In this document: positions 1 through 64,000 of the stretch, piece after piece
How positions within the stretch are numbered: the first letter of the stretch is position 1
How the letters are laid out: each line of letters begins with the position of its first letter
DNA from: an uncultured Sphingomonadaceae bacterium
GTDB lineage: Bacteria; Pseudomonadota; Alphaproteobacteria; Sphingomonadales; Sphingomonadaceae
DNA length: 64,000 nt
Assembly: GCA_947499255.1 (NCBI GenBank)
Contig: CANMNF010000001.1
Location: 868,001-932,000, forward strand
Direction: 5' to 3'
The notes under the pieces: generated by a model
Databases searched by the model: none
What the model was told of the DNA's origin: nothing
What the model saw: the letters and a program-made list of their open reading frames with translations, nothing else
Translations under genes and position numbers: made by a program

Positions 1-323
1 GTGATCTGGCTGTAACGGCAAAAAATCGCCCCCTGCCCCACTGCGCACCGATCACCCTGACAAAATTCCTCGGCAAAAATACTGGCATTGGGCAAACCAT
101 GAACCGCGCATCTTTCGGCAAGTTTGCGCCGCATCGCAGGATCGCCAACAGCGATTGCAACGGATTTGTTTTCCACCTTCAACGCACAAAATTGTGCGAA
201 GGACAGCACATCATAATGCCCAATCCGCTCGCTAGCTTTGGCGTCATCGATAAAAACAGCATTACCGCGCACCAATGGCATGATCTCGCGGCCATGCCCG
301 CTCGCTCCATAAACGCCGATCAC
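1..323 (-). CDS. PglD/NeuD-type sugar O/N-acyltransferase (partial, runs off left edge)
   Basis: The translated N-terminus begins with a nucleotide-binding-like glycine motif (GVYGASGHGRE), followed by FIDDAK and a VAIAVGDPAMRRKL stretch. This is the usual layout of the PglD N-terminal domain of NeuD/PglD acetyltransferases; the hexapeptide-repeat acyltransferase half would lie beyond position 1. These enzymes acetylate the amino group of a UDP-4-amino sugar, or a sialic acid hydroxyl. The GTG start at 321-323 overlaps the TGA of the upstream transferase gene (GTGA), so the two genes are translationally coupled. Gene order next to a PglC-type transferase, with a PglF-type dehydratase at the head of the operon, favours a role in making a bacillosamine-like diamino sugar. 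That role is inferred. About 107 codons are visible. Confidence 0.8.
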   Translation of the reverse strand, partial: MIGVYGASGHGREIMPLVRGNAVFIDDAKASERIGHYDVLSFAQFCALKVENKSVAIAVGDPAMRRKLAERCAVHGLPNASIFAEEFCQGDRCAVGQGAIFCRYSQI

Positions 324-937
324 GATGATTTGCCCGGCTGAGGCGACGGCCCTTCAAATCGTGGCATCGTGGCCTCGCCAGCTGCGGCAATTCCGCTGCG
401 CTGAAACATTTGGATCACCGTGCGCGCCAATATCCAGCAATCGAGCCAAAGGCTGCGATGCGCCACATACCAGACATCCAGCGCAAATTTCTGATCCCAT
501 GAAAGCGCATTGCGGCCATTGATCTGCGCCCATCCTGTTATGCCCGGAAGCACATCATGACGGCGCGCTTGCTGCGGCGAATAGAGCGGCAGATATTCGG
601 GCAAAAGCGGGCGCGGGCCCACAAGGCTCATCTCCGCGCGCAGAACATTCCATAGCTCTGGCAGCTCATCCAGACTGCTCGCCCGCAAAAGCCGCCCCAA
701 CGGCGGCAATCGCTGCGCATCGGGCAGCAACGTGCCATCAGCATGGCGCGTATCGCGCATGGTGCGAAATTTGATCAGGCGGAACAGGCGGCCATCTTTT
801 CCGGGCCGCTCCTGAACAAACAGCACAGGGCTGCCCAGACCAATGCGAACGATAAGCGCTGTCACCAACAGCAATGGAATTGTCAGCGGCAAGGTAAGCA
901 GCACGCATGAACAATCGAAGAGACGCTTGGCCAACAT
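320..937 (-). CDS. PglC-type initiating sugar transferase (undecaprenyl-phosphate sugar-1-phosphate transferase)
   Basis: This 205-residue protein is a small monotopic phosphoglycosyl transferase of the bacterial sugar transferase family. An N-terminal hydrophobic re-entrant segment (about residues 8-35) precedes FVQERPGKDGRLF and the family signature KFRTMRD (about 55-62). SSLDELPELWNVL, SLVGPRPLL and PGITGWAQINGRN follow. It moves a sugar phosphate from a UDP-sugar to undecaprenyl phosphate at the inner membrane, the first step of repeat-unit assembly. It lacks the extra four-helix and CoA-binding-like domains of long WcaJ-type enzymes, so it matches PglC in size. It starts 3 bp after the stop of the upstream gene and overlaps the acetyltransferase gene by 4 bp. 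The substrate sugar is not visible from sequence. Confidence 0.93.
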   Translation of the reverse strand: MLAKRLFDCSCVLLTLPLTIPLLLVTALIVRIGLGSPVLFVQERPGKDGRLFRLIKFRTMRDTRHADGTLLPDAQRLPPLGRLLRASSLDELPELWNVLRAEMSLVGPRPLLPEYLPLYSPQQARRHDVLPGITGWAQINGRNALSWDQKFALDVWYVAHRSLWLDCWILARTVIQMFQRSGIAAAGEATMPRFEGPSPQPGKSS

Positions 938-940
938 CCG

Positions 941-2173
941 CTATTCCCCCGCCAATGGGATGAGCGACACGGCATCGATCTTAAGACTGTTTTCGCGTCG
1001 ATCCTCTTGCGGGGCGACGTGAATTTCGAACCAGTGATAGACGCAATCCGCCGCAGGTTTGGTGATGACCAATGATGTCGCGCTTTCCCCAATAGCGACC
1101 GATCTGGCAGAAGCTGAAAACTCGGCACAATTTAGCTGAATACTCAGCGCATTGGCATCGCGCGCGTCCCAATCGCTTGACCGAACTGCAAGCCGGTATT
1201 GCGCGTCACGCAACGCGACAAGCTGCCGCGCAGCCAGTCCGCCGCCATCACTGTAAGTCTGGATGCGCAGCTGGCTTGCAGCAGGGAATATATCGGTTGT
1301 CAGTGAGCTATCAAAACGTAACTCCCAATCAAATGCGCCGACCCGTGGCGTAGTTGCAAAATCGCCATTTCTGATAGTGCCTCGCTGTGTTTCGATGCGA
1401 GAATGTAGACTGTCAAAAAGCGCTTCGGCTGAAGCAAATTCCTTGGCTTTCACAAGCGCGCGAAGCAGGCGTCGATCATCGCGCGGTGTGCTGACAAATC
1501 CGGCTTGAGCGCGGCCAATGCGCAGCTGTGCCAATTGCGGCAAAGCAGGCGCATAACTGTCTGCGCCGGCCCAAAAGTCACCCTCCCAATTGACATTTCG
1601 CGCCAACATCTGCGCAACGATGCCTTGTGCTTCGGGCTGCGCGAGAGCTTGATACAAAAGGGGCAGGATTTCGCGGCGCGCATTAGAGCTGGTACGCAAT
1701 GCCTGATCAAAGCGCGATACCGTTGCCGGAAAGTCAGCATCACTTGCAAAAACCTGCGCGAGCAACACGTTCGTTCGCAGATCCCGCCGTGATACCGTCT
1801 CGGACATCAGCAACAATTCCTGCGCGCTTTCAGCCTCCCCCTCGCCTTGTGCAAGCAACGCCAGATTGCGCAAAGCCGCGCCATCCAAAGGCTCACGCCG
1901 CAACGATGCCAGACTATGATCACGCGCCTTCATGGCGATATCTTTCGGGAGAGCGAGCGAGGCGCCGTCATCGCCTTGTACATGGGTGGCAATCAGCGAC
2001 ATAGCGCGGTGTGACAAGGCAAAGCCGGGTGTCATCGGGCCGGCCAATGTCGGCAAGCCAGAGCGGCGTTCATTGACCATATCAAACGCGGCCAATGCAG
2101 ACGCTGTAGCTAATGTGAGCCCCGCTATCGCCAATGCCAGAACGCGCGGTATGGTAGGGGAAGCGTTAGCCAT
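941..2173 (-). CDS. EPS-operon protein with N-terminal anchor, TPR-like repeats and a carbohydrate-binding-like C-terminal domain
   Basis: I do not recognise a named family. The ATG at 2171-2173 lies inside the last codons of the upstream kinase gene (AATGGCTAA), which supports this start over longer readings. The 410-residue product begins with a hydrophobic segment (VLALAIAGLTLATASALAAF, about 11-30), likely a signal anchor that places it in the periplasm. Residues about 75-270 are alanine- and leucine-rich paired helices resembling TPR/Sel1 units. The last 150 residues contain NGDFATTPRVGAFDWEL and alternating strands ending in WFEIHVAP, the style of a jelly-roll carbohydrate-binding module. 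Placed between the Wzc-like kinase and the initiating transferase, it may bind nascent polysaccharide or assist export; that is inference. Confidence 0.7.
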   Translation of the reverse strand: MANASPTIPRVLALAIAGLTLATASALAAFDMVNERRSGLPTLAGPMTPGFALSHRAMSLIATHVQGDDGASLALPKDIAMKARDHSLASLRREPLDGAALRNLALLAQGEGEAESAQELLLMSETVSRRDLRTNVLLAQVFASDADFPATVSRFDQALRTSSNARREILPLLYQALAQPEAQGIVAQMLARNVNWEGDFWAGADSYAPALPQLAQLRIGRAQAGFVSTPRDDRRLLRALVKAKEFASAEALFDSLHSRIETQRGTIRNGDFATTPRVGAFDWELRFDSSLTTDIFPAASQLRIQTYSDGGGLAARQLVALRDAQYRLAVRSSDWDARDANALSIQLNCAEFSASARSVAIGESATSLVITKPAADCVYHWFEIHVAPQEDRRENSLKIDAVSLIPLAGE

Positions 2174-4370
2174 TGGCTTCCTCACCATAGCGATAGCCGT
2201 ACCCATAACCGTAGCCATAACCATAGGCGGAATTGCGCTGATCAACCTTGGTCACAACTGCGCCCAGCATACGCGCATTGGCGCTGCGCAGCCGCGCGAT
2301 AGAGTTCGCCACCGCGCGCAATTTATACCGGTTCGCTTCCACCGCCAAAACAACGCCTTCTACAGATGTACTAAGCAGTGGCGCATCCGCAAGGCCGAGT
2401 ACTGGCGGGCTATCCACCAGCACATGATCATATTGCTCAAGCAATTGTGCAATCAGCTTGCGGAAACGCGGACCCGCCAGCAATTCAGCAGCATTGGGCG
2501 GCGGCGGCCCAGCGCCCAGCACGCTGAGATCAGGGGTCGTTGTCGGCAAAATCAAACTGGCAGCTTCATCCTGACCAGAAAGGTAATTCGACAACCCTGC
2601 CTCGGCCTTCATATCAAGCAAACCAAGCGCCGAGGGATTGCGCATATCAGCATCCACCAGAACCACTTTTTGGCCGCCACGCGCAAGGATATCAGCGAGC
2701 GCCAGGGTGGATACGCTTTTGCCTTCGTTCGGCCCCGTACTGGTCAACATTAAGGATCGCGGCACGCCATGTTCGGTAAGGAAATTGAGGCTGGTCTTAA
2801 CCGAAAGATACGCCTCTGCCGCCTCACTTTTGCGGTCACGCGCAAGCTCCTGAAATGAGCCTTCCTTCGCGCGTGGAATGCTGCCAAGCAAAGCAAGTCC
2901 CAACCTGTCAGAAACATCTTGTGGATCGCGTACACTTTGATCGACCATCTCGAACCCGATCACTGCAAGCGTACTGGCCAATCCACCTACTATCAGCGCC
3001 AGCAAGACATTGAGGATCAGGCTTGGGCTGGAAGGTCCCGAAGGTGGTAAAGCGCGGTCCACTACCGCGATATTGTTAGAGCCGACACCAGCTACGCCGA
3101 TCTCTTTGAAGCGCTGTAACAGCGCGTCATACAGCTCTCGATTGGTATCCACTTCCCGTTGGTAAATCGCATATTGGATGGAATCACGACGCTGTCCGAT
3201 CAGCTGGTTTTTCAAGCCCTCCACCCGTGCGCGCAATTCGCTTTCTCTTGCCGCAGTTTGACGAAAGCGGCGCTCCACAGCGGAATTGGCCCGCACTTCC
3301 TCCGCCCGGATCGCGCCATCAAGCGCATCAAGCTGTGATTTCAACGCCTGCGCAGCGGGATAGCCGGGTTCAAATTGCTGCAACATGCGGGCATATTCCG
3401 ATGCCACCAAAGCGCGCTGCTGGCGCAGCCCGTTGATCGCCCCATTGGCCAGCGTTGCATCGCTTGCTCCGCCGCCTGCGCGCCATTCGCTTTCCGCTTC
3501 AATCCGGTCCGCCGTGGCATCAACCAATTGCGTGGCCAGGCCTTGCAGATCGCTCGCGGCCAAAGTCCGTTCAGTTCGCGTTGCGCCATCATTCGCTTCA
3601 CTTGTAGAAAGCGCGATAATGCGCTTATCCGCCGCGTAATTGACCAGCTCGCTTTCCGATTGCTCCAGCCTGACGCGTAAGCTTTCAAGCTGTTCTTCAA
3701 GGAACGTGCGAGCATCGCTGGTAGAGGCAAACCGCCTGTCTTGTGTCGCCTCACTGTATTGTTCAGCCCAGGCATTGGCTATTTTTGCGGACAGCGCCGG
3801 ATGCGGGCTGGTAAAGCTCACATCGACCAGCGCCGATCCGCGAATGGGACTGATCTCAATATCGGCAAGGAGGATTTTCACCACCCGATCAAATTGCTTT
3901 TCACTGTCAGAAGCCGCCGCTCCCGCATCCTCAAGATCATCGAGCGCATAGGCTTCGCGAAACAGCCGATCACCCGGTAAATTCAGGGCCCGCGCCACGC
4001 GCGCGGCCAAGGATCGCGTTCCCAAAAGCGAATATTGCGTTTGATAAAATTCAAGGCTCTGCCCGACCTCTTCAGCTTCAACGCCTTGGACATTGGTGAC
4101 GTTTTCCTGATTGCGGCTGATCTCAATCCGGGTGGTTGCCGTAAACACCGGCGTCATTAGCAAGGTGATCACCAGCGCGGCAATTACGCACACCATCATG
4201 ATACCTGCCAAGATCCACTTACGCCGTTTGACTTCGCGCCAATAGCTCTCAACCAGTTCAATGCTGAACAAGCCACCTGACCCTCTGCCATTTTGGGCAG
4301 CGGAAAGGCTGCTGGGCTGTGGTGGATGCTCTAAAAGCAAGGCCGGGGCGGGGTTTGACTGGTTATTCAT
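2166..4370 (-). CDS. Wzc-like polysaccharide co-polymerase with BY-kinase domain
   Basis: This inner-membrane protein of 734 residues controls EPS chain length and export. It has an N-terminal Wzz segment with a first membrane helix (WILAGIMMVCVIAALVITLL, about 50-70) and a long periplasmic coiled-coil region. A second helix near residue 440 precedes a cytoplasmic bacterial tyrosine kinase domain. Walker A reads TSTGPNEGKSVS (about 545-556), Walker A' KVVLVDADMRNP and Walker B HVLVDSPPVLGLADAP. The tail has seven tyrosines in an alternating YG run, the autophosphorylation cluster typical of these kinases. I chose the ATG at 4368-4370 because GGGAG lies 7 bases upstream; a TTG start at 4382 is possible. 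Together with the Wza-like gene upstream it forms the export envelope complex. Confidence 0.95.
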   Translation of the reverse strand: MNNQSNPAPALLLEHPPQPSSLSAAQNGRGSGGLFSIELVESYWREVKRRKWILAGIMMVCVIAALVITLLMTPVFTATTRIEISRNQENVTNVQGVEAEEVGQSLEFYQTQYSLLGTRSLAARVARALNLPGDRLFREAYALDDLEDAGAAASDSEKQFDRVVKILLADIEISPIRGSALVDVSFTSPHPALSAKIANAWAEQYSEATQDRRFASTSDARTFLEEQLESLRVRLEQSESELVNYAADKRIIALSTSEANDGATRTERTLAASDLQGLATQLVDATADRIEAESEWRAGGGASDATLANGAINGLRQQRALVASEYARMLQQFEPGYPAAQALKSQLDALDGAIRAEEVRANSAVERRFRQTAARESELRARVEGLKNQLIGQRRDSIQYAIYQREVDTNRELYDALLQRFKEIGVAGVGSNNIAVVDRALPPSGPSSPSLILNVLLALIVGGLASTLAVIGFEMVDQSVRDPQDVSDRLGLALLGSIPRAKEGSFQELARDRKSEAAEAYLSVKTSLNFLTEHGVPRSLMLTSTGPNEGKSVSTLALADILARGGQKVVLVDADMRNPSALGLLDMKAEAGLSNYLSGQDEAASLILPTTTPDLSVLGAGPPPPNAAELLAGPRFRKLIAQLLEQYDHVLVDSPPVLGLADAPLLSTSVEGVVLAVEANRYKLRAVANSIARLRSANARMLGAVVTKVDQRNSAYGYGYGYGYGYRYGEEANG

Positions 4371-4406
4371 GGGTGCTCCCAATGCGCGCTGTTGATCGGC
4401 TGCAAA

Positions 4407-5126
4407 TCAATTGCGGAACAAGATCAGAAGCGGCGTGGTGATTAGCGGAGCCGAGCGCAGCAGATCGCGGAACATGCGGCGGCTTTCAGAATCCCCGACT
4501 ATGACGATGTCATTCGAAAATATCTCGGGATCGGGATAGGCGCCGGCGCGGATTGCGCCGAGATTATAAAGTCCGGCCATACGTTGCCCATCAACGGTGC
4601 GGAAAACCACAACGTCTTCCAGATTGGCATATTCGCCCAGCCCCCCGGCAGTGGCCACGGCGCGTTGCAGCGTCATCCGGCCCACCACTGGATAAAGACC
4701 CGGTCGCAGTACCTGACCATCCACAGTAACGACTTGGCTGACCGTCTCTTTCAAGTTCACGGTGACTTGCGGATCGCGCACGAAAGTGCCGGTCAAACGC
4801 AGCTCAATCGCATCGCCCAGCTGATCTGGCGTTAAGCCAGCGACATCGATTGTACCGATTAGCGGAAAGGACATTTGCCCATTGGCATCCACCTGCACTT
4901 CATCGCGGGACAGATCTTCAATTGCGAAGACTTCTACCGAAAGCTTATCAAACGGCGCGATGAGATAGGGCCGCGTGGCACCGACCAAATCCGCGCCCAC
5001 AGGTGCGGGCAAGCCTTCATTTTGCACAAGCGGAATATTGGCATTTTTCAAAACCGCTGGCGTGCTAGCGCAGGCGGACAGGCTGATTACGAGCAATGCC
5101 GCGAGGGATCGCTGAAAGATATTCAT
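4407..5126 (-). CDS. Wza-like polysaccharide export lipoprotein
   Basis: The N-terminus is a lipoprotein signal peptide ending in the lipobox LSAC (Cys about 19), so the mature protein should be lipid-anchored in the outer membrane. A polysaccharide export domain follows (YLIAPFDKLSVEVFAIEDLS, then VDANGQMSFPLIGTIDVAG). Next comes one SLBB-type domain (VTVDGQVLRPGLYPVVGRMT, with RAVATAGGLGEYAN). At 239 residues it is shorter than E. coli Wza and has fewer SLBB repeats, as is common in alphaproteobacteria. The first 4 bp overlap the end of the ligase/polymerase gene. Its partner is the downstream Wzc-like kinase, with which it forms the trans-envelope export channel. Confidence 0.93.
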   Translation of the reverse strand: MNIFQRSLAALLVISLSACASTPAVLKNANIPLVQNEGLPAPVGADLVGATRPYLIAPFDKLSVEVFAIEDLSRDEVQVDANGQMSFPLIGTIDVAGLTPDQLGDAIELRLTGTFVRDPQVTVNLKETVSQVVTVDGQVLRPGLYPVVGRMTLQRAVATAGGLGEYANLEDVVVFRTVDGQRMAGLYNLGAIRAGAYPDPEIFSNDIVIVGDSESRRMFRDLLRSAPLITTPLLILFRN

Positions 5127-6598
5127 AGGGAGGAGGCACCCTTGGTTGTCGCGCTATCGGGCGCGGAGATGAGGGAAAGCTGGGTCATGCCCGCAAGCAA
5201 CACAGCCATCGCCATTAGCGAGGGTGTGCGCAGCGGATAATCAAACACACTGCCCGCCAGCAACGTGCTAAGCGCAAGCCATGTGAACAGCGCCAGACGC
5301 GGCGCCGCGCCGGACTTTGCATCGCTGCGAAATGCGGCCCACGCACGCGTGCCGCTACGCGCGAACCAGAAGATACCAGCCAGCAGGAGAACAAGGCCAA
5401 TTGCCCCGCCTTCAATGATGAATTGCAGCACATCATTATGCGCTTGATTAAGATATTGCGGCCGCAGCAATTCGCGCGGTTCGACAACTTCCCACGCTTG
5501 GCGGAAAGCTCCCAGCCCTGCGCCAATGGGAAAGTAATCGCGCGCCATCGTGACCAGATGCGGCAACACGTCTGCACGCAGGCTGCCATCCATATTGCCG
5601 TTCAAAAACCGCTCAAAAGACAAAGAGCGTGAGGCGAAATGGGTCACCGCTGCAATCCCGGCAATTGCAAAAAACGCGAGCGGGGCGGCCAGTTTGTGCA
5701 TGGTTTTGGGACGAGCAGAAGCGGACGCACTCCATTGCAGATACTTCCACAATATCGCTGTCATGACGCAGGCCAAAAGCAACGCCAGAGCAGCGCCTGC
5801 GCGTGAGCCTGTTACCAAAACCAGCGGCACGAAAAACACAATTGCGCCGGCGACACTCATAAGCGTGAGGGACCGTCGTGCATCCCCACGCGCTTGCCAT
5901 GCGCACAGCGCCACGAAAGCCAGCAACGGCATCAGGCTGGCAAGGAAAACCGCGTGGTGATTGCGATTGGCAAATAGGCCCACCGCCACACCTTCATTGG
6001 TGATGCGATAAAGGTAAAACGGGCCGTCCGGCGGCCCCATCAATTGCAGCAAGCCGACCACAGCGCTCACCATGCCCAGCGCCAGAATGCTCCATAGCAC
6101 CGCTTTGTGCTGCCCACGCTGCAACCCGGCAAAAAGCGCCAAAGCGGCCAGCGGAACGCCCATTGAAAAAGCCGCATTCAGCGTGCGACTTGGGGACAGT
6201 GAAAGCGGGCGCCATTGATCATCAAGGCCAGTGAGAGCAGCGATATCGGCAGACAATTCACGGCCCGGCAAGGCGGTCCACAAAGATGGCGGAAGCGGGA
6301 TCAGCTGCACTATCGCCAAGCCGGCCAAGGCAATTGCGATCCAGCCAACAGTCCCAAGCTTTGCCCAATCCTCCCAATCCACGCCCATCAACGCAAAGGC
6401 CAGCAAGGCAAAGGAAAGCGGACGCAAAACAATCAAGGAGGCGATATCGCCGCGCGAGCCCCCGCCAAAAGCGAAAGTGGCAAGCAAAAGCAGGCCCAGC
6501 GCCCAAAGCCGGGTATTGGCCGAAAATACGGAAGCCAGCGCGCCTTGCCGCTTTGTTCTGCCGCCTTGTGACGCTGGTGCTGATATGCTGGCCATCAT
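5123..6598 (-). CDS. O-antigen ligase / Wzy-like polymerase membrane protein
   Basis: This 491-residue polytopic membrane protein has about ten to twelve hydrophobic segments. A large periplasmic loop near residues 335-400 carries the Wzy_C/WaaL signature (PIGAGLGAFRQAW, then QAHNDVLQFIIEGG). In this family the loop histidine region is needed for glycan transfer, either ligating or polymerising undecaprenyl-linked repeats in the periplasm. Because the operon also encodes Wza and Wzc homologues, a polymerase role for EPS is more likely than lipid A core ligation, but sequence alone cannot decide. It overlaps the genes on both sides by 4 bp. No Wzx flippase is visible in the window, so one should lie beyond position 1 or elsewhere. 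Confidence 0.88.
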   Translation of the reverse strand: MMASISAPASQGGRTKRQGALASVFSANTRLWALGLLLLATFAFGGGSRGDIASLIVLRPLSFALLAFALMGVDWEDWAKLGTVGWIAIALAGLAIVQLIPLPPSLWTALPGRELSADIAALTGLDDQWRPLSLSPSRTLNAAFSMGVPLAALALFAGLQRGQHKAVLWSILALGMVSAVVGLLQLMGPPDGPFYLYRITNEGVAVGLFANRNHHAVFLASLMPLLAFVALCAWQARGDARRSLTLMSVAGAIVFFVPLVLVTGSRAGAALALLLACVMTAILWKYLQWSASASARPKTMHKLAAPLAFFAIAGIAAVTHFASRSLSFERFLNGNMDGSLRADVLPHLVTMARDYFPIGAGLGAFRQAWEVVEPRELLRPQYLNQAHNDVLQFIIEGGAIGLVLLLAGIFWFARSGTRAWAAFRSDAKSGAAPRLALFTWLALSTLLAGSVFDYPLRTPSLMAMAVLLAGMTQLSLISAPDSATTKGASSL

Positions 6599-8550
6599 GC
6601 TCTTTGCGCCTTGCGTCGGTCACCGCGCAGGTTGTCTCGGTCATGCTGAAATTCGGGCACCAACTCGTGTAGGCGCAGCAGCACTTGGGACCGATCACGT
6701 TCACCGCGCAAGGCAGCGATAAGAGCATTCAGACGCATTTCGGGAAGGCAGGTTTCATGCGCCTTCATGATGCGTTTGTGCATGGTGGATTGAGGATTGC
6801 TGCCGATCAAAAGCTCTTCATAAAGCTTCTCTCCAGGGCGCAATCCGACTTCGCTAATCGCGATATCGCCATCGGGATTTGCCGTGTCACGAACGGTAAG
6901 GCCAGACAGTTCGATCATGGCCTGCGCGAGGTCCGCGATGCGCACCGGTTGTCCCATGTCGAGCACAAATATCTCGCCGCCTTTGGCCATACCGCCTGCT
7001 TGGATCAACAGCTGCGCGGCCTCTGGAATGGTCATAAAAAAGCGCGTTACATCGCAATGCGTCAGCGTAACCGGGCCGCCAGCTTCAATCTGTTGCCGGA
7101 ATAGCGGGACGACAGAGCCGCTCGATCCCAACACATTGCCAAAACGCACGATGGAAAAGCGGGTGGCGTTTTGGCGCTGCGCTGCGGCTTGCACAATCTG
7201 TTCGGCACCGCGTTTCGTGGCGCCCATCACATTGGTGGGGCGAACGGCTTTGTCTGTGCTGACCAACGTGAAATGCGCGGTTCCAGCGACCTCGGCGGCG
7301 CGCACCACTTCAAGCGTGCCAAGCACATTGTTGCGCATTCCCTCGACAGGATTAAGCTCAACCAAAGGCACATGTTTATAGGCTGCGGCGTGAAACACTG
7401 TTTGCGGCGACCATTTGGCAAACACCCATGCAAGCCGGTCCGCATCCAAGACCGTGCCCAGAACCGGGATAATTTCCAACGTATCGAGCTTTTGCGCATC
7501 ACGCGCGATTTCAAGCTCACGCTCTATCTGATAAAGCGAAAATTCGCACATTTCGAACAGGATCAGACGCGCTGCACCATTGGCGGCGATTTGTCGGCAA
7601 AGCTCACTGCCAATTGATCCGCCAGCGCCTGTCACCATGACCGATTTGCCAACAATTGTACGCGCCAGAAGTAGCTCGTTGGGAACCACAGGATCGCGGC
7701 CCAGCAAATCTTCGATCTGCACCTCGCGCAGATCGTTGATCGAGACCTTGCCTTCGGCGATTTCAGAGATGTTGGGCAGTGTGCGCACATGCACATTAAG
7801 ATGCCGCAGATCTTCCACAATTTGGCTGCGCCGGGTGCGGCTTGCCCCCGGAAGGGCCAGCAAAATGGTGTCCACATCGCGGGCAGCAATCACCTCTTCC
7901 AATGATTGCGAGTGATAGACGGCAAGTCCATCAATCCGCTGCCGCGCCAGCCGGATATCATCATCGATAAAGCCCAGCGCATGAACGCGCGGTTCGTGCC
8001 GCAGCGATAATGCCAATTGCTGCCCCGCAGACCCAGCGCCATAAATCAGCACTCGCGAAACGCCGCCATCCTGCGCCCCTGTCAGCACCAGATCGACCAC
8101 CAAAGAGCGCAGCAAGATCCGGCTGCTCGCCACAAGTCCGAAAAACAAGATCGGATGCAGGATGGCGATGGTGCGCGGAATGCCCGGCAGTGTGAAACCC
8201 ATCACAATCACGATCAGCGGGATCGCCGTCACGCTTGTCGCGACGGCCAATTGCCCGATCGTGCGCGCGCCGGCAAAACGGAAGATATTGGAATAGACCC
8301 GCGTGGCAATGAAGACCGGCATGAACCAAAGCGTTGCCAAGCCTGCGAAGATCAGCGGCGGCACAAGCGGGAAGGACAAAGCCCCAACCCGCAAGGAAAA
8401 GGCCGCAAAACTGGCGATCACGCAAAGGGCGACATCGAAGGTGAAGACAATGGCGCGTTTCTGCGAACGCTCCAGCCCCATGGCCCATGCAAGACCGCGC
8501 GCCAGCCGGGTGCGGATCATGCCAAAGGAAATGTGCCAAAGCTGTGTCAT
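6595..8550 (-). CDS. PglF/WbpM/CapD-type membrane UDP-sugar 4,6-dehydratase
   Basis: This is a full-length membrane NDP-sugar dehydratase of 651 residues. Four N-terminal membrane helices (about 30-140) precede a Rossmann-like domain with YGAGSAGQQLALSL. The catalytic SDR domain begins at MVTGAGGSIGSELCR. The dehydratase signature LVSTDKAVRPTNVMGATKR takes the place of the classic YxxxK. The family converts UDP-GlcNAc to the 4-keto-6-deoxy sugar, the first step to bacillosamine, QuiNAc or FucNAc. It is the first gene of the EPS operon; a PglC-like transferase and PglD-like acetyltransferase end the visible part. The ATG at 8548-8550 is used; an in-frame TTG at 8556 and an ATG at about 8520 are alternatives. 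Confidence 0.93.
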   Translation of the reverse strand: MTQLWHISFGMIRTRLARGLAWAMGLERSQKRAIVFTFDVALCVIASFAAFSLRVGALSFPLVPPLIFAGLATLWFMPVFIATRVYSNIFRFAGARTIGQLAVATSVTAIPLIVIVMGFTLPGIPRTIAILHPILFFGLVASSRILLRSLVVDLVLTGAQDGGVSRVLIYGAGSAGQQLALSLRHEPRVHALGFIDDDIRLARQRIDGLAVYHSQSLEEVIAARDVDTILLALPGASRTRRSQIVEDLRHLNVHVRTLPNISEIAEGKVSINDLREVQIEDLLGRDPVVPNELLLARTIVGKSVMVTGAGGSIGSELCRQIAANGAARLILFEMCEFSLYQIERELEIARDAQKLDTLEIIPVLGTVLDADRLAWVFAKWSPQTVFHAAAYKHVPLVELNPVEGMRNNVLGTLEVVRAAEVAGTAHFTLVSTDKAVRPTNVMGATKRGAEQIVQAAAQRQNATRFSIVRFGNVLGSSGSVVPLFRQQIEAGGPVTLTHCDVTRFFMTIPEAAQLLIQAGGMAKGGEIFVLDMGQPVRIADLAQAMIELSGLTVRDTANPDGDIAISEVGLRPGEKLYEELLIGSNPQSTMHKRIMKAHETCLPEMRLNALIAALRGERDRSQVLLRLHELVPEFQHDRDNLRGDRRKAQRA

Positions 8551-8828
8551 CACCAACTGCGATATGTCGGGAGGCTGAATCCCAACAACATGGGATACAT
8601 CCGTATTTTCCCGTTATCGCGCTATTGGAGCCAAAGCGCGCACCTATCTTTTCTATTTATCGTCAATACCTTACTGCTCTACCAGCATGATACAGAAGCC
8701 TTTAGGTTCGCCCCATTTTGGACCAATTAGTGCTGCTTTGGAGCTGAATTGCGCGCCGCTTGTATGAGCTGCGCGAAACTGCCAAAGCGCCTTTGCAATC
8801 AAGACACGTGATTTCAGGGTAAAATGGC
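8551..8828. promoter_or_regulatory. Divergent intergenic region between the EPS operon and rmlACDB
   Basis: These 278 bases separate the start of the minus-strand EPS operon from the plus-strand rmlA and must hold promoters for both. The central part (about 8640-8735) is visibly richer in A and T than its surroundings. I cannot assign a convincing -35/-10 pair by eye on either strand and see no riboswitch-like fold. Shared regulation of two polysaccharide units from one spacer is plausible but inferred. Confidence 0.5.
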
Positions 8829-9731
8829 ATGACACAGCGCAAGGGGATTATCCTCGCCGGAGGCTCAGGGACGCGGCTTTATCCGCTGACCCGCGGCGTT
8901 TCGAAACAGCTCATGCCTGTCTTCGATAAGCCGATGATTTATTATCCGCTATCTGTCCTGATGTTATCGGGCATTCGGGAAATCATGATCATTACCACGC
9001 CCCAGGATCAGGCCGCTTTTCAGGCTGTGTTGGGCGATGGCAGCGAGATGGGGCTCAGCTTCACCTATGCCGAGCAGCCTGAACCTGCCGGTCTTGCGCA
9101 GGCCTATCACATTGCGGCGGATTTCGTGGGCAATGCGCCTTCAACGCTCATCCTTGGCGACAATATCTTTTACGGGCATGGCCTGACCGATCTTCTCACC
9201 AGCGCTTCTGCAAATACTGATGGGGCGACCGTGTTCGGCTATTATGTCGATGATCCCAAAGCCTATGGCGTCGTGTCCTTCGATACAGATGGCCGCGCAG
9301 AAACGATTGAGGAAAAGCCCAAGCAGCCCAAATCCAACTATGCGGTGACGGGCCTGTATTTCTATGACGGGCGCGCGGTTGAGCTGGCCGCCGACCTTGT
9401 CCCCTCCCCGCGCGGCGAGCTGGAAATCACCGATCTCAACCGCCGGTATTTGGAACAAGGCGCTTTGGATGTGGCGATCATGGGGCGCGGTTATGCGTGG
9501 CTGGATACCGGCACCCATGCCTCGCTCAGCGATGCGGCCAACTATGTGCGAATTACCGAAGAGCGGCAGGGGTTGAAGATCAGCTGCCCGGAAGAAATCG
9601 CATGGCGCATGGGCTTTATCGATGATGCCGGGTTGGAAAAGATCGCGGCGCCTTTGCGCAAATCGGGCTATGGCGAATATCTTATGAAACTGCTTGCCCA
9701 AGGCCGCGGGGAAGGATCCTCGTGGAGCTGA
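8829..9731 (+). CDS. rmlA: Glucose-1-phosphate thymidylyltransferase RmlA
   Basis: The 300-residue enzyme makes dTDP-glucose from glucose-1-phosphate and dTTP, the first step of dTDP-L-rhamnose synthesis. The N-terminal nucleotidyltransferase signature [16 protein letters not shown] (about 6-21) and the [17 protein letters not shown] segment are intact. [13 protein letters not shown] carries the metal-binding Asp, and [13 protein letters not shown] is typical of the family. The length agrees with RmlA proteins (about 290-300). An AGGG stretch lies 8-9 bases before the ATG. It opens a four-gene unit A-C-D-B; its last 10 bp overlap the start of rmlC. Confidence 0.97.
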
Positions 9732-10267
9732 TTGCGACCGCCATTGAAGACGCCTTTGTCATTGAGCCGCGCGTTTTTGGCGATGATCGTGGCTTCTTTA
9801 TGGAAAGCTGGAACGCGAAAAGCTTTGCCAAGGCCGGCCTCGATCTGGATTTTGTGCAGGACAACCATTCGCGTTCATCGCGCGGCGTTTTGCGCGGGCT
9901 GCATTTTCAAAACCCCAACCCTCAAGGAAAGCTGGTGCGCGTAACCACTGGCGCGGTGTATGACGTGATCGTTGATCTGCGCCGTTCGTCTCCCAGCTTT
10001 GGCCAATGGGTCGGCGTGGAGCTGAGCGCAGAGAATAAGCGCATGTTGTGGGCACCGCCGGGCATGGCGCACGGGTTCTTGTGCCTCGAAGATGGCACCG
10101 ATTTTCTGTACAAATGTACCGGCTTTTATGACCCATCGACCGAGCATTCGCTGCAATGGGATGACCCCGCGATCGGGATTGACTGGCCGCTGGATGGCAT
10201 CACGCCGCAACTGTCTGACAAAGACCGGGATGGCACTTTGCTGGCCGATGTGGAGAGCTTCGCATGA
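9722..10267 (+). CDS. rmlC: dTDP-4-dehydrorhamnose 3,5-epimerase RmlC
   Basis: This 181-residue cupin epimerises dTDP-4-keto-6-deoxyglucose at C3 and C5. Visible signatures are [33 protein letters not shown] with the catalytic His of GLHF, and [27 protein letters not shown] contains the conserved tyrosines, and [14 protein letters not shown] is the usual C-terminal signature. It starts with GTG inside the end of rmlA, preceded by AAGGATCC-type purine-rich sequence. Its stop overlaps the rmlD start (ATGA), so the genes are translationally coupled. Confidence 0.97.
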
Positions 10268-11106
10268 AGGCTTTGATCACCGGCGCTGGCGGGCAACTTG
10301 GCCGCGCTTTGCTGGCTTGTGCGCCAACCGGAGTGAAGGTCATCGCCTGCGACAGTGCGGCTCTTGATATTGGCGATGCCGATGCCGTTGCGGCAAAGGT
10401 CGCGCAAACGACACCAGACATCATCATCAACGCCGCAGCATACACCGCCGTCGATAAAGCGGAAGAAGACGAAGCGCGCGCTTTTGCTGTCAACCGTGAT
10501 GGCGTGGCCAATTTGGCGGCGACAGGCGTTCGGCTGGTCCATATCTCCACCGATTTTGTGTTCGATGGCTCCGCATCATCGCCTTACCCGGTTGACGCGC
10601 CGACAACCCCGCTGGGCATTTACGGCGCATCCAAGCTGGCGGGTGAAAAAGCCGCTGGTGATGATGCGCTGATTGTGCGCACCGCGTGGGTTTATGCCAG
10701 CGAGGGCGGGAATTTCGTACATACCATGCTGCGGCTGATGAAAGAGCGCGGCGCGGTTGGCGTTGTTGCAGATCAAATCGGCACGCCGACTTGGGCGACA
10801 TCGCTGGCCGGTGCGATCTGGCAGTTGGTGGGCAAAGCTGCGCGCGGGGTTTATCATTACACCGATAGCGGCGTTGCCAGCTGGTATGATTTCGCCGTTG
10901 CCATCGCACAAGATGCCACTGAGCTGGAGCTGCTCGATGCCATGCCTGAAGTAAGCCCCCTCACCACTGCCGATTTCCTCACAAAGGCGCAGCGCCCCTC
11001 CTATTCAGTGCTCGACAAAACGAAGACCAATGCGCTGATCGGCCCTGCTCCACATTGGCGTGTCAATCTTCGCAAAATGCTTGAGGAAGTCTACGCAAAT
11101 GGCTGA
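10264..11106 (+). CDS. rmlD: dTDP-4-dehydrorhamnose reductase RmlD
   Basis: The 280-residue SDR-type reductase completes dTDP-L-rhamnose synthesis by reducing dTDP-4-keto-rhamnose with NAD(P)H. Features are the Rossmann motif ITGAGGQLGRALL (about 5-17), NAAAYTAVDKAEED, VHISTDFVFDG and the catalytic YGASKLAGE (Tyr and Lys of YxxxK). RTAWVYASEGGNFV and DQIGTPTWA follow in the usual order. The length is normal. The start overlaps rmlC by 4 bp and the stop overlaps the rmlB start by 8 bp, giving strict coupling within the operon. Confidence 0.97.
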   Translation: MKALITGAGGQLGRALLACAPTGVKVIACDSAALDIGDADAVAAKVAQTTPDIIINAAAYTAVDKAEEDEARAFAVNRDGVANLAATGVRLVHISTDFVFDGSASSPYPVDAPTTPLGIYGASKLAGEKAAGDDALIVRTAWVYASEGGNFVHTMLRLMKERGAVGVVADQIGTPTWATSLAGAIWQLVGKAARGVYHYTDSGVASWYDFAVAIAQDATELELLDAMPEVSPLTTADFLTKAQRPSYSVLDKTKTNALIGPAPHWRVNLRKMLEEVYANG

Positions 11107-12151
11107 AATACTTGTGACAGGTGGCGCTGGCTTTATCGGCGCGAACTTTGTGCGGCATTGGCGCAAGGCGCGGCCTGACGACGCTGTGCTGGTCCTTGAT
11201 AAGCTGACCTATGCGGGCAACCTGGCCAATCTTGATGGCTTGGACAAGGTCGAGCTGGTCGAAGGCGATATTTGCGATTGCGATCTGGTTGAAGCGCTTT
11301 TGCGTGAACGCGGGATCACCCGCCTGGTCCATTTCGCGGCAGAAAGCCATGTGGACCGTTCGATCAGCGGCCCGGATGCTTTTATCGAGACCAACGTCAT
11401 TGGCACGCATTCGCTGCTGAAAGCTGCGCGCAAAGTTTGGCTTCAAGGATCAGGCATCCCGCACCGCTTCCACCATGTCTCCACCGATGAGGTTTATGGC
11501 TCCCTCGGTCCGCACGATCCAGCGTTTAGCGAGACGACGCAATATGCGCCAAACTCGCCCTACTCCGCGTCAAAAGCGGGATCAGACCACCTCGTGCGCG
11601 CTTATCACCACACCTTCGGCTTGGATGTCACCACCAGCAATTGTTCGAACAATTACGGCCCTTATCAATTCCCCGAAAAGCTCATCCCGCTATTTATGAT
11701 CAACTGCCTCGAAGGGCGCGAATTGCCGATTTATGGCGATGGCATGAATGTGCGCGATTGGCTGCATGTGGAGGACCATTGCCGCGGCATCGCGCAAGTG
11801 CTGGAAAATGGCCGCGCGGGCGAGATGTACAATATCGGCGGCGGGGCAGAGCTGCCCAATATGGCGGTGATTGATGCAATTTGCGCCAGTGTCGATACAG
11901 CTTTCAAGGACCGCCAAGGGCTGGCACAAACCTACGCGCAGGCCCCTGCTGCAAATGGCGGCAGCAGCGCGGATTTAAAGACCTTTGTAACGGATCGCGC
12001 AGGCCATGATCGGCGCTATGCGATTGATTGCAGCAAGATCGAGAGCGAACTTGGCTATGCGCCTGCACGCGACTTCGCGACAGGCTTTGCCGAAACGCTG
12101 GATTGGTATCTCGATAATGAGCGTTGGTGGCGTCCACTTCTCAAGCGATAA
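11099..12151 (+). CDS. rmlB: dTDP-glucose 4,6-dehydratase RmlB
   Basis: This 350-residue extended SDR dehydrates dTDP-glucose to the 4-keto-6-deoxy form. The sequence shows VTGGAGFIGANFVRHW at the N-terminus, HFAAESHVDRSI and the dehydratase active-site pattern HVSTDEVYGSLG. Catalytic YSASKAGSDH and NCSNNYGPYQFPEKLIPL follow. I prefer the ATG at 11099, which gives MAEILVTGGAG and overlaps the rmlD stop; the frame stays open to 11060 but a longer start would add an atypical extension. It is the last gene of the rhamnose unit and is followed by a spacer and a tRNA gene. Confidence 0.97.
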   Translation: MAEILVTGGAGFIGANFVRHWRKARPDDAVLVLDKLTYAGNLANLDGLDKVELVEGDICDCDLVEALLRERGITRLVHFAAESHVDRSISGPDAFIETNVIGTHSLLKAARKVWLQGSGIPHRFHHVSTDEVYGSLGPHDPAFSETTQYAPNSPYSASKAGSDHLVRAYHHTFGLDVTTSNCSNNYGPYQFPEKLIPLFMINCLEGRELPIYGDGMNVRDWLHVEDHCRGIAQVLENGRAGEMYNIGGGAELPNMAVIDAICASVDTAFKDRQGLAQTYAQAPAANGGSSADLKTFVTDRAGHDRRYAIDCSKIESELGYAPARDFATGFAETLDWYLDNERWWRPLLKR

Positions 12152-12282
12152 TCTGGCAAACACCTGCCTGAATTGCACCGCAATTAGGCACTTGCAACGC
12201 AAACGCCTCAGCCATATATCGCCGCGTCTGCCTAGCCAGTGCGATCACAGGGCGCATCCTGTAGGGCGCTGTGGCAATCGGT

Positions 12283-12359
12283 CGGGGAGTAGCTCAGCCT
12301 GGTAGAGCACTGTCTTCGGGAGGCAGGGGCCGGAGGTTCAAATCCTCTCTTCCCGACCA
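12283..12359 (+). tRNA. tRNA-Pro (anticodon CGG)
   Basis: The 77-base sequence folds as a complete cloverleaf. The acceptor stem is CGGGGAG/CTTCCCG with discriminator A and encoded CCA. The D arm has GCTC/GAGC. The anticodon stem CTGTC/GGCAG encloses loop TTCGGGA, whose central CGG reads CCG proline codons. The T arm is GGAGG/CCTCT around TTCAAAT. T33 and G37 are present, as expected for tRNA-Pro. I saw no repeated tRNA 3' end or integrase nearby, so it does not look like a used island attachment site. Confidence 0.97.
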
Positions 12360-12368
12360 ACTGACCAC

Positions 12369-13076
12369 TTACGCCGCTTCTTTCCGCTCTAACGCAAGAA
12401 CCGGCTTCAGCTCATCTGGAATATCAGCCTGCGGGACGCGTCCTGCGGCCAGTTCATCAGCGAAATAGTGGTTGCGATCGCGGTGTCCGGCTTCATCTTC
12501 GCGCACGGCGATCACCACTTCGCGCAGCCGCGCATCTTGCGGCAACTTCCAATAATCGATGGCGATTTGCGGGGCCGGAATATTTTCATGCGTACCTGCA
12601 TCAATCTGTGCGAGATAAGCGGTGTAGCTTACCACAGCTTCCTCCTCAAAATATCCGATCACCCGGTGCGCGGTACGTGGGGCGAAGAGATACAGCCAGA
12701 AATATGCGTTATAGAAAATCGCCTGCGTGATCATGATAACGATCCGCTCAAACATATTGGGCTGCACGATCTGAATGAAAGTCATCAGATGCATCCGCTC
12801 ATTCTCCGCCTCTTCGAGAAGTTCGCGAATCCAGCCGCCATCCTCGCGCATCATGCGCAGCGAAGTGAGATGTTGCAGCAAACCTGCGACCATACCCGGC
12901 ACACCAGCAACCGTTTCCAGCACCACAGCACGATTACCATATCGACCGGCAAAAAACGTATCGGCGACAAAACGCAGCAAACGCACAAAGGCATATGCGA
13001 TTTTGTCCGATACGCCTTCGGGCTTACGATGAACCATGTCATCTCTGGCAGCTTCAAGCTTTGGGTGGTTCGCCAC
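12369..13076 (-). CDS. aox: Alternative oxidase (cyanide-resistant ubiquinol oxidase)
   Basis: This 235-residue protein is a di-iron ubiquinol oxidase that reduces oxygen to water without pumping protons. All four iron-binding boxes are visible: LETVAGVPG (about 62), LLEEAENERMHL (about 95-106), the YFEEEAV box (about 152-158) and REDEAGHRDRNH (about 203-214). The fourth box keeps the ExxH ligands although Gly replaces a usual His (DEAGH instead of DEAHH). It acts as a monotopic enzyme on the inner membrane; TQAIFYNAYFWLYLF is the likely hydrophobic helix. The start is GTG with AAGGGA 8 bases upstream. It stands alone, divergent from purF and convergent with the rml/tRNA side. Confidence 0.95.
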   Translation of the reverse strand: MANHPKLEAARDDMVHRKPEGVSDKIAYAFVRLLRFVADTFFAGRYGNRAVVLETVAGVPGMVAGLLQHLTSLRMMREDGGWIRELLEEAENERMHLMTFIQIVQPNMFERIVIMITQAIFYNAYFWLYLFAPRTAHRVIGYFEEEAVVSYTAYLAQIDAGTHENIPAPQIAIDYWKLPQDARLREVVIAVREDEAGHRDRNHYFADELAAGRVPQADIPDELKPVLALERKEAA

Positions 13077-13318
13077 GGCAAAAATCCCTTCAGATTGCGT
13101 ATCGTCAAGATGGTGATGACGCTCGCCAATTCAAGCGATCACAACGCGTAACGATCCCGAAATTCGCAGCCTGACGCGCGCTGTGTCGCAGTCACTTTTC
13201 GCACCATGCCTGTGGATTTGCATCCAACAAGCGAACAAGCATGCTCTTGCCCTTGTAATCCATTCGTAACATCGCCATTGGCAAACGGTGTTCAGCCCCC
13301 GTGCCAACGGAGCTACCG
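13077..13318. promoter_or_regulatory. Divergent intergenic region between alternative oxidase and purF
   Basis: About 240 bases lie between the two divergent starts, so promoters for both should be here. I looked for an FNR-like TTGAT-N4-ATCAA site, common for oxygen-linked genes, and for a purine-type palindrome upstream of purF, and found neither. An SD-like GGAG lies 8 bases before the purF ATG at 13319. Confidence 0.4.
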
Positions 13319-14788
13319 ATGTTGCCCCACGCCTTCTCAGACGAGGACGGAGACAAACTGCGCGAAGAGTGCGGTGTCTTCGGAATCATCGGCGCGCCCG
13401 ATGCCGCCGCCGCCACCGCTCTTGGCCTACATGCTTTGCAGCATCGCGGGCAGGAAGCTGTTGGCATTACCAGTTTCGATGGAACTGAATTCTACACGCG
13501 GCGCGCGCTTGGGCATGTTGCCGAAAATTTCTCATCCGAAGAATCAATCAACGAATTGCCCGGCCATATGGCAGGCGGCCATGTACGATATTCCACAACG
13601 GGCGGCGCGGGCCTGCGTAATGTGCAGCCGCTTTATGCAGAACTTGCCAGTGGCGGATTTGCCGTTGCGCATAATGGCAATATCTCAAACGCCCGGAATG
13701 TACGCGCTGAACTGGTTGAAAAGGGCGCGATTTTCCAATCCACGTCAGACACTGAGGTGATCATTCATCTGGTCGCGACCAGCCGTTATCCCACCATGCT
13801 TGATAAGCTGGTGGATGCGCTGCGCCTTGTCGAAGGTGCTTATGCGCTGGTGGTGATGACGCCGCGCGGGATGATGGCTTGCCGGGATCCGCTGGGCATT
13901 CGTCCGCTGGTGATGGGTACGCTTGGCGATGCAACGGTTTTTGCCAGTGAAACGGTGGCATTGGATGTGGTGGGCGCAGAATTTGTGCGGCAGGTCGAGC
14001 CGGGTGAACTGATCGAAGTGGATTTCGATGGCACCATCCGCACGCACCGCCCTTTCGGCCAAGTCGCCTCTCGCCCATGCATATTCGAACATGTCTATTT
14101 CAGCCGGCCTGATTCGGTTTTTGATAACCGCTCGGTTTATGAAAGCCGCAAGAATATCGGCATTGAACTCGCCAAAGAAGCGCCGTGCGATGCTGAACTG
14201 GTTATTCCTGTACCTGATAGCGGCGTTCCGGCTGCCATTGGCTATGCGCAAGAATCGGGCTTGCCGTTTGAGCTGGGCATTATCCGCTCACACTATGTCG
14301 GGCGCACCTTTATTCAGCCGTCTGATGGCGCGCGTCATGCCGGTGTGAAGCGTAAGCATAATGCCAATCGCGCGCTTGTCGAAGGCAAAAGCATCGTCCT
14401 TATCGATGATAGCATCGTGCGCGGCACCACCAGCATGAAGATCGTCGATATGATGCGCGATGCCGGCGCGCGCGAAGTGCATTTCCGCGTTGCCAGCCCG
14501 CCTACCGGGCATGGCTGTTATTACGGCGTCGATACGCCCGAACGCTCAAAATTGCTGGCAGGCCGCATGGATTTGAAAGCGATGCGCGAGTTCATAAAAG
14601 CTGACAGCCTTGCCTTTGTATCCATCGATGGCCTTTATCGCGCGGTGGGCCTGACAGGCCGTGACAATGCCAAGCCGCAATATTGCGATGCGTGTTTCAC
14701 AGGCGAATATCCCACACGCCTGACAGATATCAACGAACAGAAAGATGGCGCAAAGCAGCTCACTTTCCCGGTCGGCAAGGTCGCATAA
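13319..14788 (+). CDS. purF: Amidophosphoribosyltransferase PurF
   Basis: PurF catalyses the committed step of de novo purine synthesis, from PRPP and glutamine to phosphoribosylamine. This 489-residue copy has a short propeptide ending just before the catalytic Cys of ECGVFGIIG. The Ntn-type glutaminase half carries LHALQHRGQEAVGI and GHVRYSTTGG. The phosphoribosyltransferase half carries the PRPP loop VLIDDSIVRGTTSMKI. I use the ATG at 13319, which has GGAG 8 bases upstream; a GTG at 13301 is possible. The stop codon overlaps the next start (TAATG), coupling purF to an SDR gene. Confidence 0.97.
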   Translation: MLPHAFSDEDGDKLREECGVFGIIGAPDAAAATALGLHALQHRGQEAVGITSFDGTEFYTRRALGHVAENFSSEESINELPGHMAGGHVRYSTTGGAGLRNVQPLYAELASGGFAVAHNGNISNARNVRAELVEKGAIFQSTSDTEVIIHLVATSRYPTMLDKLVDALRLVEGAYALVVMTPRGMMACRDPLGIRPLVMGTLGDATVFASETVALDVVGAEFVRQVEPGELIEVDFDGTIRTHRPFGQVASRPCIFEHVYFSRPDSVFDNRSVYESRKNIGIELAKEAPCDAELVIPVPDSGVPAAIGYAQESGLPFELGIIRSHYVGRTFIQPSDGARHAGVKRKHNANRALVEGKSIVLIDDSIVRGTTSMKIVDMMRDAGAREVHFRVASPPTGHGCYYGVDTPERSKLLAGRMDLKAMREFIKADSLAFVSIDGLYRAVGLTGRDNAKPQYCDACFTGEYPTRLTDINEQKDGAKQLTFPVGKVA

Positions 14789-15510
14789 TGTCGCAAACAG
14801 ATTCGAATAAGCCGCTCGCCGGTCAAGTCGCGCTGGTCACAGGGTCGAGCCGGGGCATTGGTGCAGCCACTGCCAAAGCATTGGCAGCGCAAGGCGCGCA
14901 TGTCCTGATAACAGGACGCAAAGTGCGCGATCTCGAAGTGGTGGAAGATGCCATTCACGACGCCGGTGGATCGGCTACTATCGCGCCAATGGACCTTACC
15001 GAAAGTGAAAGCATTGCACGCCTTGCCAATGCTGTGGCGGAGCGGTGGGACAAGCTTGATATCCTTGTGATTTGCGCCGCCACCCTGCCCTCGCTTGGCC
15101 CCGTTACTCAAATCGATGGCAAGCAATTTAACGAGGCGCTGACCCTCAATGTATTGGCAACGCAGGCCCTGCTGTCATCGTTCGATCCATTGCTGAAGCG
15201 TTCCGAAGCGGGCAAGATTATTGGCATCACGAGCTCTGTTGGTGCTGATCCGCGTCCGTTCTGGGGCGCCTATGGCTCAACCAAAGCCGCGTTTGACAAT
15301 TTGTTGAGCGTGCATGGCCAGGAAATCGAACGGATCTCCGAAATCCGCGTAGCAATACTTGATCCGGGCGCAACACGTACTGCGATGCGTGCGCGCGCTT
15401 ACCCTGGAGAAGATCCAGCCAGCGTAAAACCACCCGAAGAAGTTGCCAGCCGCATCACGGACATGTGTTTGAAAGGCTTCGATAATCTTCACCGTGAGCG
15501 GGTCTCTTAA
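14788..15510 (+). CDS. SDR-family oxidoreductase coupled to purF
   Basis: This is a classic short-chain dehydrogenase of 240 residues. The cofactor motif is VTGSSRGIGAATAKAL (about 13-28). The NNAG region is changed to ICAATLPS. Catalytic Ser lies in GITSSVGADPR and YGSTKAAFD supplies Tyr and Lys. The substrate cannot be told from sequence. Its ATG overlaps the purF stop, and this purF-SDR pairing is, to my recollection, recurrent in sphingomonads, so the protein may serve a housekeeping role. Other annotation services often label such proteins 3-oxoacyl-ACP reductase-like, but nothing here supports a lipid role specifically. Confidence 0.9.
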   Translation: MSQTDSNKPLAGQVALVTGSSRGIGAATAKALAAQGAHVLITGRKVRDLEVVEDAIHDAGGSATIAPMDLTESESIARLANAVAERWDKLDILVICAATLPSLGPVTQIDGKQFNEALTLNVLATQALLSSFDPLLKRSEAGKIIGITSSVGADPRPFWGAYGSTKAAFDNLLSVHGQEIERISEIRVAILDPGATRTAMRARAYPGEDPASVKPPEEVASRITDMCLKGFDNLHRERVS

Positions 15511-15529
15511 AGAAATTAACCACGCCCGC

Positions 15530-15550
15530 AAAGTGATCAGTAATCACTTT
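15530..15550. repeat. 8-bp inverted repeat upstream of the PilZ gene
   Basis: AAAGTGAT and ATCACTTT flank a five-base loop (CAGTA), forming a perfect 8-bp stem. It lies 20 bases after the SDR stop and 69 bases before the PilZ start. There is no T-run on the plus strand, so it is a weak candidate for a terminator and may equally be an operator for the PilZ gene. Confidence 0.5.
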
Positions 15551-15618
15551 GAGTGATAGCATGCAAAGCAAGGTCCGTAGGGGCATGCAGACCAAATGTT
15601 AAACACGGGAAATTGATC

Positions 15619-15954
15619 ATGAGCATGCAAAACACGCTCGGCAACTATGAAATCGCTGCCCAGGAAGACCGTAGCGCACCGCGCACGAGAATCATGATCC
15701 CTGCCCAATTGCGCGCCTCTGGCATGCGCTCTTTCCAAACGGTTGTTAACGATCTGTCGCTGTCTGGCTTTTCCGCAACGGCGGTGAACCGGATGCATGT
15801 CGGTTCAATCTGCTGGCTGACTTTGCCGGGGCTTGAATCCTTGCAAGCGCGTGTTGTGTGGTGGGAAAATGGCTTGGCCGGATGCGCCTTTGCCAATCTG
15901 CTTTCACCGATCGTGCACGACAACATCCTCGCACGCTATCAAAGCGTTCGCTGA
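15619..15954 (+). CDS. Single-domain PilZ protein (c-di-GMP receptor candidate)
   Basis: The 111-residue protein is one PilZ domain. It has RSAPRTRIMIPAQLRASG, where RxxxR-type arginines lie near residues 18-24, then NDLSLSGFSATAV, which fits the (D/N)xSxxG element that contacts c-di-GMP. LESLQARVVWWENGLAGCAF completes the beta-barrel. The pattern suggests it binds c-di-GMP, although the first motif is not a textbook RxxxR. The ATG at 15619 follows GGGA at moderate spacing. It is monocistronic and convergent with wecC. The two large GGDEF-EAL proteins at the right end also finish in PilZ-like segments, so this organism invests heavily in c-di-GMP sensing. Confidence 0.88.
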   Translation: MSMQNTLGNYEIAAQEDRSAPRTRIMIPAQLRASGMRSFQTVVNDLSLSGFSATAVNRMHVGSICWLTLPGLESLQARVVWWENGLAGCAFANLLSPIVHDNILARYQSVR

Positions 15955-15986
15955 GGTATCTCCCCCAAAAATTTTGCGCCAGCTTA

Positions 15987-17258
15987 CTAGTCTCGCTCGA
16001 CCATTTTGGGTTTGCGGGTGGTGAACATGCCTGTGGGATCGACCACGGCCTTGCTCAGATACAAATCCGCATCGAGCCGCTTGAACTGCCGGTGCGCCAC
16101 AAGGAAGACGGTGATGTCCGCCGCCTCGCGCGCTTCGTCTGAGCTGACCAGGCGAACATTGCCTTTATCGCCCAAAGCTGCGGGAAGCGCCTCCAGATTG
16201 GGCTCCACCACCAAAACTTGCGCGCCTTCGATACCGGCAATCGCTTCGGTGATTTCCAGCGCGGGGCTTTCACGCACGTCATCGACATCGGGTTTATAGG
16301 TGATGCCGTAACACGCGACAGTGGGCACTTTGAAACGTTCTGCCAGCTTGGCAACCTGACCTACGACGCGGCGCGGCTTGTTATCATTCACCTCGCGCGC
16401 CATGCGGATCAGACGCGCCTCATCGGGCGCGCTATCGACGATGAACCATGGATCGACCGCAATGCAATGCCCACCAACACCAGCGCCGGGTTGCAGGATA
16501 TTTACACGCGGATGCTGGTTTGCCAGTTGGATCACCTGCCACACATCAACACCCAACCGATCACAGATAATCGAAAGCTCATTGGCAAAGGCGATATTCA
16601 CATCGCGATAGGCATTTTCAGAAAGCTTGGCGAGTTCGGCCACGCGGGCATCGGTGATGTAGCATGTGCCCATCACAAAGCTTTGATACAGCTTCGCGGC
16701 CTCGCGCGCGCAATTTTCTGTCAGCCCGCCGATAATCCGGTCATTGGCAACAAGTTCGCGCAGCATTTGCCCCGGCAAAATCCGCTCCGGGCAATGGCAC
16801 AAGGCGATGTCGGCAGCATTTTCTTCATCGCGGTAACGCGGGATTGCCAGATCGGGTCGCATCTCATCGAAAATCTGCGCCAACCGCTCTGTGCTTCCCA
16901 CAGGGGAGGTGCTTTCCAAAATCACCACATTGCCTTTGGCCAGCACCGGCGCGATCGTGCGCGCGGCACTTTCCACATAAGACATATCCGGCGCCCCGCC
17001 CGCTTTGATCGGGGTGGGCACAGCAATCATGAAATAGTCCGCAGCCTCAGGCGTGGTGGTTGCGCGCAGCCGCTTGGTATCGACAGCTGCGGTAAGCAAC
17101 ATTTGCAGGTCAGGTTCCTGAAAATGCGCTTGGCCTGCGTTGATAGAGGTGACGACTTCTTCATTCACCTCAAGGCCGATCACCTCATGGCCCCGGCTCG
17201 CCAGCATGGCGGCGGTAGGCAGGCCGATATAGCCAAGGCCAACGGTACAAATCTTCAT
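15987..17258 (-). CDS. wecC: UDP-N-acetyl-D-mannosamine dehydrogenase WecC
   Basis: The 423-residue enzyme oxidises UDP-ManNAc to UDP-ManNAcA with two NAD+ molecules. It has the UDP-glucose/GDP-mannose dehydrogenase fold: an N-terminal Rossmann motif (VGLGYIGLPTAAMLASRGH, about 6-24), ILESTSPVGSTERL, and central AELAKLSENAYRDVNIAFANE. The active-site Cys lies in GAGVGGHCIAVDPWF (about 260). The C-terminal domain contains YGITYKPDVDDVRESP. WecB upstream overlaps by 4 bp, so the pair makes UDP-ManNAcA from UDP-GlcNAc. No other enterobacterial-common-antigen genes are nearby; the sugar probably serves another surface polysaccharide. Confidence 0.95.
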   Translation of the reverse strand: MKICTVGLGYIGLPTAAMLASRGHEVIGLEVNEEVVTSINAGQAHFQEPDLQMLLTAAVDTKRLRATTTPEAADYFMIAVPTPIKAGGAPDMSYVESAARTIAPVLAKGNVVILESTSPVGSTERLAQIFDEMRPDLAIPRYRDEENAADIALCHCPERILPGQMLRELVANDRIIGGLTENCAREAAKLYQSFVMGTCYITDARVAELAKLSENAYRDVNIAFANELSIICDRLGVDVWQVIQLANQHPRVNILQPGAGVGGHCIAVDPWFIVDSAPDEARLIRMAREVNDNKPRRVVGQVAKLAERFKVPTVACYGITYKPDVDDVRESPALEITEAIAGIEGAQVLVVEPNLEALPAALGDKGNVRLVSSDEAREAADITVFLVAHRQFKRLDADLYLSKAVVDPTGMFTTRKPKMVERD

Positions 17259-18412
17259 GTCACACTCACAAACTGGGCGATGCTGTCCGCGATACGCTGG
17301 GACGCTTTGCCATCGCCATAGGGGAACACCGCGCGCGCGCGGCTGGTGTAATAGGCTTCATCCTTGATCAACCGCGCGACTTCGCCCGTGATCGTGTCTG
17401 GATCCGTGCCGACCAGCGAGGCAACGCCGGTTGCCACCGCTTCGGGCCGCTCAGTCACATCGCGCATCACCAGCACCGGTTTGCCAAGGGCAGGCGCTTC
17501 TTCCTGAATGCCGCCGCTATCGGTCAACACCAGATGCGCGGCTTTCATCAGCGCGACCATCTGTACATAATCGACAGGCGGGATCAAATGGATCGCATCG
17601 GACCCGCCAAGGCGCGCTTCGACCACATCTTTGACCTGTGGATTGAGATGCACCGGATAGACAATCTCAGCATCCCCGCGCGCCGCAATAGTGGCCAGCG
17701 CATCGCACATGCGCGCAAATCCATCGCCAAAACTCTCGCGCCGATGACCGGTGACCAGCACCAGCTTTTTCGCCGGATCCAGCGACAGGCCAAGGCCATC
17801 AAGCTCCCCGCCCTGCAATCCGCCCGCTACGTGGAGCAGCGCATCAATGCCGCTATTGCCAGTGACGATGATATTGCGATCAACCGGTCGTTCATTGCGC
17901 AAGTTTAGCGCGGACCCTTGCGTTGGACACCACAGCAACTTCGCCACGGCATCAATGCTGATCCGGTTATATTCTTCAGGCCATGGCCGATTGATATCGT
18001 GGCTGCGCAATCCCGCTTCGACATGCCCCACAGGCACGCGCGCATAGAATGCCGCCAAAGCCGCAGCCATCGCCGAAGTCGTATCGCCATGCACCAGCAC
18101 GAGGCCGGGCTGATGTTCAGCAATCAAGCGCCCCATTTCGGCCATCACACGGGTGGTGATATCAGCCAAGGTCTGGCCCGGCGTCATCAGGTCCAGATCA
18201 ATGTCTGGCGTTTCCCCAAACACCGCAAACACCTGATCCAGCATCTGGCGATGTTGTCCGGTCGTCACGACTTTGAGGTCAACGCTTTCAACGCTGCGCA
18301 AGGCGCGCACGACGGGCAGCATCTTGATCGCTTCGGGCCTTGTGCCGATTACCAGCAGAATAGGCGTCACGGCGGATGCTCCGATAAGAGGGTTCATGGA
18401 TTGCTCAGTCAC
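17255..18412 (-). CDS. wecB: UDP-N-acetylglucosamine 2-epimerase (non-hydrolysing) WecB
   Basis: This 385-residue enzyme interconverts UDP-GlcNAc and UDP-ManNAc. The N-terminal signature VIGTRPEAIKMLPVVRAL (about 22-39), VHGDTTSAMAAALAAF and VGHVEAGLRSHDINRPWPEE are all present. The C-terminal half has VTGHRRESFGDGF and LTDSGGIQEEAPALGKPVL, which bind UDP. The length is normal. It starts about 46 bases after the serine hydrolase stop and overlaps wecC. It could be read through from the upstream photolyase-cfa unit, but the spacer leaves room for its own promoter. Confidence 0.96.
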   Translation of the reverse strand: MTEQSMNPLIGASAVTPILLVIGTRPEAIKMLPVVRALRSVESVDLKVVTTGQHRQMLDQVFAVFGETPDIDLDLMTPGQTLADITTRVMAEMGRLIAEHQPGLVLVHGDTTSAMAAALAAFYARVPVGHVEAGLRSHDINRPWPEEYNRISIDAVAKLLWCPTQGSALNLRNERPVDRNIIVTGNSGIDALLHVAGGLQGGELDGLGLSLDPAKKLVLVTGHRRESFGDGFARMCDALATIAARGDAEIVYPVHLNPQVKDVVEARLGGSDAIHLIPPVDYVQMVALMKAAHLVLTDSGGIQEEAPALGKPVLVMRDVTERPEAVATGVASLVGTDPDTITGEVARLIKDEAYYTSRARAVFPYGDGKASQRIADSIAQFVSVT

Positions 18413-18458
18413 GCACGTGGCCTAGCAAAGCGATCTTAAAACAGTCCTACCGCCGCGT

Positions 18459-19700
18459 TCACCTTAAAGCGTTGTCATCCACATGGAAATCCGCGTTTTT
18501 GGCATCCGCTCTTGCATCTACAGCGGCCTGCACCGCCTGATAGAAGGCAAACCGGTCGGCCGCTTTGCCCAAATCATCGCGCGCCTTGGGCCAATTGGCA
18601 TTGCTGGCGATGACCAGATTGCGCGCTGGATCGATGAAAATACCCTGCCCAAAAATGCCACCAGCGGCAAAGCTGCCATCGCCATAGGGCCACCATTGAA
18701 AGCCGTAAGAGCGGCGCGGTCGGTTGGTTTCAAAGCTGATCTGCGTCGCCTCGGCAAACCAGCCTTTTGGCACCACACGCGCCCCATCAATTACGCCATC
18801 ATCCAGCACAAACTGCCCAAATCGGGCCATATCGCGCGTGGCCGCCTGGATGCAGCACCCGCCCAGCTCCTCGCCAGTATCATTAGTAAGCCAGGTCGCA
18901 TCTTGCTGCATGCCATAGGGGCGCCAGATTTTCTCCGACATATAGTCCGCCAGCGACCTGCCCGTCGCCTCGCGCACAATCACGCCGATAAGGTTTGTCT
19001 CGCCTGTATTGTAATTCCAGCGCGTGCCCGGCTCAGCTGCACGGGGAAGCTGGCTGAGATAGCTGACGGTGGCATTGGTTCCGTCGTCAGGCTTGTGATC
19101 AAGGAACTGCGCGACATCGGATGCCGGATCGAGATAATCCTCGTTCCAATCCACGCCCGATCCCATCGTCAGGACATGGCGGATGGTAACGCCTTCATAA
19201 GCGGAGCCTTGCAGCCCTTCGACATAGCGCGTCACAGGGTCATCCACGCTTTCAATATAGCCATCCTGCAATGCCGCCCCGACAAGCGTGGATGTAAGGC
19301 TTTTGGCAACAGAGAAGCTGGTCCAGCGGCCATCAGGCGCAAAGCCATTGCCATACCGTTCAAGCACCACTTCGCCATCGAGCACAACCACCAGCGCAGC
19401 GCCATTTTGAGCGAGCATGAACGCATCGACATCAAGCGGTAGGGACAGCGGCTCTCCTTGCGGCAAAGCGCGGGTTTCATCGCCTGCTGCAACAGTGTTT
19501 GACCCGATGATCCAAGGCAGCCGATCCATTGCGCGGAACAAGGCATCGCGCTGATCATCCTCCCAGAACAGGACATCGCGGTCCGTCGGGAGATGCGCGA
19601 TGGCGGTGCGCTGATCCTTGTCCAGCATCATCCAACCGATAGCTGCCACCCCGATCGCGATGATGAGAACAATGCCGAGTAATTTGCCCAGACTTCTCAC
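18459..19700 (-). CDS. Serine hydrolase of the class C beta-lactamase / 6-aminohexanoate-dimer hydrolase type
   Basis: The 413-residue protein has an N-terminal membrane anchor (about 8-28) and then a penicillin-recognising fold. The SxxK nucleophile motif is SVAK in WTSFSVAKSLTSTLVGAAL (about 140). WNYNTGETNLIGVIVREATG supplies the Tyr-containing YxN-like motif, with Thr in the third place. Such proteins include esterases, NylB-like amidases and AmpC relatives; the anchor and motif order resemble EstB/NylB more than a true beta-lactamase. The GTG start overlaps the cfa stop (GTGA), so it is the last gene of the photolyase-cfa unit. Its substrate is unknown. Confidence 0.87.
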   Translation of the reverse strand: MRSLGKLLGIVLIIAIGVAAIGWMMLDKDQRTAIAHLPTDRDVLFWEDDQRDALFRAMDRLPWIIGSNTVAAGDETRALPQGEPLSLPLDVDAFMLAQNGAALVVVLDGEVVLERYGNGFAPDGRWTSFSVAKSLTSTLVGAALQDGYIESVDDPVTRYVEGLQGSAYEGVTIRHVLTMGSGVDWNEDYLDPASDVAQFLDHKPDDGTNATVSYLSQLPRAAEPGTRWNYNTGETNLIGVIVREATGRSLADYMSEKIWRPYGMQQDATWLTNDTGEELGGCCIQAATRDMARFGQFVLDDGVIDGARVVPKGWFAEATQISFETNRPRRSYGFQWWPYGDGSFAAGGIFGQGIFIDPARNLVIASNANWPKARDDLGKAADRFAFYQAVQAAVDARADAKNADFHVDDNALR

Positions 19701-20941
19701 TTTTTCACCAGAGTCACTTGCGACACATCAATCCCGCCTCCGCGAAAGCCGCCTTCGCAATACATGAGGTAATATCGCCATAAGTCGCAGAAGCGCGCAT
19801 CAAAATCGGCCGGCAAGCGCTCCTCTTGCTCTGCTTTATCAAAGCGTTCGCGCCACAATCGCAGCGTCTCTGCATAATCGAGGCCAAAGTCTTCCTGCTC
19901 TTCCCATGCCAGCCCGCGTTCTTCAGCCAAAGCGCGGAACGCGGGTGCATCGATCAGCAATCCGCCGGGGAAAATGTAGGCCTGAATGAAGTCCGCGCTG
20001 GCTTCATAAGCGGCGAAGAGTTGCGGTTGGATGGCGATATACTGGATCGCTGCGCGGCCACCCGGTTTCAGATTACGGGCAATGCAATCCATGAAATCCG
20101 GCCAGTAATCGCGGCCCAAAGCTTCCACCATTTCCACGCTAACGATGGCATCAAACTGGCCAACAACGTCGCGGTAATCCTGCTTGCGAAAAGTGACGGC
20201 GGGCTGCGATGCGCGGGCGTAGTCCAGCTGTTCATCCGAGATGCTGATCGCGGTCACATCCGCGCCGCTGCTGGCCAAATGCCCCGCGAGCGAGCCCCAG
20301 CCGCAGCCGATCTCCAGCACGGATTTCGCATCACCAATCCGCGCATCCAGCCGCGCCCATTTGCGGTGCTGCGCGGCTTTCAAACCATCTTTACCCATCG
20401 CCAAAGCAGACGAGTAGGTCATCGTTTCATCAAGCCATGTAGCGTAGAAGTCATTGCCCAGATCATAGTGCGCGTGGATGTTGCGCTCGGCCTGCGCTTT
20501 GCTGTTTTCCTTCAGCGCATGGAGCTTGGCCGCCAATCGCCGCCACGGCCCTTTTGCGCGCGCGGTGTCACCAAGGCTGGCAGCATTGTCCATGAACAGC
20601 GCGAATAGCGGCACTGGATCGGGGCTAGACCACTCGCCAGCCTCCCATGCCTGATACCAGCCAACCGATCCGCCTGTCGCCAGCCGCATCAGCGCACGCC
20701 AATCGTGCAAAGTCACATCGCATTCATGCCCCGCTGCGTTGAAGCCAAGCCGCCGCTTGGTCCCATCGGGCAAAGTCGCGAAGATGCCGCCGCGAGCCAA
20801 CCGCGCATCGATCCGGTCCAGAATACGTGAAAACAGCGGTGCAAACAGCTTTGCACCAAGGCTGGGCGTCACGGCAAAGCGCCGCCCTTCGGCCAGCAAT
20901 TGCTCTGCACGGTTTACCCTCACACCCATACCTGCCCTCAT
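19697..20941 (-). CDS. cfa: Cyclopropane-fatty-acyl-phospholipid synthase
   Basis: This 414-residue SAM-dependent enzyme methylenates double bonds of membrane phospholipid acyl chains. The SAM motif VLEIGCGWGSLAGHLA (about 207-222) and AHYDLGNDFYATWLDETMTYSSA are the strongest signatures. ISVEMVEALGRDYW and YIFPGGLLIDAP follow in family order. The N-terminal domain of about 150 residues matches full-length Cfa. It lies 31 bases after the photolyase gene and overlaps the serine hydrolase gene. Photolyase and Cfa are both known targets of singlet-oxygen or light stress responses in other alphaproteobacteria, which suggests what the operon is for. Confidence 0.95.
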   Translation of the reverse strand: MRAGMGVRVNRAEQLLAEGRRFAVTPSLGAKLFAPLFSRILDRIDARLARGGIFATLPDGTKRRLGFNAAGHECDVTLHDWRALMRLATGGSVGWYQAWEAGEWSSPDPVPLFALFMDNAASLGDTARAKGPWRRLAAKLHALKENSKAQAERNIHAHYDLGNDFYATWLDETMTYSSALAMGKDGLKAAQHRKWARLDARIGDAKSVLEIGCGWGSLAGHLASSGADVTAISISDEQLDYARASQPAVTFRKQDYRDVVGQFDAIVSVEMVEALGRDYWPDFMDCIARNLKPGGRAAIQYIAIQPQLFAAYEASADFIQAYIFPGGLLIDAPAFRALAEERGLAWEEQEDFGLDYAETLRLWRERFDKAEQEERLPADFDARFCDLWRYYLMYCEGGFRGGGIDVSQVTLVKK

Positions 20942-20972
20942 AGCCGCGCTAGCCAGCCGGGCAAGACACAGA

Positions 20973-22367
20973 TCAAACCTTGTCCTTCATCGCGCGATAC
21001 GCAGCCAAAGCCCGCTCGCGCCCTTCGCGGTGACCGATGATCTTGGCGGGATAGTCTGATGGCAGGCAGCCATGTTCTTCAGGATCATGGACGTAAGGCT
21101 CATCCAAATCCTTCAATTCAGGCACATATTCGCGGATATAGCCTACAGCATCGAACTTCTCGCTTTGCGTCAAAGGGGCCATGATCCGCACGAACATATT
21201 GGAATCAACACCCGTGCCCGCAGTCCACTGCCAATTGGTCGCATTGCTCGCATAATCGGCATCGACCAGCGTATCCCAAAACCACTTTTCCCCAACGCGC
21301 CAATCGATCAGCAGATGCTTAATGAGAAAGCTTGCGGTAATCATGCGCACGCGGTTGTGCATCCATCCCGTTTGCCACAGCTGACGCATACCGGCATCCA
21401 CAATCGGATAGCCTGTTTGCCCCTTCTGCCACGCCTCCAGATCGCTCGCGGCATCTGTGTCCGCTTCAGGATCGCGCCACTGGAAATGGTCATAATCGTC
21501 GCGATAATTGGACCTGGCATAAAGCGGGAACTGGCAAATGGCGTTTTGCGCATAGTCGCGCCAGATCAGCTCCTTCTCATAGGTTCTCCACCCGTCCGAG
21601 CGCTTGTCCTTCAGGGCATGCCAGATTTGCACCGGGCTGATCTCTCCGAAATGCAGATGCGCGGAAAGCTGACTGGTTTTGTCGGCCGAGGGCATGTTGC
21701 GCTTATCCTCGTAATCCGCAACGTGATCGTCCCACCATTCCAGCCGGTCTTGCGCAGCCTGCTCTCCCACTTGCCAGAAATCGCGCATTCCGCCTGCCCA
21801 ATCGGGGCGTTCGGGGAGCAGCGCCCAATCCTCCAACGCATCGCTGTGCGGCCAGTCATCCGGGGAGGAGAGCGTCTCGGGCTCAGGCACCGGATCGCGC
21901 GGGGGCAGTTGCTCGCGCACGCCTTTCGCGAAGGGGGTGTAGATCTTGTAGGGTGTGCCCGATCCTGTCGTCACGGCGCCAGGCGGCATCAGGTAGTTCG
22001 CATTGTAGAGTTGCAGGTCGAAATGCTCTTTCAGCTCGCCCTGCGCTTTCCTCCACCACGGCTCGTAATGCCGGTTGGCGTGGATCGTTGCAGCGCCTGT
22101 CTCCTCAGCAATTCTGGCCAATTCCTCCACCGCATCGCCTTGCCGCAGGATCAGCTTGGCGTGGCGCTTGGCAAGGGCGTTCCCAAGGCTTTCAAGCGAA
22201 TGGTGCAACCACCACCGGCTCGCCCCGCCATAGGCATGGCTTCCCGCACGTTCGTCATCGAGCACATAGACCGCAATCACCGGCCCGGCCTGCGCTGCGT
22301 GATATAGGGCGGGATTGTCCGCGATCCGAAGGTCGCGCCGAAGCCAGACGATTTGCGGTTTTGTCAT
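20973..22367 (-). CDS. phrB: Deoxyribodipyrimidine photolyase (class I CPD type)
   Basis: The protein uses blue light and FADH- to split cyclobutane pyrimidine dimers. I choose the ATG at 22365-22367, giving MTKPQIVWLRRDLRIADNPAL at the N-terminus and 464 residues, normal for the family. The antenna domain is followed by the FAD domain with WRDYAQNAICQFPLYARSN, YPIVDAGMRQLWQTGWMHNR and RMITASFLIKHLLIDW. NWQWTAGTGVDSN and MAPLTQSEKFD follow. It starts 25 bases after the DUF457 gene and is followed at 31 bases by cfa. Confidence 0.96.
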   Translation of the reverse strand: MTKPQIVWLRRDLRIADNPALYHAAQAGPVIAVYVLDDERAGSHAYGGASRWWLHHSLESLGNALAKRHAKLILRQGDAVEELARIAEETGAATIHANRHYEPWWRKAQGELKEHFDLQLYNANYLMPPGAVTTGSGTPYKIYTPFAKGVREQLPPRDPVPEPETLSSPDDWPHSDALEDWALLPERPDWAGGMRDFWQVGEQAAQDRLEWWDDHVADYEDKRNMPSADKTSQLSAHLHFGEISPVQIWHALKDKRSDGWRTYEKELIWRDYAQNAICQFPLYARSNYRDDYDHFQWRDPEADTDAASDLEAWQKGQTGYPIVDAGMRQLWQTGWMHNRVRMITASFLIKHLLIDWRVGEKWFWDTLVDADYASNATNWQWTAGTGVDSNMFVRIMAPLTQSEKFDAVGYIREYVPELKDLDEPYVHDPEEHGCLPSDYPAKIIGHREGRERALAAYRAMKDKV

Positions 22368-22392
22368 CGGCCAATCAACCAGCGCACCTGCA

Positions 22393-23304
22393 TCACGGTT
22401 CCCCGCAAATGCCATCGGGCAAAGCAACGGAGAAGCGATCGCGCGCACGCGGATCGTAGAAGCGCGCATCGCGCAGGCGATACACCCCGTCCTCGCCCGG
22501 CTCGATCAGCGGGGTGCGAGACCAGAACAGGAAGGCATCAATCTGCGAGCTGCCCTGCCGCGCACGCTTCAGATCACAGCGATCAAGGGGAACACCGGGC
22601 AAGGCCTCGCCATTGATCGCGTAAAGCCCATTGCCTCCCGTAATCACCTCACGCTGGATCGGGAATAGCGGGATCGGGCTGGCGATCACAATCTGCGAAC
22701 CGGTTGGCATCAAGGTGGTGCTGCGCACAGCCATCGTGCTGATCCCCGCATTCACCCCGATATACGCCAGCGCCACGGCCAGCACTGCTTTGGCAGGTCG
22801 CATCCACTCGCCGCCGCGCTTCTCCTTGCGGCGCGACCACCACAGCCCGCCGATCAGCAGCGCCCACAGCCACACATCGATGATGAACAGCGTATCGCCA
22901 TAGAACCATTGGCTCGAAAAAGGCTCCAAAAAGCGGATGCCATAGACGTTGAGCCAATCGAGCGCCGGGTGTGTAAGGCAGGCAATGAAGGCGAGACCAT
23001 AGAGCCAGCCAAAGTGCAGCGGCGTACGGTCCTCCGGCCTTTTGCCACGTTTGGCCTGCCACCTGTCAAACGCCCACAGCAGCCCCGCCAGCACCAGCGG
23101 CAACAGCACCCAGGCAGGCGGGCCATGCGTGATGCCGCGCCGAAAGCCCAGATGCTCTGTCCCTTCAAGCCAGAAGAAGCAGGCCGCATCCACATCGGGC
23201 AAATTGGCTCCGATGATGAGCGCTGGCATGGCAAGCCCGGTCTTGCGTTTGAGACCAGCCTGTCCGATCATCGCCCCAACGAGCGAATGGGTGAGGTTAT
23301 CCAT
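22393..23304 (-). CDS. Membrane-bound metal-dependent hydrolase, YdjM/DUF457 type
   Basis: The 303-residue polytopic membrane protein starts with MDNLTHSLVGAMIGQAGL, the signature N-terminus of the YdjM/DUF457 family. Histidine and aspartate residues follow in typical membrane contexts (GANLPDVDAACFFWL, RRGITHGPPAW, THPALDWLNVYG). These are thought to form a metal site like that of phospholipase C-type hydrolases. Five or six hydrophobic helices are visible. AGGGG lies 7 bases before the chosen ATG at 23302-23304. As first gene of the unit with photolyase, Cfa and the serine hydrolase, it may share a stress role; its substrate is unknown. Confidence 0.88.
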   Translation of the reverse strand: MDNLTHSLVGAMIGQAGLKRKTGLAMPALIIGANLPDVDAACFFWLEGTEHLGFRRGITHGPPAWVLLPLVLAGLLWAFDRWQAKRGKRPEDRTPLHFGWLYGLAFIACLTHPALDWLNVYGIRFLEPFSSQWFYGDTLFIIDVWLWALLIGGLWWSRRKEKRGGEWMRPAKAVLAVALAYIGVNAGISTMAVRSTTLMPTGSQIVIASPIPLFPIQREVITGGNGLYAINGEALPGVPLDRCDLKRARQGSSQIDAFLFWSRTPLIEPGEDGVYRLRDARFYDPRARDRFSVALPDGICGEP

Positions 23305-23317
23305 ACCGCAGCCCCTG

Positions 23318-23386
23318 CCAGAACATCCATACAACACAAAGGGCAATCGCGGCTGAAAGCTGCGATTGCCCTTCTATATGTTCTGG
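23318..23386 (-). terminator. Nested inverted repeat and rho-independent terminator of the EF-hand gene
   Basis: A stem of about 16 bp with one GT wobble and a GAA loop spans 23339-23373 (arms AAGGGCAATCGC and GCGATTGCCCTT). On the minus strand it is followed by TTTGTGTTGT, as expected for termination of the EF-hand gene, which ends at 23403. It is enclosed in a second, separate 9-bp inverted repeat, CCAGAACAT (23318-23326) and ATGTTCTGG (23378-23386). The inner hairpin is a good terminator; the outer pair may be an operator for the DUF457-photolyase operon. Confidence 0.8.
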
Positions 23387-23402
23387 TGTTGGAAGTCAGG
23401 GC

Positions 23403-24002
23403 TCAGACACGAGAAGAATTTTGCGCGTCCATGAATTCATCTTCGGAAAGATAGGTAGAACCATCATCATCAAAATAGAAAAATGTCCGACCAGCTTCGT
23501 TGATCTGCTCTGATGTCAAAAAAGGTGGTCGTGCATCGTTGGGTTCTGGTTGCATTGGATTGGTCGGCAAGGCCCAAACCGCATATTCAGCAACCGAAAG
23601 CTTTCCGTCATCGTTGCGATCCAGCCATCCAAAGCTCATTTCAGACCGCGAAGGCATCGTAAATGAGGCTGTCGTCGCCTTGGCGGTATCGGACATATCT
23701 CCAGACGTGTCTGAATCTGAACCAGATGAACTGTCCATATCTACACCGCTATGCGCTTCGGCCATAATGGCGGCATAATTCCGATCATATTCTGCGGTGG
23801 TCGCTTCGATATCAAGTGTATCCATCCGCGCCTGGCGATCAGCATCGAGCGGGCCAGCTACGGGGAAAGCGTCATCGGTGACAACCACGCCAACAACTTC
23901 TTCGTCGTCTTCTTTAATTTCTTCCTCAACTTCGTCGGAACCACAGGCACCAAGGGCCAATGCGGCAGAAAGCGGAAGAAAGAACAGTTTCGTATTTTTC
24001 AC
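23403..24002 (-). CDS. EF-hand domain lipoprotein
   Basis: The 199-residue product has a lipoprotein signal peptide with lipobox LGAC (Cys about 20), then a very acidic stretch (SDEVEEEIKEDDEEV). Two EF-hand loops are visible near the C-terminus: DRNDDGKLSVAEY (about 130) and DDDGSTYLSEDEF (about 178). The first fits the canonical calcium loop well; the second has Thr-Tyr at inner positions and is weaker. It is probably an envelope calcium-binding protein. The start is GTG with AAGGA 8 bases upstream. It is monocistronic and ends in a strong terminator. No partner is evident. Confidence 0.85.
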   Translation of the reverse strand: MKNTKLFFLPLSAALALGACGSDEVEEEIKEDDEEVVGVVVTDDAFPVAGPLDADRQARMDTLDIEATTAEYDRNYAAIMAEAHSGVDMDSSSGSDSDTSGDMSDTAKATTASFTMPSRSEMSFGWLDRNDDGKLSVAEYAVWALPTNPMQPEPNDARPPFLTSEQINEAGRTFFYFDDDGSTYLSEDEFMDAQNSSRV

Positions 24003-24099
24003 GGGTCAAATCCTTGTTTTTATTTAGCAAAACAAAGCGCGGCAAGCGCGCCATCTGCCAAATCAACGGGATGCCGAAACGAAAAGTTCCAAATTTGTC

Positions 24100-25146
24100 T
24101 TATACAGGATCTTGTGCTGTCCCGCTTACCGTCCAAGTTTGCCCCTTCGCCAAAAGCTTGGCGAGGCTAGCTTCCTTGCCTTTGCTTGCGCGGGCTTTTT
24201 CTTCGTGCACGGCCGCTTCGTAAGTCGGACCGGGATTGTCGTACACCACGCCCAAAGGCATGGGAAATTCGCCAAAGGGCAGCTCGACAAGCATATGCGC
24301 CAGCGTTTTGTTGGTGGCATCATGCACCAGCACGCCAGCTGCCTCAGCATCACCATCGGGCACATCGACAACTTCCAAAGCAAAGCTGACAGGGTTCAGT
24401 TTCAAACCGCGAATGCCGCCGGTTTTCTCGCTGCCAAACAGCATTGGTTCGCCATGCGTCAGCCACAGCTGTTGTTGATCTGCGCCTTTGGGCTTGGCGA
24501 AATCATCGAACACGTCCTTGTTATAGACGATGCAGTTCTGGAAAATCTCGATAAAGGCTGCGCCTTGATGGGCATGGGCGGCTTTCAAAACATCGGGCAG
24601 ATTTTTCGACACATCAATTCCGCGCGCCACAAAGCGCGCACCTGAACCCAGCGCAAAGGCGCACGGATTTGCCGGGCTATCCACAGAGCCAAGCGGCGTT
24701 GATGGCGAGCGCGTATCGACGCGGCTGGTGGGCGAATATTGCCCTTTGGTCAGGCCATAAATCTCATTGTTAAAGAGCATGATCTGCATGTTCACATTTC
24801 TGCGAAGAACGTGCATTAAGTGATTGCCACCAATGGATAATCCATCGCCATCACCCGTCACCATCCAGACATCAAGCTCTGGATTGGCAAGCTTCACACC
24901 CGTCGCCACGGCAGGCGCGCGGCCATGGATTGTGTGGAAGCCATAGCTCTCAATATAATAGGGGAAGCGGCTGGAGCAGCCGATGCCGCTCACGAAAACG
25001 GTGTTCTTTGGATCGCAGCCCAATTGCGGCAACGTGCGCTGCACCGCTTTCAAGATCGCATAGTCCCCGCAACCCGGGCACCAGCGCACCTCTTGGTCCG
25101 TTTCCCAATCCTTGAGAGTGGTTTCGATTTTGGTGAGTTCGTTCAT
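24100..25146 (-). CDS. korB: 2-oxoacid:ferredoxin oxidoreductase beta subunit (KorB-like)
   Basis: The 348-residue subunit binds thiamine diphosphate: WCPGCGDYAILKAVQ near the N-terminus, FVSGIGCSSRFPYYI, HTIHGRAPAVATGVKLA and the TPP/Mg motif VTGDGDGLSIGGNHLMH (about 97-113). NNEIYGLTKGQYSPTS is typical of 2-oxoglutarate- or pyruvate-type enzymes. With KorA, encoded 3 bases upstream, it should decarboxylate 2-oxoglutarate to succinyl-CoA and pass electrons to ferredoxin. An oxygen-tolerant KorAB of this kind is known in several aerobes. Substrate preference for 2-oxoglutarate over pyruvate is inferred from the two-subunit layout. Confidence 0.93.
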   Translation of the reverse strand: MNELTKIETTLKDWETDQEVRWCPGCGDYAILKAVQRTLPQLGCDPKNTVFVSGIGCSSRFPYYIESYGFHTIHGRAPAVATGVKLANPELDVWMVTGDGDGLSIGGNHLMHVLRRNVNMQIMLFNNEIYGLTKGQYSPTSRVDTRSPSTPLGSVDSPANPCAFALGSGARFVARGIDVSKNLPDVLKAAHAHQGAAFIEIFQNCIVYNKDVFDDFAKPKGADQQQLWLTHGEPMLFGSEKTGGIRGLKLNPVSFALEVVDVPDGDAEAAGVLVHDATNKTLAHMLVELPFGEFPMPLGVVYDNPGPTYEAAVHEEKARASKGKEASLAKLLAKGQTWTVSGTAQDPV

Positions 25147-25149
25147 CTC

Positions 25150-27099
25150 TTACGCTTCCGTGCTCGGCAATTGCTGCTTATTCGCAGGCACTTTGCCGCC
25201 TTCATTATCGGGCACATTATCGAAATACTTGCCGATTTCCGCTTCCAGCTCCGCAATCTGGAAAGGCTGGCCGCTGGTCTTGGTGAGGCTGTCGGCATCC
25301 ACCAACAGCTGATCACGCAGCACCGTTTTAAACTGGCCGGTATTCATTTCCGGCACCAGCACATGGGTGAAGCCCTGCAAAAGCTCACCCAGATTGGCAG
25401 GGAGCGGCCAGATGTGGCGGACATGGATGTGGCTTACCGCTCTGCCCTTATCGCGCCAGCGGTTCACCGCCTGCCTGATCGGGCCGTAGGTTGAGCCCCA
25501 GCCGACCACGGCCAGCTCGCCTTCAGTCTCGCCAGTATCAACCTGCTGATCAGGCACATCGATATTGAGCACTTTGTCCCGGCGCAGCTCGGTCATGCGT
25601 TGGTGATTATCGGGTGCGTAATCGATATTGCCGGTCGTCGCGTTCTTCTCAATCCCGCCAACGCGGTGCATCAGATCAGGCGTGCCCGGCTTTACCCAGG
25701 GACGCGCGCCTTTTTCATCGCGCTTATAAGGCAGGAATTCCTCGCCTTCGGGCAGACCGTCGAGGAATTTGGCTGGAAACGGCTGATAACTTGCTGGATC
25801 GGGCACTTTCCACGGCTCCGCCGCATTGGCGATATAGCCATCGGTGAGCAGCATCACAGGGGTCATATATTGCGTGGCGATGCGGCAGGCTTCGATGCCC
25901 ACGTCAAACGCATCACCGGGCGAACATGCCGCGATTACCGGCATCGGCGCATCGCCATTGCGGCCATAGACGGCTTGGTAAAGGTCTGATTGTTCGGTCT
26001 TGGTCGGCAAACCGGTGGACGGGCCACCGCGCTGCGAGTTCACGATCACCAGCGGCAGCTCCACCATGATCGCAAGGCCCAACGCTTCGGTCTTCAAAGC
26101 GATACCGGGACCAGAGGAGCTGGTGACGCCCAATTGCCCGGCATAGCTTGCGCCAATGGCAGAACAGATCGCGGCGATTTCATCCTCGGCCTGAAACGTG
26201 GTGACGCCAAATTCTTTAAGCCGCACCAGATGATGCAAGATCGCGGAGGCAGGGGTGATGGGATAACCGCCAAAGAACATGTCGACTTCAGCCAGCTGCG
26301 CGCCAGCCACAAGGCCGAGCGAAACGCTCTCAGCGCCGGTAATCGTGCGATAAAGGCCCGGTGATTGCTCCAAAGGCGGCATCGCCACCTGTTTGAGCGG
26401 ACCGGACAGCTCCGCTGTCTCACCATAAGCATGGCCAGCATTGAGCGCAGCGATATTCGCGCCGGCGATTTCAGGCTTCTTGGCGAATTTCGCGTTCAGC
26501 CAATCGATGATCGGCTGGCGTTCACGATCGAACATCCACAGCGCAAGGCCCAGCGTCCACATATTCTTGGAGCGCAACGCATCTTTCTTGCCGAGGCCAA
26601 ATTCCTTAACCGCTTCAATCGTCAGCTCGCTAATGTCGAAAGCCAGCACATCGAATTTGGCCAGACTGCCATCATCAATCGGGCTGACTTCATATTCAGC
26701 CTTATCAAGATTGCGCTTCGTGAATTCGCCCGTATCCGCGATGATTAAGCCGCCCGGTTTCAGCGCAGACAAATTCACTTTGAGCGCCGCCGGGTTCATC
26801 GCCACCAACACATCAGGCGCATCGCCCGCGGTGTTAATCTGGCGCGAGCCGAAATTGATCTGGAAGGCCGAGACACCGAACAACGTGCCTTGCGGCGCGC
26901 GAATCTCGGCGGGGAAATCAGGGAAGGTCGCAAGATCATTACCCGCAAGCGCGGTGGACAAGGTGAACTGTCCGCCCGTCAACTGCATGCCATCGCCGCT
27001 ATCGCCTGCAAAGCGCACGACGACAGCGTCGGGCGCTGCCTCGTTCGGGGCCTGATCTGGGGTATTGTCGGCCATGTTTTCGGCCCTTTGCGTCGCCAT
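25150..27099 (-). CDS. korA: 2-oxoacid:ferredoxin oxidoreductase alpha subunit with fused gamma domain (KorA-like)
   Basis: This subunit of about 649 residues fuses the gamma domain (VVRFAGDSGDGMQLTGGQF near the N-terminus) to the alpha pyrimidine-binding domain ([52 protein letters not shown]). PLVIVNSQRGGPSTGLPTKT is a family hallmark. The C-terminal transketolase-like domain contains WGSTYGPIRQAV. No iron-sulfur ferredoxin domain is fused, so an external ferredoxin is needed. Three in-frame starts are possible (27120, 27099 and a downstream MADN); I use 27099. The gene is divergent from rppH and nearly abuts korB. Confidence 0.93.
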   Translation of the reverse strand: MATQRAENMADNTPDQAPNEAAPDAVVVRFAGDSGDGMQLTGGQFTLSTALAGNDLATFPDFPAEIRAPQGTLFGVSAFQINFGSRQINTAGDAPDVLVAMNPAALKVNLSALKPGGLIIADTGEFTKRNLDKAEYEVSPIDDGSLAKFDVLAFDISELTIEAVKEFGLGKKDALRSKNMWTLGLALWMFDRERQPIIDWLNAKFAKKPEIAGANIAALNAGHAYGETAELSGPLKQVAMPPLEQSPGLYRTITGAESVSLGLVAGAQLAEVDMFFGGYPITPASAILHHLVRLKEFGVTTFQAEDEIAAICSAIGASYAGQLGVTSSSGPGIALKTEALGLAIMVELPLVIVNSQRGGPSTGLPTKTEQSDLYQAVYGRNGDAPMPVIAACSPGDAFDVGIEACRIATQYMTPVMLLTDGYIANAAEPWKVPDPASYQPFPAKFLDGLPEGEEFLPYKRDEKGARPWVKPGTPDLMHRVGGIEKNATTGNIDYAPDNHQRMTELRRDKVLNIDVPDQQVDTGETEGELAVVGWGSTYGPIRQAVNRWRDKGRAVSHIHVRHIWPLPANLGELLQGFTHVLVPEMNTGQFKTVLRDQLLVDADSLTKTSGQPFQIAELEAEIGKYFDNVPDNEGGKVPANKQQLPSTEA

Positions 27100-27227
27100 C
27101 AATTCTATATCCTGCCGCATATGCGTGAATTGGCGACGTAGGTTCTCTTTTTATGCCAGACAATCAAGTTTTTCTGTGGGCGTGGCAAATGCTGGAAATG
27201 TTCATCATGCGGCGATAGGGGAGCTGA

Positions 27228-27725
27228 ATGAGCATTTCAGACACATCACAGCCTCGCCCTCAAGATTACCGGCCCTGTGTGGGCGCCATGTTGGTGAACA
27301 CCAGCGGCCATGTTTTTGTGGGCAAACGGATCGACAACCGCGAAGGCGATTGGTGGCAAATGCCCCAGGGCGGTGTGGATGATGGCGAAGATCTGGATGC
27401 CGCGGCTTTGCGCGAATTGGGCGAGGAAACGGGTCTGACACCGGACAAGGTGGAGATCGTCACCCGCATGCGCGATGAGCTGTATTATGATCTCCCACCA
27501 GAGCTGAAAGGCAAGCTTTGGAAAGGACGGTATATCGGGCAAAGGCAGATCTGGTATCTGCTGCGCTTTACCGGCGCAGATACCGATATTGACCTAAACG
27601 CGCACAAGCACCCGGAATTCTGCGAATGGAAATGGGTAGAGCCAGCCGTACTGCCGGGCCTGATCGTGCCGTTTAAAAAGCCGATTTATGAAGCGGTTGT
27701 GGCGGGGTTTGCCCAAAAACTTTAA
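27228..27725 (+). CDS. rppH: RNA pyrophosphohydrolase RppH (Nudix)
   Basis: This 165-residue Nudix hydrolase removes pyrophosphate from triphosphorylated 5' ends and so triggers mRNA decay. The Nudix box matches the pattern GX5EX7REUXEEXGU: it begins at GGVDDGEDLDAAALRE (about 46-61) and continues with LGEETGL. The protein begins YRPCVGAMLVNTSGHVFVGKR, followed by WWQMPQGGVDDGE; WYLLRFTGAD and FCEWKWVEP are typical of RppH. GGGGAG lies 4 bases before the ATG. It is monocistronic and convergent with the 27745-28257 gene. Confidence 0.95.
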   Translation: MSISDTSQPRPQDYRPCVGAMLVNTSGHVFVGKRIDNREGDWWQMPQGGVDDGEDLDAAALRELGEETGLTPDKVEIVTRMRDELYYDLPPELKGKLWKGRYIGQRQIWYLLRFTGADTDIDLNAHKHPEFCEWKWVEPAVLPGLIVPFKKPIYEAVVAGFAQKL

Positions 27726-27744
27726 GCGCGGTTTTGGTTCACCG

Positions 27745-28257
27745 TCACACTGACCAGTGCGCGGTTTGTTCGAAGCCGGTCCAAACATTGCTTTCGATAA
27801 GACACAGACTGGAAGCTTGACGCTGGCGGAGCGTCAGCAAGAACAGGTGCAAGGTGGGCAGGTTGGAACAGTCCGGGCCGATCCCACCTGACGCGTGCTC
27901 GCTAACGGACACAAAAACCTTGTCACTTATCGCTGTAATTGAATTCACTTGCTGAAAATGATCGCCGTTGGTGAACATTGTATCGAACAATTTACGCAAG
28001 ACCTGATCGTTGCTCTCGGCCATTTCTGCTCGCACGAGCATCTCGTTGTCCCGATGCTCAGGCGAGGCAAGCAGCATATGGCCAAAGAACCGCAATTCGT
28101 CGCGAGCAAACCAAGCATCAAAAATCCGCGAAACCATTGGCAAACGCATAGCGAACTCTTCGGGACCGTCGACGATGAGCGAGCAAGCTTTTGCATCGCC
28201 TGCCGCAAACATCGCCGGGATCAAGCCCGTTGTTACCAAAGCGTCGCGCCGGTTCAT
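27745..28257 (-). CDS. Hypothetical exported protein with Tat-like signal
   Basis: I do not recognise the family. The 170-residue product starts MNRRDALVTTGLIPAMFAAG, a twin-arginine-like signal sequence with a short hydrophobic core. The mature part has an N-terminal half with helices around AWFARDELRFFGHMLLAS. Further on are CSNLPTLHLFLLTLRQRQ and a Trp-rich C-terminus. The ATG at 28257 lies directly after the stop of the preceding TPR gene. It is the last gene of the guaB-led unit. Sequence style suggests a periplasmic protein; no catalytic motif is evident. Confidence 0.72.
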   Translation of the reverse strand: MNRRDALVTTGLIPAMFAAGDAKACSLIVDGPEEFAMRLPMVSRIFDAWFARDELRFFGHMLLASPEHRDNEMLVRAEMAESNDQVLRKLFDTMFTNGDHFQQVNSITAISDKVFVSVSEHASGGIGPDCSNLPTLHLFLLTLRQRQASSLCLIESNVWTGFEQTAHWSV

Positions 28258-28259
28258 GC

Positions 28260-28754
28260 TCAATTCGCTGAAACTTCCTCTACCGGCTTGGCCTCAGCCG
28301 TCATTACCGGCGGGCCGCGTTCGATAGTGGCGGCAAGCTCTATTGTCTCTGCGCAAGTTGAACCGCACCGTTCTTCCAGTTCGACAAGGTTCTCCCGCGC
28401 CCGCTCCACTGCGCCTTTCTCTACCAAAGCCTCGCCCTCGCCGGAAATTGCGGCGAAATTGTCGGGATCGCGTTCTTGGGCTTCGCGGTAATATTTGATC
28501 GCTTTGCCTTGCAGGCCATCGGCGCGCGCGGCTTGGGCAAGATCGAGATAGATCGCGTTGAATGCCGGATCGACCACCAGCGCCGCTTCAAACGCGTCAA
28601 TCGCGCCTTGTGTATCACCCACAGCCAACGCCGCGCGGCCTTCTGCCACCAAGGCTTGCGCGCGCGGATCGGGCATTCGCTCTTCCGCAACACCGGCACT
28701 GGCGCTCATCACAAGAGCCAAAGCAAGGGCAGCAGCAGGCGGGGCGAAACGCAT
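28260..28754 (-). CDS. Exported TPR-repeat protein
   Basis: The 164-residue protein has a cleavable signal peptide (MRFAPPAAALALALVMSASA) and three TPR-like helix pairs. They begin at AQALVAEGRAALAVGDTQGA, DPAFNAIYLDLAQAARADG and DPDNFAAISGEGEALVEKG. A short CGSTC pair suggests a disulfide in the periplasm. The start at 28754 is favoured by AAGGAG 6 bases upstream; a longer open frame exists but would destroy the signal peptide. Its partners are unknown. It lies between the RsmB-family methyltransferase gene and the Tat-like hypothetical gene in one operon. Confidence 0.85.
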   Translation of the reverse strand: MRFAPPAAALALALVMSASAGVAEERMPDPRAQALVAEGRAALAVGDTQGAIDAFEAALVVDPAFNAIYLDLAQAARADGLQGKAIKYYREAQERDPDNFAAISGEGEALVEKGAVERARENLVELEERCGSTCAETIELAATIERGPPVMTAEAKPVEEVSAN

Positions 28755-28816
28755 CGCGATCTCCTTAAAATCGGGCCGGGTTGTGGTGTTGTGATCGGCC
28801 ATCAGTGCCTTTGATA

Positions 28817-29998
28817 TCACGGCTTACCTATACAGGCGATGAAAAATCCGTCCGTGCCATCCTGATGCGGGGAGAGGCGAATGCCCGGCCCGCGCGGCCT
28901 GCCCAGAGGCAGTTTGGGCTGCTCCATTTCCCAATTGGGATGGCGATCTAGGATGTCCATGATCTGATCCGGCCCTTCCTCATCCAGCAACGAACACGTC
29001 ACATAGGTCAGCACGCCGCCCGGTTTTAGCAATTGGGCCGCAATCCCCAGAATATAGGTTTGCAATTCGGTCAGCCGCCGCAGCTCCACAGGGGTCAGCC
29101 GCCAGCGTGCTTCGGGATTGCGGCGCCATGTGCCTGTGCCCGAACATGGCGCATCGACCAGCACCCGGTCTGCGGTCCCATGCAAATGGGCAAGGTTTTG
29201 CGGCTCTTTGCCGGGATTGAGCAGAATACTCTCAGCAATGTTTGCCCCTGCCCGTTCAGCCCGCTGGGGAAGGCGTGACAAGCGACCGCGATCTGTATCT
29301 GCCGCAATCAAGGTGCCTTCATTTAGCATCGCCGCGGCAAGAGCGAGCGTTTTGCCCCCTGCCCCGGCGCACAAATCAATCACCGTTTCACCCGGCTGAG
29401 CGCCTGCGGCCATCGCGGCGATTTGACTGCCGTGATCCTGCACTTCGATCTGGCCAGCCTTAAACGCATCAAGCTGTTCAACATTGGTGCCATTGGGCAC
29501 GCGAATGGCATGGGGCGCGGCCAGATGTTCAACCTCTACCGGAAAATCCAACGTATCGCGGCTGCTTTTCAAAGTATTGACCCGCAAATCCAACGGCGCA
29601 CGGCCCAGCAAAGCGGCAGCTTCATCGCCTGCCACATCGCTTTTGCCCAAATGCTCTTCCAGCCATTGCGGCGCGATGCCTCCTTTGGCGGGCGCTTCGT
29701 TCGATTTGATAGGGTTTGGCCCATATTGCGCATCATCATCGAACAGCGCGAGCAAATCCGGCTCCAACTCTGCCAGCCGCAATACCGCGGCGCGCCCATT
29801 TTCAGGCACCGGCCCACAAGCGCGGATCGCGCCATAGACATGTTCGCGGATGGCGCGTTTGTCTTTGGAGCCAGCAAAGCGATGGGATTTGAACCATTCG
29901 ACCAGCAAGCGATCGGCTGGCGCGCCTTTCTCTCCCGCCGAAGCGATGATGGAATCGAGGATCTCGATGGCGGATTGGAGGCGGGCTGAAGGTTTCAC
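28817..29998 (-). CDS. RsmB/NOP-family RNA 5-methylcytosine methyltransferase
   Basis: The 393-residue SAM-dependent enzyme has the NusB-like N-terminal helical region and the NOP2/Sun catalytic fold. IDLCAGAGGKTLALAAAM (about 210-227) is the SAM motif. The two Cys motifs are visible: VLVDAPCSGTGTWRRNPE (motif IV) and YVTCSLLDEEGPDQI (motif VI). These enzymes methylate cytosine C5 in rRNA; RsmB itself targets 16S C967. Because several paralogues exist in alphaproteobacteria, the exact target is not certain. The start is GTG. It sits after a small unknown gene in the operon led by guaB. Confidence 0.9.
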   Translation of the reverse strand: MKPSARLQSAIEILDSIIASAGEKGAPADRLLVEWFKSHRFAGSKDKRAIREHVYGAIRACGPVPENGRAAVLRLAELEPDLLALFDDDAQYGPNPIKSNEAPAKGGIAPQWLEEHLGKSDVAGDEAAALLGRAPLDLRVNTLKSSRDTLDFPVEVEHLAAPHAIRVPNGTNVEQLDAFKAGQIEVQDHGSQIAAMAAGAQPGETVIDLCAGAGGKTLALAAAMLNEGTLIAADTDRGRLSRLPQRAERAGANIAESILLNPGKEPQNLAHLHGTADRVLVDAPCSGTGTWRRNPEARWRLTPVELRRLTELQTYILGIAAQLLKPGGVLTYVTCSLLDEEGPDQIMDILDRHPNWEMEQPKLPLGRPRGPGIRLSPHQDGTDGFFIACIGKP

Positions 29999-30020
29999 AA
30001 AGGCCGCGTGGCCTAGCGAA

Positions 30021-30066
30021 GCTCTGGCGTCAATCGCTCAAGCGCTCTGGCGTCAATCGCTCCAGC
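30021..30066. repeat. 23-bp tandem duplication at the end of the 87-residue gene
   Basis: Two consecutive 23-base units (30021-30043 and 30044-30066) differ at a single position; each begins GCTCTGGCGTCAATCGCTC on the plus strand. Because 23 is not a multiple of three, the second unit changes frame and supplies the TGA that ends the minus-strand gene at 30030. Confidence 0.92.
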
Positions 30067-30293
30067 ATAGCATCGAACTCTTCACGCTCGGGTAAAGGGA
30101 CGCATTCAAAGCTGTAGGTCACATGTTGCCTGCGCGCACTTTCTGCCTGCATCTCGGCAATGCGCGCAGTGGCATCGGCTTCACACGCGGCCACATCAGC
30201 AAAGATGATCGGCACCCGCTCAAAATAAATGACATCTGGCGTTTCAGGATCATAGCCGAGGATAAACAGCATGATCGGGATCAGCTCGACCAT
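30030..30293 (-). CDS. Small hypothetical protein in the guaB operon
   Basis: This is an 87-residue protein without a family I can name. It begins with a hydrophobic segment (VELIPIMLFILGYDP) and continues as an acidic helical region with one Cys in VAACEADATARIAEM and another in YSFECVPLPERE. It starts 12 bases after guaB and ends before the RsmB-family gene, in the same orientation. Its C-terminus (LERLTPERLSD) is produced by a 23-bp tandem duplication, so the ancestral end was probably different. It is likely translated, given the operon position and normal codon style. Confidence 0.65.
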   Translation of the reverse strand: MVELIPIMLFILGYDPETPDVIYFERVPIIFADVAACEADATARIAEMQAESARRQHVTYSFECVPLPEREEFDAMLERLTPERLSD

Positions 30294-30305
30294 GATGCGC
30301 CCCCT

Positions 30306-32208
<1,903 letters not shown>

Positions 32209-32228
32209 CAGACTCTCCCCCTTGTTCT

Positions 32229-32269
32229 TTGGGCGTTCCTTGGGCGTTCTTGGGCGTTCTTGGGCGAAC
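32229..32269. repeat. Four-copy 10-bp tandem repeat (TTGGGCGTTC)
   Basis: Units begin at 32229, 32240, 32250 and 32260; the first is followed by one extra C and the last reads TTGGGCGAAC. The array fills the gap between the 3-hydroxybutyrate dehydrogenase stop and the leader of the next gene. Confidence 0.9.
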
Positions 32270-32275
32270 CCTATC

Positions 32276-33034
32276 CTATTCCGCCGTCCAGCCGCCATCG
32301 ATGGTGTAATTTGCGCCTGTGATGTTTTGCGCTTCATCGCGGCAAAGGAATGTTGCCATTGCCGCCACTTCCTCAACCTGCACGAATTTCTTGGTGGGTT
32401 GGCGTGTCAAAAGGACATCGTTCATCACCTCTTCGCGGGTCATGCCGCGGCTTTTCATCGTGTCGGGGATTTGGCTTTCCACCAGCGGCGTCCACACATA
32501 GCCCGGGCTGATGCAGTTCGCGGTGATGTTGTCCTGCGCCAATTCTAACCCCAAGGTCTTCACCAGCCCCGCAATGCCGTGTTTCGCTGCCACATAAGCT
32601 GCTTTGTAAGGGCTTGCAGTAAGGGAATGCGCAGAAGCGGTGCAGATGATGCGGCCCCAGCCCGCGCGCTTCATATGCGGCACCGCAAGGCGCGCTGTAT
32701 GGAAGGCGGAGGACAGGTTGAGCGCGATGATCTTGTCCCAGCGGTCTACCGGAAATTCCTCAATCGGGGCAACATGTTGCATCCCTGCATTGTTGACCAG
32801 AATATCGACCGCGCCCGCTTGGCTCATCAACGCTTCGACACCATCGGTTTTGGTCAGATCTTCATTGATCCACGGCGCGCCGCCCAGCTCTTCTTGATAG
32901 CCGGCAATTTCTTCAGCATCACCAAATCCGTTCAGGATGATGCGCGCTCCTTCGATATAGAGCGCCCGCGCAATGGCGAGACCAATGCCGGATGTAGAGC
33001 CGGTGATGAGTGCGGTTTTGCCTTCAAGGAACAT
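32276..33034 (-). CDS. bdhA: 3-hydroxybutyrate dehydrogenase
   Basis: This 252-residue SDR oxidises (R)-3-hydroxybutyrate to acetoacetate with NAD+ and belongs to PHB/ketone-body use. The cofactor motif is ALITGSTSGIGLAIARAL (about 8-25) and VNNAGMQHVAPIEEF is a hallmark of the BdhA group. Catalytic STASAHSL-type Ser and YVAAKHGIAGL (Tyr, Lys) are present. SPGYVWTPLVESQIPD and LLTRQPTKKFVQVEEVA also match the BdhA group. GGAGG lies 4 bases before the ATG at 33034. It is followed by the 111-residue hypothetical gene. Confidence 0.93.
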   Translation of the reverse strand: MFLEGKTALITGSTSGIGLAIARALYIEGARIILNGFGDAEEIAGYQEELGGAPWINEDLTKTDGVEALMSQAGAVDILVNNAGMQHVAPIEEFPVDRWDKIIALNLSSAFHTARLAVPHMKRAGWGRIICTASAHSLTASPYKAAYVAAKHGIAGLVKTLGLELAQDNITANCISPGYVWTPLVESQIPDTMKSRGMTREEVMNDVLLTRQPTKKFVQVEEVAAMATFLCRDEAQNITGANYTIDGGWTAE

Positions 33035-33132
33035 AGAGCCTCCGTTGCGATTTAAACGCAAACGTGCCTAATGGCAGCACGCGGGCCGTCCAGCCCTTTT
33101 CTTTTGCAACTGCACAATAGCAGGAGTGTTCC

Positions 33133-34020
33133 TTGAGGCTCAATCCGTTTAATCCCAACAATATAAAGGTCCGTCGCGGTGGCACAGGCGGCGGTGGCCG
33201 GATGCCGGGCGGCAAAATGGGCTGTGGCGGAATTGTCGTGGTGCTGATCGGCGCGCTCGTCTTCGGGCTCGATCCTGCGCAGATGATGGGCACGATGGAA
33301 CAGATGCAAGGCGCGCCTTCATCGCAGCAACAACAATTGCCCGGCCAAAGTGGGGAAACCGCGGCTCAAATTTGCGACGACAATCAATACGCGATGGAAA
33401 CATGTGCGGCCCTGTCTTCGCTCAATGAAACATGGCAAGCGCGCTTCACTGAAGCAGGGCTATCGGATAGCTTCCAGCAACCAACGCTGGTTTTCCTTGC
33501 TGGCGGCCAGGAACGCACCGGTTGCGGCGTCGCGTCAAGCGCGATGGGCCCGTTTTACTGCCCGGCGGATCAAGGCATCTATATCGACACCCGCTTTTAC
33601 GATCAGCTGGCCAACATGGCGCGTGAGAACGGCGATTTTGCACGGCTTTATGTGGTTGCGCATGAATATGCTCACCATGTGCAGACGATTACCGGCCTGT
33701 CTGACCAGATCCGCAGCGCGCAGGCGCAAAATCCTTCGCGCCGCAATCAGCTTAATGTCGTCATGGAATTGCATGCCGATTGCTATGCCGGTGTGTGGGC
33801 CGGGCGTAATCGCAATTTGATCGAACGCGGCGATTTTGAAGAAGGTATGCGCGCTGCTGCTGCGATTGGTGATGACCGGTTGATGGCAGGTTCTGGCCGC
33901 GCGGCGAACCCGGAAAGCTTCACCCACGGATCAAGCGAGCAACGCATGGCCGCATTGCGCCTTGGCATTGAAACGGGCGATGACAATGCGTGCGACCGCG
34001 AAATCCTAGGCAATAGCTAG
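33133..34020 (+). CDS. YpfJ-type membrane-anchored zinc metallopeptidase
   Basis: The 295-residue protein has an N-terminal Arg/Gly-rich stretch, a membrane helix (CGGIVVVLIGALVFGL, about 31-46) and a periplasmic metallopeptidase domain. The zinc site is HEYAHHVQTITG (HExxH, about 177-188), with a likely third ligand in VVMELHADCYAGVWAGR. This is the neutral zinc metallopeptidase family of E. coli YpfJ. The start is TTG, chosen because AGGAG lies 6 bases upstream and no ATG fits before the helix. It is monocistronic and convergent with the BlaR1-like gene, with a shared terminator hairpin between. Confidence 0.92.
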   Translation: MRLNPFNPNNIKVRRGGTGGGGRMPGGKMGCGGIVVVLIGALVFGLDPAQMMGTMEQMQGAPSSQQQQLPGQSGETAAQICDDNQYAMETCAALSSLNETWQARFTEAGLSDSFQQPTLVFLAGGQERTGCGVASSAMGPFYCPADQGIYIDTRFYDQLANMARENGDFARLYVVAHEYAHHVQTITGLSDQIRSAQAQNPSRRNQLNVVMELHADCYAGVWAGRNRNLIERGDFEEGMRAAAAIGDDRLMAGSGRAANPESFTHGSSEQRMAALRLGIETGDDNACDREILGNS

Positions 34021-34047
34021 GCGCGAATTGGCCGTGCAAAAAAGATC

Positions 34048-34100
34048 GGCGAGAATAGAAAGGACGAGAACCAAAGGCACAGTGTCCTTTGTTTCTCGCC
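34048..34100. terminator. Bidirectional terminator hairpin
   Basis: GGCGAGAA (34048-34055) pairs with TTCTCGCC (34093-34100), and AAAGGAC pairs with GTCCTTT inside it, separated by a small internal bulge. The structure lies between the convergent metallopeptidase and BlaR1-like genes and would serve both. Confidence 0.75.
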
Positions 34101-34130
34101 CTCCCTTGCAAGTGGCTGATTAACCGGGGA

Positions 34131-35915
34131 CTAAACCGTCAATCGAGCCGCTTGCTGTTTGGTCTTGTCATCATCGCACTCATCGGCATCACCCAAGGCG
34201 CTGGGCGTTTGCGCGCTGATCCCACGAACGCGGATGCCGGCGCTGATTTTCATTGCGCTGATGGATGCGCCATAGGCGGTGCGTTTTGCCTTGGCTGACC
34301 GTTCTGACTGGATGATAAAGCCGCGCGCAACATCGCGGCTTTCCTGCAACTCTTCGATCGCTTCAAGAATTTCCGCGATAGCTTCCTGGCGCGCTTCATG
34401 CGGAATATGCGCATTGTCGCGCAGCGCATTGACCACGTGGCGAAGGCCCATGATGGTTTGTTCATTGATCGCGTTCTGGCAGATGATCATCGCTTTGCGG
34501 CCATCGCCAAGCTCAGTTTCGGTGATCATTGCGCCGTCAGAGCAATCGACTTCAAACTCAATTTCAATTTCATCATGTACCGCCACAGATTGCTGGTGCG
34601 CCACTGACACCGCACGATCAACCCGCGCCATCGCCCGGTCAATGTCAGCGCTTGCAGCTGCTACTGCGACGCGCATGTCGGCTTTGATCTTGGCGCGAGT
34701 TTTGGGTGAAAGCGCACCATCATTGCTGCGGGTATCATACAGGGGGACACTGGGAATGCCAGCCGCGCCAGCATCTGTATGGCCGATCACCATATCCTCA
34801 TCCGGATCGACTGTTGTGATCGGTGCAATAGTTGGCGCCTGGGGTGTCTCAGGCGGCTGTATTCGCTCGGGCGCAAGTCGCGGCGCGGGAGCCAGGTCAT
34901 GGCTTGGCGCAATGGGTGCGAGAGGCGCTTGGGGCGCTTGGGCCGCTTCACCTTGCGCATATGTGATCGACGCAGTGGCAGGCATTGCCAAAGCGCTGGT
35001 GACCAAAATAGCTATACCCAAACGGCGACGAGGCGTGGGGACTTCGGTCATGGAAAGGCTGCGCAACCGGTGAATGATCGACTTCTCGCCCAACATCGGA
35101 CATGCCATCGGTGCCGCCAAAGATTGATCATCAAGCGAGTGATGATAGCCAGCGGCAAAACCGGCTATCACCTGCGCATAGGCGGCACGTTCGGATTTGC
35201 CACACCCGGCAATAACGCGCGCATCGCATGCGGCCTCCTGATCTTTTCGCATCGCTCGCCAGCCCCACCAGGCAAGAGGATTGAACCAATGCAGCGCCAA
35301 TACCGGCTGTGCCAAAACGTTGGCGAGAAGATCAAAACCGCGATGGTGCGCCAATTCGTGCGCAATCGCGAAATCGCGGGCATTACGATCATAAAGGGCC
35401 ATAAAACCCGGCGGCAGCGCGACCACTTTGTCACCAATACCAAAAGCGATAGGCGAAGTGACGGCGGGCGTTTCCACCAACCGCACTGTACCGCTTTCCC
35501 CCACAGGCCGCGCATCAGCAAGCAATTCGCGCCGCATCTGCACATAATCACGCGCACGCCAGATCAAAAAGCCCAGCGCTCCAATCAACCAAATCGGGAT
35601 CACCACATGAACAAGCGCGATCCCCGTTTCAGGTCCATTGGCAGCAGCAACAAGCGCGCTCGACGCAGCGGGTTGTGAAAGGATCACCATCAAAGGCTGC
35701 GCTGCAGCGGGTGCAGCTTCGGCCACCGGTGCCATGCTGGCAGGCAACACCAGCGGCGGCATGATAAAACGCAGCAATGGCAGCGCCCATAAAGCATAAG
35801 CGATCATCGGCCCAAAATGTCGCGCGACTGTACGGCGCAAAACAAGCACCAAACCGATCAGCAGGCCGGTATAGATGAACGTGTCGAACAGCCACTGGCT
35901 GGCAAGCGCGCTCAT
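34131..35915 (-). CDS. BlaR1/MecR1-type M56 membrane peptidase without a penicillin-binding sensor domain
   Basis: The 594-residue protein begins with membrane helices (FDTFIYTGLLIGLVLVLRR and a second near 50) and has the M56 site HELAHHRGFDLLANVL (about 200-215) with helper HWFNPLAWWGWRAM. EAACDARVIAG supplies the usual Glu. A further hydrophobic helix (about 300-320) follows. In true BlaR1 the C-terminus is a periplasmic PBP-like beta-lactam sensor; here it is a Pro/Ala linker (QAPQAPLAPIAP) and then a charged helical domain of about 200 residues (VVNALRDNAHIPHE). Its start overlaps the BlaI-like gene, which it probably cleaves. Confidence 0.9.
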   Translation of the reverse strand: MSALASQWLFDTFIYTGLLIGLVLVLRRTVARHFGPMIAYALWALPLLRFIMPPLVLPASMAPVAEAAPAAAQPLMVILSQPAASSALVAAANGPETGIALVHVVIPIWLIGALGFLIWRARDYVQMRRELLADARPVGESGTVRLVETPAVTSPIAFGIGDKVVALPPGFMALYDRNARDFAIAHELAHHRGFDLLANVLAQPVLALHWFNPLAWWGWRAMRKDQEAACDARVIAGCGKSERAAYAQVIAGFAAGYHHSLDDQSLAAPMACPMLGEKSIIHRLRSLSMTEVPTPRRRLGIAILVTSALAMPATASITYAQGEAAQAPQAPLAPIAPSHDLAPAPRLAPERIQPPETPQAPTIAPITTVDPDEDMVIGHTDAGAAGIPSVPLYDTRSNDGALSPKTRAKIKADMRVAVAAASADIDRAMARVDRAVSVAHQQSVAVHDEIEIEFEVDCSDGAMITETELGDGRKAMIICQNAINEQTIMGLRHVVNALRDNAHIPHEARQEAIAEILEAIEELQESRDVARGFIIQSERSAKAKRTAYGASISAMKISAGIRVRGISAQTPSALGDADECDDDKTKQQAARLTV

Positions 35916-36340
35916 TGCTTCAGCTCCTTCAAGAGCCGCTCAATTTCCGAGATATCTTCAGGCGTTAGCGCTTCGTTTTCGGCCAGATGCGCGAATAACG
36001 GTGCCGCGCGGCCACCAAACAAACGCTCGACCAACCGCTTGGATTCCCCGCCCACATAGGCAGATCGGGCAAGCGTTGGCGTATACAAAAAGCGCCGACC
36101 ATCAGGCTGCGTATCCAAAGCGCCTTTCGCCACGAGCCGCGACAACAGCGTTTTGACCGTGGGCATGGACCAGCCGCGCTCTGCACAAACAGTTTCGCAC
36201 ACTTGTGCAGCCGTTTGCGGAGAGCGCAGCCATAACGCTTCCATCACGGCGTATTCAGCATCGCTGATCCGTTCAGGCGGTGTATCACCGCCGTGCCTTT
36301 TATCCTGACCTTTATCGCTGATCCCAGTTTTGCTTCGCAC
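35912..36340 (-). CDS. BlaI/MecI/CopY-family repressor
   Basis: The 142-residue protein has the BlaI winged helix domain: ISDAEYAVMEALWLRSPQTA (about 24-43), then RGWSMPTVKTLLSRLVAKGAL, the recognition helix and wing. The C-terminal dimerisation part is GGESKRLVERLFGGRAAPLF. It is usually cut by its BlaR1 partner, whose gene overlaps the stop (ATGA). The GTG start has GGAGG 5 bases upstream. Inverted repeats at 36367-36393, 27-53 bases upstream, are likely operators for autorepression. The target genes outside this pair are not evident. Confidence 0.92.
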   Translation of the reverse strand: MRSKTGISDKGQDKRHGGDTPPERISDAEYAVMEALWLRSPQTAAQVCETVCAERGWSMPTVKTLLSRLVAKGALDTQPDGRRFLYTPTLARSAYVGGESKRLVERLFGGRAAPLFAHLAENEALTPEDISEIERLLKELKQ

Positions 36341-36366
36341 GCCAGCCTCCCACTTCGACTACGTCT

Positions 36367-36393
36367 GTAAACCTTACGATTACGCTTGTAATC
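36367..36393. promoter_or_regulatory. Adjacent inverted repeats, candidate BlaI-type operator
   Basis: GTAAACCTTAC (36367-36377) and GATTACGCTTGTAATC (36378-36393) are both perfect inverted repeats and abut one another. The second fits the general TTAC-N4-GTAA form of BlaI/CopY operators. They lie 27-53 bases before the BlaI-like GTG and 115-141 bases before the divergent sigma gene. Confidence 0.65.
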
Positions 36394-36507
36394 TGAACAC
36401 TGGATGAACTCACCAATGGCTGATCTACAAGCCGGATTGTTGGCGCGACGAACCGTAAATGAAATTTTTTGTTGCATGTGGTGTAACCCTCGCCACAAAC
36501 AGGGCGA

Positions 36508-37047
36508 ATGAATGTGAGCCAGGACAAAACCGGCAGTCTGCTTGACCATTTGATCGCCAAAGCGCGTGAGGGTGACAGACGGGCTTATCGCGAATTTCTC
36601 GCTGAGGCAGCGATTGTGGTGCGCAAACAACTTGCGCGCAAGATCGGTGGTGATGGCGAATTGGAGGATATCGTTCAGGACGTGTTGATCGCCTGCCATG
36701 AAAAACACCATACGCTCGATCCGGGTCGCCCGGTGGGGCCGTGGTTGCGCGCGATTGCCGGGTACAAGCTGATCGATCATTGGCGCAAACGTGGGCGTAG
36801 CCCGATTGTGCTTGACGATACTGCCGATTTGCCAGTGGCAGCTGATGATCTGGCCAGCGTGGATATTGCCGCGCTGCTTGGCGAATTGCCTGAGGCGCAA
36901 GCCGAAGCGATCCGCATGACGCACATCGAAGGATTGACCAGCCAGGAAGCGAGTGAACGCGTTGGCATTGGTCTTTCCGCAATGAAGCTAAGGGTTCACA
37001 GGGGAATGAACCGGCTCAAGGAAATTGTAGAAGAGTCAAAGACATGA
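36508..37047 (+). CDS. ECF-type RNA polymerase sigma factor
   Basis: This 179-residue sigma-70 family protein carries only regions 2 and 4. Region 2 has RAYREFLAEAAIVVRKQLAR and DIVQDVLIACHEKHHTLDP (the usual DxxQDxx core). Region 4 is LGELPEAQAEAIRMTHIEGL followed by the helix-turn-helix around SQEASERVGIGLSAMKLRVH. It would direct RNA polymerase to stress or envelope genes when freed from its partner. The stop overlaps the start of the next gene, a NrsF-like anti-sigma factor. AGGG lies just 4 bases before the ATG. The divergent neighbour is the BlaI-like repressor. Confidence 0.9.
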   Translation: MNVSQDKTGSLLDHLIAKAREGDRRAYREFLAEAAIVVRKQLARKIGGDGELEDIVQDVLIACHEKHHTLDPGRPVGPWLRAIAGYKLIDHWRKRGRSPIVLDDTADLPVAADDLASVDIAALLGELPEAQAEAIRMTHIEGLTSQEASERVGIGLSAMKLRVHRGMNRLKEIVEESKT

Positions 37048-37673
37048 ATAAGAACACCGATGATCTGATTGCCGCATTGGCAGATAATGGTGCGCAGGCC
37101 CAAGGGCGCGGCGTGGGCAAGTTTGTCCTGCCGTTGATCGGTGTTGCCGCGCTGTGTTCGATTGCTTTGGGCCTTGTGCTTGATGATGCTTTCTCACCCT
37201 ATGCAGAAACTGGACCTGCGCCTTTGTTGGTAAAATGGGGCTTTTCCGTCTCGCTTGCTGTGCTGGCGCCGCTAACGCTGTGGTTGCTGGGTCGGCCGGG
37301 GCGCGATTCAGGCTGGATGCTTATTGCGCTGGCCGTGCCTTTTGCCGCTGTTTCAGCGATGTTTGTCGTCGATCTGGCGATGTCGGAACAGGCGTTTCCC
37401 GGCAAAGCATGGCAGACCTGTTTGACCGCGATGACCGTTCTTAGCCCGCTGGCTTTTGCTGGAGCGGTGATAGCTGTGCGTCACCTTGCGCCTACCAATC
37501 TGCGCCGTGCTGGCCTTGTCGCGGGATTGTTCGGCGGCGGTGTCGCGATGACGGCGTACGCGCCATTTTGTCCGGGCAGCGGCATGGCTTACATGGTCGT
37601 TTTTTATTGCCTCCCGATCTTGAGCATGGCAGCGATCGGTTTCCTGACAGGACCGCGCCTGCTGCGTTGGTAA
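37044..37673 (+). CDS. NrsF-family anti-sigma factor (DUF1109)
   Basis: The 209-residue product starts with a short cytoplasmic segment (MNKNTDDLIAALADNGAQ), followed by six hydrophobic helices, the DUF1109/NrsF layout. The N-terminal segment is the expected sigma-binding part. Related proteins hold ECF sigma factors of the SigF type inactive until membrane or oxidative stress. Its start overlaps the sigma gene by 4 bp, so the stoichiometry is coupled. Cysteines occur in the second half (TAYAPFCPGSGMAYM and VVFYCLP) and might be redox sensors, as in known NrsF proteins. Confidence 0.88.
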   Translation: MNKNTDDLIAALADNGAQAQGRGVGKFVLPLIGVAALCSIALGLVLDDAFSPYAETGPAPLLVKWGFSVSLAVLAPLTLWLLGRPGRDSGWMLIALAVPFAAVSAMFVVDLAMSEQAFPGKAWQTCLTAMTVLSPLAFAGAVIAVRHLAPTNLRRAGLVAGLFGGGVAMTAYAPFCPGSGMAYMVVFYCLPILSMAAIGFLTGPRLLRW

Positions 37674-37706
37674 TTTGGGTCAGGTCAAACCGGGAATGCC
37701 AAAGGT

Positions 37707-38882
37707 TTGCGCGATAAACTGAAGTACACCGTCCGTCAGCTTGAAGACTGCCACAATATCGAAGATTTTCGCCGGCTGGCAAAACGGCGGCTGCCCTTCC
37801 CCATGTATCATTACATCGATGGCGCTGCCGAGGACGAGCTTAGCAAAGCTCGCAATACTGCCGCTTTTGACGATGTCGATCTGGTGCCCGATGTGCTGGT
37901 CGATGCGACCAAAGTTGATCCATCGATAACGGTTCTGGGCCGCAAGACTGCGCTCCCGCTGATCCTCTCGCCCACTGCTTTACAACGCATGTTCCATTGG
38001 CAGGGTGAGCGCGCGGTTGCCGCTGCTGCTGAGAAGTTTGGCCTGTGGTTTGGCATTTCCACCGTCGCCAGCGTGAGCATTGCCGAAATCGGTGCGAACT
38101 ATTCCGGCCCCAAACTGCTGCAATATTATTACCACAAGGATCGCGGGCTGAACGCTGCGCTGCTTGATGAAGCGCGGGCTGCAAAATTCGATGCCGTCGC
38201 GCTCACCGTGGACACTATCGTTGCTGGCAAGCGTGAGAGGTGCAAGCGCACTGGCTTTACCAGTCCGCTGAAACTGACGCCTGCCTCCATCGCCTCATTC
38301 GCCACCCATCCGCGCTGGACCTTGAATTATCTCTTCCGCGAGAAATTCGATATTCCCAACATCTCGCCGCATATCGATGCCGGAACGAATGTTGAGACAA
38401 GTGTGCAGGATTATTTCGACAACATGCTCGATCCATCCATGAATTGGAGCAATGCCGAAAAGCTGCGCGATGATTGGGGCGGCACGTTCTGCCTCAAAGG
38501 GATCATGTCGGTTGGCGATGCGCGCCGCGCGGTGGCGATGGGAGCGGATGCAATTATGGTATCCAACCACGGCGGCAGACAATTGGACGGCGCGCGCGCT
38601 CCGTTTGATCAATTGGACGAGATTGTGCAGGCGGTTGGCGGCGACATCGAGATTATCTGCGATGGCGGCGTGCGGCGCGGCAGCCATGTTTTGAAATCAC
38701 TGGCCACAGGCGCAACCGCGGCGAGTGGTGGGAGGCTTTACCTGTATGCCCTCGCCGCCGCTGGCCAAGCCGGGGTTGAGCGTGCGCTGACCATTTTGCA
38801 GGATGAAATCACCCGCAGCATGAAGCTGATGGGGGTAAGCCGGGTAGACCAGCTCACCCCCGATCACTTGCGGCGACGTTAA
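37707..38882 (+). CDS. lldD: LldD-type L-lactate dehydrogenase / alpha-hydroxy-acid oxidase
   Basis: The 391-residue FMN enzyme oxidises L-lactate or a related alpha-hydroxy acid and feeds electrons to quinone. Markers are FPMYHYIDGAAEDE (N-terminal), LSPTALQRMFHWQGERAVA, FDAVALTVDTIVAGKRERCK, FCLKGIMSVGDARRA and the catalytic-His motif MVSNHGGRQLDGARAPFD. IICDGGVRRGSHVLKSLATG binds FMN phosphate. The start is TTG; the only nearby ATG, at 37696, is out of frame. It ends 4 bp into the convergent creD gene. The true substrate may be another hydroxy acid, since the family is hard to separate by sequence. Confidence 0.92.
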   Translation: MRDKLKYTVRQLEDCHNIEDFRRLAKRRLPFPMYHYIDGAAEDELSKARNTAAFDDVDLVPDVLVDATKVDPSITVLGRKTALPLILSPTALQRMFHWQGERAVAAAAEKFGLWFGISTVASVSIAEIGANYSGPKLLQYYYHKDRGLNAALLDEARAAKFDAVALTVDTIVAGKRERCKRTGFTSPLKLTPASIASFATHPRWTLNYLFREKFDIPNISPHIDAGTNVETSVQDYFDNMLDPSMNWSNAEKLRDDWGGTFCLKGIMSVGDARRAVAMGADAIMVSNHGGRQLDGARAPFDQLDEIVQAVGGDIEIICDGGVRRGSHVLKSLATGATAASGGRLYLYALAAAGQAGVERALTILQDEITRSMKLMGVSRVDQLTPDHLRRR

Positions 38883-40291
38883 GCCGCGCCGCTCGCCGGG
38901 TCGGGCGCGAACCCTTCATCTTCGGGCGTCAGCTTGGTTTTCGACCAATCCACTTGCCGCGTGCCATACATAATCGCCGCCAACGCCGCGAAGAGCAGCA
39001 TGGAGCCTGAGACCAGCGAATAGGTCTCTGCATTGAGCAAGATGTAAAGGACGCCGTAAAGCCCGGTCAGCATCGCGGCCATAAAGCCTGCTCGCTTCCA
39101 CGAGCCCAGCACTGCCGCGCTATAGGCTGTGAGCAGTCCGATAATCGCAGCTGCTGCGATAACATATGCCCAGCCAAACCCGAAAACCTCGGCAAAGGCG
39201 AGCAGCATCACGAAGAACTGCACCAGCCCCACGCCCGTCAGCAGATATTCCGCCATCGCGACTTTCGCTCCGCCGACGACATCGAACAGGAAATACACCG
39301 CGAAAGTGAAAGCGATGAACAAAAATCCATACTTCACCGCGCGATCAACCTGACTGTACAGATCCACCGGATCGACAAGGCCAACAACGGCAACCGGGCC
39401 AACGGTTTCGGGTGCGCTCGACATCGAAAAGCTATCCCTGTGCCGGACAGGCTGCTCGACATCATCCGAAAGCGCCATCAATCCCCGCCCCAGCGCCAGA
39501 TTGCTGATGCCGGCATAGGTTGCATCGAAGCCGTCCGCGCCAATCTCGCGCGTTGATGGCAGGAAGCTGCCGGTAAAGCTGGGATGCGGCCAGGCGCTGG
39601 TGATCGACCATTTCGTCTCTCCCCCGCGCGGCACCATCGCCAGCGACTGACTGCCGCGCAGACCAAACTGCCACGTCACATCAAGCGGCGCAGCATCGCT
39701 CCATTCCAGCGGCGTTGAATAGCCCTTGCCCCCTGTTGCATTGGGTCCGCTGCCCGGCAACAGCGTGAGCGTTTCGCCATTTGCGGTAACGCGCGTGCCT
39801 TCCAAAAGCCCGCGCGGATCGGTCACACCAAAGCGCAATTGCGCACGGTCAAGGATCAAAGCCTCACGCTCAATATCGAGCTGGTTGAACTCCTCGGTCA
39901 GCTGGAATTGCGCTGTCCCTTCAAATTGCGCTTCGTAAACAACGCTTTCGTAAATCGCATAGCCTTTGCGATCAGGCGTGATGTCGGTTTCAAGCGACTG
40001 GCGCACGGGCGAGATGAACAGCTGGCGTTCAACCTTTCTGGCAACGGTGCGCTGCGTGCCATCATCATCGGTTTCTGTCGTGGTGATCTCATCCATATAG
40101 GGCACGACCAGCAGCGGCCCTGTCACCACTTGCGCCCCGCCCCAACCTTGCGCGATCTGCGATTGGGCACGCGCGCTTTCATTCTCTCGGTCGTACACCA
40201 GCAGATAGACCATCATTAAGGGTACGATCAGCACCCCTGCGACAAGACCCACCAGGATCAGTTTAACACCAGGGCTGCGTTCTTGGTTCAC
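38879..40291 (-). CDS. creD: CreD-family inner membrane protein
   Basis: This 470-residue protein has one N-terminal helix (LILVGLVAGVLIVPLMMVYL), a long periplasmic domain (about 40-310) and five C-terminal helices. LVGLVDPVDLYSQVDRAVKYG and FDVVGGAKVAMAEYLLTGVG are strong CreD signatures. CreD protects against some colicins and is a marker of the CreBC envelope-stress regulon; the exact function is unknown. No creBC genes are visible, so regulation may be local. The GTG start has a near-perfect GGAGGTGA 3 bases upstream. It is divergent from the cyclophilin gene and convergent with lldD. Confidence 0.93.
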   Translation of the reverse strand: MNQERSPGVKLILVGLVAGVLIVPLMMVYLLVYDRENESARAQSQIAQGWGGAQVVTGPLLVVPYMDEITTTETDDDGTQRTVARKVERQLFISPVRQSLETDITPDRKGYAIYESVVYEAQFEGTAQFQLTEEFNQLDIEREALILDRAQLRFGVTDPRGLLEGTRVTANGETLTLLPGSGPNATGGKGYSTPLEWSDAAPLDVTWQFGLRGSQSLAMVPRGGETKWSITSAWPHPSFTGSFLPSTREIGADGFDATYAGISNLALGRGLMALSDDVEQPVRHRDSFSMSSAPETVGPVAVVGLVDPVDLYSQVDRAVKYGFLFIAFTFAVYFLFDVVGGAKVAMAEYLLTGVGLVQFFVMLLAFAEVFGFGWAYVIAAAAIIGLLTAYSAAVLGSWKRAGFMAAMLTGLYGVLYILLNAETYSLVSGSMLLFAALAAIMYGTRQVDWSKTKLTPEDEGFAPDPASGAA

Positions 40292-40388
40292 GGTTCACCT
40301 CCTCTTTCTATCTGCGATGAAACGTGCTTTGTGAGCGATGAACTGAATACCTTGTGAACTGTGCGCAGAGTGAGGCACAATCGCGATC

Positions 40389-41036
40389 ATGTTGAAACGA
40401 TTCGCCTCTGCAGCCCTGTTCTGCCTCACCGCCACGATTGCGACCCCAATTGCCGCGCAGGAGCCCGCCACCATGACCGAACCTGCGCCGCAAACCACCA
40501 CCGTGGTTCTCGACACGACAGTGGGCGCCATCACCATCGCACTGGAAACCCATCGCGCGCCGATCACGGCGGGCAATTTCCTGCGCTACGTGGAAGAAGA
40601 CCGCTTTGACGGCACCGTGTTTTACCGCGCGATGCGGCTGGATTGGGATGAACCCAACGGCCTTATCCAAGGCGGCGCGCAAAACGATCCGGACCGCATT
40701 CTCGATCCCATCGCGCACGAACCCACCAGCGAGTCAGGCGTGCTCCACGAGGCAGGCTCGCTCTCCATGGCGATGGGCAATCCCGGCACGGCCACAGGCG
40801 ACTTCTCTATCCTGCTACGCGCGCAGCCGACCATGGATGCCGACCCGGCAAGCGATGATCCCTATCGCCAACACGGCTTTGCCGCCTTTGGCAAAGTGGT
40901 GGAAGGAATGGACGTGGTGCTGGCAATCCACGCCGCGCCTATTGATCCAGAACTGGGCGAAGGCTGGATGAGGGGCGAAATGCTGGATGAGCCAGTGGTG
41001 ATTGTGGATGCAAGAGTGGTTAAGAACAAAAGCTGA
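40389..41036 (+). CDS. Periplasmic cyclophilin-type peptidyl-prolyl isomerase
   Basis: The 215-residue product has a signal peptide (FASAALFCLTATIATPIAA, cut near QE) and then a cyclophilin domain. VVLDTTVGAITIALETHRAP and the ITAGNFLRYVEEDRFDGTVF segment are typical. The active-site arginine lies in FYRAMRL, and IQGGAQND resembles the classic QGGD motif. A short insertion (RLDWDEPNG) separates these two parts. GFAAFGKVVEGMDVV completes the fold. It probably catalyses proline isomerisation during outer-membrane protein folding. It shares a divergent promoter region of 97 bases with creD. Confidence 0.92.
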   Translation: MLKRFASAALFCLTATIATPIAAQEPATMTEPAPQTTTVVLDTTVGAITIALETHRAPITAGNFLRYVEEDRFDGTVFYRAMRLDWDEPNGLIQGGAQNDPDRILDPIAHEPTSESGVLHEAGSLSMAMGNPGTATGDFSILLRAQPTMDADPASDDPYRQHGFAAFGKVVEGMDVVLAIHAAPIDPELGEGWMRGEMLDEPVVIVDARVVKNKS

Positions 41037-41177
41037 GACCTGTAAGCGGTGTGACCAAGATCGCGGCAAACGCCAACAGATCAAGCATTCGTTTTTATCG
41101 CGTATTGCATTTCATTGTTGCGGCGGTAGCTTACACGCATCGCATATATCTCATCTTGTTCTGCGTAAGGATTGATT

Positions 41178-41678
41178 ATGGCAGTTTGCACGCAATGCGG
41201 CGGAGCAGGTGGTTGGAATGGTGCGTATCAATCCTGTTATCGCTGCGGCGGATCTGGCCATGGCGGTCATACCGACACGCCCTGCATGTCTTGCGGAGGC
41301 AGCGGGCAAAGCAGCCAGCAGGATTGGGACCAGTGCTACATATGCCACGGTTCTGGCACCGTTGCCGACCCGAAACCTGCAACGACACGGCAATCGGCCA
41401 CGAGAAGCAAAGCGTCCGCCAAAAAGGGCCAGCCCGCAAGGAAGAGCAAGCCCGACAAGGCCAGCTCTGACGAGCGCGGCATCCTTGACGTTATCGTCTT
41501 CGCTGTGACGTTCTTCTTCGCGCTTGGTTGGCTCGGCAACAATACCGAGATTGAAGGCCTTGCACTATGGATCGTCGCCGCAATTCCGGCCGCGATGGTA
41601 ACAGCGATCTGGAAGACATTGCTGTGGCTCATCGTCATCATTGTTGCCGGGTTCGTCCTGCTGCAGGCATTCGGTTAG
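41178..41678 (+). CDS. Membrane protein with an orphan DnaJ-type zinc-finger module
   Basis: The 166-residue protein has four CxxCxGxG motifs within its first 60 residues (CTQCGGAG, CYRCGGSG, CMSCGGSG, CYICHGSG), the number needed for the two zinc sites of DnaJ. There is no J domain and no DnaJ C-terminal substrate domain. A Lys/Arg/Ser-rich linker (about 65-100) leads to two hydrophobic helices (VIVFAVTFFFALGWLG and a second ending the protein). It likely puts a cysteine-rich zinc module on the inner face of the membrane. AAGGA lies 8 bases before the ATG. Its stop overlaps the convergent DCC gene. Confidence 0.85.
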   Translation: MAVCTQCGGAGGWNGAYQSCYRCGGSGHGGHTDTPCMSCGGSGQSSQQDWDQCYICHGSGTVADPKPATTRQSATRSKASAKKGQPARKSKPDKASSDERGILDVIVFAVTFFFALGWLGNNTEIEGLALWIVAAIPAAMVTAIWKTLLWLIVIIVAGFVLLQAFG

Positions 41679-42076
41679 AGCATCCGATCCTGGTCTTCAG
41701 GACGTGGCACCCAGCACGCCTCGCGCTTGCCGAAAATGCGATAACGGTTACGCGCTACCCAGCGATACACCGGATCGCGAAGGCTGCGCGGTAACAGCTT
41801 TGCCAGCCCTGCAATCCGCCAGGGCCAACCCAACCTTGTGTAAATCCCCAGCACCGCATCGCTATCGCGCAGGACTTTGTCACCTTCGATCAGCAGGATG
41901 GTGTCGGGGTCTTTCGGGTCCATCCCATGCGCTCGAAACATCGCCGCGCCAGCCTCTCCTTGCATAGAGGCGAGGCGGAATTCCTGCTTGCGGTCATGGG
42001 TTAGGATGAACTGCGCATTGGCGGAACAAAGCACGCATTCGGCATCGAAGAGCACGATGGGGTGGTTCGCGTCCAT
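41675..42076 (-). CDS. DCC-family (DUF393) thiol-disulfide oxidoreductase-like protein
   Basis: The 133-residue protein shows the DCC signature at the N-terminus: IVLFDAECVLCSANAQFIL, where the usual DxxCxxC appears as DAECVLC. FRLASMQGEAG and TILLIEGDKVLRDSDAVL are the following conserved elements, with YRWVARNRYRIFGKRE near the end. The family is predicted to have thioredoxin-like folds, but the function is not established. The ATG directly follows the stop of the STM3941-like gene (TAGATG), so the two are co-translated. It belongs to the sdh transcription unit by orientation and spacing. Confidence 0.9.
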   Translation of the reverse strand: MDANHPIVLFDAECVLCSANAQFILTHDRKQEFRLASMQGEAGAAMFRAHGMDPKDPDTILLIEGDKVLRDSDAVLGIYTRLGWPWRIAGLAKLLPRSLRDPVYRWVARNRYRIFGKREACWVPRPEDQDRML

Positions 42077-42607
42077 CTAATCGCCAACGAGCAGCCTACT
42101 AGGCGCAAACCGCTCAATGGCCGCAATCACCTCCGGCATCTTTGCGTCGGTGCCGCTTATGGTCAGTGCAAACGAGCAACTCGTCATAGATCGGTTCGCA
42201 GCTGCCAGCCTGGCCCGCAAGCCGCCAATCGCATCAAGTCGCTCTTGCACAACCTCATAACACACCATGGGTTGTCCACTGATTTTCATAGGCCGAATGT
42301 CTGTGATCTCATCCCAACGGAAGGCCGCCTTGACCATCTGTCCTTGCGTGATGCCATCCGCATCAATGCGAAACGCTTCCCCGGCGTGCATAAACAGCCG
42401 CAACGCTACGAAGCCGCAAAACCCAAAGAATACGATACACAACCAGCCGACAATCACGCCCATTTCAGTAGACATCCGCCGAAACGATGGCGCATCACCA
42501 AACAGGCCAACCATCCAGGCACCAACAACCACGAAGCCAGCGCTACCCAGAGCCAGGAGCACCAGTCGCCATCGTGAGTTCTGCGCTACGAATGCCTCCT
42601 CGGCCAA
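42077..42607 (-). CDS. STM3941-like membrane protein
   Basis: The 176-residue protein has two N-terminal hydrophobic helices (LVLLALGSAGFVVVGAWMVG and MGVIVGWLCIVFFGFCGFVA). A soluble PH-like domain follows (FRIDADGITQGQMVKAAFRW, EITDIRPMKISGQPMVCYEV). It resembles proteins annotated as the STM3941 family, whose role is unknown. The TTG start has GAGGGG 5 bases upstream and lies 24 bases after sdhA. Its place between sdhA and a DCC gene, where sdhB is often found in related genomes, is noted separately. Confidence 0.78.
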   Translation of the reverse strand: MAEEAFVAQNSRWRLVLLALGSAGFVVVGAWMVGLFGDAPSFRRMSTEMGVIVGWLCIVFFGFCGFVALRLFMHAGEAFRIDADGITQGQMVKAAFRWDEITDIRPMKISGQPMVCYEVVQERLDAIGGLRARLAAANRSMTSCSFALTISGTDAKMPEVIAAIERFAPSRLLVGD

Positions 42608-42630
42608 TGTCGCCCCTCGCCTGTTTCGGT

Positions 42631-44472
42631 CTAATAAACCCGCTTCTTAGGCTTGATATACTCCGCATCATCGGTGAGCGTGTATTCGTGCACCGGACGG
42701 TAATCGACTTTGCCGAAACCGCCTGAACCGCCCCAGCCTTCGAACCATGCCATGGTGTGCTTCATCCATTCGGCATCGTTGCGATCGGGGAAGTCTTCAT
42801 GCGCGTGGGCGCCGCGGCTTTCCTTGCGGTTTTCAGCCGAGTTCATCGTCACGACGGCTTGGCTCATAAGATTGTCGAGTTCAAGCGTTTCGATAAGGTC
42901 CGAATTCCAGATCAGCGAGCGATCAGACACGCCAACATCGACCATCGCCTTGTTCGTTTCGGCCAGCTGCTTCACGCCTTCTTCCATCAGCGCGCTATCG
43001 CGGAAAACGGCGGCGTGTTTTTGCATCGTTTTTTGCATTTCCGCGCGCAGATCAGCAGTTGACCGCTCACCTTTCGCGTGGCGGAAATGATCCAGACGGC
43101 CCAGCGCGAAATCGGCGCTGTCGGCAGGCAATTCGTCATGCGCGGTGCCCGGCGTAATCAGCTCTTTCAAGCGGAAGCCGGTTGCGCGGCCAAACACCAC
43201 CAGATCGATCAGCGAGTTTGAGCCAAGGCGGTTCGCGCCATGCACCGAAACACACGCCGCTTCGCCCACGGCAAACAGGCCCGGTACGATGTGGTCCTGC
43301 TCCCCATTGGGGCCGATGGTGACGACTTCGCCGTGATAGTTACACGGAATGCCGCCCATATTGTAATGCACCGTTGGCGTCACAGGCAGCGGCTGACGAG
43401 TCAGATCGACGCCTGCAAAAATCTTGCCGCTTTCAGTGATGCCGGGAAGGCGTTCGGCCAGAACTTTGGCTTCGATATGGTCAAGATGCAGGTGAATGTG
43501 ATCACCATCTGCGCCATGTCCGCGCCCTTCGCGCATTTCCAGCGCCATGGAGCGCGAGACAACGTCGCGCGATGCCAGATCTTTGGCCGATGGGGCATAG
43601 CGCTCCATGAAACGCTCGCCTTCGGAATTGGTGAGATAGCCGCCTTCGCCGCGCGCGCCTTCGGTGATCAAAACGCCCGCACCGTAAATGCCGGTGGGGT
43701 GGAATTGGACAAATTCCATGTCCTGCAAAGGCAAACCAGCGCGCAGCACCATTCCGCCGCCATCGCCGGTGCAGGTGTGGGCCGAAGTTGCGGTGTAATA
43801 GCAGCGACCATAGCCGCCAGTTGCCAACACCACGCCATGCGCGCGGAACCGGTGGATCGAACCATCATCAAGGCACATCGCGATCACGCCAACACATTCT
43901 TTTTGTCCGTTGGCGCCGTCTTTCATGATGAGATCAATCGCGAAATACTCGATGTAAAAATCGGCCGAATATTTCAGGCTTTGTTGATACAGCGCGTGGA
44001 GCATGGCGTGCCCCGTGCGGTCTGCCGCGGCGCAGGTGCGCTGCACGGCGGGGCCTTCGCCCATATTTTGCATATGGCCGCCAAAGGGGCGCTGATAAAT
44101 CGTGCCATCTTCATTGCGGCTAAAGGGGACGCCAGCATGTTCCAGCTCATACACGGCTTGAGGCGCTTCGCGGGCGAGATATTCAATCGCATCCTGATCG
44201 CCCAGCCAATCTGATCCCTTTACGGTGTCAAACATGTGCCAGGACCAATGGTCGGGTGAATTGTTGCCAAGGCTGGCCGCGATGCCGCCTTGTGCCGCCA
44301 CAGTGTGTGACCGTGTGGGGAAAACCTTGGAGATATTCGCCGTTTTCAAGCCAGCTTCTGCTGCCCCCATCGTGGCGCGCAGGCCAGAACCGCCCGCACC
44401 CACAACCACAACATCATAGGTATGTTCAACAATCGGGTAAGCCCGGCCATTGATTTCGTAAGTGGATGGCAT
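42631..44472 (-). CDS. sdhA: Succinate dehydrogenase flavoprotein subunit SdhA
   Basis: This is a full-length 613-residue SdhA, which oxidises succinate to fumarate in the TCA cycle and respiratory complex [22 protein letters not shown] (about 23-42) binds FAD and [16 protein letters not shown] carries the His that attaches FAD covalently. [20 protein letters not shown] and [20 protein letters not shown] are conserved active-site parts; [19 protein letters not shown] and [16 protein letters not shown] follow. Its ATG overlaps the sdhD stop by one base. The iron-sulfur subunit gene does not follow in the window. Confidence 0.98.
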
Positions 44473-44858
44473 CAGGCAGCTCCGGTCAGGGCAAGGCGGG
44501 CAATGCAGAAGAGGCCAAATGCACCTCCTGCAAAAGTAGCGAGGTTAAGGGCGAGAACGGCACCAAATTTGCTGCCATGTTCATGCAAGTAGTCTTCGAT
44601 CAGCACTTGCAGGCCAAGGCGCGCGTGCCAGAAAACGGAAATCACCAGCAGCGCCATGGCAACCGCAGGAATCGGCTGGCCAATCCACTGCGTCACAGTT
44701 GCAAAGCTGTAATTTGGCAGCAGCGCGAGGCTGACCAGCAAAAACAGCATGGTGACCAGATTGCCGACCGCGGTGAAGCGTTGCATCAGCCAATGATGCG
44801 GACCGTGGCCTGCTGCGCCCAAGCCACGTACCCGGCCGATTGATGTTCCGTTGCCCAT
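44472..44858 (-). CDS. sdhD: Succinate dehydrogenase membrane anchor subunit SdhD
   Basis: The 128-residue protein has three membrane helices: [20 protein letters not shown] (about 32), [15 protein letters not shown] (about 68) and [20 protein letters not shown] (about 104). [14 protein letters not shown] and the [19 protein letters not shown] segment are SdhD hallmarks; the latter contains the likely haem and quinone-site residues. The N-terminus [15 protein letters not shown] is typical of alphaproteobacteria. It starts 10 bases after sdhC and overlaps sdhA by one base. Confidence 0.95.
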
Positions 44859-44868
44859 GTCTATGGTC

Positions 44869-45249
44869 CTATTTGAGCAGAATGAGAGCCCAGAGGCCCG
44901 CAGTCAGAAGAATGGCGATAATCGGGGCGGCGATGGACCACACTTTGTTTATGTCCAGTTCGTACCCAGCGCCGATATCGAGCACGAAGTGGCGCAGCCC
45001 GCTCATCATATGGGTGAAAAACGCCCAACTCAGGCCAACCAAAACGATATAGCCAACCGGCGATCCGGCAAGCTCGCTAAAGGTCGCGTAAGCATCCGGC
45101 CCGCTGGCCATCGCGCCCAGCCACCACAGCAGCACGCCAAGGCCAATAAAAGCCATGCCATCGCCGCAAACGCGGTGAAGAATGGAAACCAGCATATGCG
45201 GTCCCCATTTCCAAATACCCAGATGTGGTGAAAGTGGCCTGTTTGCCAT
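44869..45249 (-). CDS. sdhC: Succinate dehydrogenase cytochrome b556 subunit SdhC
   Basis: The 126-residue protein begins NRPLSPHLGIWKWGPHM, the SdhC N-terminal signature. SILHRVCGDGMAFIGLGVLL contains the conserved Ser-Arg quinone-site pair (S-x-x-H-R). THMMSGLRHFVLDIGAGYEL carries the haem b His. Three membrane helices are present. I use the ATG at 45249; an upstream in-frame start would add a nonhydrophobic, non-conserved tail. It is the first gene of sdhCDA. The divergent SDR gene starts 135 bases away, so the sdh promoter lies in 45250-45384. Confidence 0.95.
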   Translation of the reverse strand: MANRPLSPHLGIWKWGPHMLVSILHRVCGDGMAFIGLGVLLWWLGAMASGPDAYATFSELAGSPVGYIVLVGLSWAFFTHMMSGLRHFVLDIGAGYELDINKVWSIAAPIIAILLTAGLWALILLK

Positions 45250-45384
45250 GGGAATGTCCCGCCCTGTTGATGCTTGGCCTCCCACTTAGCGAATGTGACG
45301 CGCGTGGCAAGCGGCCCTTGGACCGTATATTCACTTTGCGGCGCACTTTGCGTGTACGCGCAGGGGCCGTTAAAGGTGTTGGTT

Positions 45385-46095
45385 ATGATGCATGTCTTAG
45401 TCACAGGAACCAGTCGCGGGATCGGAGCAGCGATTGCTGACGCGTTGCGGGCGCGTGGCGCGCGAGTAGTTGGCCATGCGACGCGGCATGAAGATGATGA
45501 CACGATTGCTGCTGATTTTACCGAATCGATTGCTCCGCAAATGTTGTGGCAAGAAGCGCGCGAGCGGCTGGATGGCCGGGTTGATGTGCTGATCAACAAT
45601 GCGGGCAGTTTTGCGAAAAATCCTATTGCCTTGAACGATTTGCACTGGCTTGACGGGTGGGAGGACGGTTTGCGCGTCAATCTCACCGCGGCGGCACAAT
45701 TATCGCGGTTTGCGGTGCGCCATATGCAGCAGCGCGGCGAAGGCGGGCGGCTGGTCCATATCGCCAGCCGCGCAGGCCATCGCGGCGATTCGCCGGCGCA
45801 CTGGCATTATGCAGCCGCCAAAGCGGGTATGCTGGCCATGCACAAAACCATTGCGCGCGCTTGCGCCAAGGATCGCATTTTAAGCTACGCCATCGCGCCT
45901 GGCTTTACCGATACGGCGATGGCGGGCGATTATCTGGCGACACGCGGGGGCGATGATCTTTTAACGGATATCCCACTGGGGCGCGTGGCCGAGCCTGAAG
46001 AAATTGCGACAATGGCGGTGTTTTGCGCATTGGATGCGCCGGAAAGCATGACTGGCGCGGTGCTGGATGCCAATGGCGCAAGCTATGTTCGCTAA
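45385..46095 (+). CDS. SDR-family oxidoreductase
   Basis: The 236-residue protein is a short-chain dehydrogenase: VLVTGTSRGIGAAIADALRA (about 4-23), VDVLINNAGSF, and catalytic Ser in VHIASRAGHRGD with the Tyr-Lys motif YAAAKAGMLA. The C-terminus, PLGRVAEPEEIATMAVFCAL, and TGAVLDANGASYVR are standard. Two adjacent ATGs (45385 and 45388) are possible starts. The substrate is unknown. Its last codons overlap the start of the metallo-beta-lactamase remnant. It lies divergent from sdhC. Confidence 0.9.
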   Translation: MMHVLVTGTSRGIGAAIADALRARGARVVGHATRHEDDDTIAADFTESIAPQMLWQEARERLDGRVDVLINNAGSFAKNPIALNDLHWLDGWEDGLRVNLTAAAQLSRFAVRHMQQRGEGGRLVHIASRAGHRGDSPAHWHYAAAKAGMLAMHKTIARACAKDRILSYAIAPGFTDTAMAGDYLATRGGDDLLTDIPLGRVAEPEEIATMAVFCALDAPESMTGAVLDANGASYVR

Positions 46096-46417
46096 AGCTG
46101 CATTGGCGATTAGCGTGATAACGGTTTTGGCCCAATGCGTTGCGCCGCAAGCGCGCACATTTGCCTCGCCCGCCCCGGTGATCGAAACAGGCTGGTCCAA
46201 TCCTGCCGATCGGCACCACGGCGTACACCGCCCGATGCACCCTGTTTCGGGCGAGCCGATTAAAACGGTGACGTCCGGTACACCGGTCACAATCGCGGGC
46301 CTTGCCCTTACCGCGCTGTCCACGCCCGGCCATACCCATGGTGCATTAAACTGGCCTTGCCCAATTGGCGCAGCTGGATGGCGATATATTGCTAACCCCC
46401 TACCCTTCGGTAAGTAA
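46085..46417 (+). pseudogene. Remnant of a subclass B3-like metallo-beta-lactamase
   Basis: An uninterrupted frame of 110 codons starts at 46085 inside the SDR stop and begins with a signal-peptide-like stretch (MFAKAALAISVITVLAQCVA). The middle matches the central part of exported MBL-fold hydrolases of the B3 group: FASPAPVIETGW, VTSGTPVTIAGLALTALS and TPGHTHGALNW, where HTxG retains one zinc-ligand His. The HxHxDH motif that should lie upstream is missing, as is everything after the NW motif. The simplest reading is an internal deletion and a truncation, so the product should not be an active lactamase. Similar B3 enzymes are known in Erythrobacteraceae. The match rests on motif recognition only. 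Confidence 0.72.
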
Positions 46418-46534
46418 AATGCGCGAAAAGATCATTTCGGGATCGCTGCGTGACGGTTTAACATTTGCTGATTACTCTGCTAGTGTCGCGCGCTGTCTTA
46501 ATGATCGTATCGCTCAAGAAACACAAACAACTCG
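46418..46534. other. Short spacer before prmA
   Basis: No gene or structure is evident in these 117 bases. They are the likely site of a prmA promoter and contain no residual MBL-like coding that I can follow. Confidence 0.4.
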
Positions 46535-47437
46535 ATGACCTGGAAACTCTCTGCCTTTGGCTCAAAACAATCGATTGAAGCTGCTCTTGCTGCTTCAGAG
46601 GATGAATCCGTGTGGGATGCTACCATTCCCATCTCGGGCCAGGAGATAGACGAAGACGCCGAGATTTGGGCGCTGGAAAGCTGGTGCGAGAAAAAGCCCA
46701 CCACCGCAACCAAGAACGCGATGGCCGCCTTGTTCAATCCACCAGCACAGTCCATCAAAATGGAAAAGCTGCCTGAAACCGATTGGGTCGCCGAAAGCCA
46801 GAAGGGCACGCAGCCAATCCAAAGCGGGCGATTTTATGTGCATACGCCCGAGCATGATCCCAGCGATGATCCAGCGATCACCAGCTTTTGCATTCCTGCC
46901 GCGCAAGCCTTTGGCACAGGTCAGCATGAAACGACGGCAGGATGCCTTGCCATGCTCGACACGATGCAAATCCGCGGATTGCAGGTGCGCAACATTGTGG
47001 ATGTGGGCACCGGGACGGGCCTGCTGGCTTTTGCCGCACAGCAGCTCTGGCCGCGCGCGCGTTTGACCGCGACGGATATTGATCCGGTTTGCGGGCCGGC
47101 AGTTGCAGGCAATATGGAATTGAACGGCATTGCCAGCGGCTCAAGGCCGGGCATGCTAACCACGCTGATCGCGGATGGTATGGAAGATAAGTTGCTGCAA
47201 TCGCGCGCGCCATATGATCTGATTATCGCCAATATTCTGGCAGGTCCGCTAATCGATATGGCGCCTGAGTTCATGCAGACACTAACCCCGCGCGGATCGA
47301 TTGTGCTTGCAGGTCTGCTCAACACACAGGCCGCGAGCGTAATCAGTGCTTATCGCAAGGCCGGGATGCGGTTACAGTCGCAATTGGTGAACGGGGATTG
47401 GACAATCCTATGGCTCAAACAGCGCTTTCAGCAGTAA
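46535..47437 (+). CDS. prmA: Ribosomal protein L11 methyltransferase PrmA
   Basis: PrmA trimethylates ribosomal protein L11. The 300-residue sequence has an N-terminal L11-binding domain and the SAM-dependent methyltransferase fold. QAFGTGQHETTAGCLAMLD is the family signature, and IVDVGTGTGLLAFAAQQLWP (about 152-171) is the SAM-binding motif. ATDIDPVCGPAVAGNMELNG and LIIANILAGPLIDMAPEF (NILA motif) follow. The length is normal. The end overlaps the start of the next gene by 28 bp. Confidence 0.96.
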   Translation: MTWKLSAFGSKQSIEAALAASEDESVWDATIPISGQEIDEDAEIWALESWCEKKPTTATKNAMAALFNPPAQSIKMEKLPETDWVAESQKGTQPIQSGRFYVHTPEHDPSDDPAITSFCIPAAQAFGTGQHETTAGCLAMLDTMQIRGLQVRNIVDVGTGTGLLAFAAQQLWPRARLTATDIDPVCGPAVAGNMELNGIASGSRPGMLTTLIADGMEDKLLQSRAPYDLIIANILAGPLIDMAPEFMQTLTPRGSIVLAGLLNTQAASVISAYRKAGMRLQSQLVNGDWTILWLKQRFQQ

Positions 47438-48123
47438 AACGCACAAGCTTGGGGCTGCTCGCGCTGCTCCTGATGTTCGCTGTGGGGTATCCCGTGGCCG
47501 CTTGGATTGGTTCATCCGTTCCACAAAACGCCGATTGGCAGCCGCCTGATGACGGCATCGATATCATGATCGAAACCAATGGCACCCACACCGGCATCGT
47601 CGTGCCGTTGGTCAACCATATCAAAGATTGGCGCACCACTTTTCCGCAAATGGCAGGCGCGCGCAGCGATGGTTTTGTGCCCAGCCATCTGGCGCTTGGC
47701 TGGGGAGAGCGTGAGGTGTTTCTCAACGTCCCCACATGGGCCGATCTTGAAGCCAGCACAGCTTTGCGAATAGCCACAATCGGCGGTGATCCGGTGATGC
47801 GGGTGATGCCCTATGTCCGCCCTGCGCCAAGCGAATATCACCGCCCCTTGCGCATCAGCGAAGACCAATATCGCAGCCTTGTTAAAGCCATCAAAAACGG
47901 CCTGCCCACATTGCCCGAAGGCGAAGTTCGACAGATGCTGAGAGGCACTCATCCCGATGCCGCATATTATGATGCAACAGGCAATTATACGCTGACGACT
48001 ACCTGCAATAGCTGGGTGGGCGATGTTTTGGCTGAGGCCGGAGTTGCCATGGGTTCGTGGACGCCTTTTGCCGGCGGAGTAATGAAATGGATCCCTGAAC
48101 CGGATGACGAGGCAAAACGCTAA
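47410..48123 (+). CDS. TIGR02117/DUF2459-family exported protein
   Basis: The 237-residue protein has an N-terminal membrane anchor (SLGLLALLLMFAVGYPVAAW) and the family core IDIMIETNGTHTGIVVPLVN. HLALGWGEREVFLNVPTWAD and YTLTTTCNSWVGDVLAEAGV also fit. The paired TxH and late TCNSW cysteine resemble the cysteine-histidine dyad of NlpC/P60-like hydrolases, but that is inference; the family is of unknown function. The ATG at 47410 is chosen over an upstream TTG. It overlaps prmA and is probably co-transcribed with it. Confidence 0.88.
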   Translation: MAQTALSAVKRTSLGLLALLLMFAVGYPVAAWIGSSVPQNADWQPPDDGIDIMIETNGTHTGIVVPLVNHIKDWRTTFPQMAGARSDGFVPSHLALGWGEREVFLNVPTWADLEASTALRIATIGGDPVMRVMPYVRPAPSEYHRPLRISEDQYRSLVKAIKNGLPTLPEGEVRQMLRGTHPDAAYYDATGNYTLTTTCNSWVGDVLAEAGVAMGSWTPFAGGVMKWIPEPDDEAKR

Positions 48124-48155
48124 CTGCAAATCCGGAACCAACACCGCGCTCCAGC

Positions 48156-48184
48156 CCTTTGAAAGGCATATACTCTTTCAAAGG
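48156..48184 (+). promoter_or_regulatory. Hairpin sequestering the ribosome binding site of the 48196 SDR gene
   Basis: CCTTTGAAAG (48156-48165) and CTTTCAAAGG (48175-48184) pair perfectly over 10 bp around a nine-base loop. The right arm contains the AAAGG of the ribosome binding site for the ATG at 48196. The stem is largely A-U, so it could open with temperature or ribosome competition. Confidence 0.7.
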
Positions 48185-48195
48185 ATACGATAATC

Positions 48196-48867
48196 ATGGC
48201 CAAGACACTGCTTATTACGGGCGCTTCCTCCGGCATTGGCGAGGCGACTGCCCACGCAGCTGCGAAAGCTGGCTGGAATGTGGCGCTGCTCGCCCGATCT
48301 GAGGACAAATTGCAAGCCATCGCCAGCGATATTGGTGATGCTGCGCTGCCCATCGCCTGCGATGTGACCAACCGCGAAGCGCTTTCCAATGCCATCGCGC
48401 AAACGGTTGAAAAGTTCGGCGGGCTCAACGCGTTTTACGCCAATGCCGGGCGCGGCGCGCAATCGCCCGGGATCGAAGATGGCGATCCCGATGACTGGCA
48501 CGATATGATCCATATCAACGTGCTCGCAGTGCTCTACGCTGCCCATGCCGCAATCCCTGAGCTGAAGAAGACCAAAGGCGATTTCGTCATCACCGGATCA
48601 AAAGCAGGCCGCGATCACTTCAAAGGGTCAATCTACGGCGCAACCAAGTGGTTCGTGCAGGGCTTTGCCGGCAATCTGTCAGACGAAATGCGCGAATGGG
48701 GTGGCCGCTGCACGGTGGTGACACCCGGCATGGTCGACACAGCATTTTTCGATGAGCCAAAGCCCGGCAAATTGCAGGCGGAAGATATCGCCAATGCCGT
48801 GATCTATGCCATTGAACAGCCTGCCAGCGCATCGGTGCGTGAAATCCACCTGATGCCCAACGATTAA
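48196..48867 (+). CDS. SDR-family oxidoreductase with RBS-occluding leader
   Basis: The 223-residue dehydrogenase has LLITGASSGIGEATAHAAAK (about 5-24), AFYANAGRGAQ in place of the NNAG motif, and catalytic residues in VITGSKAGRDHFKGS and IYGATKWFV (Tyr, Lys). It is slightly shorter than most SDRs and lacks the usual long C-terminal region. Its substrate is unknown. The ribosome binding site AAAGGA lies about 9 bases before the ATG and is buried in a 10-bp hairpin. It is followed by a strong bidirectional terminator. Confidence 0.9.
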   Translation: MAKTLLITGASSGIGEATAHAAAKAGWNVALLARSEDKLQAIASDIGDAALPIACDVTNREALSNAIAQTVEKFGGLNAFYANAGRGAQSPGIEDGDPDDWHDMIHINVLAVLYAAHAAIPELKKTKGDFVITGSKAGRDHFKGSIYGATKWFVQGFAGNLSDEMREWGGRCTVVTPGMVDTAFFDEPKPGKLQAEDIANAVIYAIEQPASASVREIHLMPND

Positions 48868-48880
48868 GCCGCTCAGGCAA

Positions 48881-48914
48881 GACCGGCGCGGACGTCACAT
48901 GGCCCGCGCCGGTC
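48881..48914. terminator. Bidirectional terminator between SDR and barrel genes
   Basis: A perfect 11-bp stem, GACCGGCGCGG (48881-48891) and CCGCGCCGGTC (48904-48914), encloses a 12-base loop. It lies in the 58-base gap between two convergent genes. No long T-run follows either side, so termination may depend on stem stability. Confidence 0.75.
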
Positions 48915-48925
48915 CTTGGCCGAGA

Positions 48926-50014
48926 TTAAAAGGCTTTTTGCCAACCCACAGTCAGCATCCAGTCGCCGGTCATTTGCGGACCGTTGAAATCTTGCCAAAT
49001 GGGCGCGCCCAGCTCAATGCCGAGACGATGTCCGGCCAGCGCACCATGCGTTCCCACCAGATTAACGCCTGCAATCACATCCGCGCGCTCACCGCCTTGA
49101 AAATCAGGATTGGCGGTTTGCACCGGGCCCACGATCAGCGCATCGATCCCATCGACCGTGCCTTGCGTTGCAAATTTGCCGCGCACCGAAAAGCTGACCG
49201 CTTGATCCGCGCGGTAACTGATCCAGCTGGTCGCTTCGAACCGGTCCCCATGGGCATAACCCTGGCTGTTCTCGCCAAGCCGGACCGTGCCGCGCGCCTG
49301 CGCTCCAAAGCCGATTTTGCCGCGCACACCTTTATACGTAAGCGCTGGCATCAAATCCCATGTGCCTGTGCCGATCTGCATCGCATATGGCACGCGCACC
49401 GTCGGCGTGCCGCCCATCGGTGTGAGGATTTGCGCGGTTTCGCTGGTTGATCCGGTGGGGATACTAATGCCAGTTTGCAACGTCAGCTCATCGGTGCGGT
49501 CCGCCATTTTCTCTGGATGGCCCAGCAGCGGGAACAGTGCCGACACTTTCACATCGCCAAACCCTTCGGGCGAGGTTTGAAACGTGCCCAGCACATTGGT
49601 GCCCATGCCGCCCTGGAACGTGGTGTGCTCCATCTCCTTTTGCACATAACTGCCCATAACCATCAACGTCACATCATCGCTGGGTGCATACATTGCGCCC
49701 AGCATCGTCATATCGACGCGCATTTCGGTGGGCACGATACGCAAGGTAGGCGGCATCATCCCCATTCCGAAAAACCGGTTGGGCACGGTGGTGGCGATCT
49801 GTTCGGGGGTCACATCATCGGTGCCGATCTGACTGCCGGGCATCGCCATGTGCATGTAGCGAAGCGAGAACATGACCTCGCCCTTCTTGTGCGCGTGATC
49901 TCCCATCACGCCAATTGGTGCATGGTCATCGGCACGCACATCGTGGGCGATGGCAGGTGTCGAAAGCGTTGCGGCCAGCGCGATTGCGCTGCCGCCAACA
50001 ATTGCGGATTTCAT
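48926..50014 (-). CDS. Outer-membrane beta-barrel transporter-like protein (phenol-degradation MetA type)
   Basis: The 362-residue protein has a signal peptide (IVGGSAIALAATLSTPAIAH, cut near AHD) followed by alternating amphipathic strands typical of a barrel. It contains APIGVMGDHAHKKGEVMFSL and many Met/His residues near its N-terminus (MHMAMPG, FFGMGMMPP), which might bind metal. The C-terminus ends in GWQKAF, with the terminal Phe common in outer-membrane proteins. It resembles the MetA-type transporter family often linked to copper loci. It follows a DUF2946 gene after 38 bases. Copper function is inferred. Confidence 0.8.
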   Translation of the reverse strand: MKSAIVGGSAIALAATLSTPAIAHDVRADDHAPIGVMGDHAHKKGEVMFSLRYMHMAMPGSQIGTDDVTPEQIATTVPNRFFGMGMMPPTLRIVPTEMRVDMTMLGAMYAPSDDVTLMVMGSYVQKEMEHTTFQGGMGTNVLGTFQTSPEGFGDVKVSALFPLLGHPEKMADRTDELTLQTGISIPTGSTSETAQILTPMGGTPTVRVPYAMQIGTGTWDLMPALTYKGVRGKIGFGAQARGTVRLGENSQGYAHGDRFEATSWISYRADQAVSFSVRGKFATQGTVDGIDALIVGPVQTANPDFQGGERADVIAGVNLVGTHGALAGHRLGIELGAPIWQDFNGPQMTGDWMLTVGWQKAF

Positions 50015-50052
50015 TGATAATAGTCCTGTCTGAAAGCTTGAAATATTTGCGG

Positions 50053-50445
50053 TCAGACAGCGACCGGAGGCCCCCTTGCAGGTGGCAAAGCGCGCGCCCT
50101 TGCGGCAACAAGTTGAGGCCCGAAATTCTCTTCATACAGGGCGAGCGCGGGCAGCCGTTCGGCAAGTGTATAGCCATCACCGGGCGGCGTTATCGCCTGA
50201 TTGATCACCCCGCCAACACAAGGCTGATCCGCGCGCTGCTTTTCATGCTCATCAGCAGGCTCACCATCCTTTTCGATGGGGATCAACCACACACCATCAG
50301 AGCCGCAAATCTTGGCTGTAATCGCGCCCGTTTCACTGCGATCAGCCATATACCCTGCTGGAATAGCAGCTTGCAGCATAAACACCGCGGCAAGCACGGC
50401 TCCAAACAGGTTGCGCAACGCAAAAAGAGGCACAAAACGCTTCAT
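50053..50445 (-). CDS. DUF2946-like exported protein
   Basis: The 130-residue protein has an N-terminal hydrophobic segment (NLFGAVLAAVFMLQAAIPAG). It then contains ITAKICGSDGVWLIP, the CGxDG-like element of DUF2946 proteins. The terminus ALPPARGPPVAV matches the usual RGPP end of that family. These small proteins often lie beside copper-related genes, but their function is unknown. Here the partner, 38 bases downstream, is the Met/His-rich barrel. The pair probably forms one transcription unit. Confidence 0.8.
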   Translation of the reverse strand: MKRFVPLFALRNLFGAVLAAVFMLQAAIPAGYMADRSETGAITAKICGSDGVWLIPIEKDGEPADEHEKQRADQPCVGGVINQAITPPGDGYTLAERLPALALYEENFGPQLVAARARALPPARGPPVAV

Positions 50446-50484
50446 CGCAGGCCGATTAGTCGCAAGCGCGGGACCTCACAAGCG

Positions 50485-53095
<2,611 letters not shown>

Positions 53096-53099
<4 letters not shown>

Positions 53100-54763
53100 A
53101 CGCCCTCCAACAAACGATCCGCTTGTGCGCGGGCTTCTTCGGTGATTTCAGCGCCGGATAACATGCGCGCGATTTCCTCTTGTCTGCCCGCTTCGTCAAG
53201 TTTGCCAACCGATGTTCGGGTAACAATCCCCTGCGAAGATTTGGCGATAAGATAATGCGTGCCCCCGCGCGCGGCAACTTGCGGACTATGCGTGACGGCC
53301 AGCAATTGCCCCTCCTCTTCAGCCAGACGGGCCAGCCGGTCACCAATCGCAGAAGCTACCGCGCCGCCGACACCGCGATCAATCTCGTCAAAGATCACCG
53401 TTGCTGCCCCGCCCTGCTGCGCCAAGGCAACTTTGAGCGCGAGGATAAAGCGCGACAATTCGCCCCCGCTGGCAATTTTGTTGAGCGGTGCGAACGGCGC
53501 GCCCGGATTGGTCGCGATGAGGAATTCCACACCATCCATGCCATCTGCGCCCCAGCGTTCTTCGGGCAAAGGTGCAACATCTGTTTGAAAGCGCGCCGCA
53601 TCCAGTTTGAGCGGGGCAAGTTCAGCGGCAACGGCCTTGTCCAGCTTGGCCGCTGCTTTCTTGCGAGCAGCGCTCAATATGTTGGCGCGGTCGCGATAGG
53701 TTTGCGCGCAGGCCGCCGCTTTCTTCGCCAGTTCAGCTTCGGCCACATCCATCAGCTCAATCGCATCCAGCCGTTCCCGAAGCTCACGCATTTTGCCAGG
53801 CAATTCATCGACCGTGCAATCATGCTTGCGGGCCAATGCGCGCAGTTCAAACAAGCGCGTTTCAATGCGGTCCAATTCCAGCGGATCGAATGTGAGAGCG
53901 CGCGCGGCCTCCTCCAGCCTGTCTTCCGCTTCTCCCGCTTCGATAACCGCGCGGTCCAGCGATGCCAGCGCTTCGGCCAGCAAAGGATGCTGATCACCGA
54001 TGCGGTCCAACCGCCGCGCGGCGGCACGCATCTGTGCCAGCGCGCTGTCTGATCCATCCCAAACCAGCCGCAAATGCTCCAAATCATCGGCCAGCTTTTC
54101 GCCTTTTTGCATGTCAGAGCGCGCGGTGGCGAGTTCGGTTTCTTCGCCATCTTGCGGCTCAACCTTGGTCAGCTCCGCCAGATGGGCGAGCAGCAGATCC
54201 TGTTCCGCCACCAGATCGGCATGGTCAGTGCGCGCCGCTTCCAATTGCGCTTCGACAGCGCGCCATTCCTGCCATGCCGCAGCGGTTTTGGCGGTATCGG
54301 CCCCGGCAAAGCGATCCAGCAGCAGCCGATGTCCGCGCGGGTTCACCAGTCCGCGATCATCATGTTGCCCGTGCAATTCCACCAGCGATGCCGCCAATTC
54401 GCGCAGCAAAGCCACGCCAACGGGTTGATCATTCACAAAGCCGCGCGATCCGCCATCGGCCTTTACCCGGCGGCGCAGGATCAGCGGTTCGCCCGGCTCC
54501 AGCTCAACTTCGGCATCGTCCAAAACTGCGGTGATCGCCGCAGGCATGGTGGCAAATTCGAAAGTTGCCGTCACGCTGGCCTGCGCTTCGCCGCTGCGCA
54601 CCAGCGCGCTATCGGCCCTGTTGCCCAGCACCAAGCCAAGCGCATCGAGCAGGATAGATTTGCCCGCCCCCGTCTCTCCGGTAAGCACGCCAAGACCGCG
54701 CCCAAACGACAAGTCGAGCGCGTCGATCAAAACCACATTGCGGATGCTTAGCGAAGTTAGCAT
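53096..54763 (-). CDS. recN: DNA repair protein RecN
   Basis: RecN is an SMC-like ATPase that acts in double-strand-break repair. The 555-residue protein begins MLTSLSIRNVVLIDAL and contains Walker A GVLTGETGAGKSILLDAL (about 28-45). A coiled-coil middle (about 160-350) follows. The ABC signature appears in ASGGELSRFILALKVAL and Walker B in ATVIFDEIDRGVGG. The D-loop/His switch LLAVTHSPQVAARG is near the end. The length is normal. It leads the unit with the lipoprotein and ligA and follows bamD by a 102-base spacer. Confidence 0.97.
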
Positions 54764-54865
54764 AGCGAGCTTTATGATTTAGGCCGCCAGCGCCCGCTCC
54801 GCAATCGTGATGTCAGTACATTTCGGGGATGGAATGCCTCGCGATGGTTTTATCCAGCAGCAGGC

Positions 54866-55672
54866 TTATCCAGCACTGGCGAGGTCAGGCGCGTGATCTT
54901 CCATCAGCTCATACGCTTTTTCATACCATTCATCACCGGGATAATTCGCGCCAAGCACAGAGGAATACCGCAAAGCTTCATCGCGAAGACCCAAAGCCAG
55001 GCTCGATTCGGTTAAACGGTACAGCGCTTCGGCGGAATGGCTGGTGGTCTGGAAATTCTTGATCACGTTCTGGAAACGCAATTGGGACGCCAGCCATTGG
55101 CCAGATCGCTGATAATACCGACCAATTTCCATTTCCTTGCCCGCCAGATGATCGCGTAGCAAATCGATTTTCAAACGCGCATCTGCAGCATATTCACTGC
55201 GCGGGTAACGGCGCTGCAGCTCGGTCAAAGCGGCCAATGCTTGCAAAGTGATGCCCTGATCACGCTCTACATCGCTGATCTGTTCGTAATAGCTCATCCC
55301 GATGAGATAATACGCATAAGGCGCATCGCTGTTACCAGGGTGGATCGAGAGGAAGCGGCGTGCAGATTGAACAGCGGCGCCATATTCACGATCGGCGTAA
55401 TAGGCAAAAGCGCTCATCAATTGGGCGCGGCGTGCCCATGGCGAATAGGGATGCTGACGCTCAACTTCATCGAACAGACCAGCAGCGACGCGCAAATCAC
55501 CACGATCAAGCCGTGTTTTCGCCGCCGAATACAGCGATTCGACATCGCGCGCGACATAGGCTGTATCCGTAGGGCCATCTACGCCGCCACGGCCTGAACA
55601 ACCTGACATCAGAGTGACGCCGCTCAACAAGGCAACGAGGATGGCGGGACGCATTGATTTTTTGACAGTCAT
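54866..55672 (-). CDS. bamD: Outer membrane assembly lipoprotein BamD
   Basis: BamD is the essential lipoprotein of the BAM complex that inserts outer-membrane proteins. The product has a signal peptide with lipobox LMSGC (Cys about 25) and five TPR-like helix pairs. Signatures are SPWARRAQLMSAFAYYADRE, YYLIGMSYYEQISDVERDQG and RYPRSEYAADARLKIDLLRD. I use the ATG at 55672, since the longer frame would put 12 extra residues before the signal peptide. The length of 268 residues is normal. It is divergent from the pilin-like genes. Confidence 0.95.
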   Translation of the reverse strand: MTVKKSMRPAILVALLSGVTLMSGCSGRGGVDGPTDTAYVARDVESLYSAAKTRLDRGDLRVAAGLFDEVERQHPYSPWARRAQLMSAFAYYADREYGAAVQSARRFLSIHPGNSDAPYAYYLIGMSYYEQISDVERDQGITLQALAALTELQRRYPRSEYAADARLKIDLLRDHLAGKEMEIGRYYQRSGQWLASQLRFQNVIKNFQTTSHSAEALYRLTESSLALGLRDEALRYSSVLGANYPGDEWYEKAYELMEDHAPDLASAG

Positions 55673-55856
55673 GCCGTCTTCTATAACCTGCACTGCCCTG
55701 AACGCCAAGTGAAGTCCGCGCGCTTGTCCACCTGCTTGCCCGCACCATCGCGGCCAGGTGAAGCTACGTGTAATTACTGGTACAGGTAAACAGCGTCTGC
55801 ATGGATTTGGGCTTTAAACTCCGTGGCATAGCAAAAAAGGTTTGGGGACCGCCACG

Positions 55857-56036
55857 ATGATAAAACGGGTTACAAGTGCTTTATGGACATCTCAGGATGG
55901 CTCAACTGTCATTGAATATGCGCTGATCGCATCGCTTATCGCGGTCGCATTGGGCAGCACCATCATGGCCTTGGGCGAAGGTGTGGATTCGCATTACGAC
56001 GATGTTGAGACGCAATATTCCGATGCCAACCAATAA
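55857..56036 (+). CDS. Flp/type IVb pilin-like protein
   Basis: The 59-residue protein has a basic leader (MIKRVTSALWTSQDG) and the Flp pilin signature: SQDGSTVIEYALIASLIAVA, with the prepilin peptidase site before T-V-I-E-Y. The Glu at the fifth position and the Tyr next to it are the usual assembly residues. It would be assembled into a thin pilus by Tad machinery, but no tad genes are in the window. The ATG at 55857 follows GGGGA about 9 bases upstream. A second pilin-like gene starts 150 bases later. Confidence 0.9.
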   Translation: MIKRVTSALWTSQDGSTVIEYALIASLIAVALGSTIMALGEGVDSHYDDVETQYSDANQ

Positions 56037-56186
56037 GGGCGATCCAACGATAAGGGACGCAATTTATGGTTACTTTGGCGTAAAGCCCCTTTTGGAACCA
56101 CTTGTGCTGAGGCGCTGGTAACCTGGTCACTCCATCTTTTGCACACACGGCATGGGGACGCCGTGACGCGAATATGGAAACCAGAC

Positions 56187-56369
56187 ATGAAAAATTTGCT
56201 GACGCGAGTGATCGCGGCTGAAGATGGCGTGGCCGGATTGGAATATGCCTTTCTCGCCGCGCTGATTGCCATCACTTTGGTGAGCGAAATCGGCGCGGTG
56301 GGAGAGCGTGTGGCCGGTTTTTACACCGACACGCACACCGGATATGACGCTGCCAACCGCGCAAACTGA
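56187..56369 (+). CDS. Second Flp-like pilin, divergent sequence
   Basis: The 60-residue product has a short leader (MKNLLTRVIAAEDG) and VAGLEYAFLAALIAITLVSE, which keeps the E-Y pair after the cleavage site as in Flp pilins. The rest differs much from the first copy: there is a GERVAGFYTDTHTG tail. The ATG at 56187 is preferred; an upstream in-frame ATG at 56139 would lengthen the leader unusually. It is convergent with lepA, 29 bases away. Confidence 0.85.
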   Translation: MKNLLTRVIAAEDGVAGLEYAFLAALIAITLVSEIGAVGERVAGFYTDTHTGYDAANRAN

Positions 56370-56398
56370 CACGGCTAAATCAGGCCAGCTGAGGAGCG

Positions 56399-58216
56399 TT
56401 ATTCCTCGCCCATCCGCAATGCTGCGATGAAGGCTTCTTGCGGAATGCTGACATTGCCATATTCGCGCATCCGGGCTTTGCCCTTTTTCTGCTTTTCCAG
56501 CAGCTTTTTCTTGCGCGAAATATCGCCGCCATAACACTTTGCGGTCACATCCTTGCGCATCGCTGCGATGGTTTCACGCGCGATGATTTTGCCGCCAATG
56601 GCCGCTTGTACCGGGATCTTGAACAGGTGGCGCGGGATCAGGTCTTTGAGCCGTTCACACATGCCCCGCCCGCGCTCTTCCGCGACAGAAGCGTGCACGA
56701 TAAGCGACAGTGCATCGACGGGTTCGGCATTCACCAGAATGTTCATCTTCACCAGATCGCCTTCACGCAGGCCCACCTGCTCATAATCAAAGCTGGCATA
56801 GCCGCGGCTGATTGATTTGAGCCGGTCGTAAAAATCGAACACCACTTCATTGAGCGGCAATTCATAAGTCACCTGCGCGCGCCCACCCACATAAGTGAGG
56901 TTCGTTTGAATACCGCGGCGATCCTGACACAGTTTCAAAATTGCGCCGAGATATTCATCCGGCGTGTAAATCGTGGCTTTGATCCATGGTTCTTCGATCA
57001 TCTCGATGCGGTTAACATCGGGCCAATCGGCGGGGTTGTGAATGTCGACTTCCTGCGCGTCTTCGTTTTTAGTGTGGCCCAAATGGACGCGGTACACCAC
57101 AGAAGGCGCAGTGGTGATCAGATCGAGATCATATTCCCGGCTCAACCGTTCCTGGATGATCTCAAGGTGCAACAGCCCAAGGAAACCAGCGCGAAAACCA
57201 AAGCCCAGCGCCGCACTTGATTCCATTTCAAAGCTGAAACTTGCATCATTAAGACGCAGCTTGGCGATGCTTTCGCGCAGCTTTTCAAAGTCCGCTGCAT
57301 CCACGGGGAAGAGCCCGCAGAACACCACTGGCTGCACTTCTTTGTAGCCTGCCAGCGCTTCGGTAGAGCCGTTTTTCACCGTGGTGATCGTGTCACCCAC
57401 GCGCGCTTGTTCGACCTCTTTGATCTGCGCTGTAATAAAGCCGATTTCGCCGGGGCCAAGCTCGCTCAAAGTTTCGATCTTCGGGCGCATACAGCCCACG
57501 CGGTCCACCAGATGCTCGGTCTGGCCTTGCATGAATTTGATGTTCAACCCCTTGGTCAAAACACCCTGGATCACGCGCACAAGGATGACGACGCCCAGAT
57601 ATGGATCATACCAGCTATCGACCAGCATCGCTTTCAATGGCGCGTCCCGCTCTCCTTTAGGCGGCGGTATTTTGGCGACCACAGCTTCGAGCACATCTTC
57701 AATGCCGATGCCCGATTTCGCGCTGGTCATCACCGCTTCGGAAGCATCAAGGCCGATCACTTCTTCAATCTCTTCGCGCACGCGCTCTGGTTCAGCGGCG
57801 GGAAGATCGATCTTGTTGATGACGGGCACGATTTCGTGATCATGCTCAATCGATTGATAAACGTTCGCCAGCGTTTGCGCTTCCACGCCCTGCGCTGCAT
57901 CCACCACCAGCAAAGCGCCTTCACATGCAGCGAGCGAGCGGCTGACTTCATAGGCGAAGTCAACATGACCCGGCGTATCCATCAAATTGAGCTGATAGGT
58001 TTGCCCGTTTTTCGCGGTATATTCCAGACGCACGGTCTGCGCTTTGATGGTGATGCCGCGCTCACGCTCAATATCCATATTATCAAGCAGTTGCTCGGTC
58101 ATCTCACGTTCGGTGAGGCCGCCTGTGCTTTGGATCAGCCGGTCAGCGAGAGTCGATTTGCCGTGATCAATATGGGCGATAATCGAGAAATTGCGGATAT
58201 TCGCGAGGTCAGTCAT
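56399..58216 (-). CDS. lepA: Elongation factor 4 (LepA)
   Basis: LepA is a ribosome-bound GTPase. The 605-residue protein is complete: [20 protein letters not shown] (G1, about 13-32), [16 protein letters not shown] (G2), the DTPGHVDF G3 motif and [13 protein letters not shown] (G4). The LepA-specific C-terminal domain contains [20 protein letters not shown] and [26 protein letters not shown] precedes the ATG by five bases and lies within a small hairpin in the leader. It is monocistronic or read through from DM13. Confidence 0.98.
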
Positions 58217-58218
58217 TT

Positions 58219-58237
58219 GCGCCCTTTAGCGGGGCGC
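58219..58237 (-). promoter_or_regulatory. Small hairpin over the lepA ribosome binding site
   Basis: On the minus strand GCGCCC and GGGCGC pair over 6 bp around a seven-base loop; the right arm contains part of the AAAGGG ribosome binding site five bases before the lepA ATG. Confidence 0.55.
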
Positions 58238-58240
58238 ATG

Positions 58241-58290
58241 GGCCATGTCAGTAGCTTTGAACGAGGGGGAAGCTCGCCACTGACATGGCC
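58241..58290. repeat. 12-bp inverted repeat hairpin upstream of lepA
   Basis: GGCCATGTCAGT (58241-58252) and ACTGACATGGCC (58279-58290) are perfect complements; a further AGCTT/AAGCT pair can extend the fold inside the loop. It lies between DM13 and lepA and may act as terminator or leader structure. Confidence 0.75.
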
Positions 58291-58295
58291 ACGCA

Positions 58296-58329
58296 CCGGA
58301 CCGGGGTTTGTTGGGGACTAATGGTCCGG
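58296..58329. repeat. Second hairpin in the lepA-DM13 gap
   Basis: CCGGACC (58296-58302) and GGTCCGG (58323-58329) pair around a 20-base loop. G-rich runs follow on the plus strand. This stands next to the 12-bp hairpin and is a candidate terminator for the DM13 gene. Confidence 0.6.
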
Positions 58330-58367
58330 GGTGTTTGAGGGGTGTTGGAGGAGTTTTGGAGGTAAAA

Positions 58368-58844
58368 TCAGGCGAGGTTGGCGCTGCCAAAAAAGACGCT
58401 AAAGGCGCGGCACCAGATGACCACAGAGCCGATTTCATCGAGGTTCGTGCCGTCTGGAATGCGATAAATCTGCGCGCCATCGCTGGATTTGAGGCGGCCC
58501 AGATCGACATATTGCGCCGCGCGCACATCACCGCCACTGCGCGGATCGGATGCTTCGCTTAACCACACGCGCAAATCCGGCCCGCCGCGAACGTTGAAAT
58601 TCTCCTGCAATTTCAAACCGAAGCCGCCACCTTTCAAACGTATGATCTTGGCATTGCCGCTGGCCGGGTGGGAGCTATCCGCACCGCGAAAAGCGCCAGT
58701 GTCAGAAAGCTGCGCGGCCATTACGGGGACAGGTGCAAGGGTTACGGCGGTCACAGGCAGTGCGGTCAAAGCAAAGGTGAGGCCAGCAGCAAGACGCTTA
58801 ACAGAGCGGAACCTGATTGACCGAGACCTGATTGGTCGAAACAT
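58368..58844 (-). CDS. Exported DM13-domain protein
   Basis: The 158-residue protein has a basic leader and signal peptide (RSVKRLAAGLTFALTALPVT) followed by a DM13 domain. SGNAKIIRLKGGGFGLKLQE, PDLRVWLSEASDPRSGGDV and YVDLGRLKSSDGAQIYRIP are its successive elements. The domain ends with SVVIWCRAFSVFFGSANL, which carries the single conserved Cys of the family. DM13 domains are predicted electron-transfer modules; no role is proven here. I use the ATG at 58844 (MFRPIRSRS). It stands alone upstream of lepA and downstream of the GGDEF-EAL gene start. Confidence 0.88.
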   Translation of the reverse strand: MFRPIRSRSIRFRSVKRLAAGLTFALTALPVTAVTLAPVPVMAAQLSDTGAFRGADSSHPASGNAKIIRLKGGGFGLKLQENFNVRGGPDLRVWLSEASDPRSGGDVRAAQYVDLGRLKSSDGAQIYRIPDGTNLDEIGSVVIWCRAFSVFFGSANLA

Positions 58845-58975
58845 GACTTTTCCTTTTGGCGAAACTCTCTTTGGGGACTCTTTCAGGTCCATGTTGTGAG
58901 TTTCGCTCTTCAGGGCAAAAGCGTTTCATCGGAAAAAACGATCAGGCTAATCGGTTATGCAAGTTGTCGCACGGC

Positions 58976-61153
58976 TTACAAATCAAGCGGTCCGCCCGAT
59001 TGCACTGTTACCTGCATGAAAGCTGGTCGCGAAGCGCCTTTTTCCTCGCGCAGGCGACGTTCTGTGGCTTCCAGCACATAAGGCGGCACACGGTGGCGCG
59101 TGCATAGGCCATCTGCGCCATCGCTGATCAATGGTACTTCAAACACCACGTCCTGCCGCGCTTCCGAGCAGCGTTGCACTTGGCCCACAACCAATTGCCC
59201 TTCGCCAAGATCAAGCAACAAATCAGTGCCTTTTGGTACGCCCAACAACCCTTCGATCATCGCGCCTGTGCTGGACAGGTTGCGCAGCACCACATCGTAA
59301 CGGTGATCCTCGTGGATCACGCTGATCCGGCGGAACATGGCGCGGCGATCGGGCCGGTGATTCTTGGGGCCGGAGGGGACATAGGAAAAGTCGCCCGCCG
59401 CCAGCTTTTCCAGCACTTTGGCCTGCGCGATGGGCTTTGAATAGACAAAGCCCTGAACTTGATCTGCGCCCAAATCGCGCATCACTTTGAGCTGATCGAG
59501 CGCTTCGACGCCCTCTGCCGTCGTCTGCATCTTGAGCGCTTTGGCCAAAGCCACAATCGCTGTCACGATGGCGAGCGAGGAATCGTCCTTGCGGGTACAA
59601 TCGTCCACGAAGCTTTTATCGATCTTGATCTTATCAAACGGGGCGCCGCGCAAATAACCAAGCGAGGAATAACCTGTGCCAAAATCATCAAGCGACAGCC
59701 GAACGCCAAGGTTTTTAAGCTTCTTGAACATCGCTTCGGCGGCAGCTTTATCACCGATAAAGACGGTTTCGGTGATTTCCAGCTCAACGCGAGAGGGATC
59801 AAGATCTGCATCCACCATTGCAGCGGACACCAGATCGGGCAAGTTCTCCTGACGAAACTGGTGCGCGGACACATTGATGGATACGCGAATACTGTTTGGC
59901 CATTGCGCAGCTTCCTGGCACGCGCGGCGCATAATCCATTCGCCAAGCTTCAGGATCAGATCGGTCTCTTCGGCGATCGGCACAAACGTTGCCGGGCTTA
60001 TCATCCCGCGCTCTGGATGATTCCAGCGGATCACGGCTTCAAAAGTGCAGACCTTATCGGTCTTGGCATCCACCATAGGCTGGTAATGCATTTCCAGCTG
60101 TTCGGCTTCGAGCGCATCGCGCAAATCTTCTTCGATATCGCGGTGATCTTGGGCATCATCGCGCAAATTGCTTGAATAAAAGCGATAATTGCCGCGCCCA
60201 GCCCCTTTGGCCGCATAAAGCGCAAGGTCTGCAGCTTTCACCAGCTCATCAGGATCTTCGCCATCATGCGGGAACACTGCGATGCCAACTGAGGTGCCGA
60301 TAATCGCGCGGCTACCTTCGATCGAATAAGGCTGAGAAATCATTTGTACGATACGTGTCGATAATTCGGCCAATTGGGCGCGGTCATCGATATCGGGCAG
60401 CATGATTTGAAATTCATCGCCACCCAAGCGGCCCACTTCGGCAGTTTCGGGCACGACGCGTTGCAAACGCTGCGAAACCTGCCGTAGCAATTCATCGCCC
60501 GCCGGATGGCCTAACGTATCATTCACCTGCTTGAACCGGTCGAGATCAAGCATAAGCAGCGTACAAAAACGTTTGGTGGTTTCAAATACCGTCAAAGTTT
60601 TTGCCAGTCGCCCCGTCATCCGGTGCCGATTGGCCAGCCCTGTCAGATCGTCAAACTGCGCCATGCGCGAGGATTCGCGTTGGCTCTGGAAACCTTCGGT
60701 GATTTCCTTGGCGCTGCCGCGATAGCCGAGAAACTCGTTCTCTTCATCAAAGTGCGGGCGGCCCGTCAGGCTCCAATAGATATCTCGATCATCACTGCGC
60801 AGCAGCCGAACGGGTAAATCGCATAGCTTGTTTTTGGCACCTAACAGGAACGTGATTGGCCGGTCATTGGCCTCGTCTTCATCCTGTGAAACGCTTTCAA
60901 ACAGATCTTTGAACGGTTTGCGCAAGAGATCATCATTTTCGCTGAAAAACGCATGTGCACCAGGGGAAAGATAGATCAGCTTATGGTCTGCATCGGTTGC
61001 CCAGAACCACGAGGTTCCGGTGTTTTCCAGAGCATCGAGGATCGCGAGCTTTTCCGTGTCGCCAAAGGCGATTACGCTGGCAGCATCGGCCGGCGCTTCA
61101 ACGGGCTTTGCATCCTTGCGGCTGCGTCCCTTGAAAAAGCCTTTCATCTCCAC
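58976..61153 (-). CDS. PAS-GGDEF-EAL-PilZ c-di-GMP signalling protein
   Basis: The 725-residue cytosolic protein has a PAS domain (about 40-170; NTGTSWFWATDADHKLIYLS), GGDEF (GRLGGDEFQIMLP, about 240-252), EAL and a C-terminal PilZ-like region (PKNHRPDRRAMFRRISVI, about 610). EAL keeps its metal and catalytic set: FEAVIRWNHP (EAV for EAL), INVSAHQF, ELEITETVFI, SLDDFGTGYSSLGYL and IKIDKSFVDD. It can therefore make and degrade c-di-GMP, though one activity may be lost. The GTG start has GGAG 9 bases upstream; an ATG at 61147 is an alternative. It is a paralogue of the next gene. Confidence 0.92.
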   Translation of the reverse strand: MEMKGFFKGRSRKDAKPVEAPADAASVIAFGDTEKLAILDALENTGTSWFWATDADHKLIYLSPGAHAFFSENDDLLRKPFKDLFESVSQDEDEANDRPITFLLGAKNKLCDLPVRLLRSDDRDIYWSLTGRPHFDEENEFLGYRGSAKEITEGFQSQRESSRMAQFDDLTGLANRHRMTGRLAKTLTVFETTKRFCTLLMLDLDRFKQVNDTLGHPAGDELLRQVSQRLQRVVPETAEVGRLGGDEFQIMLPDIDDRAQLAELSTRIVQMISQPYSIEGSRAIIGTSVGIAVFPHDGEDPDELVKAADLALYAAKGAGRGNYRFYSSNLRDDAQDHRDIEEDLRDALEAEQLEMHYQPMVDAKTDKVCTFEAVIRWNHPERGMISPATFVPIAEETDLILKLGEWIMRRACQEAAQWPNSIRVSINVSAHQFRQENLPDLVSAAMVDADLDPSRVELEITETVFIGDKAAAEAMFKKLKNLGVRLSLDDFGTGYSSLGYLRGAPFDKIKIDKSFVDDCTRKDDSSLAIVTAIVALAKALKMQTTAEGVEALDQLKVMRDLGADQVQGFVYSKPIAQAKVLEKLAAGDFSYVPSGPKNHRPDRRAMFRRISVIHEDHRYDVVLRNLSSTGAMIEGLLGVPKGTDLLLDLGEGQLVVGQVQRCSEARQDVVFEVPLISDGADGLCTRHRVPPYVLEATERRLREEKGASRPAFMQVTVQSGGPLDL

Positions 61154-61274
61154 TCAAGCAAACTCCATTGGCATCCTCGCGCTTCTCTTTTGATACGAAG
61201 CACTCACAACCGGTGAATTTATGCAATTATGCTTAAGATACTCTCAATCCGTGCGCGTGGGACCGCCGCATCTA
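61154..61274. other. Spacer between the two c-di-GMP protein genes
   Basis: These 121 bases hold no gene that I can support. The 3' end of the upstream paralogue and the promoter of the 58976 gene should both lie here. No clear terminator hairpin is seen. Confidence 0.4.
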
Positions 61275-63992
61275 TTAGCCAGCACGCAGCGCTTTGACTG
61301 GCTCGCTATTTTCGCTTCCGGCATAATCGAGAGACAAAATGCGCCCATCGTCACCGCGCTCAAGCAGGCGATCAAATTCGACCCCCACGCGATTTTCCTC
61401 GCACCAGCGCGTGATGCACCCAAGGCTCACATAATCTGAGAGTATGATGTCAAAGCGGGTATCCCTTGGCACATTCCACAAGCCTTCGATCATCGCGCCC
61501 GACAAAGAGACATTGCGCATCGTCCCTTGATAATCCTGCCCCTTATAGCGCAGCACAACTCTGCGCTGATGTATCTGGCGAGGAAGACGCGTATGGCGGG
61601 GGCCGCGTGCAATTGTCGTAAGGCCGGTGGAAAGCTTGGCGCAGGCCGCTTCTGCTGTCATCGGCCGTTCATAGATAAAGCCCTGCACATGGCTGCATCC
61701 ATACAAACGCACCAGTTCAAGCTGATCCATCGTCTCAACACCTTCAGCGATGGTTTCCATGCCCAAAGCGTGCGCAAGCCCGGTGATAGAGGCGATGATG
61801 GCGCCATTGCGGCTGCCCGGATCAGTGATCCCGCTCACGAACGAGCGGTCAATCTTGATCTTATCGAATGGTGCCTGCTTCAAATACCCAAGCGAAGAAT
61901 ATCCGGTGCCAAAATCATCAAGAGCCAATCGCACGCCAACTTCTTTTAGCGCAGCAAACATGGCTTCGGCGCCCTGATCATCCGACAAGAACACGCTTTC
62001 GGTAATTTCCAGTTCGAGCCGTGATGGATCAACACCTGCCTTTGCAATCGCTCCTGCTACGATTGCGGGAAATTCGGTCTTGGCAAATTGCAGCGGTGAA
62101 ACATTCACCGAAACGTTGATATTGGCTGGCCAGCGGCTCAAATCCTTACAGGCTTGATACAGCGCCCACTCGCCAATTTCGCAAATCAGGCCCGATTCCT
62201 CTGCAATCGAGATAAAGTGATTTGGTGAGACACGCCCGCGCATAGGATGCTGCCAACGCAACAGCGCTTCGAACCCGGTGATTGTCTCTGTCGCAGTGTC
62301 GACATGCGGTTGATAGACAAGGCTCAGCTCATTGCGGGCAATAGCATCGCGCAGATCGCTTTCAATTTCAGCGCGCGCTTCGGCATCGGCGTGCAAATCT
62401 TCGGCATAAAAATGATACCGCCCGCGCCCGGCATCCTTCGCTGCGTAAAGCGCAAGATCGGCGTTGCGGATCAGAACTTCATTGCTTTCACCATCCTCGG
62501 GCGTGCGCGTAATTCCAATCGATGCGCCGATCACCACGCGTTTGCCATCAATGGTGAAAGGTTGGGAAAGGACCGCGATAATTGTCTCTGCCAGCGATTT
62601 GAGCGCCGCATCATCAACGCGGCCGGGCAAAATGATCTTGAACTCATCACCGCCAAGCCGCCCAACACGGCCCAAATTGCCCACCGCCGCTTCAAGCCGA
62701 CGCGCGACCTGCACCAGCAAAGCATCACCAGCGGGGTGACCCATCGTGTCATTGACCCTCTTAAAACGGTCAAGATCAAGCAACATGATCACGCAGGCGC
62801 GATTGGCTTCGATCCGGCCAGCGAGGATCTTTTCCAGCACCTGCGACATCTGATGTCGATTTGCCAGGCCAGTGAGGGAATCATAGGCGGCAAGTCGCGA
62901 AGCGCGCTGTTGGCTCCGACGGCTTTCTGTCAAATCTGCACCGGACCCGCGGAACCCGACGAAATTATCGAAATTGTCGAAATAGGCGCGCCCTGAAATT
63001 GACCACCAAAGCTCCCGATCTCCAATCGCAGCGCGCAGAGGCAGCTCGGTAAAGGCGCTGCAGGACGACAGATGGAAATTGAGCGTACGCTGACTTTCCG
63101 CGCCCGTCGCTTCAAGGTCAAAAAGGACGGTGAACGGCTGACCGCACAGCTCATCTGCCTTTACGCCCATCGTTTGCGCAATCGGCGCAGAGATATAAGT
63201 TAGCAGTCCGCGGCGATCTGTTTCCCAGAACCAACCTTGCCGCGTTTCTTCATAATCGCTCAGGATTTCGCTAGCCCGGGTTTGCAGGCGGGCGCGCACT
63301 TCGTGGTCGCGATCCTCCTTTTGATCGATGCGGAATTGTTCAATCGACACCAACAGCGCCACGATCACTGCAATGCCCAGCGCCACAACGCCAGCGAGCG
63401 AGCCTTGTTCAAGAACAACGGCATACCAAACCGCCATCTGGCCAGCGAACATCACCCCGGGATGGCGGCGCAGATACACCGCCGCAATCATACTCACCAA
63501 CAGCATGAAGGCGATCGCTCCGTCCCACCCAAGCGAACCCTGTACTGCCCATTGTGTCATTGCTGTTCCAAAGAAGCCCAGCGGCACAATGACAAAAGCA
63601 GCCACGCCAATAGCGCGGCCTAACCGCTTGCGTTCATGGACGTAAGGATGAAGAAAATTTCCACCCAGAAGCGCGATAATGGCAAAACCGAAGTGGCCTG
63701 CAAGCATGTCCGGCGGACTTTGCTGTGCGGCAACCATCGCGCCTATTATCGAAACCGCCATAGCGATGATGAGGTAAAGGCAGCGGGCTGGAAATAACTG
63801 CCGATCAGGATATTGGGCATGGTCCTGCATCAGCTGCAAACTGTTGCGCAAGGCGCGGCGTTTTAGGCCGGATCGGCGGTCTGGTAATTTGGGGCGATCA
63901 CCTGGCGTCAGATCATGCTGAGGCGGCGTAGAATCGCGCACGTCTTCTTTGCCCCGCGACAACGCTCCGCAATCGGCAGAATCTGCCTGCAT
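61275..63992 (-). CDS. Membrane PAS-GGDEF-EAL-PilZ c-di-GMP protein (start near right edge)
   Basis: The 905-residue protein adds an N-terminal membrane region of about five helices (CLYLIIAMAVSIIGAMVAAQ to VVALGIAVIVALLVS, about 70-215). PAS (WFWETDRRGLLTYISAPI), GGDEF (GRLGGDEFKIILP) and EAL (FEALLRWQHPMRGRVSP) follow, then LALDDFGTGYSSLGYLKQAP, KIKIDRSFVSG and a PilZ-like tail (PRQIHQRRVVLRYKGQDYQG). Both enzyme motifs are intact, so it may be bifunctional. The frame opens only 8 bases from the window end; the true start may lie outside. It shares order and sequence with its downstream neighbour, suggesting duplication and gain or loss of the membrane part. Confidence 0.92.
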   Translation of the reverse strand: MQADSADCGALSRGKEDVRDSTPPQHDLTPGDRPKLPDRRSGLKRRALRNSLQLMQDHAQYPDRQLFPARCLYLIIAMAVSIIGAMVAAQQSPPDMLAGHFGFAIIALLGGNFLHPYVHERKRLGRAIGVAAFVIVPLGFFGTAMTQWAVQGSLGWDGAIAFMLLVSMIAAVYLRRHPGVMFAGQMAVWYAVVLEQGSLAGVVALGIAVIVALLVSIEQFRIDQKEDRDHEVRARLQTRASEILSDYEETRQGWFWETDRRGLLTYISAPIAQTMGVKADELCGQPFTVLFDLEATGAESQRTLNFHLSSCSAFTELPLRAAIGDRELWWSISGRAYFDNFDNFVGFRGSGADLTESRRSQQRASRLAAYDSLTGLANRHQMSQVLEKILAGRIEANRACVIMLLDLDRFKRVNDTMGHPAGDALLVQVARRLEAAVGNLGRVGRLGGDEFKIILPGRVDDAALKSLAETIIAVLSQPFTIDGKRVVIGASIGITRTPEDGESNEVLIRNADLALYAAKDAGRGRYHFYAEDLHADAEARAEIESDLRDAIARNELSLVYQPHVDTATETITGFEALLRWQHPMRGRVSPNHFISIAEESGLICEIGEWALYQACKDLSRWPANINVSVNVSPLQFAKTEFPAIVAGAIAKAGVDPSRLELEITESVFLSDDQGAEAMFAALKEVGVRLALDDFGTGYSSLGYLKQAPFDKIKIDRSFVSGITDPGSRNGAIIASITGLAHALGMETIAEGVETMDQLELVRLYGCSHVQGFIYERPMTAEAACAKLSTGLTTIARGPRHTRLPRQIHQRRVVLRYKGQDYQGTMRNVSLSGAMIEGLWNVPRDTRFDIILSDYVSLGCITRWCEENRVGVEFDRLLERGDDGRILSLDYAGSENSEPVKALRAG

Positions 63993-64000
63993 CTTCGTAT

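Follow-up and report, generated by a model that had tools for sequence, protein, structure and literature searches.

BlaR1 is known as a beta-lactam sensor, yet its protease module is widespread in combination with other tails. Classical bla operators carry TACA/TGTA cores. For BlaR1 itself, four transmembrane helices and the key residues H201ExxH, E242xxxD, D210 and Y261 are described in an excerpt of PMC9834060, and part of PMC9045261 reports M56 proteins with class D sites in Oxalobacteraceae. Here, we analyzed a pair of genes related to this system within a stretch of 64,000 nucleotides from an uncultured bacterium of the family Sphingomonadaceae (hereafter the window). The pair, its control region and the protease half of the encoded membrane protein comprise the following features:

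36378–36393, minus strand: BlaI operator, distal copy GATTACAAGCGTAATC, 21 bp from the proximal copy (pattern and matrix)
36357–36372, minus strand: BlaI operator, proximal copy GTTTACAGACGTAGTC (pattern and matrix)
35912–36340, minus strand: BlaI/MecI-type repressor gene, 142 amino acids, GTG start (open reading frame, Pfam, match to MecI)
34131–35915, minus strand: BlaR1-like M56 membrane metalloprotease gene, 594 amino acids, ATG start (open reading frame, Pfam, NCBIfam)
35151–35888, minus strand: M56 domain, residues 10–255 (Pfam)
35346–35360, minus strand: HELAH zinc site, residues 186–190, with E227 and D231 downstream
34965–35021, minus strand: last of four hydrophobic stretches, residues 299–317, ahead of the tail (hydropathy)
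34057–34106, minus strand: terminator-like hairpin 3' of the M56 gene, 19 pairs (z -3.67)

The blaI–M56 gene pair and its operators

The repressor gene comes first on the minus strand and overlaps the M56 gene by 4 bp; the coordinates of both open reading frames agree with the initial annotation, which had named a BlaI repressor and an M56 protein. One M56 and one BlaI match were found in the whole genome (2.96 Mb, six contigs). Orthologues of the M56 protein occur in 34 of 36 other same-genus genomes (Aurantiacibacter, Erythrobacter, Alteraurantiacibacter and others), and since the remaining two, one of which is 69% complete, have no M56 match, the circuit seems dispensable. The M56 and BlaI genes are adjacent in 23/23 named genus loci and stand side by side in 20/20 loci taken from 19 further genera of the family, which were selected for carrying the C-terminal tail described below.

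The membrane protein is assigned to Peptidase_M56 (PF05569) with an E-value of 3.6e-40 (138.4 bits against a cut-off of 31), and BlaI to Penicillinase_R with an E-value of 7.2e-32 (110.6 bits against a cut-off of 22.6), as befits the normal repressor proposed earlier; all other Pfam matches of the two proteins stay under their cut-offs. The NCBIfam model blaR1_generic was not reached (85.8 bits against a cut-off of 400) and aligned with residues 13–291 only. The zinc motif, HExxH plus ExxxD, is present as HELAH followed by E227xxxD231, and the residues H186, E187, H190, D195, E227, D231 and Y246 are invariant in 24/24 aligned members, which bears out the earlier statement that the M56 HELAH site is kept. 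A profile of the members can be aligned weakly (E 0.69) to the catalytic stretch of S. aureus BlaR1 (8exp), and in this alignment the window residues fall onto the BlaR1 key residues given in the excerpt of PMC9834060. Structural comparison of the M56 region of the predicted model with BlaR1 (8exs) using VIA-align gave a Z of 7.0 over 125 residues with an rmsd of 5.4. Hydropathy indicates four hydrophobic membrane stretches in the M56 protein. Ahead of the last of these, a loop LAAPMACPMLGEKSIIHRLRSL containing Cys272 (residues 266–290, window 35046–35120, minus strand) is near-invariant across the genus and, by its position, could be the counterpart of the BlaR1 autocleavage loop.

BlaI aligns with MecI (1sd6) at an E-value of 1.6e-14. 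In this comparison, H118–L119 falls on the N–F of MecI, which we take to be the scissile bond, and L119 is kept in 79/80; by analogy, BlaI would be cut at H118–L119. Upstream of the gene, the operator at 36378–36393 had been placed exactly by the initial annotation, while the second copy at 36357–36372 had been missed. Dyads of the YTACANNYGTAR type lie upstream of blaI in 32/32 genus loci and in 20/20 loci of other genera. At least one operator precedes blaI in 52/52 loci and two do so in 31/52, with a spacing of 21 bp in 28 of these 31 pairs. This distance corresponds to about two helical turns and, judged from the sequence, would suit cooperative dimers. Both traits used here to recognize BlaI/MecI/CopY repressors, a Penicillinase_R domain and a dyad operator, are present. 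A search for a sigma-70-type promoter at blaI found none. At the other end of the pair, the hairpin 3' of the M56 gene is strong in the window, yet terminator-like hairpins follow M56 in 16/49 loci (window copy included; about 4% of shuffles; L053 was too short for the scan), and a terminator as a general trait of these loci was dropped.

The C-terminal tail and its distribution

Behind the last hydrophobic stretch, the protein continues with a linker and a C-terminal domain:

34788–34946, minus strand: Pro/Ala-rich linker, residues 324–376, differs between species (alignment, composition)
34281–34706, minus strand: family-specific C-terminal domain, residues 404–545 (alignment, predicted structure)
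34542–34544, minus strand: Cys458, invariant in 31/31 (alignment)
34479–34481, minus strand: Cys479, invariant in 31/31 (alignment)

The initial annotation had described the C-terminal third of the BlaR1-like protein as a Pro/Ala linker plus a helical domain without a penicillin-binding fold. The linker indeed contains 13 Pro and 11 Ala in 53 residues, the tail has no Pfam match above a cut-off, and the AlphaFold prediction agrees with the description: a helix (404–449) is followed by a hairpin (464–468/474–478) and two further helices (480–500 and 506–545). Residues 399–554 folded alone with 24 sequences reached a mean pLDDT of 85.9; after a long helix, both strands of the hairpin lie between the cysteines, and a helical hairpin follows. 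Although poor overall (mean pLDDT 62.5), the full-length model agrees with the tail-alone model in this part.

The possibility that the domain appears only by annotation error had been raised beforehand and is removed by the alignment, as 31/31 distinct genus proteins (window included) carry the tail. Among these, not only the two cysteines but also R509 is invariant, G472 and R473 are kept in 29/31, an additional third cysteine occurs near the tail end in 25/31, and the mean top-residue frequency over residues 401–540 is 0.45. Left out of this alignment were two copies of the window locus (L001, L002), 21 loci whose proteins duplicate retained ones, and L027, whose best match lies within the tail only. 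We conclude that the tail is a conserved domain in its own right and not an absence.

A hidden PBP fold was ruled out on the basis of the Pfam searches and the predicted tail of a hairpin plus helices. No transpeptidase/beta-lactamase Pfam family was found in the window protein at E<=1, none of 11 such families was found at E<=0.1 in the 24 aligned members (window included), and the structure prediction for the C-terminal part, which the initial annotation had suggested as a check, shows no PBP-like fold. As modelled, the tail is not a penicillin-binding fold. One SxxK motif (SAMK) was noticed by eye in the disordered, unconserved tail end and is not taken for a PBP site. Comparison of the tail with the PDB yielded no match at E<=0.001 using Foldseek (best 0.31) and none that was convincing by sequence search (best E 0.6). 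With VIA-align on the full-length model, middling helical matches were obtained for the tail (Z up to 7.5), which may reflect a common helical arrangement only. A ZraP-like (3lay, Z 5.9) or LTXXQ-like tail is not claimed: the LTXXQ family is absent among the matches listed, namely the best 25 of 97 weak Pfam families over 31 members, and no coherent Pfam family for the tail is found among these 25.

In the order, 211 of 396 sampled genomes have a match to the tail profile; 208 belong to the window's family, and three lie outside it with weak values (E 9e-5 to 9e-4). At the level of the class, 7/385 genomes match, five in the family and two weakly outside (E 1e-4 to 3e-4); the weak matches outside the family were treated as chance. 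Within the family, 71 of 79 proteins have a tail match at E<=1, and Cys occupies the two cysteine columns in 65 and 68 of these. Of 28 further M56 proteins picked by operator, 17 pass the tail profile at E<1e-3 and one other is cut short, which suggests drift or a different tail in more distant members.

Outside the family, 0/56 M56 loci match the tail profile (a few loci are cut short). All 47 of these 56 proteins that were scanned match M56, and their tails were assigned to carboxypeptidase-regulatory-like (7), TonB_C (3), WD40 (2) and HEAT (2) domains among the best 25 of 86 families. M56 proteins with a non-PBP tail are thus common and ordinary, so that a missing beta-lactam sensor is unsurprising in itself. 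This commonness limits the novelty of the locus, which lies in the particular tail domain and not in the absence of a PBP sensor. Literature searches limited to open-access papers, at the level of the titles and abstracts listed, yielded no description of the pair or of the tail.

Operator sites elsewhere and neighboring genes

The target genes had been called not obvious in the initial annotation, and the genome-wide operator search sharpens this view, as sites were found only before blaI. The pattern RNYTACANNYGTARNY has only two matches in the genome, both before blaI (reversed control, 7 matches); a second target is therefore not visible in this genome, which leaves the use of derepression unclear. 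Allowing one mismatch in a related pattern gave three non-self places, which were rejected as chance (two are intragenic, one lies about 46 bp before thyA, and the reversed control gave 17 matches). A site inside guaB (31187–31202) was likewise discarded, since it scores under every site used to build the matrix. Pattern searches of the genome found no operator before a beta-lactamase or PBP2a gene. Weaker operators could be missed by such searches; with sites at blaI alone, either weak operators went undetected or the output is the protease itself.

Among 40 congeners searched with RAYTACANNYGTARTY, the blaI site, told by its position beside M56, occurs alone in 27 and together with other places in 5, and 8 have no match. 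The extra genus sites (8 places with 13 strand matches against 10 strand matches in the reversed control, 40 genomes) are hardly above chance in number; only their position and recurrence speak for them. Two species have operators 14–16 bp ahead of a head-GIN (DUF2807) gene, and in one species each they precede an FmdA/AmdA-type gene and a TonB-receptor gene. The four species with operators before the genes named in this paragraph all carry the tail. As the window genome has no DUF2807 gene, DUF2807 was dropped as a general target. Operators also stand just before the gene of a PF00144 beta-lactamase-fold serine hydrolase in two same-genus species (L146, L150), which might echo the bla regulon of the classical systems.

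On the level of the family, the strict pattern GAYTACANNYGTARTC was found at 39 places in 35 of 119 genomes, with one match in the control. Of 34 fetched places, 28 are at blaI, and five unfetched ones adjoin known M56 genes by position. Of the six non-blaI places, one is a double site ahead of a DUF998 gene, one belongs to an FmdA/AmdA gene and one to a TonB-receptor gene; two lie at genes whose products have an N-terminus that looks signal-like by eye, and the last seems to be intragenic. Since they mostly occur in genomes whose M56 protein lacks a clear tail match or is cut off, they inform on the repressor family more than on the sensor, and may not bear on the tail sensor at all. In the relative with the DUF998 membrane protein gene, the double operator (L265:2501–2537) has the 21-bp spacing, and no blaI lies within the fetched 5 kb.

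Two neighbors of the pair were considered as further parts of the regulon. In Stenotrophomonas, the integrity of the envelope requires the inner-membrane protein CreD (PMC4689548), and CreBC answers the loss of PBP4 in Pseudomonas (PMC2654508). A blaI–M56–creD operon governing this envelope-integrity protein would fit the gene order in 30 of the 50 genomes listed with both genes, where creD follows M56 in the same orientation; in 12 others it is located upstream in that orientation, and in 8 it is unlinked (150 places listed among 211 tail genomes). In 29 of the 30, the CreD match starts 118–213 bp past the end of the tail match. However, no BlaI site was found in the gaps between the M56 stop and the nearest creD start (134–197 bp; 8 loci, 7 genomes), and the window creD is situated 2.5 kb from blaI–M56, behind ECF–NrsF and lldD. 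Moreover, a TTCAC-N6-TTCA-like element, which we take to resemble the E. coli CreB tag, stands just upstream of creD in 18/18 scorable genes including that of the window (shuffles 0.4%; 7 partial loci of the 25 with a creD match were left out). Given this conserved promoter element of its own and the gaps devoid of BlaI sites, the operon was rejected as extremely improbable, and creD seems, from the sequence, to be a neighbor with its own control. The second candidate, the ECF sigma gene, starts at 36508 (plus strand), divergent from blaI, and the operators fall within the 167-bp intergenic region shared by both genes. If they also governed the ECF sigma and NrsF anti-sigma genes, the circuit would feed into a sigma-F-type stress response, and the pair (36508–37673, plus strand) does adjoin blaI in 16/23 named genus loci. 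Yet operators are kept in the 7/23 loci without ECF–NrsF beside blaI, where the nearest of the searched genes is lldD (6) or creD (1), and in the window 114 bp separate them from the ECF start, where the ECF gene has its own promoter-like motif (by eye). Such control is consequently regarded as very unlikely.

The promoter-like motif GTAACC-N16-CGAAT (36483–36509, plus strand), which has the form of Caulobacter SigF promoters, overlaps the annotated ECF ATG at 36508, so the true ECF start may lie further in. The creD element of the window is located at 40314–40358 (minus strand), upstream of creD (38879–40291), and a repeated TTCRTCGC-like element follows it in 13/18 creD loci.

Proposed circuit and its relation to known systems

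As far as can be read from sequence, the locus has the gene pair, the catalytic residues, the operators and a conserved tail, and no detectable PBP domain. It is fairly probable that these parts form a signalling circuit of the BlaR1/BlaI type that controls itself and has a family-specific sensor. On the two operators 21 bp apart, BlaI dimers would repress their own blaI–M56 operon. The M56 protein would span the inner membrane, with the zinc site on the cytoplasmic and the tail on the putative periplasmic side. A change in the tail, predicted as a cysteine-bracketed beta-hairpin and a helical hairpin with a coiled-coil stalk, could activate the protease, which would then, following the example of BlaR1, cut BlaI in the dimerisation region and derepress the operon; in some relatives, derepression perhaps reaches a few envelope genes. 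The circuit is probably not for beta-lactams. In line with the envelope signal suggested in the initial annotation, we infer a non-beta-lactam signal from the envelope; two observations favor it, namely that the cysteine pair is predicted to face the periplasm and that operators precede envelope-type genes in a few relatives. Our guess is that the signal is a disulfide/redox state or envelope damage, and the cysteine-bracketed periplasmic hairpin would allow either a structural disulfide or a redox switch.

If the operon controls nothing but itself, the protease could also be the effector, with a signal raising both amount and activity of M56 and with membrane or cytoplasmic substrates other than BlaI. 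The two operator sites before blaI as the only ones in the genome, the strong hairpin 3' of M56 and the 40 congeners (27 with the blaI site alone, 5 also with others, 8 with no match at that strictness) speak for this explanation, which we nevertheless regard as unlikely in view of the plausible further target genes in some relatives and of weaker operators that could escape the pattern search. One might go further and propose that a periplasmic thiol/disulfide-type sensor replaced the penicillin sensor family-wide, and that the genus circuit is mostly without a transcriptional target but itself, so that the membrane protease is the output, with signal-dependent proteolysis rather than gene induction; this scenario is rather improbable. 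A similarly low probability is given to the idea that beta-lactam or cell-wall damage is still reported, via another partner or ligand instead of a PBP domain of its own. The operator before a PF00144 hydrolase in two congeners is in line with this idea, but PF00144 is a broad family whose members are mostly not true beta-lactamases. In an excerpt of PMC9834060, the sensor-less homologue of M. tuberculosis is discussed as a beta-lactam pathway, which would offer a precedent; on the other side, the searches of the window genome revealed operators before blaI only, and the tail, far from being a gap, forms a separate conserved domain.

The self-controlling circuit with a family-specific sensor is hence the reading with which we compare the described systems. 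With its conserved tail (two cysteines in 31/31), its spread within one family and its recognizable operator, the locus makes the question of what else BlaR1-like proteases sense a testable one. Among other M56 proteins, those with carboxypeptidase-regulatory-like, TonB_C, WD40 and HEAT tails in other phyla likewise have a non-PBP C-terminal part, but differ from the window protein in that its tail profile finds no match among the 56 outside loci, a few of which are truncated. The M. tuberculosis BlaR1 homologue, which is found together with BlaI, is likewise an M56 protein without a beta-lactam sensor, as described in an excerpt of PMC9834060; by that description it has no equivalent sensor, whereas the window protein has an alternative domain that is conserved. 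Closest are BlaR1/BlaI and MecR1/MecI of Staphylococcus and Bacillus, in which an M56 gluzincin membrane protease is likewise encoded beside a winged-helix repressor, with the same catalytic residues as in the window protein (by a weak alignment) and with dyad operators that have TACA/TGTA cores as in the window. Their targets are a beta-lactamase or PBP2a, and no such target of the operators was found in the window genome. Of the features by which a BlaR1 beta-lactam sensor is recognized, the adjacent BlaI/MecI repressor is present, whereas a C-terminal PBP/class D-like domain, a blaR1_generic score over the cut-off and, by pattern search, operators before a beta-lactamase or PBP2a gene were not found; where BlaR1 and MecR1 have their PBP/class D sensor, the window protein has a small cysteine-bracketed helical domain instead. 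It is the same machine as BlaR1/BlaI with a different sensor.
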